Source: Mycolicibacterium holsaticum DSM 44478 = JCM 12374 (GTDB lineage: Bacteria; Actinomycetota; Actinomycetes; Mycobacteriales; Mycobacteriaceae). From it: a DNA stretch of 64,000 bases. Location: the NCBI RefSeq assembly GCF_019645835.1, contig NZ_CP080998.1:868001-932000 (forward strand), written 5' to 3'. Within the stretch, counting starts at the first letter, position 1, and every line of letters begins with the position of its first letter. The position numbers and the translations under genes are program-made. The notes below the pieces were generated by a model that was given only the letters and a program-made list of their open reading frames with translations, was not told where the DNA came from and ran no database searches. Positions 1 through 64,000 of this stretch are shown here, in pieces.

Positions 1-27
1 CGGAGTTGCCGAGTAAGATCGCTCCAT

Positions 28-52
28 CGCGTCCCGACGCAGCCGGGACGCG
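28..52. terminator. GC-rich hairpin upstream of cspB
   Basis: A perfect 9-bp stem (CGCGTCCCG, positions 28-36, with CGGGACGCG, 44-52) closes a 7-nt loop. It has no U-tract, as is common for mycobacterial terminators. It lies 41 bp before the cspB start, so it could end a gene outside the window or be a 5'-UTR structure of the cold-shock transcript. Bases 1-93 hold nothing else I recognise. Confidence 0.35.
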
Positions 53-93
53 TTCGTCATGTGAGAGCTTCCCAAAGACAGTAGGTGAGACCA

Positions 94-504
94 GTGCCGA
101 CCGGCCGGGTGAAGTGGTACGACGCCGAGAAGGGTTTCGGGTTCTTGTCGCAGGAGGACGGCGAGGACGTCTACGTCCGGTCCTCGGCGTTGCCCGCCGG
201 CGTCGAGACCCTCAAGGCCGGCCAGCGGGTGGAGTTCGGTATCGCCTCGGGCCGTCGCGGCCCCCAGGCGCTGAGCCTGAAGATCATCGACCCGCCGCCG
301 AGCCTGACCCGTACCCGTCGCGAGGCGGCCGCCGCCGAACGCAAGCACAGCCCCGACGAGCTGCACGGGATGATCGAGGACATGATCACGCTGCTGGAAA
401 GCGCCGTGCAGCCGGACCTGCGCAAGGGGCGCTACCCGGACCGCAAGGCCGCGCGCCGGGTGTCCGAGGTGGTACGCGCCGTCGCCCGCGAACTGGAGGC
501 CTGA
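94..504 (+). CDS. cspB: cold-shock-domain protein, CspB type
   Basis: A 136-residue protein with an N-terminal cold-shock fold (residues 1-65). It carries the RNP1-like segment KGFGFLSQ and the RNP2-like segment VYVRSSAL, which bind single-stranded nucleic acid. About 70 further residues form a charged helical extension typical of the longer mycobacterial CspB (Rv0871 type) rather than the 67-residue CspA. I chose GTG 94 because it gives the family N-terminus (PTGRVKWYD) and follows an AGGTGAG Shine-Dalgarno-like stretch at 83-89; an in-frame GTG at 85 would add three residues. Known role of the family: RNA chaperone or nucleic-acid binding. The precise targets of this longer form are not visible from sequence. 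Confidence 0.9.
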
Positions 505-576
505 GCGGGCCACGGCCGATGCTGTCGGGAGCCGATCCCGGCTTACGGCTGTGCAAATTCGGGTAGAACCGAAGGC

Positions 577-1590
577 GTGAGCTATGTCGCCGACAAGGCC
601 AAGTCAGCTGGCGAGTTCAACCGCGACACCGACTACATCACGACCCGCATCACGGCCGACGGCCGCGACGGCTATCCCGTCGAGTCCGGCCGCTACCGGC
701 TGATCGTGGCGCGGGCCTGCCCGTGGGCCAACCGCACCATCATCGTCCGCAGGCTGCTGGGTCTGGAAGATGCGCTGTCCATTGGCTTTTGCGGCCCCAC
801 CCACGACGAGCGCAGCTGGACCTTCGACCTCGACCCCGGCGGGGTGGATCCGGTCCTCGGCATCCCGCGGCTGCAGGACGCCTACTTCAAGCGGTTTCCT
901 GGCTATCCGAAGGGGATCACCGTGCCCGCGGTCGTCGACGTGCCCACCGGTGAGGTGGTCACCAACGACTTCGCGCAGATGACGCTGGACTTCTCCACCG
1001 AGTGGACCACGTACCACCGCGACGGCGCACCCCAGCTGTATCCCGAACCGTTGCGCGACGAGATCGACGAGGTGTCCCAGCGCATCTACACCGAGGTCAA
1101 CAACGGGGTGTACCGGTGCGGGTTCGCCGGCACCCAACAGGCCTACGACAAGGCCTACGACCGGTTGTTCACCGCGCTGGACTGGTTATCGGACCGGCTC
1201 AGCGAGCAGCGGTACCTGGTCGGCGACACCGTCACCGAGGCCGACGTGCGGCTGTTCACCACGCTGGCCCGCTTCGACCCGGTCTATCACGGGCACTTCA
1301 AGTGCAACCGGCAGAAGCTGTCCGAGTTGCCGGTGCTGTGGGCGTACGCGCGCGACCTGTTCCAGACACCCGGCTTCGGCGACACCATCGACTTCGTGCA
1401 GATCAAGCAGCACTACTACATCGTGCACAAGGACATCAACCCGACACAGATCGTGCCGAAAGGCCCGGACCTGTCGAATTGGCTCACCCCGCACGGCCGG
1501 GAAGCGTTGGGCGGCAGGCCGTTCGGCGACGGCACCCCGCCCGGCCCGCCGGTGGAAGGTGAGCGGGTGCTGCCGGGTCACGGCGCCTGA
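577..1590 (+). CDS. glutathionyl-hydroquinone reductase-like (Xi-class GST fold) protein
   Basis: A 337-residue protein with an N-terminal thioredoxin-like domain and a C-terminal all-helical GST domain (from about residue 155). The CPWA motif (Cys48-Pro-Trp-Ala) is the signature of Xi-class glutathionyl-hydroquinone reductases (YqjG/EcM4/PcpF), which use the cysteine to reduce glutathionyl-quinones. Mycobacteria make mycothiol rather than glutathione, so the physiological thiol is probably mycothiol or the enzyme acts on other S-conjugates; that is inference. The GTG start lies 72 bp after cspB, so co-transcription is possible. The last 50 residues are proline/glycine-rich and probably flexible. 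Confidence 0.85.
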   Translation: MSYVADKAKSAGEFNRDTDYITTRITADGRDGYPVESGRYRLIVARACPWANRTIIVRRLLGLEDALSIGFCGPTHDERSWTFDLDPGGVDPVLGIPRLQDAYFKRFPGYPKGITVPAVVDVPTGEVVTNDFAQMTLDFSTEWTTYHRDGAPQLYPEPLRDEIDEVSQRIYTEVNNGVYRCGFAGTQQAYDKAYDRLFTALDWLSDRLSEQRYLVGDTVTEADVRLFTTLARFDPVYHGHFKCNRQKLSELPVLWAYARDLFQTPGFGDTIDFVQIKQHYYIVHKDINPTQIVPKGPDLSNWLTPHGREALGGRPFGDGTPPGPPVEGERVLPGHGA

Positions 1591-1595
1591 CCCCG

Positions 1596-2078
1596 CTACG
1601 GCCAGACCGTGCGCACCGACCACTCGGCGTGCGGCACCGGGAACTCGTTGCCGTCCTGGTCGCGCACCAGCGTCGGCAGTTGCACGGCGAAGCCGAACAA
1701 CTTGCCGCGGTGCGGGTCGACGGTGGGGATGGTGACCGCGTTTCTGCTGCCGGGCCGGAACTCGTCGACGACGTCGGCGCCCTCGTAGGTGCGCACCAAA
1801 ACCCACGGCGCGCGGGAGATGGCCGGCGGCACCGACAGTTGGACGGTGTGCTCGGCGTCGACCCTGAGTTGACCACCGTCGCGCGGGGTTTGGCAATCGG
1901 TCGGGTCGAGCACCTGGCAGTACTGGTACGGGCCGACCCTGGTGAGCTGGCCGTCGGTGTACGCGCTGATCTCGGGATGCGCGGGTCGCGGGTCTTGGGC
2001 CAGCCGCCAGATCAGCACCCCGGTGCCGATCGATGCGAGGACCGCCACGACCGCCAGTGCGGCGACGACGCGTTTCAC
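1596..2078 (-). CDS. exported DUF2771 protein (Rv0875c type)
   Basis: A 160-residue protein with an N-terminal hydrophobic segment (residues 4-25, after KR) that works as a signal anchor or signal peptide. An extracytoplasmic domain follows, with a cysteine pair at about 54 and 62 that may form a disulfide. It matches the actinobacterial DUF2771 family, whose function is unknown. The GTG start overlaps the stop of the upstream MFS gene by 4 bp (GTGA), so the two are translationally coupled and probably work at the same membrane site. It converges with the CPWA protein gene, leaving 5 bp between stops. Confidence 0.85.
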   Translation of the reverse strand: MKRVVAALAVVAVLASIGTGVLIWRLAQDPRPAHPEISAYTDGQLTRVGPYQYCQVLDPTDCQTPRDGGQLRVDAEHTVQLSVPPAISRAPWVLVRTYEGADVVDEFRPGSRNAVTIPTVDPHRGKLFGFAVQLPTLVRDQDGNEFPVPHAEWSVRTVWP

Positions 2079-3778
2079 CGACGCCTCACCGCCGCGGGAG
2101 CGACCTGGCCGCCTTCCTGCTCGGCGAGCACCGGACGGTTGCCGCCCAGGCCCGGGATCAACGAATCACCGCGGTAGCTGACCACCGTCTGGGCCAGGCC
2201 CAGAATCAACACCGCGGTGATCGCGGTGAACCCGGCCCACAGTTCGGTGTAGATCAGCACCCCGATGGCTCCGCCTGCCACCCAGGCCAACTGCAGCAAT
2301 GACTCCGAGCGCCCGAACGCCGACGCACGTGAACGCTCGGGCAGGTCGTCCTGCAGCGACGCGTCCAGCGAGGCCTTGGCGATCGCGCTCGCCCCCGACG
2401 TGATCAGCGTGGCGGCCGCGGCCACCAGCAGGTTGCCGCTGACCGCGGTGAGCAGTGCGCTGACGGTGACCGCGATGGCGCAGCGCACCACCAACTGCGC
2501 CGGGTGGCCTAGTTTGAGCCGGGCGCTGGTGAAGTTGCCCGCGAAGTTGCCGATCGCCGCGGCGGCGCCGATCAAGCCGAGGATCTTGAGTTGCTCCCAC
2601 CCGCTGGCGTCGTGCGATTTGGCGACGAACGCCGGGTACAGGAACAGGAACCCGACCATCACCTTCACCGTGCAGTTACCCCACAGCGCGGTGATCGTGT
2701 TGCGGCCCAACGGCTGCCGTGCCGCACCGCCGGCGGGCTGCTGCTCGGGTCCGCGGCGCAACTCGCCGGTGCGGCCGTGGTAGCTCAGCGTCGCGGGCAC
2801 CTCGCCCTCGGTGACCTCCACCCACTTCGGGATCCGCATCGCCAGCACCGCACCGGCCACCGTCGCCGCGACCACGACATACAGCGCGCCGGGCACCTCG
2901 AACAGGTTGAACAGATACTCCGCGGCGGCGGCGATCGCACCGCCTGCCATGGTTCCGCCGAGCAGTCCGAAGATCGTCAGCCGAGAGTTCACCCGGACCA
3001 GGTCGATCGTCGGCGGCAGCACCCGCGGTGCCACCGCGCCGCGCAGCACGCTGAACGACTTGGACAGCACCATCATCCCCAGCGCACACGGGTAGAGCAC
3101 CCACGACGGGAAACTGCCCGTCGCCCCGTCGTAGTTCGCGATCAGCAGCACCGCAAGCACGGTGCGCAGCAGAAACGACATCGCGAGCGCGACGCGGCGG
3201 CCGTGCTGCAACCGATCGAGCGCGGGTCCGATCAGGGGGGCGATGACCGCGAAGGGCGCGATCGTGATCAGCAGGTAGAGCGCGACCTTGCTCTTGCTCT
3301 CCGCGGTGGCGGCCGCGAAGAACAAGGTGTTGGCCAAGGCGACGGCCATTGCGGCGTCGACGGCGAAGTTCGCGACCACCGGCCAGGTCAGCGCGGTCAG
3401 CCCGGATTTGTCGGCGCCGTCGGCCGTCGCGGCCCGGTGCACAAGGCCGTACATCTTGGACCCGACTTCGCGGCTGCGCTGCGCGGCCGCCCTCGTCACG
3501 GTGACCTTCTCGCCGGCGCCCGCGCCCGGCGGCGGACCGGAGTAGCGGTAGTGGTGCGTCGGTTCGTCCAGCGGCGGCAGCCAGCGATTGGCGCTCGGGG
3601 TGGGGTTGGCTCGGCGCGCGCGACGGTAGATGCCGTCGCTGGGGTAGTTGGCCATCCCCGGGTGCTCTTCGGCGGGCGGATCGGCCCAGTCGTCGGCATC
3701 GGCGGGCGGACGAGGCGGGTAGTAGCGAGGGTCACGCCGACCCGCCGGGTCCCGGTGGTCACGCCGCGGTCCGGTCAC
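2075..3778 (-). CDS. MFS-type multi-spanning membrane protein (Rv0876c type)
   Basis: A 567-residue protein. A hydrophilic, proline/arginine/tyrosine-rich N-terminus of about 110 residues, probably cytoplasmic and disordered, precedes about 12 hydrophobic segments of a major-facilitator fold. The substrate is unknown. The GTG start at 3778 is divergent from the DUF3027 gene (about 80 bp apart) and the stop overlaps the DUF2771 gene, giving a two-gene operon. The pair is conserved as Rv0876c-Rv0875c in M. tuberculosis as I recall it. The long charged N-terminal extension is unusual for MFS transporters but is shared by mycobacterial orthologues, so it is probably functional. Confidence 0.85.
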   Translation of the reverse strand: MTGPRRDHRDPAGRRDPRYYPPRPPADADDWADPPAEEHPGMANYPSDGIYRRARRANPTPSANRWLPPLDEPTHHYRYSGPPPGAGAGEKVTVTRAAAQRSREVGSKMYGLVHRAATADGADKSGLTALTWPVVANFAVDAAMAVALANTLFFAAATAESKSKVALYLLITIAPFAVIAPLIGPALDRLQHGRRVALAMSFLLRTVLAVLLIANYDGATGSFPSWVLYPCALGMMVLSKSFSVLRGAVAPRVLPPTIDLVRVNSRLTIFGLLGGTMAGGAIAAAAEYLFNLFEVPGALYVVVAATVAGAVLAMRIPKWVEVTEGEVPATLSYHGRTGELRRGPEQQPAGGAARQPLGRNTITALWGNCTVKVMVGFLFLYPAFVAKSHDASGWEQLKILGLIGAAAAIGNFAGNFTSARLKLGHPAQLVVRCAIAVTVSALLTAVSGNLLVAAAATLITSGASAIAKASLDASLQDDLPERSRASAFGRSESLLQLAWVAGGAIGVLIYTELWAGFTAITAVLILGLAQTVVSYRGDSLIPGLGGNRPVLAEQEGGQVAPAAVRRR

Positions 3779-3860
3779 GATGTCGATTCTCCACCATCAG
3801 TGCGACAGTGGGCCGGTAGCCGACCGGTGTGGCTACCGGTGCGCCGGTCAGGCAGTATTA

Positions 3861-4637
3861 ATGGCGATGGACAGCGTGACCGAATTCCCCGGGCCCGGCG
3901 CGGCCCCGGACTTGGAGACGGTGCTTCTGGGCGCCGTCGATGAAGCGCGCGCGGCGATCGTCGAGCACAGCGGCGAGGACACCGTCGGGGAGTACCTCGG
4001 GGCCAGCTTCGAGGATCCGACCTCGGCGACCCACCGGTTCCTGGCCGACATGCCCGGTTACCGCGGCTGGCAGTGGGCCGTCGTCGTCGCGGCCTGCCCG
4101 GGTTCCGAACACGCCACCATCAGCGAAGTCGTCCTGGTACCGGGCCCGACGGCGTTGCTGGCGCCCAAATGGGTGCCGTGGGAGGACCGCATCAAACCCG
4201 GCGACCTCAGCCCCGGCGATCTGCTGGCCCCGCCGACCGACGACCCTCGCCTCGTGCCGGGCTACATGTCCAGCGGTGACCCGATGGTCGACGAGGTCGC
4301 CGCCGACATCGGCCTGGGCCGACGGCAGGTGCTCGGACCCTGGGGACGCGGGGCGGCCGCGCAGCGTTGGCACGACGGGGACTTCGGCCCGAACTCGCCG
4401 ATGGCCCGTTCGACGCGGCGGGTGTGTCGCGACTGCGGTTTTTATGTTCCGCTGTCGGGATCGCTCGGCGTGATGTTCGGGGTGTGCGCCAACGAGTTCT
4501 CCGCCGACGGGCACGTTGTGGACTCCGAATACGGGTGCGGTGCGCACTCGGACACCCCGCAGCCGCCGGGCAGCGGGTCTCCGCAGTACCCGCCGTACGA
4601 CGACGGCGTGCTGGATCTGACCGAACCGGCCGACTAA
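3861..4637 (+). CDS. DUF3027 protein (Rv0877 type)
   Basis: About 258 residues, matching the actinobacterial DUF3027 family of unknown function. A conserved core (LLGAVDEARAA near the N-terminus, then a tryptophan-rich RGWQWAVVV strand) is followed by a cysteine-containing C-terminal part (CRDCGFYVPL, then GVCANE and YGCG). The four cysteines could bind a metal, as in a zinc ribbon. I chose ATG 3861; ATG 3867 (MDSVTE) is equally possible, while an upstream ATG at 3780 would add residues without family character. The 3' end overlaps the convergent SRPBCC gene by 4 bp. Confidence 0.85.
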   Translation: MAMDSVTEFPGPGAAPDLETVLLGAVDEARAAIVEHSGEDTVGEYLGASFEDPTSATHRFLADMPGYRGWQWAVVVAACPGSEHATISEVVLVPGPTALLAPKWVPWEDRIKPGDLSPGDLLAPPTDDPRLVPGYMSSGDPMVDEVAADIGLGRRQVLGPWGRGAAAQRWHDGDFGPNSPMARSTRRVCRDCGFYVPLSGSLGVMFGVCANEFSADGHVVDSEYGCGAHSDTPQPPGSGSPQYPPYDDGVLDLTEPAD

Positions 4638-5089
4638 CCCTCGGCGGCGGCCTTGATCCGGGTCAGGGTCTGGTTCATGCCGTCGACGAGTTCATGTTCG
4701 AAACTTTCCACACCGCCCATGAACGCGTTCACCAGCTTGGTGGAGATGGGTTTGACGCCGTGTTCGGCGTGCCGAGACTGCACCAACCGGGTACCGGTGT
4801 CGGTGGGTTCGAGTTCGAAGCTCCACACCGTGCCGTTCTCGTTGACCTGAAACGCCAGCTTCTTTTCCGGAACGAACTCGGTGATGCGGCTCGTGGTGGG
4901 CCAGATCAGCCTGTTGCGCCGGTTGATGTTGATGGTCCGGCTGCCCTGGCGCGGCGCACCGCCAAGCGGAATCATGCGCCGGCACTGCGGGCTCCACTGC
5001 GGCATCCGGCGCAGGTCCGAGACCAACTGCCAGACCTTGGAGACCGGGGCGTCGATGTCGATCTGCGTCTGTAGCAATGGAGCTGCCAT
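4634..5089 (-). CDS. SRPBCC (START/Bet v1-like) family protein
   Basis: A 151-residue single-domain protein starting with the SRPBCC pattern (TQIDIDAPVSKVWQLVSD, then MPQWSPQC). The family forms a helix-grip hydrophobic cavity that binds lipids or polyketides, or acts as a cyclase or transport protein. The ligand cannot be told from sequence. An AGGGG Shine-Dalgarno-like stretch precedes the ATG. It sits 27 bp downstream of the DUF2530 gene on the same strand. A second SRPBCC protein occurs at 49799. Confidence 0.85.
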   Translation of the reverse strand: MAAPLLQTQIDIDAPVSKVWQLVSDLRRMPQWSPQCRRMIPLGGAPRQGSRTININRRNRLIWPTTSRITEFVPEKKLAFQVNENGTVWSFELEPTDTGTRLVQSRHAEHGVKPISTKLVNAFMGGVESFEHELVDGMNQTLTRIKAAAEG

Positions 5090-5116
5090 GGTGATCCCCT
5101 TGTCTGGCCCCGGAAT

Positions 5117-5365
5117 TCAGTCCAGCCCGCTTTGTGCGCCCCGGGCGCCGCGGCGCACAGCGGAACGTTGCCACAGAAAGATCGATGTGCCAAGCGCGCC
5201 GACGCCGAGCCCGGCCACAGTGTAGGGCCGCCAGTCGGCCAACCCCGGCACGGTGAACGACAACACCGCGGCGACCGCCCAGCCCGCGGCGATCACCGCG
5301 ATCACCGGCCACGGGTTGAGCAGGGCCTGCGGCAACGGTGGGGGCAGCGGATCGTCGGCGGACAT
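5117..5365 (-). CDS. small DUF2530 membrane protein (Rv0879c type)
   Basis: An 82-residue protein with a proline-rich N-terminus (PLPPPLPQALLNPWP) and two hydrophobic segments (about residues 20-40 and 47-65). A basic tail follows the second (RSAVRRGARG). This is the mycobacterial/actinobacterial DUF2530 pattern; the function is unknown. Its start is only 36 bp from the divergent rRNA methylase gene. In M. tuberculosis I recall a MarR gene (Rv0880) between these two neighbours; it is absent here. Confidence 0.8.
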   Translation of the reverse strand: MSADDPLPPPLPQALLNPWPVIAVIAAGWAVAAVLSFTVPGLADWRPYTVAGLGVGALGTSIFLWQRSAVRRGARGAQSGLD

Positions 5366-5401
5366 CGTTGTTCAACGTAACCGATCGCTACTCTTCTGCA
5401 C

Positions 5402-6244
5402 GTGAACGTCGTTGACGTCGCTGACCCCGCCGATGTGCGGCTCGACGACTTTCGGGATCTCAACAGCGTGGACCGCAGGCCCGACCTGCCAACCGGCAAG
5501 GGTCTGGTGATCGCCGAGGGGGTGCTGGTGGTCCAGCGGATGCTGGCATCGCGCTTCGTTCTGCGCGCGATGATGGGCACCGACCGCCGGCTCGCCGAGC
5601 TCGCCGAGGACCTCGACGGCGTCAGCGCGCCGTACTACCGGGTCCAGCCTGACGTGATGGCCGAGGTGGTCGGTTTTCACCTCAACCGCGGCGTGCTGGC
5701 CTCGGCGTCGCGTCCGGGCGAGTTGTCGATCACGCAGGTGCTCGCCGGGGCCGTGGGGCCGGCGACGTCGGGCAGGTGTGCCCGCACCATCGCGGTGCTC
5801 GAGGGCGTCAACGATCACGAGAACCTCGGCTCCATCTTCCGCAACGCTGCGGGCCTCGACGTCGATGCGGTGGTGTTCGGCGCCGGGTGTGCCGATCCGC
5901 TCTACCGGCGCGCCGTGCGGGTGTCGATGGGCCATGCGCTGCTGGTGCCCTACGCGTGGGCGACCGACTGGCCCGACGAGCTGCATCTGTTGCGCGACAA
6001 CGGATTTCGGTTGATGGCCATGACACCCGACCCAGGCGCGCGCACTCTTGCCGAGGCGATGCCCGCGCTCGCGGACCAGAAGCTGGCCGTCCTCGTCGGC
6101 GCGGAGGGCCCCGGCCTCACCGAGCGCGCGATGCGGGCCAGCGATCTGCGGGTGCGGATCCCGATGTCACGGGGCACCGACTCGCTCAACGTCGCGACCG
6201 CTGCCGCGCTGGCGTTCTACGAACGGGCTAGGTTGGTTTCGTGA
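5402..6244 (+). CDS. TrmH/SpoU-family RNA 2'-O-ribose methyltransferase
   Basis: A 280-residue protein with an N-terminal substrate-binding domain (to about residue 110) and a C-terminal SPOUT domain. SPOUT motif elements are visible: NDHENLGSIFRNA (motif 1), a GAEGPGL loop and IPMSRGTDSLNVATAAAL (motifs 2 and 3), which form the trefoil knot that binds S-adenosylmethionine. It probably methylates a ribose in rRNA or tRNA; the target is unknown. It corresponds to Rv0881. The GTG start is at 5402, and the stop overlaps the next gene by 4 bp. Confidence 0.9.
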   Translation: MNVVDVADPADVRLDDFRDLNSVDRRPDLPTGKGLVIAEGVLVVQRMLASRFVLRAMMGTDRRLAELAEDLDGVSAPYYRVQPDVMAEVVGFHLNRGVLASASRPGELSITQVLAGAVGPATSGRCARTIAVLEGVNDHENLGSIFRNAAGLDVDAVVFGAGCADPLYRRAVRVSMGHALLVPYAWATDWPDELHLLRDNGFRLMAMTPDPGARTLAEAMPALADQKLAVLVGAEGPGLTERAMRASDLRVRIPMSRGTDSLNVATAAALAFYERARLVS

Positions 6245-6513
6245 CCGACGACTCGACGCCGTGGGCCATGGGGTTGACGGTCGCCGCGTTCGTGGGGGCG
6301 GTCACCGCGGCCGCGGTGGTGGTGCTCAGCCTGGGGTTGATGCGCGTGCATCCGCTGCTGGCCGTCGGTCTCAACCTCGTGGCCGTCGGCGGTCTGGCGC
6401 CGACGGTGTGGGGATGGCGCAGGCTGCCGGTATGGCGCTGGTTCGTGCTGGGTTCGGGTGTCGGGGTGGCCGGGGCGTGGATCGCGCTGCTGGCCGTCGC
6501 CGTCAACGGGTGA
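6241..6513 (+). CDS. small DUF2537 membrane protein (Rv0882 type)
   Basis: A 90-residue protein with three hydrophobic segments (about 10-32, 38-55 and 66-88). A conserved WGWRRLPVWRW linker lies between segments 2 and 3. It belongs to the actinobacterial DUF2537 family of unknown function. Its GTG start overlaps the methyltransferase stop (GTGA), so translation is coupled. It converges with sepH with about 40 bp between stops. Confidence 0.8.
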   Translation: MTDDSTPWAMGLTVAAFVGAVTAAAVVVLSLGLMRVHPLLAVGLNLVAVGGLAPTVWGWRRLPVWRWFVLGSGVGVAGAWIALLAVAVNG

Positions 6514-6552
6514 GGTTCCCCTGTTCGCGTGCGGAAAGCGCGACGCTAAGCG

Positions 6553-7347
6553 CTACCGCTGGCCGCTGGAGCGCACGCCCAACAGTACGTCCTCCCAGGC
6601 CGGCACCGGCGGCTTACCCTTGCGGGCACGCGCGGGCTTCGCGGTGGCGGGCGGTTCGGGTTCGGGTGCGGCCGCTGAGGCCGGCGCCGTGTCGGGCAGG
6701 GTCGGCTCCTCGGGTTCGACCTCGAGGTCGGCGACCGGGGCGACAGGTCGCAGCGGACGCGCGAAGTCCGGGTCGATCAGCTCACAGGCGGCGTCGTCGA
6801 ACGCGGTCACCGTGCCGCCGTGCGCACCGGGGGTGAACCGGAAGTGCGCCACGTTGTCGGACATGCCGGCCTTCCACGCCAGCTGCACGGTCCAGCGGCC
6901 GTCTTCGTTGCGCCACGCGTCCCAGTTCGTCGCGTCCGGATCCAGCCCGCGGGCGATCAGCGCGGTCGTCACCGTCTCCAGCAGGGTCAGCACCGAGGGA
7001 CCGTCGGCGAGTACCGGATGCGCTGCGGTGGCCAGCTCGGCGGCGCGGGAACGCTCAAGGAGTACGGGGTGCGCGAACCGCTCGACGCGTTCCACGTCCA
7101 CGCCCGCAGAGGCCGCGACTTGTTCGACGGATGCGCCCGCCCGAATCCTGGATTGAATCTCTTTGGGACGCAACACGTTTGGAACCTCTGAATCGCTTCG
7201 TGTTTGGCTCGACCCGGTCCTGTCGCCACGCACCGCGGCACGTAACCGGTCATCGGAGAGCAGGGCGAACTTCTCTGAAGAGTCGGCGGCCTCGCAGACG
7301 ATGTGTTTGCCGTCGACGTCAAGCCCAACGACCTTGAGTTCTCGCAT
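6553..7347 (-). CDS. sepH: septation protein SepH (DUF3071)
   Basis: A 264-residue protein. The N-terminal DUF3071 domain (MRELKVVGLDVDGKHIVCE onward) includes a helix-turn-helix segment at about residues 65-105 (EIQSRIRAGASVEQVAASAG). A low-complexity Pro/Ala/Glu C-terminal linker ends in a basic tail (about residues 210-264). In Streptomyces and mycobacteria SepH binds FtsZ and stimulates its assembly at division sites. I chose ATG 7347 because it follows a strong GAGGAGG Shine-Dalgarno and gives the family start; an upstream start at 7383 is less likely. It corresponds to Rv0883c. Confidence 0.9.
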   Translation of the reverse strand: MRELKVVGLDVDGKHIVCEAADSSEKFALLSDDRLRAAVRGDRTGSSQTRSDSEVPNVLRPKEIQSRIRAGASVEQVAASAGVDVERVERFAHPVLLERSRAAELATAAHPVLADGPSVLTLLETVTTALIARGLDPDATNWDAWRNEDGRWTVQLAWKAGMSDNVAHFRFTPGAHGGTVTAFDDAACELIDPDFARPLRPVAPVADLEVEPEEPTLPDTAPASAAAPEPEPPATAKPARARKGKPPVPAWEDVLLGVRSSGQR

Positions 7348-7433
7348 GCCGACCTCCTCAGGGCTAGCGCCAAGCCCGATCAACCGGACCCTACTGCGTT
7401 ATCTCCCCGTTACCGCGCAGACACGCGGTGAGC

Positions 7434-8639
<1,206 letters not shown>

Positions 8640-8712
8640 TCATCGGTGCTCGTTCGGTCATACTTGATCGCAGGTCGGGGGACCGAAATTTCGAACCCGT
8701 TCTGGGGGGCAC

Positions 8713-9198
8713 GTGATCAGACGGAGTTTTTGGACCCCGCCGGCATATGCCGCGGCCGTGATCGTGTTTGTCTCGACGCTCGCCGCCGCGCCGGCTCAGG
8801 CCGGCGGCGACGAAGGCGGCGCGGTGCTGAACCTGATCAACGCCACCCGCGCGGCGAACGGGTGCGGGCCGCTCGCACCCAACCCTCAACTGGCGGCTGC
8901 CGCCGCGCGGCACGCCAACGATGTGCTGGTCAACGGCGCAGAAGGCCACGTCGGCTCGGACGGGTCATCGATTTCGCAGCGGGTGAAGGACGCCGGCTAT
9001 GCCGCGAACGCGACGATCGGAGAGGTCGTCTTCTGGGGCACCGGCGCGGCCCGGAACCCGGCCGCCGCGGTCACGTGGTGGATGAACAGCCCGGGCCATC
9101 GCGCGATCATCACCGACTGCGGATACACCGAGGCGGGCTTCTCCGCGGTGAGCAACGGCCGCAAGATGTCGGCGGCGGGGGACTTCGGCAAGCGCTAG
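8713..9198 (+). CDS. secreted CAP/SCP-domain protein
   Basis: A 161-residue protein with a signal peptide (residues 1-30, likely cleavage after AQA) and a single CAP domain: LLNLINATRAANG-like start, HANDVL, GHVGSDGS, and WWMNSPGHRAIITDCGYTEAGF near the end. Bacterial CAP proteins are extracytoplasmic and may bind lipids or cell-wall material; the role here is unknown. The GTG start follows a GGGGGG stretch. The 166 bp upstream, shared with divergent serC, is relatively A+T-rich around 8620-8665 and likely contains promoters, but I cannot place them securely. Confidence 0.85.
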   Translation: MIRRSFWTPPAYAAAVIVFVSTLAAAPAQAGGDEGGAVLNLINATRAANGCGPLAPNPQLAAAAARHANDVLVNGAEGHVGSDGSSISQRVKDAGYAANATIGEVVFWGTGAARNPAAAVTWWMNSPGHRAIITDCGYTEAGFSAVSNGRKMSAAGDFGKR

Positions 9199-9225
9199 AC
9201 GCCGCTACCCGCGCCGTAATCCATA

Positions 9226-9241
9226 TGTGACCTACGTCACT
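9226..9241. promoter_or_regulatory. CRP-like palindrome
   Basis: TGTGA-CCTACG-TCACT matches the CRP/Rv3676 pattern TGTGA-N6-TCACA at 9 of 10 half-site bases. It contains the perfect inverted repeat GTGAC-CTAC-GTCAC. It lies 119 bp before the diiron-protein start, in the 161-bp gap after the CAP gene. Binding is inferred only. Confidence 0.35.
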
Positions 9242-9315
9242 CGTCGATCTATGCACTCCCTGGATCACATCGACCCGACGGGGTCTATCAAATATGCGAT
9301 ACCTGCGGTACTGTG

Positions 9316-9336
9316 TACATCTGCCCGGTAGATGTA
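9316..9336. promoter_or_regulatory. operator-like inverted repeat upstream of diiron oxygenase gene
   Basis: TACATCT (9316-9322) and AGATGTA (9330-9336) form a perfect 7-bp inverted repeat with a 7-bp spacer. The right arm ends 23 bp before the ATG at 9360, where a repressor would block transcription or early elongation. The size and spacing suit a TetR- or GntR-type dimer. No regulator gene is adjacent. Confidence 0.45.
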
Positions 9337-9359
9337 AACCTCGCCCAGGGAGGCTTCGA

Positions 9360-10385
9360 ATGGCCAGGACACGCATGGTCAGGCGTTGGCGTCGCAACAT
9401 GGAGATCGGCGACAGCCCCGAAGACAAGGCCTACGTCGAGATGCTCAACACCCTCTCCGAGGGGTCGGTGCGACGAAATTTCAACCCGTACACCGACATC
9501 GACTGGGATTCCCCCGAATTCGAAGTCGTCGACAACGACCCGCGCTGGATCCTGCCGGGAACCGACCCGTTCGGGCGACACCCCTGGTATCAGGCGCAGC
9601 CGGTCGAGCGGCAGATCGAGATCGGGATGTGGCGTCAGGCCAACGTCGCCAAGGTGGGCCTGCACTTCGAGTCGATTCTGATCCGCGGCCTGATGGAGTA
9701 CGCGTTCTGGACGCCCAACGGGTCACCGGAGTATCGGTACTGCCTGCACGAGGCGGTCGAAGAGTGCAACCACACCATGATGTTTCAGGAGATGGTGAAC
9801 CGCATCGGCGCCGACGTGCCCGGAATGCCGCGCCTGCTCAAGTGGGTCCAGCCGGTGATCCCGTTGGTCGCCGGGCCGCTGCCGATCCCGTTCTGGTTCG
9901 GCATCCTCGCCGGCGAGGAGCCCATCGACCACACGCAGAAAAACGTACTGCGCGAGGGGCGCAAGCTGCACCCGATCATGGAACGCGTGATGGCCATTCA
10001 CGTCGCCGAGGAGGCTCGCCACATCTCGTTCGCGCACGAGTACCTGCGCAAGCGCCTTCCGCACCTGCCGCGCCGCAAGCGGTTCTGGTTGTCGATCTAT
10101 GTTCCGCTGACCATGCGGATCCTGTGCTCGGCGATCATCGTTCCGCCGCGCGCGTTTTGGAAGAAATTCGACATCCCGCGCTCGGTGCGCAAGGACGTGT
10201 TCTTCCGCTCGCCGGAGTCGCGGCAGATGCTGCGCGACATGTTCGGCGACGTGCGGATGCTGTGCCATGACACCGGGTTGATGAACCCGGTCGCCAAGCT
10301 GATGTGGCGGATCTGCAAGATCGACGGCCCACCGAGTCGCTACCGCAGCGAGCCGGCCCGCCAGCACGTCGTCGCCGCCGCGTAA
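9360..10385 (+). CDS. AurF-like diiron oxygenase (Rv0885 type)
   Basis: About 341 residues. Ferritin-like diiron ligand motifs are visible: E-x-x-E/H patterns in HEAVEECNHTMMFQEM and HVAEEARHISFAHEYL. These match the AurF/diiron N-oxygenase-like family found in mycobacteria. Such enzymes activate O2 on a non-haem diiron centre; the substrate is unknown. I chose ATG 9360 because it follows AGGGAGG at 9347-9353. It is followed after 23 bp by fprB, a ferredoxin/ferredoxin-NADP reductase fusion, so FprB may supply electrons to it; the order is conserved as Rv0885-Rv0886. Confidence 0.85.
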   Translation: MARTRMVRRWRRNMEIGDSPEDKAYVEMLNTLSEGSVRRNFNPYTDIDWDSPEFEVVDNDPRWILPGTDPFGRHPWYQAQPVERQIEIGMWRQANVAKVGLHFESILIRGLMEYAFWTPNGSPEYRYCLHEAVEECNHTMMFQEMVNRIGADVPGMPRLLKWVQPVIPLVAGPLPIPFWFGILAGEEPIDHTQKNVLREGRKLHPIMERVMAIHVAEEARHISFAHEYLRKRLPHLPRRKRFWLSIYVPLTMRILCSAIIVPPRAFWKKFDIPRSVRKDVFFRSPESRQMLRDMFGDVRMLCHDTGLMNPVAKLMWRICKIDGPPSRYRSEPARQHVVAAA

Positions 10386-10408
10386 CCCCAAGGACGCGGG
10401 AGACTTTC

Positions 10409-12088
10409 GTGCCCCATGTGATCACCCAGTCGTGTTGCAGCGACGGGTCGTGTGTCTTCGCGTGCCCGGTTAACTGCATCCATCCGACACCGGACGAACC
10501 GGGCTTCGCCACCGCCGAGATGCTCTACATCGACCCGGCGGCGTGCGTGGACTGCGGTGCATGCGTGTCGGCCTGCCCGGTCGGGGCGATCGCACCCCAC
10601 ACGCAGTTGACGCCCGAGCAGCAGCCGTTCGTCGCGCTCAACGCCGCGTTCTACCCCGAGCGGGAGGGCAAGGTGCCGCCCACGTCGAAGCTGGCACCCG
10701 TGCCCGACGCGCCGAAGGTCCAGTCGCGACCCGGGGGGCCGCTCACGGTCGCGATCGTCGGCTCCGGGCCCGCGGCCATGTACGCCGCCGACGAGCTGCT
10801 CACCCAGCGCGGCGTGCGGGTCAACGTCTTCGAACGGCTGCCCACCCCGTACGGGCTGGTACGCGCCGGTGTCGCGCCCGATCACCAGAGCACCAAACAG
10901 GTGACGCGGCTGTTCGACAAGATCGCCGACCAGCGCGGGTTCACGTTCTACCTCAACGTCGAGGTGGGCACCGACCTCACCCACGCCGAACTGTTGGCCC
11001 ACCACCACGCCGTGCTCTACGCCGTGGGAGCGCCCGACGACCGTCGCCTCGACATCGACGGGATGGGGATGCCGGGCACCGGCACCGCCACCGAATTCGT
11101 GGCCTGGTACAACGGCCATCCCGAATTCGCCTCGGTGCCAGCCGATCTCGGACATGAGCGGGTGGTGCTCGTCGGCAACGGCAACGTCGCACTGGACGTC
11201 GCCCGCATCCTCACCACCGACCCCGACACACTCGCGCGTACCGACATCGCCGACCATGCGCTGGCCGCGCTGCGCGCGTCGAAGGTCTCCGAGGTGGTGA
11301 TCGCCGCCCGCCGCGGGCCCGCAAACTCGGCCTTCACGCTGCCGGAGTTGATCGGGCTGACGGCGTCCTGCGATGTGGTGCTCGACGCTGCCGACCATGA
11401 ACGTGTCGCCAGGGATCTGGCTGCGGCCACAGATCCGTTGACGCGCAACAAGTTGGAGGTCCTCAGCAGGCTCGGTGATGCGGCGGCGCCGGCCGCCCGG
11501 CCCCGGATCCGGTTGGCCTACCACCTGACGCCCAAGCGCGTGTTCGGCGAGCGGCGCGCAGACGGTGTGGAGTTCACCGTCACCGGCGAGGACGACGCGG
11601 TCCGCCGTATCGAGGCCGGCTTGGTGCTGACCTCAATCGGCTACCGCGCCAAGCCCGTTCGTGATCTGCCGTTCGACGAAGACGGCGCCGTGGTGCCCAA
11701 CGACGGCGGCCGGGTCGTCGATCCGCGCACGGGTGCGCCGGTGCGCGGCAGTTACGTGGCCGGGTGGATCAAACGCGGACCGACCGGCTTCATCGGCACC
11801 AACAAGTCCTGCGCCGCCCAGACCGTGCACAATCTGGTCGCCGACTACAACGCCGGGCTGCTGCCCGATCCCGCCAAACCCTCCGCGCTGGACGGGCTGG
11901 TCCGCAGCCGAGCACCCGACGTGGTGGACTCGGCGGGGTGGAAGGCGATCAACTCCGCGGAGATCGCCCGCGGCGGCGACGACCGGCCACGCAACAAGTT
12001 CACCACCGCCGCCGGCATGCTTGCCGCCGCGGCGGACGCGCCAACACCGCCGCTGCACCAGCGAGTGCTCGCCGGATTGCGCCGCTAA
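10409..12088 (+). CDS. fprB: ferredoxin / ferredoxin-NADP reductase fusion FprB
   Basis: A 559-residue protein. The N-terminal 7Fe/8Fe-type ferredoxin domain has cysteines in CCSDGSCVFACPVNCIHP and CVDCGACVSACPVGAIAP. It is fused to an adrenodoxin-reductase-like flavoprotein with FAD fingerprint GSGPAAMYAADEL and NADP fingerprint GNGNVALDVARIL. It transfers electrons between NADPH and ferredoxin-type partners. The GTG 10409 start gives the family N-terminus PHVITQSCC; an in-frame extension upstream overlaps the diiron gene and is not plausible. A 14-bp hairpin directly follows the stop. Confidence 0.95.
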   Translation: MPHVITQSCCSDGSCVFACPVNCIHPTPDEPGFATAEMLYIDPAACVDCGACVSACPVGAIAPHTQLTPEQQPFVALNAAFYPEREGKVPPTSKLAPVPDAPKVQSRPGGPLTVAIVGSGPAAMYAADELLTQRGVRVNVFERLPTPYGLVRAGVAPDHQSTKQVTRLFDKIADQRGFTFYLNVEVGTDLTHAELLAHHHAVLYAVGAPDDRRLDIDGMGMPGTGTATEFVAWYNGHPEFASVPADLGHERVVLVGNGNVALDVARILTTDPDTLARTDIADHALAALRASKVSEVVIAARRGPANSAFTLPELIGLTASCDVVLDAADHERVARDLAAATDPLTRNKLEVLSRLGDAAAPAARPRIRLAYHLTPKRVFGERRADGVEFTVTGEDDAVRRIEAGLVLTSIGYRAKPVRDLPFDEDGAVVPNDGGRVVDPRTGAPVRGSYVAGWIKRGPTGFIGTNKSCAAQTVHNLVADYNAGLLPDPAKPSALDGLVRSRAPDVVDSAGWKAINSAEIARGGDDRPRNKFTTAAGMLAAAADAPTPPLHQRVLAGLRR

Positions 12089-12091
12089 CCC

Positions 12092-12137
12092 CGGCGTTTC
12101 CGCAGGTTGCCACCGAACCGTCACTGCGGAAGCGCCG
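12092..12137. terminator. hairpin terminator after fprB
   Basis: CGGCGTTTCCGCAG (12092-12105) pairs with CTGCGGAAGCGCCG (12124-12137) over 14 positions with a single G-U wobble, around an 18-nt loop. It starts 4 nt after the fprB stop and has no U-tract. The following bases to 12227 contain no further recognisable element. Confidence 0.5.
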
Positions 12138-12227
12138 TATCGCGAACGCAATGGTCAGCCGTCGGGGTCGTTGACGAATACCCCGAATCGCCTGATAAAC
12201 GGCGCGTTCGGCGGTATAGCAAACAGC

Positions 12228-15023
12228 ATGAACGCTGCGGCATACGTCGGTCGAGTCGGAAGTTTGGCGGTCGCCCTGGGGGTCGGCATCGCCGTGGCCA
12301 CCGGCTACGGGTCGGGAATGGCGTGGGCAGACACCGCCGGGGCGGGGGCATCGAACGCGCAGTCCTCAGCGTCCTCCGACACCTCGACGGGCAGCGACGC
12401 CGAGTCCGCTCAGGCCGATGCGAGCAGCACCCAAACCGAAACGGACGCCGACCCTGACGCCGAGCCCGAACCCGAGGCCGAGTCCGACCCTGACGCCGAG
12501 CCCGAGGCCGAACCCGAGCCCGAGCCCGATGCGGAATCCGAACCCGACGCGGAAGCCGAGCTTGACGCGGAATCCGAACCCGGCGCGGAAGCCGAGCTTG
12601 ACGCCGAAGCTGAACCCGAACCCGAAACCGGCGTCGAGCCCGAAACCGAAGCGACGGGCGAGCCCGAAACCGAAGCGACGGGCGAGCCCGAAACCGAAGC
12701 GACGGGCGAGCCGGAGCCGGCACCACAGAACGCGCCTGCGCAGTCGGGGACCTCCGACGCGCCCGAGACCGAAGATTTCGTCGCGGCGGCGGCGGCGACC
12801 ATCGCCCGGCCCGACGAGCCCGCGAACGTGCGCACCTCCGACACCGACACCACGGAGATGACGATCACCTCCCTCACGGCCCGGGCGGCCTCACCGACCG
12901 CTGCCACGACCACCACGTGGAACGCGCCGGCGTTCCCGTCGCTTCGGCCGTGGCCCACCGCCTTTGACCCGGCCACCGCCATCACCTACGTGACGGGCAT
13001 CGTGTTCAGCCTCGCCCACGCCATTTTGGCGCCCTTCGCTGCCGGCCTGCCCGCACCGCCGAGCGGCCCGCCGACCCTGTGGACGTTGCTGGCGTGGGTG
13101 CGGCGCGAACTGTTCAACTCCACGCCAAGGGTTTCGGCCGAACTACCGCCCTACACCCAGAGCCTCGTCGACGGCGAGGTGATCATCACCGGCAACGTCG
13201 GCATCACCGACCGCGACGGGGACCCGATGACCTACACCGTCATCGGCAGGCCGCTCAACGGCGGTGTGGTCGAGGTCGACGCCGACGGCAACTTCACCTA
13301 CCGGCCGATGAACGCGATGGCGGCCGTCGGCGGCTGGGATTCGTTCATCGTGGTGGCCGACGACCAGGCCGCCGGCTTCCACCTCCACGGACCCAGGGGA
13401 CTGTTGCAGTTCGTGCCGATCGTGGGCCAACTCGTCTACCCCGGCGGCGGTCACCGGGCCACCCGCACCATCACCGTCAATGTCACCCCGGTCGACGGCG
13501 TCGACCTGTCGTTTCCCGACGGATTCCATTGGGGCGTCGCGCATTCGGGATTTCAGGCCGAGGGCGGGCCCGGGGTCCCCATGGACACCAACTCCGACTG
13601 GTACCGCTGGACGCACGACCCGTTCAACCAGAAGTTGGGGTTGACCAAAGGTGTGCCCGAGGACGGGCCGGGCGCCTACCTCAACTACGACGCCGACGCC
13701 GCGCTTGCGCACGACGAACTCGGCATGAACACCTTCCGGATGGGCATCGAGTGGAGCCGTATCTTCCCGGAATCCACTGCCTCGGTGGATATTTCAGATG
13801 AAGGCGGCGGGGTCAGCCTGGCCGACCTCGAGGCGCTCGACGCGCTGGCCAACCAGGAAGAGGTCGAGCACTACCGCGAGGTGCTGGCCTCGCTGCGCGC
13901 ACACGGCCTGGAGCCGATGATCACCGTCACCCACTTCACCTTGCCGGTGTGGGTGCACGACCCCGCTATGACGCGGCTGCTGGTCCAGGTGGGCCTGCCC
14001 GCTCAATCGGCGGGCTGGCTGTCGTCGTCCACGCCCGTCGAGTTCGAGAAGTACGCGGCGTATCTGGCGTGGAAATACGGCGATCAGGTCGACTACTGGG
14101 TGACGCTCAACGAGCCGTTCCCGCCGATCCTCACCCAATACCTGTCACCGCCGATCCCCGGCAGCCCCATCCCGTACTGGCCACCGGGGATCGTGCGTCC
14201 CGACCTGGCGGCCACCTTCCTGGTCAACCAGGCCAAGGGCCATGTGGCGGCCTACGACGCGATCCACACCTGGGACACCACCTCGGCCACCGACGGTCAG
14301 CCCGCCGCGTTCGTCGGCTTCAGCAACAACATGATTCCCGCACGCCCGGCCAACCCGAACAACCCGCTGGACGTGCAGGCCGCCGACGCATGGAACCGGT
14401 ACTACAACCACTGGTTCCCCAACGCCGTGATCGACGGGTGGGTGGACGCCAACTTCGACGGCATCAAGACACTCGACGAGATCCACCCCGAGTTCATGGA
14501 CAAGGTCGACTTCCTGGGCGTGCAGTACTACGGGTCGCAACCGATGCAGGGCTTCGGGTTGGCGCCGATACCCGGCATCCCGTTCCTGCAGGGTCTGCCC
14601 GTGCGCTGCTCGGCGAGCTCACCGACCTGCAGCGACTTCAACCAGCCCACCGATCCGGGCGGCTTCCGCGAGGTGCTCGAAGACGCGGCCTCCTACGGCA
14701 AGCCGATCTGGATCACCGAGAACGGCATCGCCGACGCGGGTGACTCGAAACGACCGCCGTATCTGACCACCCACATCGCGGTGGTACAGGACCTGGTCGC
14801 GCACGGCGTGGACATCCGCGGCTACACGTACTGGTCGTTCGTCGACAACCTCGAATGGGCGCACGGCTACGACCTGCACTTCGGTCTTTACGGATCCGAC
14901 CCGTCGACGCCCGAACTGGAACGCACGCCCAAACCCGACAGCATCGCGGCGATCAGCGCCATCACCGGCGCCAACGCGCTGCCGATCGATCTGCTGGCGC
15001 AGTACATCCCCAGCGCGGTCTAG
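12228..15023 (+). CDS. secreted GH1 beta-glycosidase with acidic repeat and VCBS-like domain
   Basis: A 931-residue multidomain protein. Residues 1-36 are a signal peptide (ending GMAWADT) of a type shared by several large mycobacterial secreted proteins. Residues about 45-165 are an Asp/Glu/Pro/Ala repeat with strong negative charge. Residues about 300-420 form a VCBS/cadherin-like Ig strand domain (ITDRDGDPMTYTVIG). Residues about 425-930 are a glycoside hydrolase family 1 barrel with acid/base Glu629 in TLNEP and nucleophile Glu831 in ITENG. Segments such as FQAEGGPG and WYRWTHDPFN resemble archaeal Sulfolobus-type GH1 enzymes more than the usual bacterial ones. I chose ATG 12228; the open frame upstream is read-through antisense-like sequence. 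It probably cleaves beta-glycosides outside the membrane. Confidence 0.85.
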   Translation: MNAAAYVGRVGSLAVALGVGIAVATGYGSGMAWADTAGAGASNAQSSASSDTSTGSDAESAQADASSTQTETDADPDAEPEPEAESDPDAEPEAEPEPEPDAESEPDAEAELDAESEPGAEAELDAEAEPEPETGVEPETEATGEPETEATGEPETEATGEPEPAPQNAPAQSGTSDAPETEDFVAAAAATIARPDEPANVRTSDTDTTEMTITSLTARAASPTAATTTTWNAPAFPSLRPWPTAFDPATAITYVTGIVFSLAHAILAPFAAGLPAPPSGPPTLWTLLAWVRRELFNSTPRVSAELPPYTQSLVDGEVIITGNVGITDRDGDPMTYTVIGRPLNGGVVEVDADGNFTYRPMNAMAAVGGWDSFIVVADDQAAGFHLHGPRGLLQFVPIVGQLVYPGGGHRATRTITVNVTPVDGVDLSFPDGFHWGVAHSGFQAEGGPGVPMDTNSDWYRWTHDPFNQKLGLTKGVPEDGPGAYLNYDADAALAHDELGMNTFRMGIEWSRIFPESTASVDISDEGGGVSLADLEALDALANQEEVEHYREVLASLRAHGLEPMITVTHFTLPVWVHDPAMTRLLVQVGLPAQSAGWLSSSTPVEFEKYAAYLAWKYGDQVDYWVTLNEPFPPILTQYLSPPIPGSPIPYWPPGIVRPDLAATFLVNQAKGHVAAYDAIHTWDTTSATDGQPAAFVGFSNNMIPARPANPNNPLDVQAADAWNRYYNHWFPNAVIDGWVDANFDGIKTLDEIHPEFMDKVDFLGVQYYGSQPMQGFGLAPIPGIPFLQGLPVRCSASSPTCSDFNQPTDPGGFREVLEDAASYGKPIWITENGIADAGDSKRPPYLTTHIAVVQDLVAHGVDIRGYTYWSFVDNLEWAHGYDLHFGLYGSDPSTPELERTPKPDSIAAISAITGANALPIDLLAQYIPSAV
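12636..12707 (+). repeat. three perfect 24-bp tandem repeats within the acidic region
   Basis: Units at 12636-12659, 12660-12683 and 12684-12707 are identical and encode EPETEATG three times. They sit at the 3' end of a longer, less regular acidic region rich in DAE and PEP units (about 12410-12720). Perfect identity suggests recent slippage, so copy number may vary between strains. Confidence 0.92.
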
Positions 15024-15062
15024 GTCGGGCCCGACCAGGTTCAGAAGACGGTGTTCTGAGCA

Positions 15063-15515
15063 TCACTGCATCTGCTTGACCGCCTGGTCGATCTCCTCCT
15101 GGCTGACCTCGCGCGTCGGCTGGCCCAACGACCACAGGTGACCGAACGGGTCACGCAGCTCGCCGTACCGGTCTCCCCAGAACATGTCGTCGAGCGGCAT
15201 GACGACGGTGGCGCCGGCGTCGAGCGCCTTCTGAAACTTCGCGTCCACGTCGGTGACCGTGAGGTGGATGGTGACCGGCGAGCCGCCCAACCCCTGCGGG
15301 GTCGCCGACTTGCCGTCGTTCATCTCGGGGAAGTCGTCGTTCAGCATGACCGTCGCCCCGTTGATCCGCAGCGCGGCGTGGAACAGCCTGCCGTCGGGGC
15401 CGGGCACCCGGCCGAGTTCCTCGGCGTCGAACGCCTTGACGTAAAAGTCGATGGCTGCCGCGCCGTCGCTGACGGTCAGCATCGGCGACACCGCGGGCTG
15501 GATTTCAATTGCCAT
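15063..15515 (-). CDS. VOC-fold (glyoxalase/PhnB-like) protein
   Basis: About 150 residues with a paired beta-alpha-beta-beta-beta VOC fold. A PhnB/YdcJ-like pattern is visible: VSDGAAAIDFYVKAF at the start, HAALRINGATVMLNDD, and FWGDRYGELRDPFGHLWSL near the end. Metal-dependent lyases, dioxygenases and resistance proteins share this fold; the substrate is unknown. ATG 15515 follows a GGAG Shine-Dalgarno, and a longer open frame to 15623 lacks family character. It corresponds in position to Rv0887c. It converges with the GH1 gene (about 40 bp between stops). Confidence 0.8.
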   Translation of the reverse strand: MAIEIQPAVSPMLTVSDGAAAIDFYVKAFDAEELGRVPGPDGRLFHAALRINGATVMLNDDFPEMNDGKSATPQGLGGSPVTIHLTVTDVDAKFQKALDAGATVVMPLDDMFWGDRYGELRDPFGHLWSLGQPTREVSQEEIDQAVKQMQ

Positions 15516-15636
15516 GAGCACTCCTGCAGATGTGTGTGTTCCCGTGCGGGCGACGATAGGTAGACCGGCCGCGCGGGCAGATCTCATCGCGCCAGGGCCC
15601 ATGCAATCACCGGGCACCGACAAACCGGCGCCGTCG

Positions 15637-16461
15637 TCAGCCGGCGAAGACGCGCACCCAGTCGACGAGCATTTCGGCCGGGTAGCTGCCGCCTGCGGGA
15701 TCTCCGCCGCCCGAGCCGGCGACCGCGAGGTTCAGCACCGGAAACATCGAATATCCGGGGAAGTTGAACGGCCAGTGCTCGATCGAGTACGCCGGCACCT
15801 CGAAATACGGCTCTTTGCCGGGCGTGTAGTCCTGCCAGAAGTACATCCCCGCATCGGTCCAGGTCATCCGCCAGGTGTGCCAGTCGCCGTCCACCGGGTA
15901 GGGGTGGGTCGCATACGACGTGCCGTCGAGCAGTGCGTGCACCGTGGAACCCGAGGGCCAATCCTGGTTGCCGTACCACTCGACCAGATCCACCTCACCG
16001 CCGACCTCGGGGTGGTCGTTCATCAGCCACCACGCCGGCCAACACCCGTTGGTCAGGCAGTTGAGCTTGATGCGGGCCTCCCAGGTGGTGTTGATCGGAC
16101 CCCACCACCGGCCCTGCACCTTGCCGCTGACGTACTTGCCGTCGTCGTTGCGCGTCGCGCGGATGACGAGGTTGGAGTTGCCGTCGAGGAACACGTGCTC
16201 GGGGCTGTCGCGGTACTGGCCCATGTTCTCGGGCCGGTCCCAAAACACCGGGTTCTTGATCGTTTCGCGGGCCTTGGCGATCGACCACTTCGCCGGATCA
16301 GGCGCCGAACCCGCAGGTCCGTCGAACTCGTCGGAGAACAGGAACGTCTGCGCGTGGCCTGCCGGGGCCGGTTGCGCGTGAACTTTCGGCAAGGGAATCG
16401 CGGCTGCCAAGAGCCCGAATCCGGTCATCATCATCATGCTGCGACGGTCAATCTGGGGCAC
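15637..16461 (-). CDS. exported GH16 family glycoside hydrolase
   Basis: A 274-residue protein. The N-terminal signal (residues 1-29) starts DRRSMMM, which could be a Tat signal. A GH16 jelly-roll domain follows (FSDEFDGPAGSAPDPAKW, then GGEVDLVEW). The ExDxxE catalytic signature is present as Glu156-Val-Asp158-Leu-Val-Glu161: nucleophile, assisting Asp and acid/base. GH16 enzymes cleave beta-1,3 or beta-1,3-1,4 glucans and related polymers; the family resembles mycobacterial Rv0315. It sits next to the GH1 protein locus, giving two secreted glycosidases within 4.3 kb. Confidence 0.88.
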   Translation of the reverse strand: MPQIDRRSMMMMTGFGLLAAAIPLPKVHAQPAPAGHAQTFLFSDEFDGPAGSAPDPAKWSIAKARETIKNPVFWDRPENMGQYRDSPEHVFLDGNSNLVIRATRNDDGKYVSGKVQGRWWGPINTTWEARIKLNCLTNGCWPAWWLMNDHPEVGGEVDLVEWYGNQDWPSGSTVHALLDGTSYATHPYPVDGDWHTWRMTWTDAGMYFWQDYTPGKEPYFEVPAYSIEHWPFNFPGYSMFPVLNLAVAGSGGGDPAGGSYPAEMLVDWVRVFAG

Positions 16462-16526
16462 CTGACCACCTTAGAAGCCACAGTGGGGGTTTTCGCTGCA
16501 TTTCGCCGCGCGCAAGTGTCGCCGGA

Positions 16527-17135
16527 TCAGACCACCGAGAACGACGGCGGTAAGCCCGCGCGGCCTGTCAGCGCCAGCAGCACCGGCGCACCCTGCCCCG
16601 TCGTGACGGCCACCCGTGTCGCCAACACCGCCGCCTCGCTGAGCACGTCGGGCGGCAGCGAGAACGGAATATCAACGGCCCGAGCGATATCCAGCCCGTG
16701 TACGGCCAGTTCGAACACCCGGGTCGGCAGGTAGGTGTGCAGCCGGATGCCCAGCCCGCCGATGACCTCGATCAGCGGATCGTCGACCGCTTGCACGTCG
16801 CGCAGGGCGTTGGCCATCAACGCGTCCACGGCGGCCGCCGGATCCTCGCCGAGCGCCACACCGGCCTGTCGACCCCGTTCGGCGACCGCCGCCGGGTCGA
16901 TACCCAGCGCCGACGGGGTGACCCGCGCGTAGTACTCCTGCGGTGTGGTGATGTCTTCGTGTTCGGCGGTGGTCCTCAGGTAGCTGCTGACGGTGCTCAG
17001 CGAACGGGAAGTGTGCCCGACGAGCGCGCGCACGTCCCAATCGCCCAGACCGGGTCGCTGCCACGCGGCCCGCGGGATCTCGGCGACAAGATGGACGAAA
17101 CACCTTGCCGCAGAGGCGAAGACCGCCGTCTTCAC
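16527..17135 (-). CDS. mycothiol-dependent maleylpyruvate isomerase-like (DinB-fold) protein
   Basis: A 202-residue protein of the TIGR03083/maleylpyruvate isomerase N-terminal type. It has a four-helix DinB-like bundle with WDVRALVGHTSRSLSTV and the metal-site histidine pattern H(79-region)...ELAVHGLDIARAV. Related proteins use mycothiol and a divalent metal. Its GTG start (17135) overlaps the citA stop by 4 bp, so it is co-translated with citrate synthase. I trimmed the upstream open frame (to 17255) because it lies inside citA. The exact reaction is unknown. Confidence 0.75.
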   Translation of the reverse strand: MKTAVFASAARCFVHLVAEIPRAAWQRPGLGDWDVRALVGHTSRSLSTVSSYLRTTAEHEDITTPQEYYARVTPSALGIDPAAVAERGRQAGVALGEDPAAAVDALMANALRDVQAVDDPLIEVIGGLGIRLHTYLPTRVFELAVHGLDIARAVDIPFSLPPDVLSEAAVLATRVAVTTGQGAPVLLALTGRAGLPPSFSVV

Positions 17136-18262
17136 GACGTGACGACTTGGTCCCAGCCCTCGACCGCCGCCAACGGGCGCGGAGCGGGCCCGACGTAGAT
17201 CGCCGACGGCCGCACCAGCTTTCCCAGCCGCTTCTGCTCGAGGATGTGCGCACACCAGCCCGCGGTGCGGCCACAGGTGAACATGGCGGGCATCATCCGG
17301 GTCGGCACCTGCGCGAAGTCCAGAATCACCGCCGCCCAGAACTCGACGTTGGTTTCGATGGCCCGGTCGGGTCGGCGCTCACGCAGCTCGGCCAGCGCGG
17401 CCTGTTCCAGCGCGGCGGCCACCTCGTAGCGGGGCGCGTCCAGCCGCTTGGCGGTGGCGCGCAGCACCCGCGCGCGCGGATCCTCGGCGCGGTACACGCG
17501 GTGGCCGAAGCCCATCAGCTTCTCGCTGCGGTCCAGGATGCCCTTGACCACCGCTCGGGCGTCGCCGGTGTTCTCGGCTTCCTCGATCATCGGGATGACC
17601 CGCGCCGGTGCGCCGCCGTGCAGCGGGCCGCTCATCGCGCCGATCGCCCCCGACAGCGCCGCGGCCACGTCGGCGCCGGTCGACGCGATCACCCGCGCGG
17701 TGAACGTCGACGCGTTCATCCCGTGTTCGGCGGCCGACACCCAGTACGCGTCGATGGCCTCGACGTGCCTGGGGTCGGGCTCCCCCTGCCAGCGCGTCAT
17801 GAATCGCTCTGTCACCGTGGCACATTCGTCGATCATGCGCTGGGGCACGGCGGGCTGGTAGATGCCGCGGGCCGACTGCGCGACGTAGGACAGCGCCATC
17901 ACCGACGCGCGGGCCAGCTGGTCCCGGGCGGTCGCGTCGTCGATGTCCAGCAGCGGGGAGTAGCCCCAGATCGGCGCCAGCATGGCCAGACCCGCCTGCA
18001 CGTCGACGCGCACGTCGCCGCTGTGGATCGGCAGTGGGAACGGCTCGGCGGGCGGCAGGCCCGGACCGAACTTGCCGTCGACCAGCAATCCCCACACCTC
18101 GCCGAACGTCACCCGCTGACCGACCAGATCCTCGATGTCCACCCCGCGATACCGCAGCGCACCGCCGTCCTTGTCCGGTTCGGCGATTTCGGTGGTGAAG
18201 GCCACGACGCCTTCGAGTCCGGGTACGAAGTCCTCCGGTACCAGAGGCGACGGGCTACTCAT
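17132..18262 (-). CDS. citA: citrate synthase 2 (CitA type)
   Basis: A 376-residue citrate synthase, shorter than GltA2. Conserved elements: LRYRGVDIEDLVGQ at the N-terminus, SGAIGAMSGPLHGGAPARV (active-site His region) and LMGFGHRVYRAEDPRARVL (second active-site His). It condenses oxaloacetate and acetyl-CoA or possibly propionyl-CoA, as some CitA/PrpC-like enzymes do. ATG 18262 gives the family start. It corresponds to Rv0889c and lies 72 bp from divergent pdxH. A second citrate synthase is encoded at 19884. Confidence 0.93.
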   Translation of the reverse strand: MSSPSPLVPEDFVPGLEGVVAFTTEIAEPDKDGGALRYRGVDIEDLVGQRVTFGEVWGLLVDGKFGPGLPPAEPFPLPIHSGDVRVDVQAGLAMLAPIWGYSPLLDIDDATARDQLARASVMALSYVAQSARGIYQPAVPQRMIDECATVTERFMTRWQGEPDPRHVEAIDAYWVSAAEHGMNASTFTARVIASTGADVAAALSGAIGAMSGPLHGGAPARVIPMIEEAENTGDARAVVKGILDRSEKLMGFGHRVYRAEDPRARVLRATAKRLDAPRYEVAAALEQAALAELRERRPDRAIETNVEFWAAVILDFAQVPTRMMPAMFTCGRTAGWCAHILEQKRLGKLVRPSAIYVGPAPRPLAAVEGWDQVVTS

Positions 18263-18334
18263 GGGCCGATTCTCGCACCACCGTCGGCCCTGCCGTCTAC
18301 CGGTTCGCCGCACCTCGCGGCGTAACGTAACCGC

Positions 18335-19018
18335 GTGACACAGCAGGACGACGAGCACTTGGCGAGGATGCGGGTGGAGTACGGCTCGGTGGAAAAAGAC
18401 GGCAGCCCCGATCTGGATACCGACTGGCTCGGCCCGGAGCCGGGGACCGGGTGGGTTGAGCTGCTGTGCAATTGGTTGGCCGACGCCGAACGCGCCGGTG
18501 TCGCCGAACCCAACGCCATGGTGATCGGCACGGTCGATGACCGGGGCAGGCCCGTCACCCGCTCGGTGCTGTGCAAGAGCATCGACGAGGCGGGGATCAC
18601 GTTCTTCACCAACTACGATTCGGCCAAGGGCGAACATCTGGCCACCGCCCCGTACGCGTCGGCAACCTTCCCGTGGTTTCTGCTCGGCCGCCAGGTCCAC
18701 GTTCGCGGGCCGGTGAGCAAGGTGTCGGCGCAGCAGACGGCCGACTACTGGACGATGCGGCCACGCGGTTCGCAGCTGGGCGCGTGGGCGTCACATCAGT
18801 CCAAGCCGATCGCGTCACGCGCGGCGCTGCTGGGGCAGATGGGCGAGGTCACCGAGCGGTTCGCCGGTGAAGCGGCCATCCCGGTCCCGCCGAACTGGGG
18901 CGGATATCTCATCGCACCTGAGGTCGTCGAGTTCTGGCAGGGCCGGGAAGACCGGCTGCATAACAGGATTCGGGTGACCCTGGGCGCCGTCGTGCGCGTC
19001 GAGCGGTTACAGCCCTGA
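18335..19018 (+). CDS. pdxH: pyridoxamine 5'-phosphate oxidase
   Basis: A 227-residue protein of the PdxH family, an FMN enzyme making pyridoxal 5'-phosphate from PNP/PMP. Motifs: [14 protein letters not shown] early, [21 protein letters not shown] and [15 protein letters not shown] (FMN binding), and [25 protein letters not shown] near the C-terminus, with the canonical R-L-H substrate/PLP residues. GTG start 18335. In M. tuberculosis pdxH (Rv2607) lies elsewhere, so its position next to citA is a local arrangement. A GC hairpin follows the stop. Confidence 0.93.
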
Positions 19019-19026
19019 CTCGCGGC

Positions 19027-19049
19027 CCCCGGCAACCACATGGCCGGGG
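19027..19049. terminator. hairpin terminator after pdxH
   Basis: CCCCGGC (19027-19033) pairs perfectly with GCCGGGG (19043-19049) around a 9-nt loop, 8 nt after the pdxH stop. No U-tract. Likely separates pdxH from the TetR gene. Confidence 0.4.
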
Positions 19050-19124
19050 CTGTCAAACGTTGTCCGGGGGCACCTGTCCGGTGTCGCCAAATTTCTAAGG
19101 CTGTTCACATTTTTGCCGGTTAGC

Positions 19125-19784
19125 ATGCCCTTCGTGGCTGATGGGAAGGGGGAACCGCGACTCGGCCTGCGTGAGCGCAAGAAACAACGCACCCGGGCAA
19201 TGCTGTTGGACGCGGCCATCGACCTGTGCAGGCGGCAGGGTTTCGAGCGAACGACCGTGGACCAGATCGCGGCGGTCGCCGACGTCTCACCGCGGACCTT
19301 CAGCCGGTACTTCGCCACCAAGGAAGCCATCGCGTTCGCGTTGATCGAGGAGGCGCTCGACGTCGCCGCCGTCGAACTGGCCGCCCAGCCCGCAGACATC
19401 AACCACCTCGAGGCCATGCACCGGGCATACCTGGGGATGTGTACCAGCGCCAAGAGCGGCGGGTCGGGGGGGTTGTCCGCCCACCGCCTGCTCGGCAGCA
19501 TGCGGATCATCATGACGTCACCGACACTGCGCCAGGCGGCCACGGACTACCGTCCCAACGCCCTCAACATCGAGCTGGCCAAGCGTATGGGCGTGGGCGC
19601 CGACGCCCGCGCGCTGCAGCTGGTGGCCTCGGTGTGGGGCTCGATCACCATGACCGCGCTGGCCGACCTCACCGACAACGACCTGGACTGGGATCAGATC
19701 GGCCTCGACGACATCATCACCCGTCTGGAAGACACGTACGCCGCGTTCACCAGCCTGATGTCAGAGGTTGTGCAACTGGTCTGA
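19125..19784 (+). CDS. TetR-family transcriptional regulator
   Basis: About 219 residues. The N-terminal TetR helix-turn-helix spans residues about 14-60 (RERKKQRTRAMLLDAAIDLC, then TTVDQIAAVADVSPRTFSRYF). A ligand-binding helical domain of unknown specificity follows, with a C-terminal MftR-like pattern. I chose ATG 19125; GTG 19134 is an equally good start. It lies about 100 bp upstream of gltA2 on the same strand, so it may control gltA2 or itself. No obvious ligand clue. Confidence 0.88.
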   Translation: MPFVADGKGEPRLGLRERKKQRTRAMLLDAAIDLCRRQGFERTTVDQIAAVADVSPRTFSRYFATKEAIAFALIEEALDVAAVELAAQPADINHLEAMHRAYLGMCTSAKSGGSGGLSAHRLLGSMRIIMTSPTLRQAATDYRPNALNIELAKRMGVGADARALQLVASVWGSITMTALADLTDNDLDWDQIGLDDIITRLEDTYAAFTSLMSEVVQLV

Positions 19785-19883
19785 CTAATGCCGCCCCCGC
19801 CCGGGCACGACGGCCCGGATGGGACTACCTTTTGTAGGACATACTGTCTGTCGTTCATTCCCCGCAGCGAAGAAGGGATCCCC

Positions 19884-21191
<1,308 letters not shown>

Positions 21192-21267
21192 TTCCTCTCC
21201 GCGAGAAGTCACTTGGCCTCCCTATTGCGGGTGCGTCAGGGGGTTTTCGCGGCTGCTCGGTGACATC

Positions 21268-22680
21268 GTGACCGCTCGGCGCAAGGCCATCATCCTGGTG
21301 TCGTGCTGCCTGAGCCTGCTGATCGTGTCGATGGACGCGACGATCGTCAACGTCGCCATTCCCAGCATCCGCGCGGACTTCAACGCGTCCGCATCCCACC
21401 TGCAGTGGGTCATCGACATCTACACCCTGGTGCTGGCGTCGCTGTTGCTGCTTTCCGGCGCCGCCGCCGACCGGTTCGGCCGCAGACGCACCTTTCAGCT
21501 GGGACTCACGGTGTTCGCGCTGGCATCGCTGCTGTGCAGCATCGCACCCAGCATCGAGACGCTGATCGCCGCGCGCCTGTTGCAGGCCATCGGCGGTTCG
21601 ATGATGAACCCCGTGGCGATGTCGATCATCACGCAGGTCTTCACCGAGCGCGTCGAGCGGGCTCGCGCGATCGGCATCTGGGGCGGTGTGGTGGGCATCT
21701 CGATGGCGCTGGGCCCGATCGTCGGCGGTGCGCTGATCGAGTTCGTCGGCTGGCGCTCGGTGTTCTGGATCAACCTGCCGATCTGCGCGCTCGCCATTGT
21801 GTTGACGGCAGTCTTTGTGCCCGAATCGAAGTCGCTGACGATGCGCGATCTCGACCCGATCGGCCAGGGCCTGGGCATGGTGTTTTTGTTCGGCGTCGTC
21901 TACGTGCTCATCGAAGGCCCGGTGATGGGATGGACCGACGGGCGCACCATCGCGGTGCTGGTCGCGGCGACGTTGTCCTTCGCAGGCTTCCTGGTCTATG
22001 AGGGGCGCCGTCGCGATCCGTTCGTCGACCTTCGGTTCTTCCGCAGCATCCCGTTCACGTCGGCCACCGTGATCGCGGTGTGCGCGTTCGCGGCTTGGGG
22101 GGCGTTTCTGTTCATGATGTCGCTGTACCTGCAGGACGAGCGGGGCTTCTCCGCCCTGCACACCGGACTGATCTATCTGCCGATTGCCCTTGGTGCGCTG
22201 TTGTTTTCGCCGCTGTCCGGCCGGATGGTGGGTCGGTTCGGCAGCCGACCGTCGTTGCTGATCGCGGGCACGTTGATCACGGCGGCGACGGTGATGCTCG
22301 CCGGCTTGTCCGCGACGACGCCGGTGTGGCAGATGCTGATCATCTTCGCGGTGTTCGGCATCGGGTTCTCGATGGTCAACGCGCCGGTGACCAACGCCGC
22401 GGTCAGCGGGATGCCGACAGACCGTGCCGGTGCGGCGTCGGCGATTGCCTCGACCAGCAGGCAGGTAGGCGTGAGTGTCGGTGTGGCGCTGTGTGGTTCG
22501 GTTGCCGGGTCCGCGCTGTCGGCCGCCGGCACGGACTTCGCCACCGCGGCTCGACCGCTGTGGTTGATCTGCGCCGCGTTGGGGGTGGTGATCATCGTGC
22601 TCGGCTTCTACTCGACGTCGGGCCGGGCATTGCGCTCGGCGAATCGTCTCGCGCCGCTGGTGGCCGCCGATGTCAGGTAA
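21268..22680 (+). CDS. DHA2-family MFS multidrug efflux transporter
   Basis: A 470-residue membrane protein of the EmrB/QacA (DHA2) group. Motif A (GAAADRFGRRRTF) follows the second membrane segment, and motif C-like glycine/proline pattern (GVVGISMALGPIVGGAL) marks an antiporter. It probably exports a drug or hydrophobic compound by proton antiport; the substrate is unknown. The GTG start lies 76 bp after gltA2, in a gap with a weak hairpin. No dedicated regulator is adjacent. It is not part of the conserved Rv0871-Rv0910 order I recall. Confidence 0.88.
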   Translation: MTARRKAIILVSCCLSLLIVSMDATIVNVAIPSIRADFNASASHLQWVIDIYTLVLASLLLLSGAAADRFGRRRTFQLGLTVFALASLLCSIAPSIETLIAARLLQAIGGSMMNPVAMSIITQVFTERVERARAIGIWGGVVGISMALGPIVGGALIEFVGWRSVFWINLPICALAIVLTAVFVPESKSLTMRDLDPIGQGLGMVFLFGVVYVLIEGPVMGWTDGRTIAVLVAATLSFAGFLVYEGRRRDPFVDLRFFRSIPFTSATVIAVCAFAAWGAFLFMMSLYLQDERGFSALHTGLIYLPIALGALLFSPLSGRMVGRFGSRPSLLIAGTLITAATVMLAGLSATTPVWQMLIIFAVFGIGFSMVNAPVTNAAVSGMPTDRAGAASAIASTSRQVGVSVGVALCGSVAGSALSAAGTDFATAARPLWLICAALGVVIIVLGFYSTSGRALRSANRLAPLVAADVR

Positions 22681-22808
22681 CGGTGTGGCCGACGAGGTGT
22701 GACGCGCAATGCGCGACATCCTGGCCAAGCTGGCGCCGAAATAGCGGTCCCGGACCCAATTGCGGCGAATTCGCGGCCATGGGCACTGTCTCGGCGCACG
22801 ATTAGACG

Positions 22809-25800
22809 GTGGCGGTCTCTTGCCAGTCATGTGGTGCCGGGCTGCGCGACGGCGCCCGCTTCTGTGACGCCTGTGGGTCCTCGGTTGCCACCGCGGCCTC
22901 CAACGCCGAGTACAAGCAGGTGACCGTGCTGTTCGGCGATGTGGTGGGGTCCATGGACATCGCCGCCAAGCTGGGACCGGAGCGGCTGCGCGAGATCATG
23001 ACGGAGTTGTTCAACCGGTCCTCAGCGGTCGTTCAGCGCTACGGCGGCACGGTCGACAAATTCACCGGCGACGGGATCATGGCCGAGTTCGGCGCTCCGA
23101 TCGCGCTCGAGGATCACGCGTTGCTCGCCTGCCGGGCGGCGCTGGACATCCAGGAAGATGCCAAGCGGCTGGCCGCCGTCATCGCAGACCGTGATCGGAT
23201 CGCCTTGCAGCTTCGCATCGGGCTGAATTCCGGCGTGGTGATCACCGGCGAGATCGGTTCGGGCCCATTGTCTTACACCGCGGTCGGCGAGCAGGTCGGC
23301 ATGGCGCAGCGAATGGAGGCGGTCGCGCCACCCGGCGGCGTGATGGTCAGCGAGTCGACCGCGCGGCTGGTGGAAAGCGGTGCCGTACTGGCCGAACCGG
23401 AGTCGGTGCATGTCAAGGGAATGCAGGCGCCGGTGCGGGCCCGCCGGCTACTGGGACTCGCCGCCGGCCGGCGGCCGGCCCGGATGCAGACGACGTTCAT
23501 CGGCCGAGACTGGGAGATGACCGCACTCACCGGACTCCTCGACCGCGCGGTCAGGGGGAACGGCGGCGTCGTGGGGCTGGTGGGTCCGCCCGGCATCGGC
23601 AAGAGCAGGATGGTCCAGGAAATCACGGCGCGGGCCACGGATGCCGGCGCCGAGGTGTTCACCACGTTCTGCGAGTCCCACACCGCAGACATTCCGTTCC
23701 ATGCCGCCGCCAATCTACTTCGGGCGGCTACCGGATCGAGCGGGTTGGATGCCTGGGCCGCAAGAGAACAGGTACGCGCGGGATTCCCCGGCGCCGATCA
23801 GGAGGACCTACTTCTCGTCGAAGATCTGCTGGGTATCGGTGATCCCGCCGCGGCACTGCCCCAGATCGATCCCGACGCACGCCGGCGCCGGATCGCGGCG
23901 CTGGTCAATGCCGCCGCGCTCGCGAGAACCAGCCCGACGATGTACGTCATCGAGGACGCGCACTGGATCGACGGGCTCAGCGAATCGATGATCGCCGACT
24001 TCCTGACCGTCGTGCCGCGTACGCACTTCTTCGTGCTCGTCACCTACCGGCCGGAATACGACGGTCCGCTCGCTCATGCGCCCCGGTCACAGACCATCGC
24101 GCTCGAGCCGCTGGATGGTTCACAGATGTCGCAGCTCAGCACCGAATTGCTGGGCAATGACGGCTCGGTGACAGAACTCGCCGATCTGGTCACCGAACGG
24201 GCCGAAGGCAATCCGTTCTTCGCCGAAGAGATCGTTCGTGACCTCACCGAGCGCCAGGTGCTGATCGGTGCGCGGGGGTGCTATCTCTGCATTGAACCGA
24301 CAAGCGACGTCAATGTCCCCCAGACGCTGCAGGCGGTGATTGCGGCACGCATCGACCGCCTCGATCCGGCGGCGAAGCGGACGCTCAACGGCGCAGCGGT
24401 AATCGGCATCGAGTTCAGCCCTGAGACGCTGGAAGCGCTGGAGATTCAACCGGCACTCGACGACCTGCTCAGGGCGGAGCTGATCGATCAGACCATGTTC
24501 GGTCCGGATCCCCGCTACACGTTTCGCCATGCGTTGATCCGGGCGGTGGCTTACGAGTCACAGCTCAAGTCCGAGCGGGCGCGGCTGCACCGACGGGTGG
24601 CGACCACCATCGAGCAAAACGACCAGAACGCGGTGCTGATCGCTGAGCATTTCGAGTCGGCCGGTGAACTGGGTAGCGCCTACGACTGGCACATGCGCGC
24701 GGGCGCGTGGTCGAACAATCGCGACAACGTTGCGGCGCAGCTGAGTTGGGAACGGGCACGCCGAGTGGCAGACGCGCTGCCGCCCGACTTTCCGAATCGC
24801 CTGAACCTCAGAATCACACCGCGGAGTTTGTTGTGCAGCAGCGCGTTCCGGCGCTTCCATCCCGACATGTCGGAGCGATTCGACGAACTTCGTACGTTGT
24901 GCATTGAGGCGGGCGACAAGGCGTCGCTCGCCATCGGGATGGCGGGTCTGGCCATGGAACACCTGATCCGGGGACGGATTTTCGATTCGTCCGCACAGGC
25001 GTCCGAACAGATGGCGCTCGTCGAGTCCATCGGCGACCCGACGTTGACAATCGGCCTCGCCATTCCCGCATGCGTCGCCAAATTGCAAGCCGCAGAGATG
25101 GAGGATGCGCTGCGCTGGGCGCAAGCTGTCATCGACGTCGCCGACGGCGACTGCACGGCCGGAAGTTTCATGCTCGGGTCGCCGTTGGCGCTGGCCTATG
25201 TGTTCCGCGGATTCGCCCGCTGCAGCATGGGGCAGAACGGATGGCGGGAAGACATGGACACCGCGCTGGCGATGGCGCGAAGCGCCGATCCGACGTCGCT
25301 CGCGGTGGCCAGCGCGTACAAGTACGTCGGTATCGGTCGACGCGTTCTGCCGTTCACTGACTCAGCCCTCGACGAGCTCACCGAGATTTACCACCTGGCC
25401 GAGCGGAGCACCGAGGATTTGCCCCTGGTACTCCTGCGCATGGCGCTCGGTATAGCTCTGACACACGGCGATACCGCCGCTCGCGCGCGGGGACTCACGA
25501 TGCTCGCCGAGCTTCGCGAGACGTGTGTGCGGGAGCAGTACGCAATGAACATCGTGCCGCCGTTGGAGGTGGTTCTCGCTGTCCAGGATGCCGAGAAGGA
25601 CATCGACGGCGCAATCGAGCGGATACGCCAGGCGACGGACGACGTGTTCGCGTCAGGCAACTTCTCAAACGGCGAGGGCTGCACGCAGACCCTGGTGGAA
25701 CTGCTGCTCGCGCGTGCGACGAACGAGGATGTGGCCGAGGCGGAGGCCGCGATCGAGAAGCTTTCGGGCACGCTCCCGGAAGCTGAACTGGTCGTCCGGG

Positions 25801-25946
25801 ACGTTGTGGTGCTTCGGCTCCGTGCGCTGTTGGCCCGGGCCCGCGGTGACGAGCCGACATATCGCGAGTTGAAACGGCGCTACGGCGAGATGGCCAACGA
25901 CCTCGGCTTCGAGGGGCATATATCGCTGGCCGCGGAAATGCCCTAG
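22809..25946 (+). CDS. class III nucleotidyl cyclase-AAA ATPase-TPR regulator
   Basis: A 1045-residue multidomain protein. Residues 5-22 form a zinc ribbon (Cys5, Cys8, Cys19, Cys22). Residues about 35-205 are a class III adenylyl/guanylyl cyclase domain with metal aspartates Asp44 (FGDVVGS) and Asp88 (KFTGDG). A STAND-type ATPase follows, with Walker A GPPGIGKS at 259-266 and Walker B YVIEDAHW. A helical/TPR-like C-terminus runs from about 600 onward. The usual transition-state Asn in the VNxAxR motif is replaced (VGMAQR, Gly164; Arg168 kept), so cyclase activity may be reduced or altered. This is a mycobacterial family of multidomain cyclase-like regulators. GTG start 22809. Confidence 0.85.
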   Translation: MAVSCQSCGAGLRDGARFCDACGSSVATAASNAEYKQVTVLFGDVVGSMDIAAKLGPERLREIMTELFNRSSAVVQRYGGTVDKFTGDGIMAEFGAPIALEDHALLACRAALDIQEDAKRLAAVIADRDRIALQLRIGLNSGVVITGEIGSGPLSYTAVGEQVGMAQRMEAVAPPGGVMVSESTARLVESGAVLAEPESVHVKGMQAPVRARRLLGLAAGRRPARMQTTFIGRDWEMTALTGLLDRAVRGNGGVVGLVGPPGIGKSRMVQEITARATDAGAEVFTTFCESHTADIPFHAAANLLRAATGSSGLDAWAAREQVRAGFPGADQEDLLLVEDLLGIGDPAAALPQIDPDARRRRIAALVNAAALARTSPTMYVIEDAHWIDGLSESMIADFLTVVPRTHFFVLVTYRPEYDGPLAHAPRSQTIALEPLDGSQMSQLSTELLGNDGSVTELADLVTERAEGNPFFAEEIVRDLTERQVLIGARGCYLCIEPTSDVNVPQTLQAVIAARIDRLDPAAKRTLNGAAVIGIEFSPETLEALEIQPALDDLLRAELIDQTMFGPDPRYTFRHALIRAVAYESQLKSERARLHRRVATTIEQNDQNAVLIAEHFESAGELGSAYDWHMRAGAWSNNRDNVAAQLSWERARRVADALPPDFPNRLNLRITPRSLLCSSAFRRFHPDMSERFDELRTLCIEAGDKASLAIGMAGLAMEHLIRGRIFDSSAQASEQMALVESIGDPTLTIGLAIPACVAKLQAAEMEDALRWAQAVIDVADGDCTAGSFMLGSPLALAYVFRGFARCSMGQNGWREDMDTALAMARSADPTSLAVASAYKYVGIGRRVLPFTDSALDELTEIYHLAERSTEDLPLVLLRMALGIALTHGDTAARARGLTMLAELRETCVREQYAMNIVPPLEVVLAVQDAEKDIDGAIERIRQATDDVFASGNFSNGEGCTQTLVELLLARATNEDVAEAEAAIEKLSGTLPEAELVVRDVVVLRLRALLARARGDEPTYRELKRRYGEMANDLGFEGHISLAAEMP

Positions 25947-27505
25947 CGTTCCAGCAGCGCCATCGCGGCGTTGTGCCCGCCGATGCCCGAGACGGCACCA
26001 CCGCGGCGGGATCCCGATCCGCACAACAGAATCCGGTCGTGCGCCGTCGCCACGCCCCAGCGCCGCGCGGGGGTGTCCAACGGTTCGTCGTGCTCGACGA
26101 ACGGCCACGACAACGCGCCGTGAAAGATGTTGCCCGCCGTCATGCCGAGCGAACGCTCCAAGTCGGCCGTCGTCTTGGTCTCGATGCACGGCCGGCCCGC
26201 CGAGTCCTCCATCACCACGTCCTGGATAGGTTCGGCAAGAACGGAATTCAGTGATTTCAGCACGGCCGACGTCAGCGCATCCCGTGTCCGGTCAGGCCCG
26301 CCCGAGGCGATCAGCCCGTGCGGTGTGTGCAGGCCGAACACCGTCATCGTCTGCGCACCCGCGGCGCGAAGTTCGTCGGACAGGATCGTCGAATCGGTCA
26401 GCGAATGGCAGTAGATCTCGCAGGGCAGCGGATCGGGAACCACCCCATGGCTCGCGCGGGTATGGGCCAGATCCAGTTGAGCCAGCGTCTCGTTGATGTG
26501 AAACGTCCCGCCGAACGCCTGCTCAGGGGTGACGGTCTCGTCGCGCAGACCGGGCAGCCTGCGCAGCATCAGGTTGACCTTGACCTGAGACCCTGGCGTC
26601 ACGTCGGGTTCAGGCTCACCCATCAGCCGCGCCAGCACCGCCGGTGTCACGTTGGCCAACACCGCATCGGCATGTACCCGATGCTCCTCGCCGTTGCGGC
26701 GGTAGCGCACCTCTGCATCTGGGTCGATCGCGTAAACCTCTGCACCGCAGATGATTTCCGCACCATACCCAGCGGCCGCGGCGGCCAGCGCGCCGCTGAC
26801 CGCACCCATCCCGCCGATCGGCACATCCCAGTCGCCGGTGCCGCCGCCGAGCAGGTGGTACAGAAAGCAGACATTCTGGGTCAGCGACGGGTCGTCGGTG
26901 CGCGCGAGCGTGCCGATCAACGCGTCGGTGGCGATGACGCCGCGCACCAGGTCGTGTGACACCGCGCCGGTGATCGCACGCCCGATCGGTTCCTCGACCA
27001 TCGGATGCCAGGCGGTGTCGTCGTCGACGAGGTCGCGCGCCTCACCGCGCGTCATCAGCGGCTGCAGAAGCGTCGGCCACAACCGTGACGTGACGGCACC
27101 GCAGCGGCGGTAGAACTCCGCGAAGCCCGCCTCGTCGGCGGCCGCGCCGATCGCATCGAACGTCGACGCCGGACCGACCAGCAGCCCCGTGCGCCCACCG
27201 GTGGCCGGGTCGGGCGTGTAGGAGGAATAGCGGCGACGCACCAGGCGCACCCGGGCGTCGAGGTCCTCGACGATGCGCCGGGGCAGCAGGCTGACCAGAT
27301 ACGAGTAGCGGGACAACCGCGCGTCGACGCCGTCGAAGGCGTGCGCGGACACCGCCGCGCCGCCGACATGGTCGAGACGCTCCAGCACTTGCACCCGGCG
27401 GCCGGCGCGGGCCAGATAGGCCGCGGCCACCAGCCCGTTGTGTCCGCCGCCGACGATGACTGCGTCGTACGTCGCCGCCGCAGCGGCACCGGCGGCTGAG
27501 GTCAC
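25943..27505 (-). CDS. phytoene-dehydrogenase-like FAD oxidoreductase (Rv0897c type)
   Basis: A 520-residue flavoprotein of the CrtI/PYROXD2 group. The N-terminal dinucleotide-binding fingerprint is VIVGGGHNGLVAAAYLARAG (GxGxxG), and the C-terminal FAD-binding end is GSGSRRGGAVSGIGGHNAAMAL. Desaturases and oxidases share this fold; the substrate is not known. The stop overlaps the cyclase stop by 4 bp (convergent). Only 3 bp separate its start from the upstream DUF2630 stop, so they form one operon, as Rv0898c-Rv0897c. Confidence 0.88.
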   Translation of the reverse strand: MTSAAGAAAAATYDAVIVGGGHNGLVAAAYLARAGRRVQVLERLDHVGGAAVSAHAFDGVDARLSRYSYLVSLLPRRIVEDLDARVRLVRRRYSSYTPDPATGGRTGLLVGPASTFDAIGAAADEAGFAEFYRRCGAVTSRLWPTLLQPLMTRGEARDLVDDDTAWHPMVEEPIGRAITGAVSHDLVRGVIATDALIGTLARTDDPSLTQNVCFLYHLLGGGTGDWDVPIGGMGAVSGALAAAAAGYGAEIICGAEVYAIDPDAEVRYRRNGEEHRVHADAVLANVTPAVLARLMGEPEPDVTPGSQVKVNLMLRRLPGLRDETVTPEQAFGGTFHINETLAQLDLAHTRASHGVVPDPLPCEIYCHSLTDSTILSDELRAAGAQTMTVFGLHTPHGLIASGGPDRTRDALTSAVLKSLNSVLAEPIQDVVMEDSAGRPCIETKTTADLERSLGMTAGNIFHGALSWPFVEHDEPLDTPARRWGVATAHDRILLCGSGSRRGGAVSGIGGHNAAMALLER

Positions 27506-27508
27506 GGC

Positions 27509-27757
27509 TCAGCCAAGGTAGCCCTCGACCTCGTCTGGAGGACGGACCTCGGCTTCGCGTGGATCACCGCCCGCGTCGCGCAGCGCCCGGCGTTGCCGAA
27601 GCAGATCCCAGCACTGGTCGAGCGCGACCTCCACGGCGCGCAGCCTGCTGTGCTCCTCGGACTCGTCGATCTCGTGGTGCTGAAGCTTGGTGCGCAGCTC
27701 CTGCTCCTCGGCGACCAGCTTGTTGACCTGAGCGAGAATGTCTTGGTCCGTAGCCAC
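27509..27757 (-). CDS. DUF2630 protein (Rv0898c type)
   Basis: An 82-residue, highly charged, predicted coiled-coil protein (residues about 7-60, rich in E, L and R). It matches the actinobacterial DUF2630 family. GTG 27757 gives the family N-terminus (ATDQDILAQVN); the longer open frame beyond it is antisense to the FKBP gene. It is coupled to the following oxidoreductase (3-bp gap). Function unknown; possibly an oligomerising partner. Confidence 0.85.
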   Translation of the reverse strand: MATDQDILAQVNKLVAEEQELRTKLQHHEIDESEEHSRLRAVEVALDQCWDLLRQRRALRDAGGDPREAEVRPPDEVEGYLG

Positions 27758-27788
27758 GCATCCAGTCTGCCCGACTAGCGTGAACACG

Positions 27789-28163
27789 GTGAGTGCAACT
27801 TCAGGGCAAAAGCCCGAGATCGAATTTGCCGACGGACCCCCGCCGGCTGACCTGGCCATCACCGACGTCGTCGTCGGCGATGGTGCGGAGGCCGTGCCCG
27901 GCGGCACCGTCGAGGTGCACTACGTCGGCGTCGAGTACGACACCGGCGAAGAGTTCGACAGCTCGTGGGACCGTGGCGAGTCGATCGAATTTCCGTTGCG
28001 CGGGCTGATCCAGGGATGGCAGGACGGCATTCCCGGTATGAAGGTCGGCGGGCGGCGCCAGCTCGTCATCCCGCCCGAGCAGGCCTACGGTCCCGCCGGC
28101 GGCAGGCATCGGCTGTCCGGCAAGACGTTGATCTTCGTCATCGACCTGCTCGCGACCCGCTAA
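27789..28163 (+). CDS. FKBP-type peptidyl-prolyl cis-trans isomerase
   Basis: A 124-residue protein with a single FKBP domain, hallmark HYVGVEYDTGEEFDSSWDRG, LIQGWQDGIPGMKVGGRRQL and IPPEQAYG. It catalyses proline isomerisation during folding. It has no signal peptide, so it is probably cytoplasmic. GTG start 27789, 31 bp from divergent DUF2630. In the M. tuberculosis order I recall, this slot near prrB holds the ompATb (Rv0899) operon; here it is FKBP instead. It converges with prrB (3-bp gap). Confidence 0.92.
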   Translation: MSATSGQKPEIEFADGPPPADLAITDVVVGDGAEAVPGGTVEVHYVGVEYDTGEEFDSSWDRGESIEFPLRGLIQGWQDGIPGMKVGGRRQLVIPPEQAYGPAGGRHRLSGKTLIFVIDLLATR

Positions 28164-28166
28164 CCA

Positions 28167-29510
28167 CTAGCGCACGCCGGGTAGCTGCAGCAGCAGCCGG
28201 GCGCCGCCCAGCGGGCTTTCGGTCAACGTGGCGGTGCCGCCGTGTAATTCGGCCTGCTGCGCAACCAGCGCCAGGCCCAGCCCCGAACCCGAGTGCGACG
28301 CCGTCGACCCGCGGGAGAACCGGTCGAACACGACCTTGCGTTCCTCCTCGGGAACACCGACGCCGTCGTCGTCGATGGCGATCTCCACCCCCGCGCGCGA
28401 GCTGACCGCCGACAGCTGCACCCTCGTGGCGCCGCCGTGTTTGATCGCGTTGGCGATCGCGTTGTCCACCGCCAGCCGCAGCCCGGCGGGCAGGCCGAGG
28501 ATGATCACCGTCGGCGCGGGCACCAACGACACCTCCAGCTCGGGGAACACCCGCATCGCGTCGTGGGCGGCACGGTCGAGCAGTTCGGTGATGTCGACGG
28601 GCACGTGGTCATCGGCGGTCGACAGCTCACCCTGGGCGAGCCGTTCCAGGGCGGCCAGGGTGGCCTCGATGCGCGACTGGGTGCGGATGACGTCGTTGAC
28701 CACCTCTTTGCGCTGCTCCTCGGGCAGATCCAGGGTGGACAGCACCTCGAGGTTGGTCCGCATCGCGGTCAGCGGCGTGCGCAGTTCGTGCGCGGACACC
28801 GACGCGAAATCACGCGCCGACGCCAGCGCCGACTTGGTCCGGTCCTGCTCATTCCAGACCCGCTCGAGCAGGCCTTTGACCGCTTCGGCGATCTCGACGG
28901 CCTCGGTGGCGCCCCGCACCTCGATATCGGGCGCCTCGTCGCCCGCATCGATCTGGCGGGTCTGCCGGGCCAGCCGTTTGAGCGGGCGCACGGCGAACGC
29001 CGCCAGCACCCAGCCGAACACCGATGCGGCGCCGACGGCGAACACGCAGATGATGATCACCCTGCGGTGCAGGTTGTTGGTGTCGGCGATGGTGGCGTCA
29101 TAGGTCGCGCCGACGGCCACCGACATCGGCTCGGGAATCCGGATGTCGACCGTGCGCACCCGGTAGCGCACCCCGTCGACATGGGTGTCGGCGTAGCCGG
29201 GTTCCAGTTGCGGCAGCACGACGTTGGAGTTGGACGTCACGTCGCCGTCGGCGTCACGCACCGTGATGACGGCGTCCTGGTCGTTGGGTGATTTGGGGAT
29301 CTCGTCAAGGCCGCGGGGCAGGAACGGAATCGCGAAACCCGCCGCCTCGTCCAGGCGGCGGTCCAGCCGCTCCTTGCGGTCGTTGGTGATGCCGATCCAG
29401 ACCACGGTGCCGACGATCACCACGACGATCGCGGCGCCGATCGCGGTGGCCAGCGCGACACGGGTACGCAGCGACGGCGTTCGGCGAAAGATCCGCGACA
29501 GCACGTCCAT
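28167..29510 (-). CDS. prrB: sensor histidine kinase PrrB
   Basis: A 447-residue membrane sensor kinase: two membrane segments (about 20-42 and 150-174) flanking a roughly 105-residue external sensor, a HAMP linker (AVRPLKRLARQTRQIDAG), a dimerisation/phosphoacceptor domain with His241 in SAHELRTPL, and an HATPase domain (GSGLGLALV). It autophosphorylates and passes phosphate to PrrA; PrrAB is important for mycobacterial growth and nitrogen/hypoxia responses. ATG 29510 overlaps the prrA stop (TGATG), with GTG 29513 as an alternative. Confidence 0.95.
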   Translation of the reverse strand: MDVLSRIFRRTPSLRTRVALATAIGAAIVVVIVGTVVWIGITNDRKERLDRRLDEAAGFAIPFLPRGLDEIPKSPNDQDAVITVRDADGDVTSNSNVVLPQLEPGYADTHVDGVRYRVRTVDIRIPEPMSVAVGATYDATIADTNNLHRRVIIICVFAVGAASVFGWVLAAFAVRPLKRLARQTRQIDAGDEAPDIEVRGATEAVEIAEAVKGLLERVWNEQDRTKSALASARDFASVSAHELRTPLTAMRTNLEVLSTLDLPEEQRKEVVNDVIRTQSRIEATLAALERLAQGELSTADDHVPVDITELLDRAAHDAMRVFPELEVSLVPAPTVIILGLPAGLRLAVDNAIANAIKHGGATRVQLSAVSSRAGVEIAIDDDGVGVPEEERKVVFDRFSRGSTASHSGSGLGLALVAQQAELHGGTATLTESPLGGARLLLQLPGVR

Positions 29511-30211
29511 CACTGGGTCCGCAGCACGAACCCCACGCCGCGCACGGTGTGCAGAAGCCGCGGTGCGCCGCCGGCCTCCAGCTTGCGGCGCAGATACCCG
29601 ATGAACACGTCGACGACGTTGGTGTCGGCGGCGAAGTCATAACCCCACACCAGCTCGAGGAGCTGGGCCCGCGACAGCACCGCGGTCTTGTGCTCGGCCA
29701 GCACCGCCAGCAGATCGAATTCGCGCTTGGTCAGGTCGACGTCGACGCCGTTGACCCGGGCCCGCCGGCCCGGGATGTCGACCTCCAGCGGGCCGACCTG
29801 GATGGTCTCCGAGGAGAACGTCGCCGTCGAGCCGCGCCGGCGCAGCAGCGCCTTGACCCGCGCGACCAACTCGGCCAGCACGAACGGCTTGACCAGGTAG
29901 TCGTCGGCGCCGGCCTCCAGCCCGGCGACCCGGTCGTCGACCGAACTGCGCGCGGAAAGGACGCAGACCGGGACGTCGTTGTCCATCGCCCGCAGCGCGG
30001 TGACCACGCTGACCCCGTCGAGCACCGGCATGTTGATGTCGAGCACGATCGCGTCGGGCCTGGTCTCGGTCGCGCTGCGCAGCGCCTCGGCGCCATCGAC
30101 GGCGGTGGCCACGTCGAACCCGGACAGCCGCAGGCCGCGCTCGAGCGAAGCCAGCACGTCGGGGTCGTCGTCGACTACGAGTACCCGCGGCGATGCAGCA
30201 GCACTGTCCAT
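29510..30211 (-). CDS. prrA: response regulator PrrA (OmpR/PhoB family)
   Basis: A 233-residue OmpR-type regulator. The receiver domain has phospho-acceptor Asp58 (VLDINMP) with acidic pocket DDD near residue 14-16 and Lys in YLVKPF. A winged-helix effector domain follows (about residues 130-230; the DNA-binding region ends [13 protein letters not shown] then [11 protein letters not shown]). Sequence is very close to Rv0903c. I chose ATG 30211; a GTG two codons upstream is possible. The 150-bp divergent region to the ABC gene contains the MerR-type promoter described separately. Confidence 0.96.
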
Positions 30212-30324
30212 ATCCACAATCTTGCCTGAAACCATGGGTGAACCGCGGGAACCTGCGGGTATGGCCCGGCGCGATTGGCATTGAGATCTGGGTGAACGGC
30301 CCGCCACCCGGCGCGCAGGAACAT

Positions 30325-30355
30325 TTGACCTCATCTTTTGTTGAGGTTCTACGGT
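30325..30355 (+). promoter_or_regulatory. MerR/SoxR-type promoter of the ABC exporter block
   Basis: A -35-like TTGACC (30325-30330) and a -10-like TACGGT (30350-30355) are separated by 19 bp, the long spacing typical of MerR-family promoters. Between them lies a near-perfect dyad ACCTCATC-TTTT-GTTGAGGT (30328-30347; 7 of 8 arm bases pair). The ATG at 30362 follows the -10 by 6 nt, so the transcript may be leaderless. No MerR-family gene is visible in the window. Confidence 0.5.
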
Positions 30356-30361
30356 GAATTC

Positions 30362-32284
30362 ATGAGTATCGAAACGGTCGCTCGGCAAACGCTGTACCGG
30401 CAGACGCGTGCCCGCGGCGGCGACCTGCGCTCGCTGGCGAACCGGGCCCTGCTGAGCCGCATCTGGCGGTTCGCAGCGCGGCACCACCGCAAACTGTGGG
30501 CGTTCGTCGCGGTGAGCGTCGTCAGCGCGTTGCTCACCGTGGCGACGCCGCTGCTGGCCGGCAAGGTCGTCGACGCGATCGTCGACGGCGGCGCCCCGCG
30601 CATCGTGGTGCTGCTCGCGGCCGTGATCGCCCTGGTCGCCGTGGCCGAAGCGGCGGTGACGCTGGTGACGCGGTGGCTGTCGTCGCACATCGGGGAGGGG
30701 CTGATCTTCGATCTGCGCACCGCGGTGTTCGACCACGTACAGAAGATGCCGGTCGCGTTCTTCACCCGCACCCGCACCGGCGCCCTGGTCAGCCGGTTGG
30801 GCAACGACGTGATCGGCGCGCAGCGGGCGTTCTCCGACACGCTGTCCGGCGTGGTGTCCAACGTGGTGACGTTGACGTTGACGCTGGCGGTGATGTTGTC
30901 GATCTCGTGGCAGGTGACCGTGCTGTCGCTGTTGCTCACCCCGTTGTTCATCGTGCCCGCCCGGCGCATCGGCGCCAAGATGGCCGACCTGTCGCGTGAA
31001 ACGACCATCCACAACGCGACGATGAACACCCAGATGACAGAACGGTTTTCCGCACCCGGGGCGACGTTGGTGAAGTTGTTCGGCAGCCCGGCGACCGAAT
31101 CGCACGCGTTCGCGGTGCGGGCCGGGCGGGTACGCGACATCGGGGTGAAAACCTCGATGCTGCAGGCGGTTTTCATGAACTCGCTGACGCTGATGTCGGC
31201 GCTGGCGCTGGCTTTGGTGTACGGGCTGGGCGGCTGGCTGGCGATCGGCGGGCACCTGCAGGCGGGCGCGATCGTGGCGCTGGCACTGCTGTTGACCCGG
31301 CTGTACGCGCCGCTGACCGCGCTGGCCAATGCGCATGTCGAGATCGCCAGCGCGCTGGTGTCCTTCGAGCGGGTCTTCGAGGTGCTCGACCTGGTCCCGC
31401 TGATCCAGGAGCGCGACGATGCCGTCGACGTGCCCGACGGCCCCGTCGCCGTGGAGTTCGATGACGTACGGTTCTCCTACCCCTCAGCCGACAAGGTGTC
31501 GCTGGCCTCGCTGGAGGAGGTGGCGGTATTGGACTCGCGCGGCGGCGAGGAAGTGCTGCACGGGATTTCGTTCACCGCGCAACCGGGCCAGGTGGTGGCG
31601 CTGGTCGGCTCCTCAGGCGCGGGCAAGTCGACGATCGCGTCGTTGATCGCGCGGCTCTACGACGTGGACGCCGCGGACGCGACGACATCGGACGGAGGCG
31701 CCGGCTCCATCAGATTGAACGGCGTCGACGTGCGCGGCGTGACGTTCGCGTCGCTGAAGGACACCGTCGGGGTGGTCACCCAGGACGGGCACCTGTTTCA
31801 CGAGTCGATCCGGTCCAACCTGCGGCTCGCCGCCCCCCACGCCACCGACGAGCAGCTGTGGGACGCGCTGCAACGCGCCCGGCTGGCCGACGTCGTCGCC
31901 GCGATGCCCGACGGGCTCGACACGGTGGTGGGCGAGCGGGGCTACCGGCTGTCGGGCGGTCAGCGGCAGCGGCTCACCATCGCGCGCCTGCTGCTGGGCA
32001 CGTCGCGGGTGGTGGTGCTCGACGAGGCCACCGCATCGCTGGACTCGTCGTCGGAGGCGGCTGTTCAGCAAGCGCTCAACGAGGCGCTGGCCGGGCGGAC
32101 GTCGATCGTGATCGCCCACCGGCTGTCCACGGTGCGCGCGGCCGACATGATTCTCGTCGTCGAGGACGGCCGCATCGTGGAGCGGGGCACCCACGAGCAA
32201 CTGCTGGCCCGCGACGGCCGCTACGCCGAGCTGTACGTGACCCAGTTCGGTGACCAGGCCGCCCGCGAGAGCACCGCCGCATGA
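30362..32284 (+). CDS. ABC exporter, fused membrane/ATPase half-transporter
   Basis: A 640-residue type IV ABC exporter half: six membrane segments (about residues 40-320) and a nucleotide-binding domain with Walker [10 protein letters not shown], signature [17 protein letters not shown] and canonical Walker [12 protein letters not shown] with catalytic Glu. It probably works as a homodimer or with another partner. ATG 30362 is the first codon after the MerR-like promoter; a TTG at 30338 in frame lies within that promoter and is less likely. Substrate unknown; the context suggests multidrug or lipid export. Confidence 0.9.
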
Positions 32285-32347
32285 CCGCGAAACGTACGTT
32301 AGCGAGGGGCCTACTCGCACTTTGTCTCGTTAACGTGCATCTCGCGG
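32285..32347. repeat. long imperfect intergenic hairpin
   Basis: Left arm 32285-32306 and right arm 32326-32347 are 22 nt each and pair at 20 positions counting two G-U wobbles (CCGCGAAACG start, CATCTCGCGG end), around a 19-nt loop. It begins directly after the first ABC stop codon, so it may be a terminator, an mRNA-stabilising structure or a dispersed palindromic element. The remaining bases to 32387 hold nothing else. Confidence 0.5.
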
Positions 32348-32387
32348 AGGCGGTTATCGGATTGCTCGCCGTGGGAAGATTGACTAA

Positions 32388-34322
32388 GTGGTTGACCCCG
32401 TAACCCTGCGCTCCGCGCCCGCCATCGCCCCGCCACCCCAGCGCCGACGTACCAGTTCGGACCTGTGGCGGCTATTGCCGTACCTGCTGCCCTACCGGGT
32501 GCGCTGGATCGCGATGGTCACCGTCGCCATCGCCAGCCTGGCCGCCACCATCGCCATACCGCTGATGACCAAGGCCGTCATCGACGGGCCCGTGCGCGAG
32601 CAGGACCAGCAGGCGCTGTGGCTGCTGGGCAGCGCGGCGATGGGCGTCGGAGTGTGCGAGGCGGTGCTGTGGTTCATCCGCCGCTGGCTGGCCGCCCGCG
32701 CCACGATGGGGGTGGAGGCCGACATCCGCAAGGACCTCTACGCGCGCCTGCAGATCCTGCCGATGAGCTTCCACGGCAATTGGCAGTCCGGACAGCTGCT
32801 CTCGCGAATCATGAACGACCTCGGCACAATTCGGCGGTTCATGTCGTTCGGTCTGCTGTTTTTGCTGCTCAACGTGCTGCAGATCACCGTGGTCACCGCG
32901 ATCCTGCTGGCGATGTACTGGCCGCTGGGCGTGGTGGTGGTGGTGTCGATCGTGCCGATCGCCGGCACCGTGCTGCACTTCCAGCGCGAGTACACCCGGC
33001 TGTCACGGCTGGCGCAGGACCAATCCGGGCACGTCGCAACGCATGTCGAGGAGTCCGCGCTCGGGCTGCGGGTGGTGAAGTCCTTCGGCCGCGAGGACTA
33101 CGTCTACGACCGGTTCGACGAACAGCTCACCGATCTCTACGACACGCAGGTCAGCCGGGTGGGGGTGTCGGCGAAGTTCTGGACGCTGCTGGAGATCATC
33201 CCGAACCTGACGCTGATCGTGGTGCTGGGCTTCGGCGCGTACGCCGCCGGCCACGGCCACGTGACGATGGGCACGCTGGTCGCGTTCATCACGATGATGC
33301 TGTCGTTGGTCTGGCCGATCGCGTCGCTGGGCTTTCTGCTGTCGATGACGCAGGAATCGTTCACCGCGGCCAACCGGATCGCCGAGATCTTCGATGCGCC
33401 AAAGGAGATCGTCGACGGCCCATGCGACCAGGCACCCCGGCGCGGGCGCCTGGAGCTGATCGACGTGGGCTTCCGCTTTCCCGGCGCGCAGCCCGATGAC
33501 TGGGCCCTGCGCCATGTCAACGCTGTCGTCGAACCCGGCGAGACGATGGCGCTGGTCGGTTCCACCGGATCGGGCAAATCGGTGCTGGTCGCGCTGTTGT
33601 CGCGGCTCTACGACGTGTCCGAGGGCGAGATCTGCATCGACGGCCGCGACATCCGCGAGTTCACGCTGCCCGCGCTGCGCCAGACGGTGGCCACCGCGTT
33701 CGAGGACCCGACGCTGTTCTCGATGTCGGTGGCCGAGAACCTGGCGCTGGGCCGCTCCGCGGACAACCCGGCAACCGACGAGGAACTCGCGCAGGCCATC
33801 GAGATCGCCGCCGCGCAGTTCGTCTACGACCTGCCCTTCGGCCTGGACACCCGTATCGGCGAGCAGGGCATGAGCCTGTCAGGCGGTCAGCGGCAACGTC
33901 TTTCGCTCGCCCGGGCGATCCTCGCGCAGCCGAAGATCCTGGTGCTCGACGACACCCTTTCGGCGCTGGACGTGCACACCGAGTCCGTCGTCGAAGAGGC
34001 GCTGCGCCGGGTGCTGCACAACGTGACCGCCATCGTCGTCGCGCACCGCGCGTCGACCGTGCTGCTGGCCGACAAGGTTGCGTTGCTGGAGAACGGCACG
34101 ATCACCCACGTCGGCACGCACGCCCAACTGCTCGCCACCGTGCCGCAGTACCGCTATCTGCTGGCCGCCGACGACGAACTCGCCGACGGCGCCGAACGCG
34201 TCGGCGCCTGGCAGGGCGAGAAGGACCGCGCCCGGCTGAGCCTGGCCTACGAGGAGCAGGAGGCGCTGGACCGCGATCGCGTCGTCCAGCGTTTCGTCAC
34301 CACCGAGTCCGAGGGCCGATGA
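32388..34322 (+). CDS. ABC exporter half, degenerate catalytic site
   Basis: A 644-residue fused membrane/ATPase ABC exporter half: six membrane segments (about 40-330), Walker A GSTGSGKSV, signature [14 protein letters not shown], but Walker B reads VLDDTLSALD, so Asp522 replaces the catalytic Glu. This is the hallmark of the non-hydrolysing site of heterodimeric exporters (TM287/288 type). It overlaps the next gene by 4 bp (ATGA), and that partner has canonical Glu but a variant signature LSAGQ, so the two fit as one heterodimer. GTG start 32388. A C-terminal tail of about 45 charged residues is extra. Confidence 0.92.
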   Translation: MVDPVTLRSAPAIAPPPQRRRTSSDLWRLLPYLLPYRVRWIAMVTVAIASLAATIAIPLMTKAVIDGPVREQDQQALWLLGSAAMGVGVCEAVLWFIRRWLAARATMGVEADIRKDLYARLQILPMSFHGNWQSGQLLSRIMNDLGTIRRFMSFGLLFLLLNVLQITVVTAILLAMYWPLGVVVVVSIVPIAGTVLHFQREYTRLSRLAQDQSGHVATHVEESALGLRVVKSFGREDYVYDRFDEQLTDLYDTQVSRVGVSAKFWTLLEIIPNLTLIVVLGFGAYAAGHGHVTMGTLVAFITMMLSLVWPIASLGFLLSMTQESFTAANRIAEIFDAPKEIVDGPCDQAPRRGRLELIDVGFRFPGAQPDDWALRHVNAVVEPGETMALVGSTGSGKSVLVALLSRLYDVSEGEICIDGRDIREFTLPALRQTVATAFEDPTLFSMSVAENLALGRSADNPATDEELAQAIEIAAAQFVYDLPFGLDTRIGEQGMSLSGGQRQRLSLARAILAQPKILVLDDTLSALDVHTESVVEEALRRVLHNVTAIVVAHRASTVLLADKVALLENGTITHVGTHAQLLATVPQYRYLLAADDELADGAERVGAWQGEKDRARLSLAYEEQEALDRDRVVQRFVTTESEGR

Positions 34323-36160
34323 CCAGCGTGGCGGGCCGGGCCGACCCGGGATGGCGCGGCAAGTTCGACGAGCAGCAACCCGACGACCTGCCGATCGACG
34401 AGAGCGTGCCTCGGCGTCGAGAGGCGCGCACGTTGCTGTGGTCGCTGTTGCGGCCCTACCGGCTGACGGTCGGTTTGCTCGCACTGGTCGTTGTGGTGGA
34501 AAACCTTGCGCGCCTTTCTGTTCCACTTCTTGTGCAACGCGGCATCGACCACGGCATCCCGCCGATTGTCCAGGGCGGCCCGGCGCACACGTTGTTGATG
34601 ATCGTCGCGGCGCTCGGTGCGGTGGTGCTGATCCAGGCGACCAGCCGGATGTTCTTTCTGCGGCGCTCAGGGCGCATCGGACAGAAGGTGCTGCTGGAAC
34701 TGCGGCGCCGGGTCTTCCGGCACTTCCAGCGCCTCGACGTGGCCTTCCACGAGCGCTACACGTCCGGGCGGGTGGTGAGCCGGTCCACCAACGACGTCGA
34801 GGCCATCCAGGACATGCTGGAAACCGGTTTCGACAGCCTCGTCACCGCCGTGCTCACGCTCTTCGGCACCGCGATCCTGCTGGTGACACTCGACTGGCGA
34901 CTGGGCCTGATGTGCCTGGGCGCCTTCCCCGTACTGGTCGGGCTGGTGTGGTGGTTCCGCGAGGAGTCGGCCAAGACCTACCGCAAGGTCCGTGAGAGCG
35001 CCGCGCTGGTGATCGTGCAGTTCGTCGAGACCATGACCGGGATCAAGGCCGTGCAGGCGTACCGCCGTGAGCCGCGCAACCAACAGATCTTCGAAGAGAT
35101 CGCCGACCGTTACAAGGACGACAACGAGAAGACCTTCCGGCTGTTGGCGGTCTTCATGCCCGGCGTCAAACTGGTCGGCAACATCACCACCGGGGTGGTA
35201 CTGCTCTACGGCGGCTACCTGGTGCTCAACGATCAGATGACGATCGGCACGCTGACCGCGTTCCTGCTCTACCTGCGGATGTTTTTCGAACCGATGCAGG
35301 AGATCAGCCAGTTCTTCAACACCTTCCAGTCCGCCGCCTCAGCGCTGGAGAAGCTGGCCGGTGTGCTGGCGCAGCGGCCCGGCATCAAGGACCCCGCCAA
35401 CCCCGTCGCGTTGCGGCACGTGCGCGGCGAGATCGCGTTCAACGACGTGCGGTTCGAATACGTGCCGGGGCGTCCCGTGCTGCCCGGCATGACGCTGGAC
35501 GTGCCCGCCGGTCAGACCGTCGCGCTGGTCGGCACCACCGGTGCGGGCAAGACGACCATCGCCAAGCTGATCGCCCGGTTCTATGACCCGACGGCCGGTT
35601 CGGTCACGCTGGACGGCGTTGACCTGCGCGATCTTTCGCAGTCGGAGCTGCGCAGGCACGTCGTGATGGTCACCCAGGAGAACTTCATGTTCGACGGCAC
35701 CATCGCCGACAACATCCGGTTCGGCAGGCCCGATGCCAGCGACGCCGAGGTGGCGGCCGCGGCCGCGGCGGTGGGCGTCGACGGCTTCATCGATTCGCTG
35801 CCCGAGGGCTATGACACCGACGTCGCCAAGCGCGGCGGGCGGCTCTCGGCCGGTCAGCGTCAGCTGGTCGCGTTCGCCCGGGCGTTTCTGGCCGACCCCG
35901 CGGTGCTGATCCTCGACGAGGCGACGTCCTCGCTGGACATTCCCAGCGAACGGATGGTGCAACGGGCGCTGGAGACGGTGCTGGCCGATCGCACCGCACT
36001 GGTCATCGCGCACCGGCTGTCCACCGTGCAGATCGCCGACCGGGTGCTGGTGCTCGAGCACGGGAACATCGTCGAGGACGGTGCCCCGGCCGACCTCATC
36101 GCCCGCGACGACGGCCACTACGCCGCGCTGCACCGCGCGTGGGTGCAGTCACTGGCCTGA
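34319..36160 (+). CDS. ABC exporter half, canonical catalytic site
   Basis: A 613-residue fused ABC exporter half: six membrane segments (about 50-320), Walker A GTTGAGKTT, variant signature LSAGQRQLVAFARA (509-513 is LSAGQ) and Walker B LILDEATSSLD with Glu. Overlap of start and the upstream stop (ATGA) gives a 1:1 partner for the 32388 gene. The pair likely forms one exporter with one degenerate and one active site. Substrate unknown. An epoxide hydrolase gene converges 18 bp after the stop. Confidence 0.92.
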   Translation: MTSVAGRADPGWRGKFDEQQPDDLPIDESVPRRREARTLLWSLLRPYRLTVGLLALVVVVENLARLSVPLLVQRGIDHGIPPIVQGGPAHTLLMIVAALGAVVLIQATSRMFFLRRSGRIGQKVLLELRRRVFRHFQRLDVAFHERYTSGRVVSRSTNDVEAIQDMLETGFDSLVTAVLTLFGTAILLVTLDWRLGLMCLGAFPVLVGLVWWFREESAKTYRKVRESAALVIVQFVETMTGIKAVQAYRREPRNQQIFEEIADRYKDDNEKTFRLLAVFMPGVKLVGNITTGVVLLYGGYLVLNDQMTIGTLTAFLLYLRMFFEPMQEISQFFNTFQSAASALEKLAGVLAQRPGIKDPANPVALRHVRGEIAFNDVRFEYVPGRPVLPGMTLDVPAGQTVALVGTTGAGKTTIAKLIARFYDPTAGSVTLDGVDLRDLSQSELRRHVVMVTQENFMFDGTIADNIRFGRPDASDAEVAAAAAAVGVDGFIDSLPEGYDTDVAKRGGRLSAGQRQLVAFARAFLADPAVLILDEATSSLDIPSERMVQRALETVLADRTALVIAHRLSTVQIADRVLVLEHGNIVEDGAPADLIARDDGHYAALHRAWVQSLA

Positions 36161-36178
36161 GCTCGCCGCGCCGCGGCG

Positions 36179-37315
36179 TCAACCCGTGATACCGCCGAAG
36201 AACGTGCTGACGTCTTCGACAAACAGTTCGGGCTGCTCGAACGCGGCGAAGTGGCCGCCGCGCGGCATCGTCGTCCAATGGGTGATGTTGTATCCGGCTT
36301 CGCACCAACTGCGCGGCGCCTTGAGAATCTCCTTGGGGAAAGCCGCTACGCCAGTGGGCAATTCGACGCGGTCGAACCCGCCGAACGCGTTGAAGCTCTC
36401 CCAGTAGAGCCGGCCCGAGGATGCGCCTGACGCGGTGAGCCAGTACAGCATCACGTTGTCGAGTAGCTCGTCGCGGCTCAACACGTTCTCCGGATGGCCG
36501 TCGCAGTCCATCCACGACCAGAATTTCTCGACGATCCACGCCAGCTGTCCGACCGGGGAGTCGACAAGCCCGTAGCCCAGGGTCTGCGGCCGCGTCGACT
36601 GCTGTTTGGAGTAGCCCGAATCCCACTTCTGGTAGTAGTCCGCCCGCTCGAGCGCCTGCTTCTCCTCCTCGGTCGGATTTTCCAGGTTGCCCGGCGGGAA
36701 GCCCAGCGGCATGTTGGTGTGGATGGCCACGCATCGGCTGATGTCGCCGCCGGAGCGGCTCCGGCGACCCCCGTTGCGCCCGATCTGGGTGGTGACCGCC
36801 GACCCCCAGTCGCCGCCCTGTGCGCCGTAGCGCTGGTAGCCGAGCCGACCCATCAGCGTGTCCCAGGCCGTCGCGATTCTTTCAATGCCCCAACCGGTTT
36901 GGGTCGGCTTGCCGGAGAATCCGTATCCGGGCAGCGACGGGCACACCACGTCGAACCCGCGCTCGGTGAGCGGCTCGATCACCTTGTGGAACTCGACCAC
37001 CGAACCTGGCCAGCCGTGGGTGATCAGCAACGGGAACGCGTCATCGCGGCCGCAGCGCTGGTGGATGAAATGAATGTCGAGCCCGTCGATTTCGGTGGTG
37101 AAGTGGTCGAACCGGTTGAGCGCGGCTTCGCGGGCACGCCAGTCGTAGGTGTTGGCCCAGTAGTCGGCCAGCTCGCGGGTGTAGACAAGCGGGATACCCT
37201 GGCTCCAGTCGTCAACGCATTCGGCCTCCGGCCATCGCGTGCGGGCCAACCGCGCGCGCAGGTCTTCGAGGTCGGAATCGGCAACGGCGATGCGAAACGG
37301 GGTGATCGAGGCCAT
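36179..37315 (-). CDS. epoxide hydrolase (EHN-domain, alpha/beta hydrolase)
   Basis: A 378-residue enzyme with an N-terminal EHN domain (about residues 1-110; DLEDLRARLARTRWPEAEC) and an alpha/beta-hydrolase fold. Catalytic nucleophile Asp169 lies in GGDWGS, oxyanion segment HGWPGS at 100-105, and the C-terminal catalytic His in PRGGHFAAFEQPEL. It opens epoxides to diols; mycobacteria carry several such enzymes. A short Arg/Ser/Gly stretch (GRNGGRRSRSGGDI) after the nucleophile is longer than in typical members and probably forms a surface loop. ATG 37315 chosen by family start. Confidence 0.88.
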   Translation of the reverse strand: MASITPFRIAVADSDLEDLRARLARTRWPEAECVDDWSQGIPLVYTRELADYWANTYDWRAREAALNRFDHFTTEIDGLDIHFIHQRCGRDDAFPLLITHGWPGSVVEFHKVIEPLTERGFDVVCPSLPGYGFSGKPTQTGWGIERIATAWDTLMGRLGYQRYGAQGGDWGSAVTTQIGRNGGRRSRSGGDISRCVAIHTNMPLGFPPGNLENPTEEEKQALERADYYQKWDSGYSKQQSTRPQTLGYGLVDSPVGQLAWIVEKFWSWMDCDGHPENVLSRDELLDNVMLYWLTASGASSGRLYWESFNAFGGFDRVELPTGVAAFPKEILKAPRSWCEAGYNITHWTTMPRGGHFAAFEQPELFVEDVSTFFGGITG

Positions 37316-37366
37316 GCCGCATGGTCGCACGGATGAATTTCGTCGTGGCGCGGAGTCCCTAGTGAC

Positions 37367-37771
37367 GTGAGGAAAAAGCTGGCCGTCCTCGGACGGCGGA
37401 CGTGCGCCGGGCTCGCGGTGACCTCGGCCGGGCTGCATGCGGTGATGCTGGGCCACGCCGGCGCGGCGGCGGCGCTGCTGCTGGCGGCGATGATCGGGGC
37501 CTGCCTGTACTGCGCGCGTGACCTCTGGCGCGACGGCACCGTTCGGGCCTGGGTCGTCGTCGCGCTGATGAACCTGGCGATGATCGCGCTGCACCTGCCG
37601 GGCCCCACCCACCAACACGGTGCGACGGGCACCGCCGAGCAGCCGTCGACGGTGATGACCGTCGCTACAACGCTGGCGCTGACCGAGGCGCTGGCCGCCG
37701 CGGCGGTGCTCTACGCCTACAGCCGCCGGTTGGGCGAACTCAGCGCACGAAGGGGTATAGCGGAAGCATGA
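37367..37771 (+). CDS. small membrane protein of unknown function
   Basis: A 134-residue protein with about four hydrophobic segments (residues 12-30, 33-50, 59-77 and 97-118). A short His-rich loop (HLPGPTHQHG) separates segments 3 and 4. I do not recognise a family. GTG 37367 is 51 bp from the divergent epoxide hydrolase. The stop overlaps the start of the next gene (ATGA), so the two are translated together. Confidence 0.65.
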   Translation: MRKKLAVLGRRTCAGLAVTSAGLHAVMLGHAGAAAALLLAAMIGACLYCARDLWRDGTVRAWVVVALMNLAMIALHLPGPTHQHGATGTAEQPSTVMTVATTLALTEALAAAAVLYAYSRRLGELSARRGIAEA

Positions 37772-38016
37772 CGATCTCGACCGACGACGTGCGTCGACTG
37801 CTGCAGACCGAGGACAAGGACGCCATCCTGGTGATGGTGGAGGGCCGCATCGAGGTCATCGGCGCCGGAGCGCTGGCGTCGGACAAGTATCGCGGCGCGC
37901 TGGAAGTGATCTCCCGCGAGGACCTGGTCAGCCGCGTCGGCCGGGATCCCTCCGAGCGCGCGCTGACCGAGCAGGCCAGCATCCTCGACGCGGCGGTATC
38001 GGAGCTGGGCGGCTAG
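37768..38016 (+). CDS. small conserved protein of unknown function
   Basis: An 82-residue soluble, acidic protein (MTISTDDVRRLLQTEDKDAIL, then VMVEGRIEVIGAGAL). No domain recognised. ATG 37768 overlaps the preceding membrane-protein stop by 4 bp. It may be a partner of the membrane protein; that is inference from coupling alone. It converges with the following minus-strand gene (9-bp gap). Confidence 0.65.
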   Translation: MTISTDDVRRLLQTEDKDAILVMVEGRIEVIGAGALASDKYRGALEVISREDLVSRVGRDPSERALTEQASILDAAVSELGG

Positions 38017-38025
38017 CGACGGCCG

Positions 38026-38718
38026 CTAGGCCTCGATCTCCCCGGCGATCTTGCGTTCGATGCTGGCCCTGGTCACCGCGGGCAGCACGATCAGCCCGTC
38101 GAGTTCCTTTCGGGCACGGGCATAGGCGGCCCTGCGTTCACCGGGGGTGGCACCGCCGTCGGAGGCCAGCCGCAACAGGTGCGCGGCGCGGTCCAACCGG
38201 TCGCGGTCCTCGGCCGAGAAGTCGCTGCGCCGCCGTCGTATCGCCTCGGCCTCGGCCACGTCGAACGCTGCCACGTAGTCATGGACGGCATCACGGTATT
38301 CGAGCTGGGCGGCGCGGTCGCCGAGGATGTCCTCGACGGTGTCGGGGCGCAGCAGGTCAGCGCGGCTGCGCGCCTTGTGGAAGCCGATGGTCAACGGGTC
38401 ACGCATGTCGGTCATCACAGGAAAGTCCAACAACTTAGCGACGTCGATCTCGTAGGCCAGCCAGCGCGCGTCGGTACTGTCGTGGCGCTGCAGCACTTTG
38501 GTCATCTCACGGCGGTTGGCCGCCTCGTTCTCGCGGGTCCGTCCCGACGCCTCGGCGAGCGCAATCTTGGTTTGCTGCTTGATGCGGAAGCGTTCCAGGC
38601 GCCGTTGTGCACGGCGCTCGTTGGCCGCGGCGATCGCCCGCACTCCGCCGCCGATCGCGCCGCCCAGCGGAAAGATCAGCCACCAGAAGTTCCCCGCGAA
38701 ATGAAGCAGAGATTCCAC
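38026..38718 (-). CDS. membrane-anchored coiled-coil protein, unknown function
   Basis: A 230-residue protein. Residues about 8-30 form a hydrophobic segment (FWWLIFPLGGAIGGGVRAI), followed by a basic coiled-coil (about 33-75, RRAQRRLERFRIKQQTK). A charged helical domain follows to the end. No enzyme motif is visible. Such proteins occur as conserved hypothetical genes in mycobacteria. Its ATG is 36 bp from accD3's stop. Possible role in membrane scaffolding is speculation. Confidence 0.7.
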   Translation of the reverse strand: MESLLHFAGNFWWLIFPLGGAIGGGVRAIAAANERRAQRRLERFRIKQQTKIALAEASGRTRENEAANRREMTKVLQRHDSTDARWLAYEIDVAKLLDFPVMTDMRDPLTIGFHKARSRADLLRPDTVEDILGDRAAQLEYRDAVHDYVAAFDVAEAEAIRRRRSDFSAEDRDRLDRAAHLLRLASDGGATPGERRAAYARARKELDGLIVLPAVTRASIERKIAGEIEA

Positions 38719-38754
38719 ATTTCCAGCATGCCATCCGGGGGCGGGGGCGCGCCG

Positions 38755-40224
38755 CTACAGCCCGATGCGCCGGTACCGCTGCAGCCGTGTGCTCAGCCGC
38801 GCGTCGTCGGACACCGACCGCAGCGCGTGCAGTTCGTTGGCGATGGTGGCCGACAACCGCTGGGTGAACTCCACCGGCTCGTCGGCCGCATCGAAGCGTT
38901 CCGGCACGATCGCGTCGACGATACCCTGCCGCAACAGGTCAGCCGACCGAACACCTTGCGCGGCAGCAAGTTCCGGTGCGTGGTCGAGGTCGCGGAACAC
39001 GATCGCGCTGGCGCCCTCCGGCGGCAGCGGCGCCAACCAGCCGTGCAACGCGGCCAGCACCCGGTCGGCCGGCACCATCGCCAGCGCCGGCCCACCGCTG
39101 CCCTGGCCCAGCAGCACCGACACCGTCGGGGTGTCCAGCGTGACGAGTTCGGCGAGGCACCTTGCGATTTCGCCCGCCAGCCCGCCCTGTTCGGCTTCGA
39201 CGGTGAGCGCGGGCCCGGCCGTGTCGATGACCAGCACCAGCGGCAGCTTCAGGCCGGCCGCCAACGCCATGCCGCGGCGCGCTTCGCGCAACGCGGCCGG
39301 TCCGACCATGCCGCCGACCACCCGCTGCTGGCCGAGGACGACGGCGGGCTGGCCGCCGAACCGGGCCAACGCCAGCATCGTCGTCGCCGCCTCACCCTGG
39401 CCGGTCCCCGACAGCAGCACCCGGTCGGTCGTCCCGTGCCGCAGCAGGTAGCCGACGCCCGGGCGGTCGGGCCGCCGTGAGGCCTGCACCGACTCCCACG
39501 CCGGCACGTCCGGCAGCTCTTCGGGTTCGGGCGCAGGCGGCGGCGCCCCGGCCGGATCGGCGACCACCTTCAGCGTGCGGTCCAGCGTCGTGCGCAGCGC
39601 GTCAAGCGGAACCACCGCGTCGATGACGCCGTGGCGTTCGAGGTTTTCGGCGGTCTGGATGCCCGGCGGAAACGGTTCGCCGTAGAGGTGCTCGTAGACC
39701 CGCGGGCCGAGAAAGCCGATGAGCGCTTCGGGTTCGGCGGCGGTGACGTGGCCGAGCGAACCCCACGACGCGAACACACCGCCGGTCGTCGGGTTGCGAA
39801 GGTATACTAAGTACGGCAGGTGCGCTCTTTTGTGCAGTTCGACCGCGGCCGCGATCTTGACCATCTGCAGAAACGCGACCGTGCCCTCCTGCATCCGCGT
39901 GCCACCCGAACTCGGCGACGCCACCAAGGGCAGCCGTTCGGCCGTGGCCCGCTGCACCGCCAGGGTGATGCGCTCAGCGGCAGCCACTCCGATCGAGCCG
40001 GCCAGGAAGTCGAACTCGCACATCACCAACGCCACGCGGCGGCCGAAGATCGTGCCCTCGCCGGTCAGTACCGACTCGTCGAGGCCCGTCTTCGCCGCTG
40101 CGTCGGCCAGTTCGCGGCGATACGAGTCGGTGGTCGCGACCTGCAGTGGCTGGGTGTCCCAGCTGCGAAACGAGCCGTCATCGAGGACGGCGTCCCGCAG
40201 CTCAACGGCACCGATACGGCTCAC
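38755..40224 (-). CDS. accD3: acyl-CoA carboxylase carboxyltransferase subunit AccD3
   Basis: A 489-residue fused beta/alpha carboxyltransferase (AccD-type first half, AccA-like second half from about residue 260). First half: GEGTIFGRRVALVMCEFDFL, SPSSGGTRMQEG and PTTGGVFASWGSLGH (carboxybiotin/acyl-CoA oxyanion loops); second half: GGMVGPAALREARRGM and DTAGPALTVEAEQGG. It transfers carboxyl from biotin carrier to an acyl-CoA, for malonyl-CoA or longer products. Corresponds to Rv0904c. GTG 40224 start is divergent from the CIRCE-controlled glycosyltransferase. Confidence 0.92.
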   Translation of the reverse strand: MSRIGAVELRDAVLDDGSFRSWDTQPLQVATTDSYRRELADAAAKTGLDESVLTGEGTIFGRRVALVMCEFDFLAGSIGVAAAERITLAVQRATAERLPLVASPSSGGTRMQEGTVAFLQMVKIAAAVELHKRAHLPYLVYLRNPTTGGVFASWGSLGHVTAAEPEALIGFLGPRVYEHLYGEPFPPGIQTAENLERHGVIDAVVPLDALRTTLDRTLKVVADPAGAPPPAPEPEELPDVPAWESVQASRRPDRPGVGYLLRHGTTDRVLLSGTGQGEAATTMLALARFGGQPAVVLGQQRVVGGMVGPAALREARRGMALAAGLKLPLVLVIDTAGPALTVEAEQGGLAGEIARCLAELVTLDTPTVSVLLGQGSGGPALAMVPADRVLAALHGWLAPLPPEGASAIVFRDLDHAPELAAAQGVRSADLLRQGIVDAIVPERFDAADEPVEFTQRLSATIANELHALRSVSDDARLSTRLQRYRRIGL

Positions 40225-40296
40225 CCGAGAAGGCTAACGCGGGCCGCTTGCGGTCCGCGCCGGCCGATTAGCTAACTGCCCGACGACGAGCCATAA

Positions 40297-40323
40297 TTAG
40301 CACTCGTGAGGTGAGAGTGCTAA
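40297..40323. promoter_or_regulatory. CIRCE element (HrcA operator)
   Basis: TTAGCACTC (40297-40305) and GAGTGCTAA (40315-40323) with a 9-bp spacer match the CIRCE consensus TTAGCACTC-N9-GAGTGCTAA exactly. CIRCE is the binding site of the heat-shock repressor HrcA and usually sits before groES/groEL. Here it lies 38 bp before the glycosyltransferase TTG start and 73 bp before accD3's start on the other strand. A -10-like CATAAT (40292-40297) abuts its left arm. Confidence 0.92.
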
Positions 40324-40360
40324 CGCCGCGGCGAGGGCAGAGGAGACAAAGGAGGACCAG

Positions 40361-41539
40361 TTGAGCCCGACCGATTTCGTCAACGAGCGTGAAGTCGACG
40401 AACCGACCATCCAATCGGCCATCGAACCGATGCGCATCGTGCTCGTCGCACCGCCTTACTTCGACGTTCCGCCAAAGGGCTACGGAGGCACCGAGGCCGT
40501 CGTCGCCGATCTGGCCGACGCCCTGGTGAAACGTGGACACGACGTGACGCTGCTGGGCGCGGGCGAGCCGGGCACCGCAGCCAAGTTCGTTCCGGTGTGG
40601 GACCGCACGCTTCCCGACCGCCTCGGCCAGCCCTATCCGGAGATCATGCACGCGCTCAAGACCCGGCGTGCGATCGAGCGGATCGTCGAGAACGAAGGCG
40701 TCGACATCATCCACGAGCACACGTTCGCCGGACCGCTCAACGCCGCGCTGTACCGGTCGCTCGGATTGCCGACCGTGGTCACCATGCACGGTCCGATCGA
40801 CGAGGATCTGTATCCGTTCTATCGGGAGCTCGGCGACGACGTCGGCCTGATCGCGATCAGCGACCGCCAGCGTGAGCTGGCCCCCGACCTGAACTGGGTT
40901 GGCCGCGTCCACAATTCGCTGCGCATCGACGACTGGCCGTTCCGAACCGACAAGGGCGACTACGCGCTGTTCCTCGGCCGCTATGCCCCGTACAAGGGCG
41001 CCCATCTGGCGCTCGACGCCGCGCACGCCGCAGGGATCCCGCTGGTGCTGGCCGCCAAGTGCGACGAGCCGGCCGAGCAGGCCTACTTCGACGAGTACGT
41101 GCGCCCGCGGCTCACCGAGAACGACCACGTGTTCGGCCAGGCCGACGCCGACGACAAACGCAAGCTGTTGGCCGGCGCGCGGTGCGTGCTCTTCCCGATC
41201 CAATGGGAGGAACCGTTCGGGATGGTGATGATCGAGGCGATGGCCTGCGGCACCCCGGTGGTGGCGCTGCGTGGCGGCGCGGTGCCCGAGGTGATCGCCG
41301 ACGGCGTGACCGGGTTCGTCTGCGATCGGCCCGAGGAACTGCCGCAGGCGATCGCGAAGACCGAAACGCTGGACCCGGCCGTCTGCCGCCGACATGTGGC
41401 CGCGCACTTCGGATTCGGCCACTTCGGCTCGGGCTACGAACGCATCTACCGCGAGGTCGTCGGCGCCGCACGCGGCCGTCAGCCGATCGCGATGCGCCGG
41501 ATCGTCACCCCCACTACGTCGAGGCGAGGGCGCCTATGA
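40361..41539 (+). CDS. GT4-family glycosyltransferase under CIRCE control
   Basis: A 392-residue GT-B fold glycosyltransferase of family GT4. The N-terminal Rossmann half starts at MRIVLVAPPYFDVPPKGYGGTE and the C-terminal half contains the nucleotide-sugar motif PIQWEEPFGMVMIEAMACGTPVVALRGGAVPEV (E-x7-E). The donor and acceptor are unknown. I kept TTG 40361 because AGGAGG (40350-40355) sits 5 nt before it; ATG 40430 lacks such a site. It overlaps the next gene by 4 bp (ATGA), so it is translated with a debranching-type glucosidase, suggesting polysaccharide (glycogen-like or glucan) metabolism switched on by heat or folding stress. Confidence 0.9.
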   Translation: MSPTDFVNEREVDEPTIQSAIEPMRIVLVAPPYFDVPPKGYGGTEAVVADLADALVKRGHDVTLLGAGEPGTAAKFVPVWDRTLPDRLGQPYPEIMHALKTRRAIERIVENEGVDIIHEHTFAGPLNAALYRSLGLPTVVTMHGPIDEDLYPFYRELGDDVGLIAISDRQRELAPDLNWVGRVHNSLRIDDWPFRTDKGDYALFLGRYAPYKGAHLALDAAHAAGIPLVLAAKCDEPAEQAYFDEYVRPRLTENDHVFGQADADDKRKLLAGARCVLFPIQWEEPFGMVMIEAMACGTPVVALRGGAVPEVIADGVTGFVCDRPEELPQAIAKTETLDPAVCRRHVAAHFGFGHFGSGYERIYREVVGAARGRQPIAMRRIVTPTTSRRGRL

Positions 41540-43662
41540 GCACCCCGTCCGCACTCAACAGCGGCGAACCCGCCAGCCTCGGTTTCGGCGGCGACGCCGT
41601 GACGCTGGTGGAGGGCGCCACCTTCTGCCGCTCCGACCACCACGGCGACGTGCTCGAAGGCCGCTCACACGGCCTGTTCTTCCGCGACTCGCGGGTGCTG
41701 TCGCGGTGGGAGCTGCGCGTCGACGGCCGAGAACCCGAGCCGCTGTCCGTCGAAATGCCCGAAGCGTTCGCCGCCCATTTTGTTTCGCGGCGCGCACCGC
41801 TGGCCGGGCTGGCGGACAGCACGCTGCTGGTGGTGCGTGAGCGGCTGGTGGCCGACGGCATGCGCGAGACGATCACACTGCACAACCTCGGCACCGAACC
41901 CACCGTGGTGTCCCTGGAACTGCACGCCGACGCCGACTTCGCCGATCTGTTCGCGGTCAAGGAGGGCCGCCCCTCGCTCGGTGGTGCCGAAATGACCGTC
42001 GTCAGCGGCGAACTCGTCCTTCGCGACCGCACCGACCACGTCCGCGGACTGGTCGTGTCGGCCTCAGACGGCGCGACGGTGGTGCCGGGGGCGTTCAGCT
42101 GGCGCATCGTCGTGCCGCCGCGCCAACGGTGGCAGACCGAGATCGTCGCGCAGCCGACGTGGTCGAACCAGAGCGTCAAGAGCCGCTTTCGCACGGGCGA
42201 GCACCTCGAGTCCAGCGCGCCCGCACAGAAGTTGCAGGCGTGGCGCGGCACGGCCACCAAGGTCGACCCCGACCATCGGGTGCTCGCAGAAGTGTTGCGG
42301 CGCACCGAAAGCGACCTGGGCGCGCTGCTGATCCACGACGAAAGCGGTGAGAAGCGGCCGTTCGTCGCCGCGGGCGCACCGTGGTACATGACCCTGTTCG
42401 GGCGCGACAGCATTCTCACTGCGTGGATGTCGCTGCCGGTGGACTACGGGTTGTCGCTGGGCACCCTGCAGCAGCTGGCCGACACCCAGGGCCGCCAGGT
42501 CGACCCGGTCACCGAGGAACAGCCCGGCCGGATCATGCACGAGCTGCGCCGCGGACCTCTGTCCGCCGCGGTGCTCGGCGGCCCCGTCTACTACGGCGCC
42601 GTCGACGCGACGCCGCTGTTCGTGATGCTGCTCGCCGAAAGCTGGCGCTGGGGAGCCGACGAGAACCTGGTCCGCTCACTGCTGCCGGCCGCCGACGCGG
42701 CGCTGGATTGGGCCGCCCGATACGGCGACCGCGACGGTGACGGGTTCGTCGAGTACCGGCGCGCCACCGACCGCGGGCTGGTCAACCAGGGCTGGAAGGA
42801 CAGCTTCGACGGGATCAACTACGCGGTGGGCCCAATCGCCGAGCCGCCGATCGCGTTGTGCGAGGTCCAGGGCTACCAGTACGCCGCGCTGCTGGCCCGT
42901 GCCGAGCTGGCCGAGGCGTTCGGCGAGCCGGCGACCGCCAAGCGGCTGCGCGATCGGGCGCAGTCGCTTCGGGCCAAGTTCCTCGACGCGTTCTGGCTGC
43001 CCGACCGGGGCTGGTACGCCCTGGCGCTGGACGGCGACAAGAATCCGGTCGACTCGCTGACCAGCAACATCGGCCACTGCCTGTGGACGGGCATCGCCGC
43101 CGACGAGCACGTCGAGTCGATCGTGAAACAGCTGGCGACCGACGAGATGGACTCCGGCTTCGGCCTGCGCACGCTGGCCACGTCGATGGGCGCCTACAAC
43201 CCGATGAGCTACCACAACGGGTCGGTGTGGCCGCACGACACCGCGATCGTCGTCGCGGGCCTCATGCGCTACAAGCACGTGCCGGGCGCGGTGGAGCTGG
43301 CCGAACGGTTGGCGACCGGTCTGCTCGACGCGGCCGCCGCGTTCGGCGGGCGATTGCCCGAATTGTATTGTGGTTTCTCGCGTTCGGAGTTCCGCTCACC
43401 GGTGCCCTATCCGACGTCGTGTTCACCGCAGGCATGGGCCAGCGCGGCGCCGCTGCTGCTGGTGCGTGCGTTCCTCGGGCTGGACCCGCACGTGCCGGAC
43501 CGGCGCATCGTGGTCAGCCCGAAGCTCCCGGAATCCTGGGGCCGCGTCTCGCTGACCGACCTGACGCTGGGCGATGCGACCGTGCACATCGAGGCCGAGG
43601 GCGACGAGGTCAAGGTCAGCGGTGTTCCCGACGGCTGGGAAGTGGTCACCCCGCAGAGCTGA
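41536..43662 (+). CDS. amylo-alpha-1,6-glucosidase-like (glycogen debranching) protein
   Basis: A 708-residue protein with an N-terminal glycogen-debranching beta-sandwich domain (SLGFGGDAVTLVEGATFC, then HGLFFRDSRVLSRWEL) and a C-terminal (alpha/alpha)6 GH15/GH63-type barrel (from about residue 270). Acidic motifs such as WYMTLFGRDSILTAWM, GWKDSFDGINY and NPMSYHNGSVWPHDTA carry likely catalytic residues. The family removes alpha-1,6 branches from glucans. Its ATG overlaps the GT stop (ATGA), giving a two-gene CIRCE operon. I trimmed an upstream open frame that lies within the glycosyltransferase. Confidence 0.9.
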   Translation: MSTPSALNSGEPASLGFGGDAVTLVEGATFCRSDHHGDVLEGRSHGLFFRDSRVLSRWELRVDGREPEPLSVEMPEAFAAHFVSRRAPLAGLADSTLLVVRERLVADGMRETITLHNLGTEPTVVSLELHADADFADLFAVKEGRPSLGGAEMTVVSGELVLRDRTDHVRGLVVSASDGATVVPGAFSWRIVVPPRQRWQTEIVAQPTWSNQSVKSRFRTGEHLESSAPAQKLQAWRGTATKVDPDHRVLAEVLRRTESDLGALLIHDESGEKRPFVAAGAPWYMTLFGRDSILTAWMSLPVDYGLSLGTLQQLADTQGRQVDPVTEEQPGRIMHELRRGPLSAAVLGGPVYYGAVDATPLFVMLLAESWRWGADENLVRSLLPAADAALDWAARYGDRDGDGFVEYRRATDRGLVNQGWKDSFDGINYAVGPIAEPPIALCEVQGYQYAALLARAELAEAFGEPATAKRLRDRAQSLRAKFLDAFWLPDRGWYALALDGDKNPVDSLTSNIGHCLWTGIAADEHVESIVKQLATDEMDSGFGLRTLATSMGAYNPMSYHNGSVWPHDTAIVVAGLMRYKHVPGAVELAERLATGLLDAAAAFGGRLPELYCGFSRSEFRSPVPYPTSCSPQAWASAAPLLLVRAFLGLDPHVPDRRIVVSPKLPESWGRVSLTDLTLGDATVHIEAEGDEVKVSGVPDGWEVVTPQS

Positions 43663-43688
43663 TCGAGGCCGCTCGCTAGGGTGGCGAC

Positions 43689-44423
43689 ATGATTGGTGTA
43701 ACCCGCGACGGCCCGGTGATGACGCTGGAGATGCAGCGCGCCGAGCGCCGCAACGCGCTGAACGGCCAGCTCGTCGACAACCTGCGCGAGGCGATCGAGA
43801 AGGCCGCCACCGAGGACGTCCGCGCGATCGTGCTGACCGGGCAGGGCGCGGTGTTCAGCTCCGGTGCGGACCTGTCGGATCCCTCCGGGGTGGCCGACGA
43901 GCTGCCCGACAAGGCCAAGGCGCTCAACCTCGCCATCGACAAGGCCCCGGTGCCGGTCATCGGCGCAATCAACGGGCCCGCGATCGGCGCAGGCGTCATC
44001 CTCTCGATGATCTGCGATCTGCGGGTTGTGGCCCCCGAGGCGTACTTTCAGTTCCCGGTCGCGAAATACGGTTTGGCGCTGGACAACTGGAGCATCCGAC
44101 GATTGACTTCGCTGGTCGGAGCCGGTCGTGCGCGGGGGATGCTGCTGGCTGCCGAACGGCTGACCGCCGACGTCGCGCTGCAGACCGGCATGGCCAACCG
44201 CATTGGCACGCCGGCCGATGCGCAGGCTTGGGCCGCCGAGATCGCCGGCTATGCCCCCTTGGCGTTGCAGCACGCCAAGCGGGTACTCAACGACGATGGC
44301 GCATACGAGGACCCGCGACCCGAGCATCAGGACCTCTTCGATCGGGCCTGGGGCAGCCAGGACGTCATCGAGGCCCAGGTCGCGCGTATCGAGAAGCGCC
44401 CACCGAGGTTCCAGGGGGCCTGA
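43689..44423 (+). CDS. echA6: enoyl-CoA hydratase-like protein EchA6
   Basis: A 244-residue crotonase-fold protein. [12 protein letters not shown] and [21 protein letters not shown] form the oxyanion-hole regions. In M. tuberculosis EchA6 lacks catalytic residues and instead binds acyl-CoA and hands fatty acyl chains to FAS-II for mycolic acid synthesis; the close match and position (Rv0905) suggest the same role. ATG 43689. It abuts the next gene with no gap (TGA then GTG), so they are co-transcribed. Confidence 0.93.
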
Positions 44424-45539
44424 GTGATCCGGGCGGCGCTGCGCTTCGGCTTCGGGACGGCTTCGCTGCTGGCCGGTGGCTGGGTGCTGCGCGCGCTGAA
44501 CGGTGCGCCCGCGGCGCTGGGAGCCTCGCCCGGCGAGATCGAAGCCGTGGCGCGGCGCTCGCCGAACTACCGCGACGGCGTCTTCGTCAACCTGGACCCG
44601 GCCTCCCCGGTCAACCTCGACCGTGAGCAGCAGCAGTTGCTGCTGCGCGAACTTCTGGGGTCTCGGGACACCGGCAGGCCCGGCGGCCCCATCCCGGTTG
44701 TCGAACCGGGTGTCGTCGACCCCGATGCGCCGCCACTGGCGGTGCGCTGGTTCGGGCACTCCTCGGCGCTGATCGACATCGACGGCTACCGGGTGCTCGC
44801 CGACCCGGTGTGGAGCCAACGCTGTTCGCCGTCGCACGCCGTCGGGCCGCAGCGGATGCACGACGTGCCGGCCCCACTGGAAGCGCTGCCCGCCGTCGAC
44901 GCGGTGCTGATCAGCCACGACCACTACGACCACCTCGACATCCAGACCATCGTCGGGCTGGCCCGCACCCAGCGCTCACCGTTCGTGGTGCCGCTGGGGG
45001 TCGGTGCGCACCTGCGCAAGTGGCGGATACCGGAGAGCCGCATCGTCGAGTTGGACTGGTATGAAAGCCACCAGATCGGGGACCTGCGGCTGGTGTGCAC
45101 CCCCGCGCGGCACTTCTCGGGTCGGCTGTTCTCCCGCAACACCACGCTGTGGGCGTCGTGGGTGATCACCGGTCCGCAGCACCGCGCGTTCTTCGGCGGC
45201 GACACCGGATACACCAAGAGCTTCGCCGAAATCGGGGTGGACCACGGGCCTTTCGACCTGACCCTGCTGCCGATCGGCGCCTACCACCCGGCGTGGCCGG
45301 ACATCCACATGAACCCCGAAGAGGCCGTGCGCGCCCACCTCGACGTCGCCGAGGCCCACTCGGGTCTGCTGGTGCCGATCCACTGGGCGACGTTCCGGCT
45401 GGCCCCCCATCCCTGGGCAGAACCCGTCGAACGCCTGCTCAAAGCCGCCGACGCCGAGCGTGTCACGGTGGCAGTGCCCAAGCCGGGCCAACGGGTCGAC
45501 CCCGCCACGTCGTCGTTCGACCCGTGGTGGCGACTCTGA
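44424..45539 (+). CDS. metallo-beta-lactamase-fold hydrolase (Rv0906 type)
   Basis: A 371-residue protein of the metallo-beta-lactamase superfamily, resembling N-acyl-phosphatidylethanolamine phospholipase D-type or UlaG-like hydrolases. The metal site motif HxHxDH is present as LISHDHYDHLD, with further ligands in RHFSGR and GGDTGY. An N-terminal hydrophobic stretch (about residues 5-25) may anchor it in the membrane. GTG 44424 follows directly on the echA6 stop. Its lipid substrate is inferred, not shown. Confidence 0.88.
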   Translation: MIRAALRFGFGTASLLAGGWVLRALNGAPAALGASPGEIEAVARRSPNYRDGVFVNLDPASPVNLDREQQQLLLRELLGSRDTGRPGGPIPVVEPGVVDPDAPPLAVRWFGHSSALIDIDGYRVLADPVWSQRCSPSHAVGPQRMHDVPAPLEALPAVDAVLISHDHYDHLDIQTIVGLARTQRSPFVVPLGVGAHLRKWRIPESRIVELDWYESHQIGDLRLVCTPARHFSGRLFSRNTTLWASWVITGPQHRAFFGGDTGYTKSFAEIGVDHGPFDLTLLPIGAYHPAWPDIHMNPEEAVRAHLDVAEAHSGLLVPIHWATFRLAPHPWAEPVERLLKAADAERVTVAVPKPGQRVDPATSSFDPWWRL

Positions 45540-45617
45540 CGCGCCGGAACCCGCCCGACATGGTGCCCGGGCGCGTATGACGGGCCCAGGCGGTGCGCAC
45601 CCGTTACCGTTCACCTC

Positions 45618-47198
45618 ATGAGCGCACTGGTCAGGGCTGTCGTCGCGGTATTGCTGTTGACGCTGGGGGTGGGGTGCGCATCGCAACCGGCTCAGCCGGC
45701 GACGTCGTCGCCCGCGCAGCCCGACGTGCCGCCACCGCTGGTACCCGCGATGGCGTTACCGCAGAACGCCGTCGACAACGCCGTCGCCAAACTCGACGAC
45801 CTCGCCGAGGGCCTGATGGCGAAATCCGGTATCCCGGGGCTGGCGGTGGCCGTCGTGCACGAGGGAAAGACCGTGTACGCCAAGGGGTTCGGTGTCAAAG
45901 ACGTCGGCGAGACGACCGAAAGCAACCGGGTCGATCCTGACACCGTGTTTCAGCTGGCGTCGCTGTCCAAACCGCTGGCGGCAACGGTGGTGGCCCACCA
46001 GGTCGGTGTCGGGGCGGTCGACTGGAACACCCCGATCGTGTCCAAGCTGCCGTGGTTCACCCTGTCCGATCCCACCGTCACGAGAATGGTCACCGTCGGC
46101 GACATGCTGGCGCATCGCTCCGGGTTGCCCGACCACGCCGGCGACAAGCTCGAGGACATCGGCTATGACCGCAGGCAGGTGTTGGAGCGGCTGGGCCAGC
46201 TGCCGCTGGACCCGTTCCGGATCTCCTACGCCTACACCAACTTCGGTTTCACCGCGGGCGCCGAGGCGGTGGCCGTCGGCGCCGGCAAACCGTGGGAACA
46301 GCTCGCCGAGGACGTGCTGTTCGAACCGCTCGGCATGTCGTCGACGAGTTACCGGTTCGCCGACTACCAGGACCGACCCAACCGCGCCGTCGGCCACATC
46401 CGCGTCGACGGGCGCTATCAGCCCACCTACGTTCGCGATGCCGACCCCGAAGCGCCGGCAGGCGGGGCGAGCGCATCGGCCAACGACATGACCCGGTGGC
46501 TGGCGATGGTGCTGGCCAACGGATCTCACGACGGCAAGCAGATCGTCGACCCGAAGGCGCTGCTTCCGGCGCTCACCCCGCAGATCGTCTCGGCCCGGGC
46601 GACCGAGCCGGCGATGCGGTCGGGTTTCTACGGTTACGGCTTCAACGTCAGCTCGACGTCGGGGGCGCGGATGGAACTCAGCCATTCCGGCGCGTTCCTG
46701 CTCGGTGCCGGCACCAACTTCGTGATCCTGCCGTCAGCCGACGTGGCGATCGTCGCGCTCACCAACGGCTCACCGTCGGGCGTGCCGGAAACGCTCACCG
46801 CCGAATTCGCCGACCTCGTGCAGTTCGGCGAGGTCCGCGAGGACTGGTACCGGCTCTACAGCAAGGCTCTCGGCGAGATGGACGAGCCGGAGGGCTCGTT
46901 GGCAGGCAAACAACCACCCGCCGATCCCGCACCCGCCGCACCGCTGCCGTCCTACACCGGCGTCTACCACAACGACTACTGGGGGGCAGCCACCATCACC
47001 GAAGCCGACGGTGAGCTGCGGCTGCGCCTCGGGACGAAGTTGGCTGCGCGGCTGTCGCATTGGGACGGCAACACGTTCACCTACAGCTGGGTGTCGGAGA
47101 ACTCACCGCCCGGTTCGGTCAGCAAGGTCACCTTCGACGGCGACACCCTCATCATCGAAGACTACGACGAGTTCGGCAAGGGAGCGTTCCGCCGGTGA
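45618..47198 (+). CDS. lipoprotein serine hydrolase, beta-lactamase/penicillin-binding fold (Rv0907 type)
   Basis: A 526-residue class C beta-lactamase-related protein. Residues 1-20 are a lipoprotein signal with lipobox LGVGC (Cys20). Catalytic SxxK is Ser115-Leu-Ser-Lys118 (ASLSKP) and a YxN-type motif occurs as YAYTNFG. A C-terminal beta-barrel-like domain (about 440-526) is present. Likely acts outside the membrane on peptidoglycan peptides or esters; Rv0907-type proteins are otherwise uncharacterised. Its stop overlaps the ctpE start (GTGA). Confidence 0.88.
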
Positions 47199-49588
47199 CC
47201 ACGGCCATCGCCGCGGGCCTGACCGAAGCCGAGGTGGCCCAACGGGTTTCGCAGGGCAAGACGAACGATGTCCCGACCAGGGCGGCGCGCAGCGTATCCG
47301 ACATCGTGCGGTCCAACGTGTTCACCCGCATCAACGCGATCCTCGGTGTGCTGCTGATCATCGTGCTGTCCACCGGTTCGGTGATCAACGGCGCATTCGG
47401 GCTGTTGATCATCGCCAACAGCGCCATCGGCATCATCCAGGAACTGCGGGCCAAACAGACACTGGACAGGCTGGCCATCGTCGGACAGGCCAAACCGCTG
47501 GTGCGAAGGCGATCCGGTGCGGTGTCCACCGCCGAGCCGCTGCCGCCCAACGAGGTCGTCCTCGACGACATCATCGAACTCGGGCCCGGCGACCAGATCG
47601 TCGTCGACGGGGAGATCGTCGAGGAGTCCAACCTGGAGGTCGACGAGTCGTTGCTCACCGGCGAGGCCGACCCGATCGCCAAAGACCCCGGCGACATGGT
47701 GATGTCGGGCAGCTTCGTCGTCGCGGGCAGCGGCGCATACCGGGCCACCAAGGTCGGCCGCGAGGCGTACGCGGCCAAGCTCGCCGAGGAGGCCAGCAAG
47801 TTCACCCTGGTGAATTCCGAACTGCGCAGCGGCATCAACAAGATCCTGCAGTTCATCACGTACCTGCTGATCCCCGCGGGCCTGCTGATCATCTACACGC
47901 AGCTGTTCACCACCGATGCGGGATGGCGCGAGTCGGTGCTGCGGATGGTCGGTGCGCTGGTGCCGATGGTGCCCGAGGGCCTGGTGCTGATGACGTCGAT
48001 CGCATTCGCGGTCGGCGTGATCCGGCTGGGTCGGCGACAGTGTCTGGTCAACGAGTTGCCCGCCATCGAGGGGCTGGCCCGCGTCGACGTGGTGTGCGCC
48101 GACAAGACCGGCACCCTGACCGAAAACGGTATGCGCGTAGCGGATCTCGAGCAGCTCTCCGAAGGTGACGTCGCCGACATCCTGGCCCAACTCGCCGCCG
48201 ACGACGCCAGGCCCAACGCCAGCATGCAGGCGATCGCCGAGGCGTATCCGGTGGGGCCCGGGTGGACCGCCACCGCCACCGCACCGTTCAAGTCGTCCAC
48301 CAAATGGAGCGGGGCGTCCTACGGCGAGCACGGTGACTGGGTGATCGGCGCGCCCGATGTGCTGCTCGAACCAGGTTCACCGGTCGCGACCCAGGCCGAG
48401 GAGATCGGCGCGCGCGGCCTGCGGGTGCTGCTGCTGGGTTCCAGCGACCTGCCCGTCGACCACCCCGACGCACCCGGGTGCGTCACACCCGCGGCGTTGG
48501 TGGTGCTCGAACAGCGCGTCCGGCCCGATGCTCGCGATACCCTCGACTACTTTGCCTCGCAGAAGGTTTCGATCAAGGTCATCTCCGGTGACAACGCGGT
48601 GTCGGTCGGTGCGGTGGCCGAAATGCTGGGCCTGCACGGCCAGACGATCGACGCCCGCGAGTTGCCCGACGAACTCGACCAACTGGCACACTCCCTCGAG
48701 GAGTGCACGACGTTCGGCCGGGTGCGGCCCGACCAGAAACGCGCGATGGTGCACGCGCTGCAGTCGCGTGGGCACACCGTGGCGATGACGGGCGACGGGG
48801 TCAACGACGTGCTGGCGCTCAAGGACGCCGACATCGGCGTGGCGATGGGCTCGGGCAGTTCGGCGTCCCGGGCGGTGGCCCAGATCGTGTTGCTGGACAA
48901 CAAGTTCGCCACGCTGCCCTACGTCGTCGGCGAGGGCAGGCGGGTGATCGGCAACATCGAGCGGGTCTCCAACCTGTTTCTGACTAAGACGGTGTACTCG
49001 GTGCTGCTGGCGGTCCTGGTGGGCCTTGCGGGTCTGGCGTCCAAGGTGTTCGGGTCCGATCCGCTGCTCTACCCGTTTCAGCCCATCCACGTCACGATCG
49101 CGGCGTGGTTCACCATCGGCATTCCGGCGTTCATCCTGTCCTTGGCGCCCAACAACGAGCGCGCACATCCGGGGTTCGTGCGCCGGGTGATGACGGCGGC
49201 GTTGCCGTCGGGCCTGGTGATCGGCATCGCGACGTTCGCCTCGTACCTGGCGGCCTACCAGGGACGGGCGGCCACGCAGACCGAACAGACCCAGGCGTCC
49301 ACGGCGGCGCTGATCACGCTGCTGGTCTCGGCGATCTGGGTGCTCGCGGTGGTGGCCAGGCCCTACCAGTGGTGGCGGGTTGCGCTGGTGGTGGTCTCGG
49401 GTGCGGCCTACGTGGTGATCTTCTCGATTCCGCTGGCGCGGGAGCTGTTCATGCTGGATCCCTCGAACGTGAAAACGACGTCGATCGCGTTGGGCATCGG
49501 CCTGGCCGGGGCGGGCGCGATCGAGGTGATCTGGTGGGTGCAGGGGGCGGTTCTGGGAGAACAACGCCGGCTGTGGCGCTCGGAGTAG
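47195..49588 (+). CDS. ctpE: P-type cation ATPase CtpE
   Basis: A 797-residue P-type ATPase. Phosphorylation site Asp303 lies in CADKTGTLT; the actuator loop is [12 protein letters not shown]; the nucleotide hinge includes [21 protein letters not shown]. About ten membrane segments. CtpE of mycobacteria is a calcium transporter. The length equals the 797 residues I recall for M. tuberculosis CtpE. The GTG 47195 start overlaps the preceding lipoprotein stop by 4 bp. Confidence 0.95.
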
Positions 49589-49597
49589 GGTGGCCAC

Positions 49598-49795
49598 ATG
49601 GCATTTCTCGACAAGGTGAAAGATCTACTGGCCAAGAACGCCGACAAGGTGGACACCGCGATCGACAAGGCCGGTGACATCGTCGACCAGAAGACGCAGG
49701 GAAAGTACGCTCAGCACGTCGACAAGGTGCAGGACAGTGCCAAGACGTACCTGAAAAACACAGACAAGAACGATCCGCAGCACCCGCAGAATTGA
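49598..49795 (+). CDS. antitoxin-like small protein (Rv0909/MT0933 family)
   Basis: A 65-residue, highly charged helical protein (MAFLDKVKDLLAKNADKVDTA), similar to the Rv0909-type putative antitoxin of the MT0933 family. It lies 9 bp after ctpE and 3 bp before the SRPBCC gene, the Rv0910-type toxin candidate. The family's toxin-antitoxin role has been proposed; I cannot verify activity here. ATG 49598. Confidence 0.8.
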   Translation: MAFLDKVKDLLAKNADKVDTAIDKAGDIVDQKTQGKYAQHVDKVQDSAKTYLKNTDKNDPQHPQN

Positions 49796-49798
49796 TGT

Positions 49799-50245
49799 AT
49801 GGCCAAACTCTCTGTCTCCGTGGATGTTCCGCTGCCCCCGGAGAAGGCGTGGGAGTGCGCGTCTGACCTGTCGCGCTACCGCGAGTGGCTGACCATCCAC
49901 CGGGTGTGGCGCAGCAAGCCGCCCGAGACGCTGGAAAAGGGCACGACGCTGGAGTCCATCGTCGAGGTCAAGGGCATGCCCAACCGGATCAAGTGGACCA
50001 TCGTCCACTTCAGGCCCCCGGAGGCGATGACGCTCAACGGCGACGGCAGGGGCGGGGTCAAGGTCAAGCTCATCGGCAAGGTGAAAGCTTCGCCGACCGA
50101 CGCAGGAGGGTCGACCGTGTCGCTCGCCGTCCACCTCGGCGGGCCGGCGTTGTTCGGGCCGATCGGCCTGGTGGTGGCCGGCGCGCTGCGCGGCGACATC
50201 CGCGAGTCACTCGAGCGCTTCAAAAAGGTGTTCGCCTCGGCTTAG
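49799..50245 (+). CDS. SRPBCC toxin-candidate protein (Rv0910 type)
   Basis: A 148-residue SRPBCC/polyketide-cyclase-fold protein (LSVSVDVPLPPEKAWECASD, then YREWLTIHRVW) with a glycine-rich C-terminal helix. It is the partner of the preceding small protein, matching the Rv0909-Rv0910 arrangement in which the SRPBCC protein is the proposed toxin. It also resembles lipid-binding SRPBCC proteins, so a non-toxin role is possible. ATG 49799, 3 bp after the antitoxin-like stop. Confidence 0.8.
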   Translation: MAKLSVSVDVPLPPEKAWECASDLSRYREWLTIHRVWRSKPPETLEKGTTLESIVEVKGMPNRIKWTIVHFRPPEAMTLNGDGRGGVKVKLIGKVKASPTDAGGSTVSLAVHLGGPALFGPIGLVVAGALRGDIRESLERFKKVFASA

Positions 50246-50278
50246 TTCGTTCGGCGGACAGAGGCGAAAGCGCCCGGG

Positions 50279-50857
50279 TCACCGGCGGAACCGGTGCCGC
50301 ACCAGCCGGGTGAACTCGACCGTCGATCGGCGCACCGACTCGAATTCCAACGACACCAGCAGCGTGTCGACCATCGCGAACGGCAGCGTGGTGGCGACCG
50401 CACCGCGGCCGTACTCGATGTGCCACGAGCCGGGATGGATGGTCAGCCCCCGGGCATGCCCCTTCTCCAGGCAGGTGTGCTCGCCGGGACGTAGGGTCAT
50501 GCCGACGAGGTCGTCGGACTCCAGGTCGTAGGAGTCGATCTGGCCTGCCAGAAGGAACTTGTGGATCTGCACCCGCTTGTAGCGCCCGGAAAAGCCTTGT
50601 GTTCCAGTGGGAGAGCCAAAGATCACGATGTACTCGCGCGGGCTGAAGTATAGGAAGCGGACCTTGCCGAGGATCCCGCCTGCCCGGCTGCCCACCCAGC
50701 GTCGCGGCGCCGCATCGATGAGGTCGGGATATTCGGCGGCCAGCAGTTCGGTGGCGCGGGTGATCAGCTGACCGTTCTCCAGCGGCAGCCCGACGACCTC
50801 CCTTGCGACCTTGGCCAGGACTTCCGGATCGATCCGGTGGCCGGTCGTCGCGCTCAA
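50279..50857 (-). CDS. ERG2 / sigma-1 receptor-like protein
   Basis: A 192-residue protein. From about residue 23 to the end it follows the ERG2 sterol C-8 isomerase/sigma-1 receptor pattern: RAGGILGKVRFLYFSPREY (58-76), FGSPTGTQGFSGRY (80-93), RPGEHTCLEKG (123-133) and HIEYGRGAVATTLPFAMVDT (146-165). Glu148 matches the key glutamate of MVEYGRG in the human receptor. The second key acidic residue (Asp126 of the receptor) is replaced around His99-Lys100. No N-terminal membrane helix is visible. Its ATG overlaps the upstream NAD(P)-binding gene by 4 bp, making it the last gene of the catabolic operon. The reaction is unknown; sterol/terpenoid-type ligand binding or double-bond isomerisation is plausible. 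Confidence 0.8.
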   Translation of the reverse strand: MSATTGHRIDPEVLAKVAREVVGLPLENGQLITRATELLAAEYPDLIDAAPRRWVGSRAGGILGKVRFLYFSPREYIVIFGSPTGTQGFSGRYKRVQIHKFLLAGQIDSYDLESDDLVGMTLRPGEHTCLEKGHARGLTIHPGSWHIEYGRGAVATTLPFAMVDTLLVSLEFESVRRSTVEFTRLVRHRFRR

Positions 50858-51522
50858 CGGCGGTCCGCGATGCGCTCGACGGCTTCGTGGATCGGCGTAT
50901 CACCGGAAACCACTTCGAAAGTCCGGCCTGCGGTGCCCGGCGTGTCGAGCACGGCAAGCAGAACGGCGGCGACGTCCTCGCGGGGAATGCGGCCGTGTCC
51001 GGTTTCCTCGGCGACCGTCACCGTGCCCGTGCCGGGGTCGTCGGTCAGCAGGCCGGGGCGCACGATCGTGGCGTCAAGACCATCGCGGGAGCGTACGTCG
51101 TCGTCGGCCGCACCCTTGGCGCGCAGGTAGGCCACGAATACCGGGTTGCCTGCCTCGTCGGGGGCCTCGGCGTCGGCACCGATCGCCGAAATCATCACGT
51201 AGCGGCGGACTCCGGCCGCCTCCGCCGCATCGGCCAACAGCACCGCCGCGGCGCGGTCGACGGTTTCCTTGCGGATGGCTCCGCTGCCCGGACCGGCGCC
51301 TGCGGCGAAGACCACCGCGTCGACACCGTCGAGATGGGCCGCGACGTCCTCGGCGGAGGCCGCCTCCATGTCCAGCAGCACGGGTTCGACGCCGTCTTGT
51401 TCGAGGTCCGCGCTATGGGCGGGATTGCGGATGATGCCGGCGACCGAGTCGCCGCGCTGGGTCAGCATCCGTTCCAGGATCCTGGCGATGTTGCCGTGGC
51501 CGCCCGCGATGATGACGCGCAT
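50854..51522 (-). CDS. NAD(P)-binding Rossmann-fold protein (atypical SDR, NmrA/YtfG-like)
   Basis: A 222-residue protein with N-terminal dinucleotide fingerprint MRVIIAGGHGNIARILERML (GxxGxxG-like) and an SDR-like core (VDAVVFAAGAGPGSG, YVMISAIGAD). Atypical SDRs of this size act as reductases, epimerases or redox sensors. It starts 10 bp after the acyl-CoA ligase stop and overlaps the ERG2-like gene by 4 bp. Substrate unknown. Confidence 0.85.
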   Translation of the reverse strand: MRVIIAGGHGNIARILERMLTQRGDSVAGIIRNPAHSADLEQDGVEPVLLDMEAASAEDVAAHLDGVDAVVFAAGAGPGSGAIRKETVDRAAAVLLADAAEAAGVRRYVMISAIGADAEAPDEAGNPVFVAYLRAKGAADDDVRSRDGLDATIVRPGLLTDDPGTGTVTVAEETGHGRIPREDVAAVLLAVLDTPGTAGRTFEVVSGDTPIHEAVERIADRR

Positions 51523-51532
51523 ACCGCCGATC

Positions 51533-52984
51533 CTAGGTGGCCAGCCGGGCGCGCAGCTCGCGCTTGAGCACCTTGCCGTAGCTGTTCTTCGGCAACTCGT
51601 CGATGAACTCGTAGCGTTTGGGCCGCTTGAACCGGGCGATGCGCTCGAGCAGGTGCGCGTCGAGTTCGGCGGCCGACACCGACCCGACGATGAACGCGAC
51701 CACGATCTCACCCCACTCCTCGTCGGGTGCTCCGACGACACCGGCCTCGGTCACGCCCGGGTGCTCGAGCAGAACCTCTTCGACTTCGCGCGGGTAGATA
51801 TTGCTGCCGCCGCTGATCACGACGTCCTTGCTGCGGTCGCGCAACGTGAGGTAGCCGCGTTCGTCGAACGAACCCATGTCCCCGGTGCACAGCCACCCGT
51901 TTCGCAGCGCCGCCGCGGTGGCCTGCGGGTTGTTCCAGTAGCCGGACATGACAACGTCACCGCGGCAGACGATTTCGCCGATCTCGCCGGGCGGGGCCGG
52001 GGTGCCGTCGTCGCGAAGCACCGCGACGTCGACGCCCGAGCGCGGGTAGCCGACGGAGCCCAGGATTGCGTCGTCGGTGTCGATGTGGTCGGCGCGGCGC
52101 AGGCCGGTGATCGTCATCGGCGCCTCACCCTGACCGTAGAGTTGCACGAAGACCGCGCCGAACGCGGCCATCGCCTTCTTGAGGCTGTCGACGTACATCG
52201 GGCCGCCGCCGTAGACGATCGTGCGCAGGTTGCCTGGGCGGGCGCGGCCCGTCTGCACCAGCCGCTGGACCATGGTGGGTGCCAGGAACGCGCTGGCACC
52301 GGGATGGTGCTCGCACAGGTCGAGGAACTCGTCGGGTTCGAACGTGCCGGAGTCGGGCAGCACCTGCCTAGCGCCGCGCAGCACATACGGCGGGATGTAG
52401 AGACCCGACCCGTGCGACATCGGCGCACCGTGCACCAGGCTGCAATCGGCGTCCGGGGAGTCGAAGTCGGCCAGGTGCGCGACGGTCATCGCCATCAGGT
52501 TGCGGTGGGAAAGCATTGCGCCCTTGGAGCGGCCCGTGGTTCCGCTGGTGTAGAACAGCCACGCCAGCGCCGCCGGGTCGGTGTCCGCCGGTGCGGTGAC
52601 AGGTGGCGCGGAAAGACGCTGGGAATAGCTTGCGCTGCCGATGATTTCGGCGTCCCCGAGCCCTTCGGCGATCTTGGGCGATGCGAACGCCAGCGCCGCA
52701 CCGGAGTCCTCGAGGATCTGGTGCATCTCGCGCGGGTGCAGCTTGTAGTTCAGCGGCACGTAGACACATTCGGCGGCCCACACCGCGAACATCAACTCGA
52801 TGATCTCCGGGCGGTTCTCGCTGGCGACCGCGATGCGGGTGCCGGCAGGACCGAACGTGGCGGCCAGGCGCAGCACCCGGTCCCTCAACTCATTCCACGT
52901 GTGCAGTTGTCGCTCACCGCGATACACCGCGCCGCGATCACCCAGCCGGCTGGCGGCCTGGTCGAGCAGCGCGAACAGGTTCAC
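51533..52984 (-). CDS. acyl-CoA/aryl-CoA ligase (ANL superfamily)
   Basis: A 483-residue AMP-forming ligase. P-loop YTSGTTGRSKGAML, adenylate motifs YGQGEAPMTITGL and GDMGSFDERGYLTLRDRSKD, and C-terminal catalytic Lys in PKNSYGKVLKRELR. It activates a carboxylic acid to its CoA thioester; the acyl substrate is not fixed by sequence. GTG 52984 overlaps the SDR stop (GTGA). This is the second ligase of the operon, suggesting two activation steps or substrates. Confidence 0.9.
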   Translation of the reverse strand: MNLFALLDQAASRLGDRGAVYRGERQLHTWNELRDRVLRLAATFGPAGTRIAVASENRPEIIELMFAVWAAECVYVPLNYKLHPREMHQILEDSGAALAFASPKIAEGLGDAEIIGSASYSQRLSAPPVTAPADTDPAALAWLFYTSGTTGRSKGAMLSHRNLMAMTVAHLADFDSPDADCSLVHGAPMSHGSGLYIPPYVLRGARQVLPDSGTFEPDEFLDLCEHHPGASAFLAPTMVQRLVQTGRARPGNLRTIVYGGGPMYVDSLKKAMAAFGAVFVQLYGQGEAPMTITGLRRADHIDTDDAILGSVGYPRSGVDVAVLRDDGTPAPPGEIGEIVCRGDVVMSGYWNNPQATAAALRNGWLCTGDMGSFDERGYLTLRDRSKDVVISGGSNIYPREVEEVLLEHPGVTEAGVVGAPDEEWGEIVVAFIVGSVSAAELDAHLLERIARFKRPKRYEFIDELPKNSYGKVLKRELRARLAT

Positions 52985-53754
52985 CGCGCAACCCACTCGG
53001 AGTTCAGCGCGAAGTCCGACAGGTACTTGGTCGAACTCCAGCCGCCGTCGACGACGATGGTCTGCCCGTTGATGAAACTGGCGCCCTCCGAGCACAAGAA
53101 CGCCACGGTGCTCGCCAGGTCCTCGACCTTGCCGAGGCGCGGATACGGGGTCATCTCGGTGTTGATCTTGCGGAACCGCTCGTCCTCGAGGCGGCTGGCC
53201 ACCATCGGCGTCAGCGTCACCCCCGGAGCGACGGCGTTGCACCGGATGCCCTGGGGGCCGTACTGGCAGGCGATGTGGGTGGTCAGCGCCGTCAGCCCGC
53301 CCTTGGCCGCCGAGTACGCCCCGCCGCGTAGCCCGCCGACGACGGCGAACGTCGACGTCACGTTGATGATCGCCGAGCCCGGTTGCATGTGCACGATCAC
53401 GTCGCGGGCCAGCCGGAACGGCGCGCGCAGCATCAAACCCAGGAAATAATCCAGGCTTTCGTCGTCGGTTTCGTGCAGCGGTTTGGGGCTGCCCACGCCC
53501 GCGTTGTTGATGAGGAAGTCGATGCGGCCCCACCGGTCCAGTGCGGTCTGCACGATCTGCTGCGGACCGTCCTCGGCGGTCAGGTCGACGGCGACGGTGG
53601 CCACCCGGTCCGGATCGCCGATCGCCGTTTCCAGTTCGGCCAGCCTGCTGCGGTCGCGGCCGGCCCCGAGCACGGCCATGCCCGCCTCGGCGAGTTTGGT
53701 CGCGCAGCCGAAGCCGATGCCGCTGCTCGCGCCCGTCACGATCGCTACCTGCAT
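52981..53754 (-). CDS. short-chain dehydrogenase/reductase
   Basis: A 257-residue classical SDR: cofactor motif TGASSGIG, NNAG, catalytic Tyr/Lys in YSAAKGG and Ser in INVTSTFAVV, and PGVTLTPM. It oxidises or reduces a hydroxyl/keto group with NAD(P). ATG 53754 chosen; it overlaps the ligase stop upstream by 10 bp and is followed by another overlapping ligase, so it is embedded in the operon. Confidence 0.9.
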   Translation of the reverse strand: MQVAIVTGASSGIGFGCATKLAEAGMAVLGAGRDRSRLAELETAIGDPDRVATVAVDLTAEDGPQQIVQTALDRWGRIDFLINNAGVGSPKPLHETDDESLDYFLGLMLRAPFRLARDVIVHMQPGSAIINVTSTFAVVGGLRGGAYSAAKGGLTALTTHIACQYGPQGIRCNAVAPGVTLTPMVASRLEDERFRKINTEMTPYPRLGKVEDLASTVAFLCSEGASFINGQTIVVDGGWSSTKYLSDFALNSEWVAR

Positions 53755-55313
53755 GTCGGTCCACCTTCGCTCGTCAGCGCCGCCTGGATCTGGTGTTTGA
53801 GCACCTTGCCCGCGTCGTTCTTCGGCAGGCTGTCCCAAACGACCACCTGCTCAGGGATTTTGAACTTGGCCAGCCCTTCGCGCAGCAGCACGTCCCGGAC
53901 GCCGGCCAGGTCAGGTGGCTGCTGATCGGATGCGACGACGACCGCGCACGCCCGTTCCCCGGTGCGCGCGTCGGGCACACCGACCACGGCGATCTCGGCG
54001 ATGCCCGGATGTGTGGCGAGCAGGTCCTCGACCTCCTTGGGGGAGATGTTCTCCCCGTTGCGGATGATGATGTCCTTCGCACGGCCGGTGACCAGCAGAT
54101 AATCGTCGTCGACCCAGCGACCCAGATCGCCTGTGCGGAAGTAGCCTTCATCGTCGAAGGCAGCGACCTCGTCGTCGGGACGCAGGTAGCCGACGAGCAT
54201 CTGCGGGCCGCGCGCCCGGATCTCGCCGTCGACCAGCTTGATGTCGGCGATGCCTGCCCGGCCGTCGGTGCCGGCCGCATGCTCGGCGCTCTGCAGCGAG
54301 CCGACCGTCGTGACCGGCACCTCGGTGGAGCCGTAGACGCGTGACACGACGGCGTTCTCGAAGTAGTCGGCCGCTGTGCGGATCAACGACGGCGGCACCG
54401 ACGCGCCTCCGCAGATGAAGACCTTCAGATCGGGCAACCGCGTGTCGGCCCGTCGGGCGGCGGTGAGCAACCCGTCGAGGAACGGCGTGGCCCCCGCCAT
54501 GTGCGTGACGCGCTCGGCGCGCATCAACGATACGGCGTCGTCGGGGCGCCACCCATCCATCAGCACCGCGGTGCTGCCGAGCAGCAGCGGGCATTCGAAG
54601 GCATATATCGACCCGCCGATATGCGCGATCGGTGACGGCACCAGGAACGTGTCACCATGCTCGACGCGCCAGTGCTCACCGATCTGACGGATCAGCGCGT
54701 GGATCGAGTTATGGCTGTGCAGCACAGCTTTGGGACGGCCAGTGGTGCCCGAGGTGTAGAGGATCATCCGCACGGTGTCGGGGTTGAGCACCGGTAACAC
54801 CGCCGTGCCCGATTCGGTCAGCAGCGACTCGTAGGGCGTGTGCCCGGCGCCCCGGGACCGCAGCACCACCACCTCGGGCGGTGCGGACATCGCGGCGGTG
54901 ACGCGCTCCAGCATCGCGCCGTAATCGTGGCGTCCGAAGACCGACGGCACGAAGACGGCCCGGGTGTCGGCGTCGGACAGGATGAACTGCAGCTCGCGGT
55001 CGCGCAGCGAGGGCAGGATCGGGTTCACCACCATGCCGGCCAGCGTCGCACCGAGGTAGACGACGGCGGCTTCGTGCCAGTTCGGCAGCATGAACGACAC
55101 CACGCTGCCCGCGGGCATGCGGGAGGTGAGCGAGTGCGCCAGGGCGCTGGCCTGCTGGTGCAGGCTGCGGCAGTCGAGTCGAATGTTTCCGTCCACCAAC
55201 ACCGTTCGCTGCGGGGTGGCCCGGGCGGCATCGCGAAGGGCGTCGGCCAGGGTCTCATGCACCCACAGACCACGGCGGTAGGCGTCGGCCGCGCGGGCCT
55301 CTTCGACCCTCAC
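53745..55313 (-). CDS. acyl-CoA ligase (ANL superfamily), first of two
   Basis: A 522-residue AMP-forming ligase: P-loop YTSGTTGRPKAVLHSHNS, YGSTEVPVTTVG, GDLGRWVDDDYLLVTGRAKD and C-terminal Lys in PKNDAGKVLKHQI. It is similar in length to fatty-acid or cyclohexanecarboxyl-type CoA ligases. GTG 55313 overlaps the GntR stop by 4 bp. It probably activates the pathway's carboxylic-acid substrate. Confidence 0.9.
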   Translation of the reverse strand: MRVEEARAADAYRRGLWVHETLADALRDAARATPQRTVLVDGNIRLDCRSLHQQASALAHSLTSRMPAGSVVSFMLPNWHEAAVVYLGATLAGMVVNPILPSLRDRELQFILSDADTRAVFVPSVFGRHDYGAMLERVTAAMSAPPEVVVLRSRGAGHTPYESLLTESGTAVLPVLNPDTVRMILYTSGTTGRPKAVLHSHNSIHALIRQIGEHWRVEHGDTFLVPSPIAHIGGSIYAFECPLLLGSTAVLMDGWRPDDAVSLMRAERVTHMAGATPFLDGLLTAARRADTRLPDLKVFICGGASVPPSLIRTAADYFENAVVSRVYGSTEVPVTTVGSLQSAEHAAGTDGRAGIADIKLVDGEIRARGPQMLVGYLRPDDEVAAFDDEGYFRTGDLGRWVDDDYLLVTGRAKDIIIRNGENISPKEVEDLLATHPGIAEIAVVGVPDARTGERACAVVVASDQQPPDLAGVRDVLLREGLAKFKIPEQVVVWDSLPKNDAGKVLKHQIQAALTSEGGPTCR

Positions 55314-56059
55314 GGCGCGGCCCGGCCCTTGATGCGGCGCATGGTCATCGTGTGCCGATAACGCGACGAGGGATGGGTGTTGATGGTGACCTGAGCCACC
55401 TGACCGTCGGACGTCTTGTATGTGCGCCGCATCTGCAGCGCGGCGTCGCCCGGCGCCATCTGCAGCGCCTCGGCCACGTCCTCGGTGGTGGCGACCGCCG
55501 AGATCTCCTGGAGCACTTCGACGATGCTCACGCCGAAGAGGTCCTCGATCAGCGGGAAGATCGGCCCGGAATGCCGTTGCAACAGCCGGCCCACCGCGGC
55601 GAATGCACGGTTGATGTAGTACTCGGTGACGCAGACCGGGGTGCTGCCCGTCTCGGCCTGCCGGTGCCCGTGCACGGCCAGCCACTGCGAGCCGGCCGCC
55701 AGCCCGGTCTTTGACGCGAGGTCGTCGTCGACGGTCACCATCGCGTTGGATTCGATCACCAGCTGCGCACCGGCGGCGAACGCCAGCAGGTCGTTGATCG
55801 ACATCACGTCCTGGGCATAGGAATTGGCCGCGGGGCGCGGGACGACGAGGGTGCCCGCCCGGGGCCGTGACGAGACCAGGTTGTCGTCACGCAGCCGGCG
55901 CAGCGCCTCACGGATCGTGTAGCGGCTGACCTCGAACCGTTCGCACAGCTGTTGTTCGGTGGGTAGTTGCGATCCCACCGGATACACCCCGTCGACGATC
56001 TCCTTTCGCAGGGTGCGTGCCACCTGGAGGTACCGGTGGTCGGTGGGCTCGGCCGTCAT
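55310..56059 (-). CDS. GntR/HutC-family regulator with UTRA domain
   Basis: A 249-residue regulator. The N-terminal GntR winged helix (residues 7-75) contains LPTEQQLCERFEVSRYTIREALRRL. A UTRA ligand-sensing domain follows (about 85-240; WLAVHGHRQAETGSTPVCV and YYINRAF). It is the second gene of the minus operon, overlapping both neighbours by 4 bp. It probably binds the paired operators at 57695-57706 and 57791-57802 and senses a pathway intermediate, perhaps an acyl-CoA. That binding is inference. Confidence 0.9.
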   Translation of the reverse strand: MTAEPTDHRYLQVARTLRKEIVDGVYPVGSQLPTEQQLCERFEVSRYTIREALRRLRDDNLVSSRPRAGTLVVPRPAANSYAQDVMSINDLLAFAAGAQLVIESNAMVTVDDDLASKTGLAAGSQWLAVHGHRQAETGSTPVCVTEYYINRAFAAVGRLLQRHSGPIFPLIEDLFGVSIVEVLQEISAVATTEDVAEALQMAPGDAALQMRRTYKTSDGQVAQVTINTHPSSRYRHTMTMRRIKGRAAP

Positions 56060-57669
56060 GTCGAATTCCGGCGCAACGCCAGCACGCTTCCGTCACCGTC
56101 GGCGGAGACGTACAGCGTGCCGTCGGGTCCCATGGTGATTCCGGCGAACGGACCCTGGGGTCCGGAGAACGGCGGCATCCCCTTGAGCGGCTTGGGTTGC
56201 ACGCCGGGGGGTGCGCCGACTGCTACGCCCGCGGCGATGGCGGTGCGCACCTTGGTGTCCAGATCGAACGCGACGATCTCTTTGGCCCCGGCGTCGACGA
56301 CGTAGAGGGTGCCGTCGGCGACATGGATGCCCTGCGGGCGCTGCAGCCCGTCGATGACGGTCTCGGGGGTACCGGCCAGCCGCACTACCCGACCGGCACC
56401 GGACTCGGCGACCAGCGGGTAGCCGTCGGCGCCGAACGCCACGCCGACCGGATCCTGCAGGCCCGACGCCAGCACCTCGGCGCTGCCCGAGCGCAGCGAG
56501 TGCACCCGACCGGTGCCAAGCTCGGCGAACACGATCCCCTCGCCGGGTCCGATCGCCACCCCGTAGAGTTGGTCGAATCCGTCAGCGAGGTAATCGGTTT
56601 CGCCGTCGCCGGGGCGGTAACGGCCGATCTGGCCGCCGGATGTGGCGACCACGAACGCACCCGCGCCCGCCGGAGCCAACCCGCGAAGGAACCCGGGATA
56701 TCCGGGTGTGAACAGCATGCCGACGGTGCGCAGCGAACCGTCGGGGTTGACCGCATAGAAGTACGTGCCGTCGGCGACGTAGAGGTTGCCGTCTTCGGCG
56801 ACCGCGAGATCCATTGGCCAATTCAGGCCGCCGGGCAGCACCGTGCGGGTCTCCCCGGAGCCCAGGATCTCGGTGATCTCGCCGGTGAAGTTGGAGACCA
56901 GGACCCGGTCACCGACCAGCGTGAGGTTGTCCAGCCCGGGGGTGAGCTGCGCCAGCAGCGTCTTGTCGCCCGTGCGCGGATCGATGCGCAGCACCTGCCC
57001 GCTGGCCACCTGCGTGGAGACGATGAAACCCTGCGGGTCGAACTTCACCGCGTCGGGAACACCGAGATCACCGGTAACCCGTTGTGGCTGACCACCGTTG
57101 GGGTCGACGCGCCAGATCTCGTTGGCCGTCATCAGCGGGTAGTACACCAGACCGTCGGGGCCGACCTCCATCGCGTTGGGCGAGGGGAGATCGTCGAGCA
57201 GGATCCGCGCCGCGCCGGTGGCGCGATCGAGTTCCATCAACCGCCCGCCGTCGCGGCACTCGTTGACGAACAACCGGTCCTGATGCACGGTGATGCCGTT
57301 GGCGCAGGGCAGGTCGTCGCGCAACACCCGGGTCTGGCCGCCAACATCGCGCACGCTGACCCGTCCGTCCATCACCTCGGTGGCGTAGAGGTTGCCGTGC
57401 GCGTCGAACGCGACGTCGTCGGGGGCGATGATGTCGCCGCCCTTGGCGCTGACGGTGCCCACCTGGCCGGTGCCCAGATCCAGCGCACTGATCTGGCTGC
57501 CGGTCACCTGAGCGACGTAGACGCGCCCGTCGGGTCCGGTGCGCAGACCGTTCGCGCCGAACAACCGGCTCGGCGCGGTGAGGCGGCGCAGCTGCCAGCC
57601 CTCGGTCACGGTCGGGTTGGGCCCCACGTAGCGGGCCTGCGGAGGTGACCCCGTCGCGGATTGCGTCAT
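56056..57669 (-). CDS. beta-propeller (SMP-30/NHL-like) protein
   Basis: A 537-residue protein of repeated beta-propeller blades, each with a PDG/DGTLYV-type turn (LRTGPDGRVYVAQ, VAEDGNLYVADG, VADGTLYVVDAG and more), giving probably two propellers or one long one. SMP-30/gluconolactonase and NHL proteins share this; some are lactonases. No signal peptide is visible, so it is probably cytoplasmic. ATG 57669 chosen over an upstream start at 57687. It is the first gene of the operon, so a lactonase that opens a Baeyer-Villiger lactone product is an attractive guess. Confidence 0.78.
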   Translation of the reverse strand: MTQSATGSPPQARYVGPNPTVTEGWQLRRLTAPSRLFGANGLRTGPDGRVYVAQVTGSQISALDLGTGQVGTVSAKGGDIIAPDDVAFDAHGNLYATEVMDGRVSVRDVGGQTRVLRDDLPCANGITVHQDRLFVNECRDGGRLMELDRATGAARILLDDLPSPNAMEVGPDGLVYYPLMTANEIWRVDPNGGQPQRVTGDLGVPDAVKFDPQGFIVSTQVASGQVLRIDPRTGDKTLLAQLTPGLDNLTLVGDRVLVSNFTGEITEILGSGETRTVLPGGLNWPMDLAVAEDGNLYVADGTYFYAVNPDGSLRTVGMLFTPGYPGFLRGLAPAGAGAFVVATSGGQIGRYRPGDGETDYLADGFDQLYGVAIGPGEGIVFAELGTGRVHSLRSGSAEVLASGLQDPVGVAFGADGYPLVAESGAGRVVRLAGTPETVIDGLQRPQGIHVADGTLYVVDAGAKEIVAFDLDTKVRTAIAAGVAVGAPPGVQPKPLKGMPPFSGPQGPFAGITMGPDGTLYVSADGDGSVLALRRNST

Positions 57670-57694
57670 GAACTCGGACCGTATCAAGCTCCGT

Positions 57695-57706
57695 TAGTCC
57701 AGACAA
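57695..57706. promoter_or_regulatory. GntR-type operator 1 (minus operon side)
   Basis: TAGTCCAGACAA is a near-perfect dyad, differing from the second site (TTGTCCGGACAA) by two bases. It is 26 bp upstream of the beta-propeller start. The TGTC-GACA half-sites resemble operators of several GntR-family regulators. Confidence 0.5.
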
Positions 57707-57765
57707 TAGGCTGTGATACCAGCTCATCGGGCCTTGACGGACGGATCAGCGCTGCGGAATAGTGT

Positions 57766-57780
57766 TCTGCAATATGCAGA
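57766..57780. promoter_or_regulatory. inverted repeat between the divergent operons
   Basis: TCTGCA-ATA-TGCAGA is a perfect 6-bp inverted repeat with a 3-bp spacer, between the two GntR-type sites. It could be a second regulator's site or part of a promoter. Nothing further supports either. Confidence 0.3.
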
Positions 57781-57790
57781 GCACCATATG

Positions 57791-57802
57791 TTGTCCGGAC
57801 AA
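57791..57802. promoter_or_regulatory. GntR-type operator 2 (plus operon side)
   Basis: TTGTCCGGACAA is a perfect 12-bp palindrome, ending 5 bp before the SDR GTG start at 57808. With the 57695 site it brackets the 138-bp divergent promoter region, one site in front of each operon, 96 bp apart. Confidence 0.55.
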
Positions 57803-57807
57803 TTAGC

Positions 57808-58653
57808 GTGAGCGAGCTTTTGAGGCTGGACGGCCGCATCGTCGTGGTGTCGGGGGCTGGCGGCGGCGGCATCGGCACCACCGTGACCCGCATGGCCGCG
57901 CAGGCCGGCGCCACCGTGGTGGCGGTCAGCCGGTCGAAGGAGAACCTCGACGAACACGTCGCACCGCTGGCCGCACAGGGGCTGGCGGTGGTGCCGGTGG
58001 CCGCCGACGCCTCCACCGACGAGGGCATCGCGACCGTGATGGACCAGGCCCGGCGCGCCGACGGCGAGCTGTACGGGCTGGTGAACATCGCCGGCGGCGC
58101 CGCGCCTGCCACCTGGATGCCCGCCACCCGGGTGACCCGAACCGACTGGCGGGATCTGTTCACCGCCAACCTCGAGACGGCCTTCTTCATGAGCCAGGCG
58201 GTGGCCGCCGAGATTCGGCAGCAGGGCAACCCCGGTTCGATCGTGTCGTTGTCGTCGATCAGCGGGATGAACACCGCGCCGTTCCATATCGCCTACGGCA
58301 CCGCCAAGGCCGCGGTCGCCGCGATGACGCGCACGATGGCCGCCGAGTTGGCCCTGGCCGACATCCGCGTCAACGCCGTCGCACCGGGCGTGACGGAAAC
58401 CGCCGCGTCACGCACGTACGTCGACGACGACCCCGACCGCGACCGCCGCGCGATCGCGATGGGCCGGCGCGGCCGCCCGGAGGAACAGGCCGGCGCGATC
58501 CTGTTTCTGCTGTCCGATCTGTCGAGTTACATCACCGGGCAGACGTTGCTCGTCGACGGCGGGCTGAACCTCAAGTGGACCCATTTGGACGCCGACAATA
58601 CGTCGCTGTTCCTCAAAGACGAATCCTTCCGCGCCGAGATCAAGCGGTTTTAG
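57808..58653 (+). CDS. short-chain dehydrogenase/reductase
   Basis: A 281-residue classical SDR: VSGAGGGGIGTTV, catalytic YGTAKAAVA, VNAVAPGVTETAAS. The C-terminal extension (about 25 residues beyond the usual GG motif) carries aromatic/charged residues. GTG start 57808 lies immediately after the second GntR-type operator, so the mRNA leader is very short. It leads the plus-strand operon of Rieske and BV-type oxygenases. It probably acts on a hydroxyl formed during ring oxidation. Confidence 0.88.
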   Translation: MSELLRLDGRIVVVSGAGGGGIGTTVTRMAAQAGATVVAVSRSKENLDEHVAPLAAQGLAVVPVAADASTDEGIATVMDQARRADGELYGLVNIAGGAAPATWMPATRVTRTDWRDLFTANLETAFFMSQAVAAEIRQQGNPGSIVSLSSISGMNTAPFHIAYGTAKAAVAAMTRTMAAELALADIRVNAVAPGVTETAASRTYVDDDPDRDRRAIAMGRRGRPEEQAGAILFLLSDLSSYITGQTLLVDGGLNLKWTHLDADNTSLFLKDESFRAEIKRF

Positions 58654-58661
58654 GAGAACCC

Positions 58662-60035
58662 ATGACAGACCTAGAAGCCCAAGTCGCCGAGGAGCTTTCC
58701 GAGCCGATGACGATCGGTGTGGAGGCCTACACCTCCGAGGCCTATGCCCGTGCCGAACGCGACAAGCTGTGGCGCAAGGTCTGGCAGCAGGTCGGCCGGG
58801 TCGAGGAGCTACCGGAGGTCGGCAGCTATCTGACCTACGACATCCTCGACGACTCGATCATCATCGTGCGAACGGGCGCGCACACCTTCAAGGCGCATCA
58901 CAACGTCTGCATGCACCGCGGCCGCCGTCTCGTCGACACCCCCGACGGCGCGAAGAACGCCTGCGATCGGGCCCGTAAGTCGTTCGTGTGCGGATTCCAC
59001 GGCTGGACATACGCTCTCGACGGCACGTGTACGCACATCCGGGAACAGGACGACTGGAAGGGTGCGCTGACGCCGGAGAACACCCATCTGGCTCCCGTTC
59101 AGGTGGACACCTGGGGCGGTTGGTTGTTCATCAACATGGACCCGACGTGTGAGTCGCTTGGCGACTACCTGTTCCCGGCGGCGAAGATACTCGATCCGTT
59201 CGGGCTGGAGAACATGCGCTACAAGTGGCGCAAATGGCTGTACTTCGACTGTAACTGGAAGGTCGCGCTGGAGGCCTTCAACGAGACCTACCACGTGTTC
59301 ACCACCCATCCGGAATTCAACAGGTTCGGCGAGTTCAAGGGCTGGGCCAAGGCGCAGGGCAAGCACAGCAACATCGGCTACGACGCGCCAAAGGACATGG
59401 AGGCCACCAGGTCCAAGATCCGGCTCGGCACCGGCGACGATCCGCGCGTGTCCACCGCGGAGATGCAGATGTACACGTGGGAGCAGACCAACGCCACCAC
59501 CACCGAAACGCTGGTGAACGCCGCCAAGAGGCTGGTCGACGAACTGCCCGAAGGCACACCACCCGACAAGGTCCTCGAACACTGGCTGGCGTCGGCGCGG
59601 CGGGACGACGAAGCCCGAGGGGTGATCTGGCCGACGATCCCGGCCGACATCCTCGGGCAGGCGGGCACGGCCTGGCAGGTCTTCCCGAACTTCCAGATCG
59701 GTCAGGGCCTGACCACCGCACTGTGCTACAGCGCGCGACCGCACCCGAGCTATGACCCGAACAAGTGCGTCTTCGAAGTGGCGACGCTGGAGTTGTTCCC
59801 GAAAGGTCAAGAGCCACAGACCGAATGGGAGTACACACCGAAGGACAGCCCGAACTGGCTCTCGGTGCTGCCACAGGACTTCTCCAACATGGCCGCGGTG
59901 CAGCAGGGCATGAAGTCGCTCGGCTTTCCCGGAACCAGGCCCAACCCGTATCGCGAACGCAGCACCGTCAACCTTCACTACCAACTGTCCAGATACATGG
60001 GCACCGGCGAACCCCAGGAGCTTTCCGACCGATGA
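58662..60035 (+). CDS. Rieske non-haem iron oxygenase, alpha subunit
   Basis: A 457-residue Rieske oxygenase. The Rieske [2Fe-2S] ligands are Cys83-Met-His85 and Cys110-Gly-Phe-His113. The mononuclear-iron facial triad region is NETYHVFTTHPE with His211 and His216 in the C-terminal START-like domain. Such enzymes hydroxylate aromatic, steroid or terpenoid substrates and need ferredoxin and reductase partners, which are not found within this window. AGGAG overlaps the SDR stop, 8-10 nt before ATG 58662. Coupled by a 4-bp overlap to the next gene. Confidence 0.92.
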   Translation: MTDLEAQVAEELSEPMTIGVEAYTSEAYARAERDKLWRKVWQQVGRVEELPEVGSYLTYDILDDSIIIVRTGAHTFKAHHNVCMHRGRRLVDTPDGAKNACDRARKSFVCGFHGWTYALDGTCTHIREQDDWKGALTPENTHLAPVQVDTWGGWLFINMDPTCESLGDYLFPAAKILDPFGLENMRYKWRKWLYFDCNWKVALEAFNETYHVFTTHPEFNRFGEFKGWAKAQGKHSNIGYDAPKDMEATRSKIRLGTGDDPRVSTAEMQMYTWEQTNATTTETLVNAAKRLVDELPEGTPPDKVLEHWLASARRDDEARGVIWPTIPADILGQAGTAWQVFPNFQIGQGLTTALCYSARPHPSYDPNKCVFEVATLELFPKGQEPQTEWEYTPKDSPNWLSVLPQDFSNMAAVQQGMKSLGFPGTRPNPYRERSTVNLHYQLSRYMGTGEPQELSDR

Positions 60036-61891
60036 CCGAGACGCTGAGCACCTCCGCACCGCCGTGCGGTCCGACGGAGACCCCCGACGACATCGACATC
60101 GATGCGCTGCGGGAGAAGTACGCCCAGGAGCGGGCCAAGAGGCTGCGGCCGGAAGGCTCGAAGCAGTACGTCGAACTGAGCGACGACTTCGCCGGCTATT
60201 ACGAAGTCGATCCCTACACGCCCGTCGCCCCGCGCGACCCGATCGACGAGGACATCGACGTCGCGGTGCTCGGTGGCGGCTTCGGTGGTCTGCTGTCGGC
60301 CGCGTACCTGAAGAAGGCCGGCGTCGAGGACGTCCGGATCATCGAACTCGGCGGTGACTTCGGCGGGGTGTGGTACTGGAACCGGTATCCGGGTATCCAG
60401 TGCGACAACGAATCCTATTGCTACATCCCGATGCTCGAAGAGCTCGACTTCATGCCGTCCAAGAAGTTCGCCGACGGCACCGAGATCTACCAGCACTGCC
60501 GAAACATCGGTAAGCACTTTGGGCTTTACGACGGGGCGATCTTTTCCACCCAGGTGCGCAGCCTGCGCTGGGACGACGAGATTGCGCGGTGGCGGATCAG
60601 CACCAACCGCGACGACGACATCCGGGCCCGGTTCGTCATCATGGCCTCGGGACCCTTTCACCGCCCGAAACTTCCTGGTATTCCCGGGATCAAGGACTTC
60701 CGGGGGCACAGCTTCCACTCGTCGCGGTGGGACTACGACTACACCGGCGGCGACAGCACCGGAAACCTGCACAAGCTGGCCGACAAGCGCGTCGCGGTCG
60801 TCGGCACCGGTGCCACCGCCATCCAGATCGTGCCGTTTCTGGCCAAGGATGCCGAGCACCTGTACGTGTTCCAACGCACCCCGTCCACGGTCGACGAACG
60901 CAACAACGCCCCAACCGATCCCGAGTGGGTGAAGTCGCTGCAGCCGGGCTGGCAGAAGGAACGCCAGCGCAACTTCCACTCTTGGACGTTCGAAGGCATG
61001 GCGCTGGGCCAGCCGGATCTGGTGTGCGACTTCTGGACCGAGCTGGGCCGCAACACCGCCGCGCGGGTGATGGCGCTGGAGGACCCGGCGTCGATGACAC
61101 CCGAGCAGTTCATGGCGATCCGGGAGGAAGAGGACTACAAGATCATGGAGCGGCTGCGCCGCCGGATCGCCGAGATCGTCAGCGACCAGGGCACCGCTGA
61201 GATGCTCAAGCCCTACTACCGGTTCCTGTGCAAGCGTCCGCTGTCCAACGACGAGTACCTGCCGACATTCAACCGCCCCAACGTCACCCTGGTCGACGTT
61301 TCGGATTCCAAAGGTGTCGAACGGATCACGGAGAAGGGCCTGATCGCCGGCGGCAAGGAGTACGAGGTCGACTGCATCATCTACGCCAGCGGATTCGAGA
61401 TCACCACCGACATCAGCAGGCGCTACTCGATCGACGCGATCGAGGGCCGCGACGGCGTGTCGCTCTACGACTACTGGCGCGACGGGTACAAGACCCTGCA
61501 CGGCATGACCAGCCGCGGTTTCCCCAACCAGTTCTACACCGGCTTCACCCAGGTCGGCATCTCGGCGAACATCGCATCGAACTACGAACTGCAGGGTGAA
61601 CACATCGCGTACGTCATCGCCGAAGCGTTGAACCGCGGCGTCAGCACGGTGGAGCCGACCCAAGAGGCACAAGATGATTGGTGTCAGACCGTGCGCGAAA
61701 CCGCCGTCGACAACTCGGCGTTCGACGCGTCCTGCACACCCGGCTACTACAACAACGAGGGCGGTGGTGGCGGTGAGGGCATCCGGTCTCATCTCGGCGA
61801 CCCCTACGGTCCCGGCTTCTACGCCTTCGGCGACCTGCTCAAGGAGTGGCGCGACAGGGGTGACCTGGATGGCCTGGTCCTCGGAAAGTAG
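60032..61891 (+). CDS. Baeyer-Villiger-type flavin monooxygenase
   Basis: A 619-residue FAD/NADPH monooxygenase of class B. FAD fingerprint VLGGGFGGLLSAAYL near residue 80, the BVMO fingerprint FxGxxxHxxxWD at 223-234 (FRGHSFHSSRWD) and the NADPH fingerprint VVGTGATAIQIV near 250. An N-terminal extension of about 75 residues precedes the fold. It inserts oxygen next to a ketone to give an ester or lactone. Its ATG overlaps the Rieske stop (ATGA). It probably acts after Rieske hydroxylation and SDR oxidation. Confidence 0.92.
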   Translation: MTETLSTSAPPCGPTETPDDIDIDALREKYAQERAKRLRPEGSKQYVELSDDFAGYYEVDPYTPVAPRDPIDEDIDVAVLGGGFGGLLSAAYLKKAGVEDVRIIELGGDFGGVWYWNRYPGIQCDNESYCYIPMLEELDFMPSKKFADGTEIYQHCRNIGKHFGLYDGAIFSTQVRSLRWDDEIARWRISTNRDDDIRARFVIMASGPFHRPKLPGIPGIKDFRGHSFHSSRWDYDYTGGDSTGNLHKLADKRVAVVGTGATAIQIVPFLAKDAEHLYVFQRTPSTVDERNNAPTDPEWVKSLQPGWQKERQRNFHSWTFEGMALGQPDLVCDFWTELGRNTAARVMALEDPASMTPEQFMAIREEEDYKIMERLRRRIAEIVSDQGTAEMLKPYYRFLCKRPLSNDEYLPTFNRPNVTLVDVSDSKGVERITEKGLIAGGKEYEVDCIIYASGFEITTDISRRYSIDAIEGRDGVSLYDYWRDGYKTLHGMTSRGFPNQFYTGFTQVGISANIASNYELQGEHIAYVIAEALNRGVSTVEPTQEAQDDWCQTVRETAVDNSAFDASCTPGYYNNEGGGGGEGIRSHLGDPYGPGFYAFGDLLKEWRDRGDLDGLVLGK

Positions 61892-61942
61892 CGATTTGTG
61901 TGCGTTCAGGCGCGGTGAGCGCTCGTTTTCGCACACAAATCG
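61892..61942. repeat. long perfect hairpin next to the SDR ribosome site
   Basis: CGATTTGTGTGCG (61892-61904) and CGCACACAAATCG (61930-61942) are perfect 13-bp arms around a 25-nt loop that contains an 8-bp palindrome GAGCGCTC (61917-61924). It starts directly after the BV-monooxygenase stop. The right arm ends on the first base of the GGAGG Shine-Dalgarno (61942-61946) of the next gene, so folding could reduce its translation or end transcription. Confidence 0.6.
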
Positions 61943-61951
61943 GAGGTTGAG

Positions 61952-62866
61952 GTGAGGTTCGACGACCGGGTCGCCGTGATCACCGGGGCAGGCCGGGGGC
62001 TGGGCCGCTCGTATGCGATGCTGCTGGCCGCTCGCGGCGCGAAAGTCGTCGTCAACGACCCCGGCGGCAACCTCACCGGCGGCGGGACCGATGCCGGTCC
62101 CGCCGAGGACGTGGTGCGTGAAATCGTCGCTGCCGGTGGGCAAGCCGTGGCCAATACCGACTCGGTGGCCACCGCGGACGGCGGCAAGGCCATCGTCGAC
62201 ACCGCGCTCGACCGGTACGGCCGCATCGACATCCTCATCCACAACGCCGGAAACGTCCGCCGCGCACCGCTGCGGGAGATGAGCTACGACGACTTCGACG
62301 CCGTGCTCGACGTCCACCTGCGCGGTGCATTTCACGTGGTGCGGCCCGCGTTTCCCACCATGTGCGACGCCGGCTACGGGCGGATCGTGCTGACCTCTTC
62401 GATCGGCGGGTTGTACGGCAACCATCAGGTGGCCAACTACGCGGCCGCCAAGGCCGGGGTGATCGGGCTGTCCAACGTCGCGGCGATGGAAGGTGCGGCC
62501 GACGGCGTCGTCAGCAATGTGATCGTGCCCGCTGCTGTCACCCGGATGGCCGAAGGCATTGACACGTCGGCGTATCCACCGATGGGACCGGAGTTGGTGG
62601 CCCCGACGGTGGGTTGGCTCGCCCACGAATCGTGTTCGGTCAACGGTGAAGTGTTCATCGCGTTGGCCGGCCGGGTGGCCAGGGCATTCGTCGCCGAAAC
62701 CCCCGGCCTGTATCAGCCGGCATGGTCGATCGAAGACGTGGGCGAGCAGATCGCTGCCATCCGTGACCCCTCGGACCCGGTGATCTTTCCGGTAATACCC
62801 GACGGACACGGCGACCACATCCGGTACAGCTTCGCGATGGCCAGCCGGGGAGCGCCTCATGGCTAG
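61952..62866 (+). CDS. SDR, 3-hydroxyacyl-CoA-dehydrogenase type
   Basis: A 304-residue SDR resembling the dehydrogenase part of peroxisomal multifunctional enzyme 2: TGAGRGLGRSYAMLLA, NDPGGN, HNAGN, catalytic YAAAKAG, with an extended C-terminus. It probably oxidises a 3-hydroxyacyl-CoA in beta-oxidation of the pathway's product. GTG 61952 follows GGAGG (61942-61946). The stop overlaps the next gene by 8 bp. Confidence 0.88.
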   Translation: MRFDDRVAVITGAGRGLGRSYAMLLAARGAKVVVNDPGGNLTGGGTDAGPAEDVVREIVAAGGQAVANTDSVATADGGKAIVDTALDRYGRIDILIHNAGNVRRAPLREMSYDDFDAVLDVHLRGAFHVVRPAFPTMCDAGYGRIVLTSSIGGLYGNHQVANYAAAKAGVIGLSNVAAMEGAADGVVSNVIVPAAVTRMAEGIDTSAYPPMGPELVAPTVGWLAHESCSVNGEVFIALAGRVARAFVAETPGLYQPAWSIEDVGEQIAAIRDPSDPVIFPVIPDGHGDHIRYSFAMASRGAPHG

Positions 62867-64000
62867 CGGTCCGCTCAACGGCATACGCGTCGTCGACCTC
62901 ACCGCGATGGTGATGGGCCCCTACTGCACCCAGATCATGGCCGACATGGGCGCCGACGTGATCAAAATCGAACCGCCGCAAGGCGATAACACCCGCTACA
63001 TCTCCGTGGGCCCGGCGCCGGGGATGAGCGGTGTGTTCGTCAACGTCAACCGCGGCAAGCGCAGCGTCGTCATCGACCTGCGGACCGACGCCGGTAAGGC
63101 CGCGATGCGCACCCTCATCGAAGGGGCCGACGTGTTCATCCACTCCATGCGGTCCAAGGCGATCGCCAAGCTGGGCTTCAGCTATCAGGACGTCGCGGCG
63201 ATCAACCCGGCCATCGTCTACACCAACTGCTATGGATACGGCAGGCGCGGCCCGAAACGAGACCGGCCCGCCTACGACGACACCATCCAGGCGGAATGCG
63301 GAATCCCCTTTGTCCAACAGCAACTCACCGGCGAGGCCGACTTTGTCGGCACCATCATCGCCGACAAAGTGGCCGGACTGACCGCGGTCTACGCGACGAC
63401 GATGGCGCTGTTCCATCGCGAGCGCACCGGGGAGGGCCAGGAGGTCGAGGTCGCCATGTTCGAGACGATGGCGGCGTTCATGCTGGTCGAACATGCCAAC
63501 GGCGCCATGTTCGACCCTCCCCTCGGCCCTGCGGTGTATCCGCGCACGGTGGCGCCCAACCGCAGGCCCTACCGCACCAGCGACGGCTTCATCGCCGCGC
63601 TGATCTACAACGACAAGCACTGGAACGCGTTCGTCAACGCGGTCAAACCGGCCTGGGTCAACGAGTCTCACGCGACCCTGGAGATGCGCTCGCGCGACAT
63701 CGACTCCGTATACGGGCTGTTAGCCGAGACGATGAAGGAACGCACTACTGCCGAGTGGCTGGCCCTGTTCGATGAACTGGAGATCCCGGCCGCACCGCTG
63801 AACTCACCGGATGCGTTGTTCGACGATCCGCACCTGAGCGCGGCGGGGCTGTTCCAGACCGTCGACACACCGCACGGTCCGGTGCGCTTTCCCGGTGTGC
63901 CGACGTGGTTCTCGCGCACCCCGGGAGCCGTGACGGGTCCGGCGCCCGAACTCGGCGCCGACACCGAGGAGGTGCTCGCCGAACTCGGCGTGACAGGAGT
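62859..64000 (+). CDS. family III CoA-transferase (CaiB/BaiF type), partial at window end
   Basis: A CoA-transferase family III protein, 380 codons visible, running off the window. N-terminus GIRVVDLTAMVMGPYCTQIMADMGADVIKIEPP is the family hallmark; RGKRSVVIDLR and CYGYGRRGP follow. The segment that normally carries a catalytic Asp reads EVEVAMFE, with Glu197 and Glu202 at the acidic positions. It moves CoA between carboxylic acids or, as in racemases, acts on alpha-methyl acyl-CoA. ATG 62859 overlaps the SDR by 8 bp. This confirms that the operon continues past the window. Confidence 0.85.
   Translation, partial: MASGPLNGIRVVDLTAMVMGPYCTQIMADMGADVIKIEPPQGDNTRYISVGPAPGMSGVFVNVNRGKRSVVIDLRTDAGKAAMRTLIEGADVFIHSMRSKAIAKLGFSYQDVAAINPAIVYTNCYGYGRRGPKRDRPAYDDTIQAECGIPFVQQQLTGEADFVGTIIADKVAGLTAVYATTMALFHRERTGEGQEVEVAMFETMAAFMLVEHANGAMFDPPLGPAVYPRTVAPNRRPYRTSDGFIAALIYNDKHWNAFVNAVKPAWVNESHATLEMRSRDIDSVYGLLAETMKERTTAEWLALFDELEIPAAPLNSPDALFDDPHLSAAGLFQTVDTPHGPVRFPGVPTWFSRTPGAVTGPAPELGADTEEVLAELGVTG

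Follow-up and report, generated by a model that had tools for sequence, protein, structure and literature searches.

Why should CIRCE, the operator of HrcA, stand in front of two carbohydrate-enzyme genes? To our knowledge, HrcA has been regarded as a repressor of chaperones that acts on only a few genes, and in the open-licence literature searched we found no description of CIRCE/HrcA paired with a GT4 glycosyltransferase and a GDE-family hydrolase. The locus lies in the window, that is, the whole 64-kb stretch of DNA that was analysed, and its features are as follows.

38755..40224, minus strand: divergent carboxyltransferase gene, which we take to be accD3, outside the conserved unit (ORF, domains, locus comparison)
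40292..40297, plus strand: putative -10 box CATAAT for GT4-GDE, sharing the first T of CIRCE (same-genus conservation)
40297..40323, no strand given: CIRCE (HrcA operator), perfect 9-9-9 inverted repeat (motif match and conservation)
40349..40355, plus strand: ribosome-binding site AAGGAGG (sequence)
40361..41539, plus strand: GT4 glycosyltransferase, 392 aa, TTG start, TeGSS/Tll1591-like (ORF, domains, fold)
41536..43662, plus strand: glycoside hydrolase (GDE) with GDE_N_bis and amylo-alpha-1,6-glucosidase-like regions, 708 aa (ORF, domains, fold)
43689..44423, plus strand: echA6-type enoyl-CoA hydratase gene, presumably echA6 (PRK07854, 380.6 bits, cut-off 237)

The preliminary description had reported an exact HrcA-operator match followed by a GT4 gene and an amylo-alpha-1,6-glucosidase-like gene overlapping by 4 bp, and both observations were confirmed. 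When up to three mismatches are allowed, the sole match to TTAGCACTC-N9-GAGTGCTAA in the window is the one at 40297-40323, which has none (chance expectation 0.00; largest count 0 in 100 dinucleotide-preserving shuffles) and ends 37 bp 5' of the GT4 start codon. The ORFs, their Pfam domains and the ATGA junction establish the gene pair, the GDE start being the ATG at 41536, inside a longer ORF listed as 41059-43662. The echA6-type gene begins 26 bp past the GDE stop, and read-through from GDE into it is possible in this genome.

The 5.62-Mb genome encodes one HrcA (PF01628, 196 bits) and contains six CIRCE-like sites within three mismatches, of which the window site is the sole perfect one; the pattern read backwards gave no site at the same threshold. 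Of the other five, two belong to groEL2 and one each to hsp20, groES and a ruc-like gene; groES, groEL2 and ruc are names that we assign from sequence. In a tabulation of CIRCE over 118 same-genus genomes, all 19 perfect sites stood at GT4-GDE (5) or hsp20 (14). The predicted regulon resembles that of M. tuberculosis in its 9-9-9 operator within the promoter region, its repressor family and its chaperonin and ruc-like targets. There, according to PMC7448276, HrcA directly represses four genes, three chaperones of the Hsp60/Hsp10 families and ruc (Rv0991c), whereas two further targets are predicted here, hsp20 and the carbohydrate-enzyme operon.

The preliminary description had also made its case depend on conservation of the element upstream of orthologous operons, and within the genus this held. 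GT4 was found in only 43 of 396 same-genus genomes at the cut-off used, and is thus accessory, but CIRCE lies upstream of the best copy in all 43 (0, 1, 2 and 3 mismatches in 19, 20, 3 and 1 copies, respectively) and of none of the seven second copies in the same genomes. GDE adjoins GT4 in 30/30 same-genus loci with enough flank and in 23/24 named CIRCE loci. The named loci, 80 kept of 196 candidates from genome contigs, carry CIRCE in 24 cases and lack it in 56: it is present in Amycolatopsis (5/5), Lentzea (2/2) and Prauserella (1/1), missing from 13 of 17 Nocardia loci, although some Nocardia keep it, and missing from every named locus of Catellatospora (14), Streptomyces (4) and Nonomuraea (5). 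Among 27 GT4-bearing genomes sampled across the order, 14 had CIRCE, including 5/5 of the same genus and 8/9 of the Pseudonocardiaceae-type family, and none of 12 GT4 copies from nine Nocardia genomes did. Other actinobacterial groups likewise lack it at most of their loci, even though 44/44 of the genomes tested encode HrcA. On the loci compared, CIRCE before GT4 orthologs is lineage-limited, and the idea that it accompanies every GT4-GDE operon was rejected. L054 of M. shimoidei (which contains L237), the one named mycobacterial locus lacking CIRCE, is a second copy, and L173 in the same genome has a perfect element. By eye, the leaders of three Nocardia loci (L055, L057 and L114) resemble a decayed CIRCE. 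The sequence evidence makes the role of CIRCE as an operator upstream of GT4-GDE well supported, and we put the probability that it is an HrcA operator through which stress induces the operon, as predicted, at roughly 0.8; HrcA binding and heat induction are what we infer from it.

What would such an induction produce? GT4 has Glycos_transf_1 (88.8 bits) and Glyco_transf_4 (72.4 bits) Pfam domains, and its nearest solved relative is Tll1591/TeGSS, the glucosylsucrose synthase of Thermosynechococcus (PDB 7fg9, 7fga, 8x3q; 220 bits by sequence, TMq 0.75 by predicted fold), a UDP-glucose:sucrose alpha-1,2-glucosyltransferase acting on a soluble disaccharide. The two share the GT-B fold and 42% identity over 334 aligned residues. 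The UDP-contact residues Y18, R179, K184 and E256 of TeGSS are kept as Y41, R207, K212 and E284, which are invariant among 35 aligned sequences. On the acceptor side, Y70 and W254 (W282 in GT4) are kept and six of eight residues are changed (W10 to Y33, E74 to H97, Y97 to L126, R117 to P145, T119 to D147, N122 to L150), with pairings that are less sure between residues 70 and 122, where the alignment is gapped; the product is therefore not transferable from TeGSS. Sucrose itself is considered an unlikely acceptor, given that the genome shows no clear sucrose-phosphate phosphatase (three weak partial S6PP matches, best 25 bits). The product of TeGSS/Tll1591 is described in PMC9909042 as increasing under salt and heat stress.

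GDE combines GDE_N_bis (161.7 bits, cut-off 22.1), GDE_C (37.7 bits, cut-off 21) and MGH1-like_GH (69.2 bits) domains. Its predicted structure has a mean pLDDT of 76, a moderate confidence that drops around residues 339-352 and 409-425. The best match, both by sequence (268 bits) and by fold (TMq 0.68), is the Thermococcus gammatolerans amylo-alpha-1,6-glucosidase (PDB 7vma), with only 29% identity in the structural alignment; other fold matches are GH94 phosphorylases and GH63 enzymes such as E. coli YgjK. The earlier label of amylo-alpha-1,6-glucosidase agrees with the Pfam domains and the nearest structure. By NCBIfam, GDE does not qualify as a classical glycogen debrancher, the archaeal-type debranching model TIGR01561 reaching 20.2 bits against a cut-off of 364.

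We propose that GT4 would use a UDP-sugar to glucosylate an acceptor, most likely yielding an alpha-linked gluco-oligosaccharide that would stabilize proteins or membranes, and that the GDE-like hydrolase would trim or recycle this product. Donor, product and protective role are inferred here, and we advance a protective oligosaccharide as the operon product only tentatively, at somewhat less than even odds. Making and hydrolysing the product side by side could amount to a futile cycle without further regulation of both enzymes. It is likewise a real possibility, short of being probable, that HrcA controls the operon while its enzymes act on glycogen or an envelope glycan, as the GDE_N_bis and GDE_C domains and the nearest GDE structure would allow and as the presence of M. 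smegmatis GlgM among the fold matches of GT4 may indicate. Yet GT4 falls far below the glycogen-synthase model (TIGR02149, 79.2 bits against 302.4), an identity that we rejected for it, and is nearest to an enzyme that glycosylates a soluble disaccharide, which also makes the "glucan synthesis or remodelling" first proposed for the pair too specific. Moreover, neither protein contains a long hydrophobic or signal-like stretch, and within the protective-oligosaccharide explanation GT4 is predicted to be cytosolic.

The promoter bears on how the element would work. CATAA stands immediately 5' of CIRCE in 36 of the 43 best same-genus GT4 copies, and ATAA in 40. Among 21 distinct mycobacterial promoters, which were chosen for having CIRCE, the ATAA positions hold 1.7-2.0 bits and 13 of the 18 arm positions reach 2.0 bits, with 33 of the 38 upstream positions 8-45 at 0.6 bits or less. 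Because a search for a consensus sigma-70 -35/-10 pair at this promoter found none, its -35 is probably weak or absent; and because CATAA abuts CIRCE, the transcript is predicted to start inside the element and to carry only part of it. This last point counts against the repeat serving mainly as a 5' stem-loop that stabilizes the mRNA, as does the presence of HrcA in 44/44 genomes from which the named loci come and in 58/60 same-genus genomes. We regard such a role as improbable, even if a study of the M. tuberculosis transcriptome (PMC3207917) reports that some of the groES and groEL2 transcripts have CIRCE in their leaders and names, in its reference list, work in Rhodobacter capsulatus on CIRCE stabilizing mRNA.

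If CIRCE is instead a DNA operator, HrcA bound to it in unstressed cells would overlap the -10/start region and block transcription of GT4-GDE. Accumulating unfolded protein would then inactivate HrcA, and the operon would be induced along with groES, groEL2, hsp20 and the ruc-like gene. Bacillus HrcA loses activity when chaperonin support is lost. For M. tuberculosis, degradation of HrcA by the Pup-proteasome system has also been proposed (PMC7448276).

The start of accD3 is 72 bases to the left of CIRCE, and the gene occurs inside the 1.5-kb flanks of 15 of 30 same-genus cassettes, so that the element might regulate accD3, or both genes, with its position before GT4 being incidental. The other 15 cassettes, without accD3 in these flanks, all have CIRCE. 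Among the best 30 of 114 accD3 matches, CIRCE was found at all four loci with an adjacent cassette (0, 0, 1 and 2 mismatches) and at none of the 26 without one (best 6-8 mismatches; L144 covers only ~160 bp upstream), and the putative -10 box points toward GT4, not accD3. As judged by these loci, CIRCE goes with the GT4-GDE cassette and not with accD3. Control of accD3, which the preliminary description had entertained, was therefore rejected as a conserved feature; as an account of the element it is very improbable, and a local side-effect on accD3 may occur in this genome. Finally, a chance palindrome, or an unselected site carried in with a recent insertion, would suit an accessory cassette of variable genomic context but can practically be dismissed given the empty shuffles, the nearly invariant arms amid diverging flanks, the occurrence of CIRCE in several families and the second GT4 copies that lack it although the best copy in their genome has it.

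The pair may also be stress-linked by another route. Upstream of GT4, GGGTA[TC] was found in 10 of 22 Micromonosporaceae-type loci, all ten of them Catellatospora (10/14), against 8/180 for other genes of the same loci, a count that used crude ORF-based gene starts, drew several loci from single or closely related species and concerned a motif spotted beforehand; a general-stress promoter there is suggestive only. It is conceivable, although we would not call it probable, that in Actinobacteria HrcA, as a chaperonin sensor, turns on two enzymes dedicated to making and hydrolysing an undescribed alpha-linked gluco-oligosaccharide, a chemical chaperone that would share its regulation with the protein chaperones, and that in Micromonosporaceae a general-stress sigma factor apparently governs the pair instead.

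GT4 appears to be present in M. smegmatis, and a heat test of the pair should therefore be accessible there. P0023, from a cluster with an M. smegmatis name, has 383 aa and is 76% identical to the window GT4, and the two nearest genomes (94-95% identical) have CIRCE with one mismatch. By length, species and domain positions, P0023 probably corresponds to MSMEG_5641, a group 1 glycosyltransferase also of 383 aa. MSMEG_5641 was a two-hybrid partner of mycobacteriophage Giles gp65 (PMC5705681), and the passages of that paper on the protein mention neither heat nor HrcA.

The link to CIRCE, through the heat response, offers a concrete handle on the uncharacterized and widespread GT4-GDE pair. Conservation of the element across many related soil bacteria suggests that synthesis and trimming of a protective sugar belong to their heat-shock response. 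If the operon is a conserved non-chaperone metabolic target of HrcA, folding load would directly control small-molecule or glucan chemistry.

The CIRCE consensus (the HrcA operator, a 9-9-9 inverted repeat), searched with up to 3 mismatches, matched the window once, without mismatch, and matched none of 100 shuffles of it. The perfect element reported in the preliminary description is thus real, as is the overlap between the two genes that follow it:

40297-40323: CIRCE (consensus search), 37 bp upstream of the GT4 TTG start
40361-41539: GT4 glycosyltransferase gene, TTG start with a good ribosome-binding site
ending at 43662: gene for a GDE_N_bis/amylo-alpha-1,6-glucosidase-like protein, overlapping the GT4 gene by ATGA
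38755-40224, minus strand: accD3, divergent neighbor, 72 bases from CIRCE
beginning 26 bp past the operon end: echA6-type gene

Because only 26 bp (43663-43688) separate the GDE stop from echA6, an HrcA-controlled transcript could run into the latter. In many genomes without the GT4-GDE cassette, echA6 adjoins accD3.

Using P0023 as query (a GT4 protein from a cluster carrying the M. smegmatis name, 76% identical to the window GT4) and a cut-off of E 1e-150, we found 50 GT4 copies, spread over 43 of 396 same-genus genomes, and inspected as much as 260 bases of upstream sequence for each. CIRCE precedes all 43 best copies (0 mismatches in 19, 1 in 20, 2 in 3, and 3 in 1) and is therefore kept before orthologous operons; it precedes none of the seven second copies (best 8–9 mismatches). 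GDE comes next after GT4 in all 30 same-genus copies whose loci extend far enough. A looser, earlier search (118 same-genus genomes, cut-off 1e-60) gave 21 GT4 copies in 19 genomes, 14 with CIRCE and seven without, the latter being two second copies and five distant relatives (39–58% identity).

Among 21 distinct mycobacterial promoters, information content is 2.0 bits at 13 of the 18 arm positions and 1.1–1.7 at the rest, a conservation that is partly by construction because these promoters were selected for CIRCE at ≤2 mismatches, a filter that only 1 of the 43 best copies would fail. The spacer carries 0.4–1.5 bits, and 33 of the 38 upstream positions 8–45 carry at most 0.6. Information is also raised in a GCCATAA block directly before CIRCE and in CGC directly after it; in the 43 best copies, the element is directly preceded by CATAA in 36 and by ATAA in 40. 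This conserved block indicates a box, CATAAT, whose last base is also the first T of CIRCE. A general scan for sigma-70 promoters found no consensus match in the operon promoter region, hence the −35 element is weak or absent.

The preliminary description had also suggested that the element could influence accD3. We compared the best 30 of 114 accD3 matches, which came from 107 of the 118 genomes. CIRCE was present at all four loci with an adjacent GT4, whereas the 26 others, one of which (L144) has just about 160 bp of upstream sequence, contained no site better than 6 mismatches. Conversely, 15 of 30 same-genus cassettes have no accD3 inside their 1.5-kb flanks, yet have CIRCE. Control of accD3 is therefore not a conserved feature, and CIRCE accompanies the GT4-GDE cassette. 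At two M. elephantis loci (L008, L044), just short frames resembling accD3 by eye lie beside the cassette; genome G068 has a full-length accD3 (92% identical) about 9 kb off on the same contig, possibly a rearrangement.

The 5.62-Mb genome contains six CIRCE-like sites at ≤3 mismatches; the same pattern in reverse gave no match. The five outside the operon have 1 or 2 mismatches each and lie before hsp20 (Pfam HSP20; G000:C1:945320-945346, 1 mismatch), before a zinc-ribbon gene with an apparent likeness to ruc/Rv0991c, before groES with a groEL behind it and, two in tandem, before groEL2; groES and groEL2 are what we take these genes to be from recognizing their sequences. HrcA is encoded once (196 bits) and was detected in 58 of 60 sampled same-genus genomes, the two misses being a genome 80% complete and another with 7% contamination. 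Since these sites accompany a single HrcA, the window CIRCE would belong to an otherwise textbook HrcA regulon. Across the 118 same-genus genomes, the 19 perfect CIRCE sites occur at GT4-GDE (5) or hsp20 (14) and at no other gene type; the chaperonin sites here, with 2 mismatches, escape a perfect-site search. A lipoprotein-like gene lies divergently on the other side at 8 of the 14 hsp20 loci (among L005-L022). According to PMC7448276, HrcA directly represses four genes in M. tuberculosis, ruc and three for Hsp60/Hsp10-family chaperones; hsp20 is not among them. Another possible non-chaperone HrcA target is a gene for a 243-aa AhpC/TSA-family peroxiredoxin in genome G002, which is preceded by a 2-mismatch CIRCE (L043:1367-1393) situated downstream of a second GT4 copy.

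Outside the genus, CIRCE (≤2 mismatches) was found at 24 of 80 named loci, the top-ranking ones among 196 candidates: Mycobacterium 10/11, Amycolatopsis 5/5, Lentzea 2/2, Prauserella 1/1, Kineococcus 1/1 (228 bp from the aligned start region, farther than the others), Nocardia 4/17, Allorhizocola 1/3, and 0/40 in the remaining groups. The one Mycobacterium locus lacking the element, L054 of M. shimoidei, turned out to be a second GT4 copy; another copy in that genome (L173) has a perfect CIRCE. Of 348 genomes sampled evenly across the order, 27 have GT4 (E 1e-140 or better), 14 of them with CIRCE: same genus 5/5, the Amycolatopsis-like family f14, which we infer to be Pseudonocardiaceae, 8/9 (in the remaining one, L248, the site is degenerate), family f15 1/3, family f12 0/1, and genus g2, by inference Nocardia, 0/9. 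HrcA is present in all 44 genomes behind 45 named loci, so a missing CIRCE at GT4 does not mean a missing HrcA; 43 of them have CIRCE somewhere at ≤2 mismatches (2–7 sites each), and two of the 44 contain a single match to the reversed pattern. By eye, the GT4 leaders of three Nocardia loci (L055, L057, L114) resemble decayed CIRCE, at the position that is occupied by intact elements in L070 and L071.

At ten loci (L075, L077, L090, L091, L092, L095, L100-L103), which we take to be Micromonosporaceae-type, a convergent gene follows the GT4-GDE pair. The one representative product scanned has sigma-70 regions 2, 3, and 4, presumably the layout of SigB/SigF-type factors. Of 14 Catellatospora GT4 genes, 10 have GGGTAT at 96–103 bases ahead of the reference position in the alignment; counted over all Micromonosporaceae-type loci, this is 10 of 22, versus 8 of 180 control genes. 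This weakly suggests that a general-stress sigma factor may have replaced HrcA control there, and the neighborhood hints, independently of CIRCE, that GT4-GDE has a part in stress.

Sequence comparison (220 bits; runner-up 77) and the predicted fold (mean pLDDT 87.8) agree on the Thermosynechococcus glucosylsucrose synthase Tll1591/TeGSS as the best solved relative of GT4. The window GT4 keeps the TeGSS residues that, according to PMC9909042, contact the UDP diphosphate or act in catalysis, which makes a UDP-glucose-like donor likely. Of eight acceptor-rim/sucrose residues compared, in a region where the pairwise alignment has gaps, six are changed and two (Y70 and W254) are kept. One TeGSS glutamate is Glu256 in the text of that paper and Glu265 in a legend; our alignment fits 256. 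Y41, R207, K212, and E284 of the window GT4 are invariant among 35 aligned sequences. By sequence and fold, the GDE-like protein is closest to an archaeal amylo-alpha-1,6-glucosidase; further fold matches include GH94 phosphorylases and GH63 glucosidases, among the latter ER glucosidase I and E. coli YgjK, whose structure contains a 2-O-alpha-glucosyl sugar. Enzymes of the YgjK/ER glucosidase I type cleave alpha-1,2 bonds, and it is tempting, though speculative, to see GT4 and GDE as a pair that builds and trims the same linkage. Long hydrophobic stretches are absent from both proteins, which are therefore likely to be cytosolic. PMC5705681 reports MSMEG_5641, the likely M. smegmatis GT4 ortholog, as a partner of mycobacteriophage Giles gp65 in the yeast two-hybrid system.

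We thus read CIRCE as the probable operator of the GT4-GDE operon, with induction under stress (probability about 0.8). Derepression could occur, as one possible route, through Pup-proteasome turnover of HrcA, which PMC7448276 proposes for M. tuberculosis. The open-licence literature, as far as its searchable text extends, yielded no earlier description of a CIRCE-controlled glycosyltransferase/glycosidase operon; the operator is ordinary, its target unusual. More tentatively, and with the odds somewhat against it, the product may be a protective oligosaccharide, with GDE as its own recycling enzyme.
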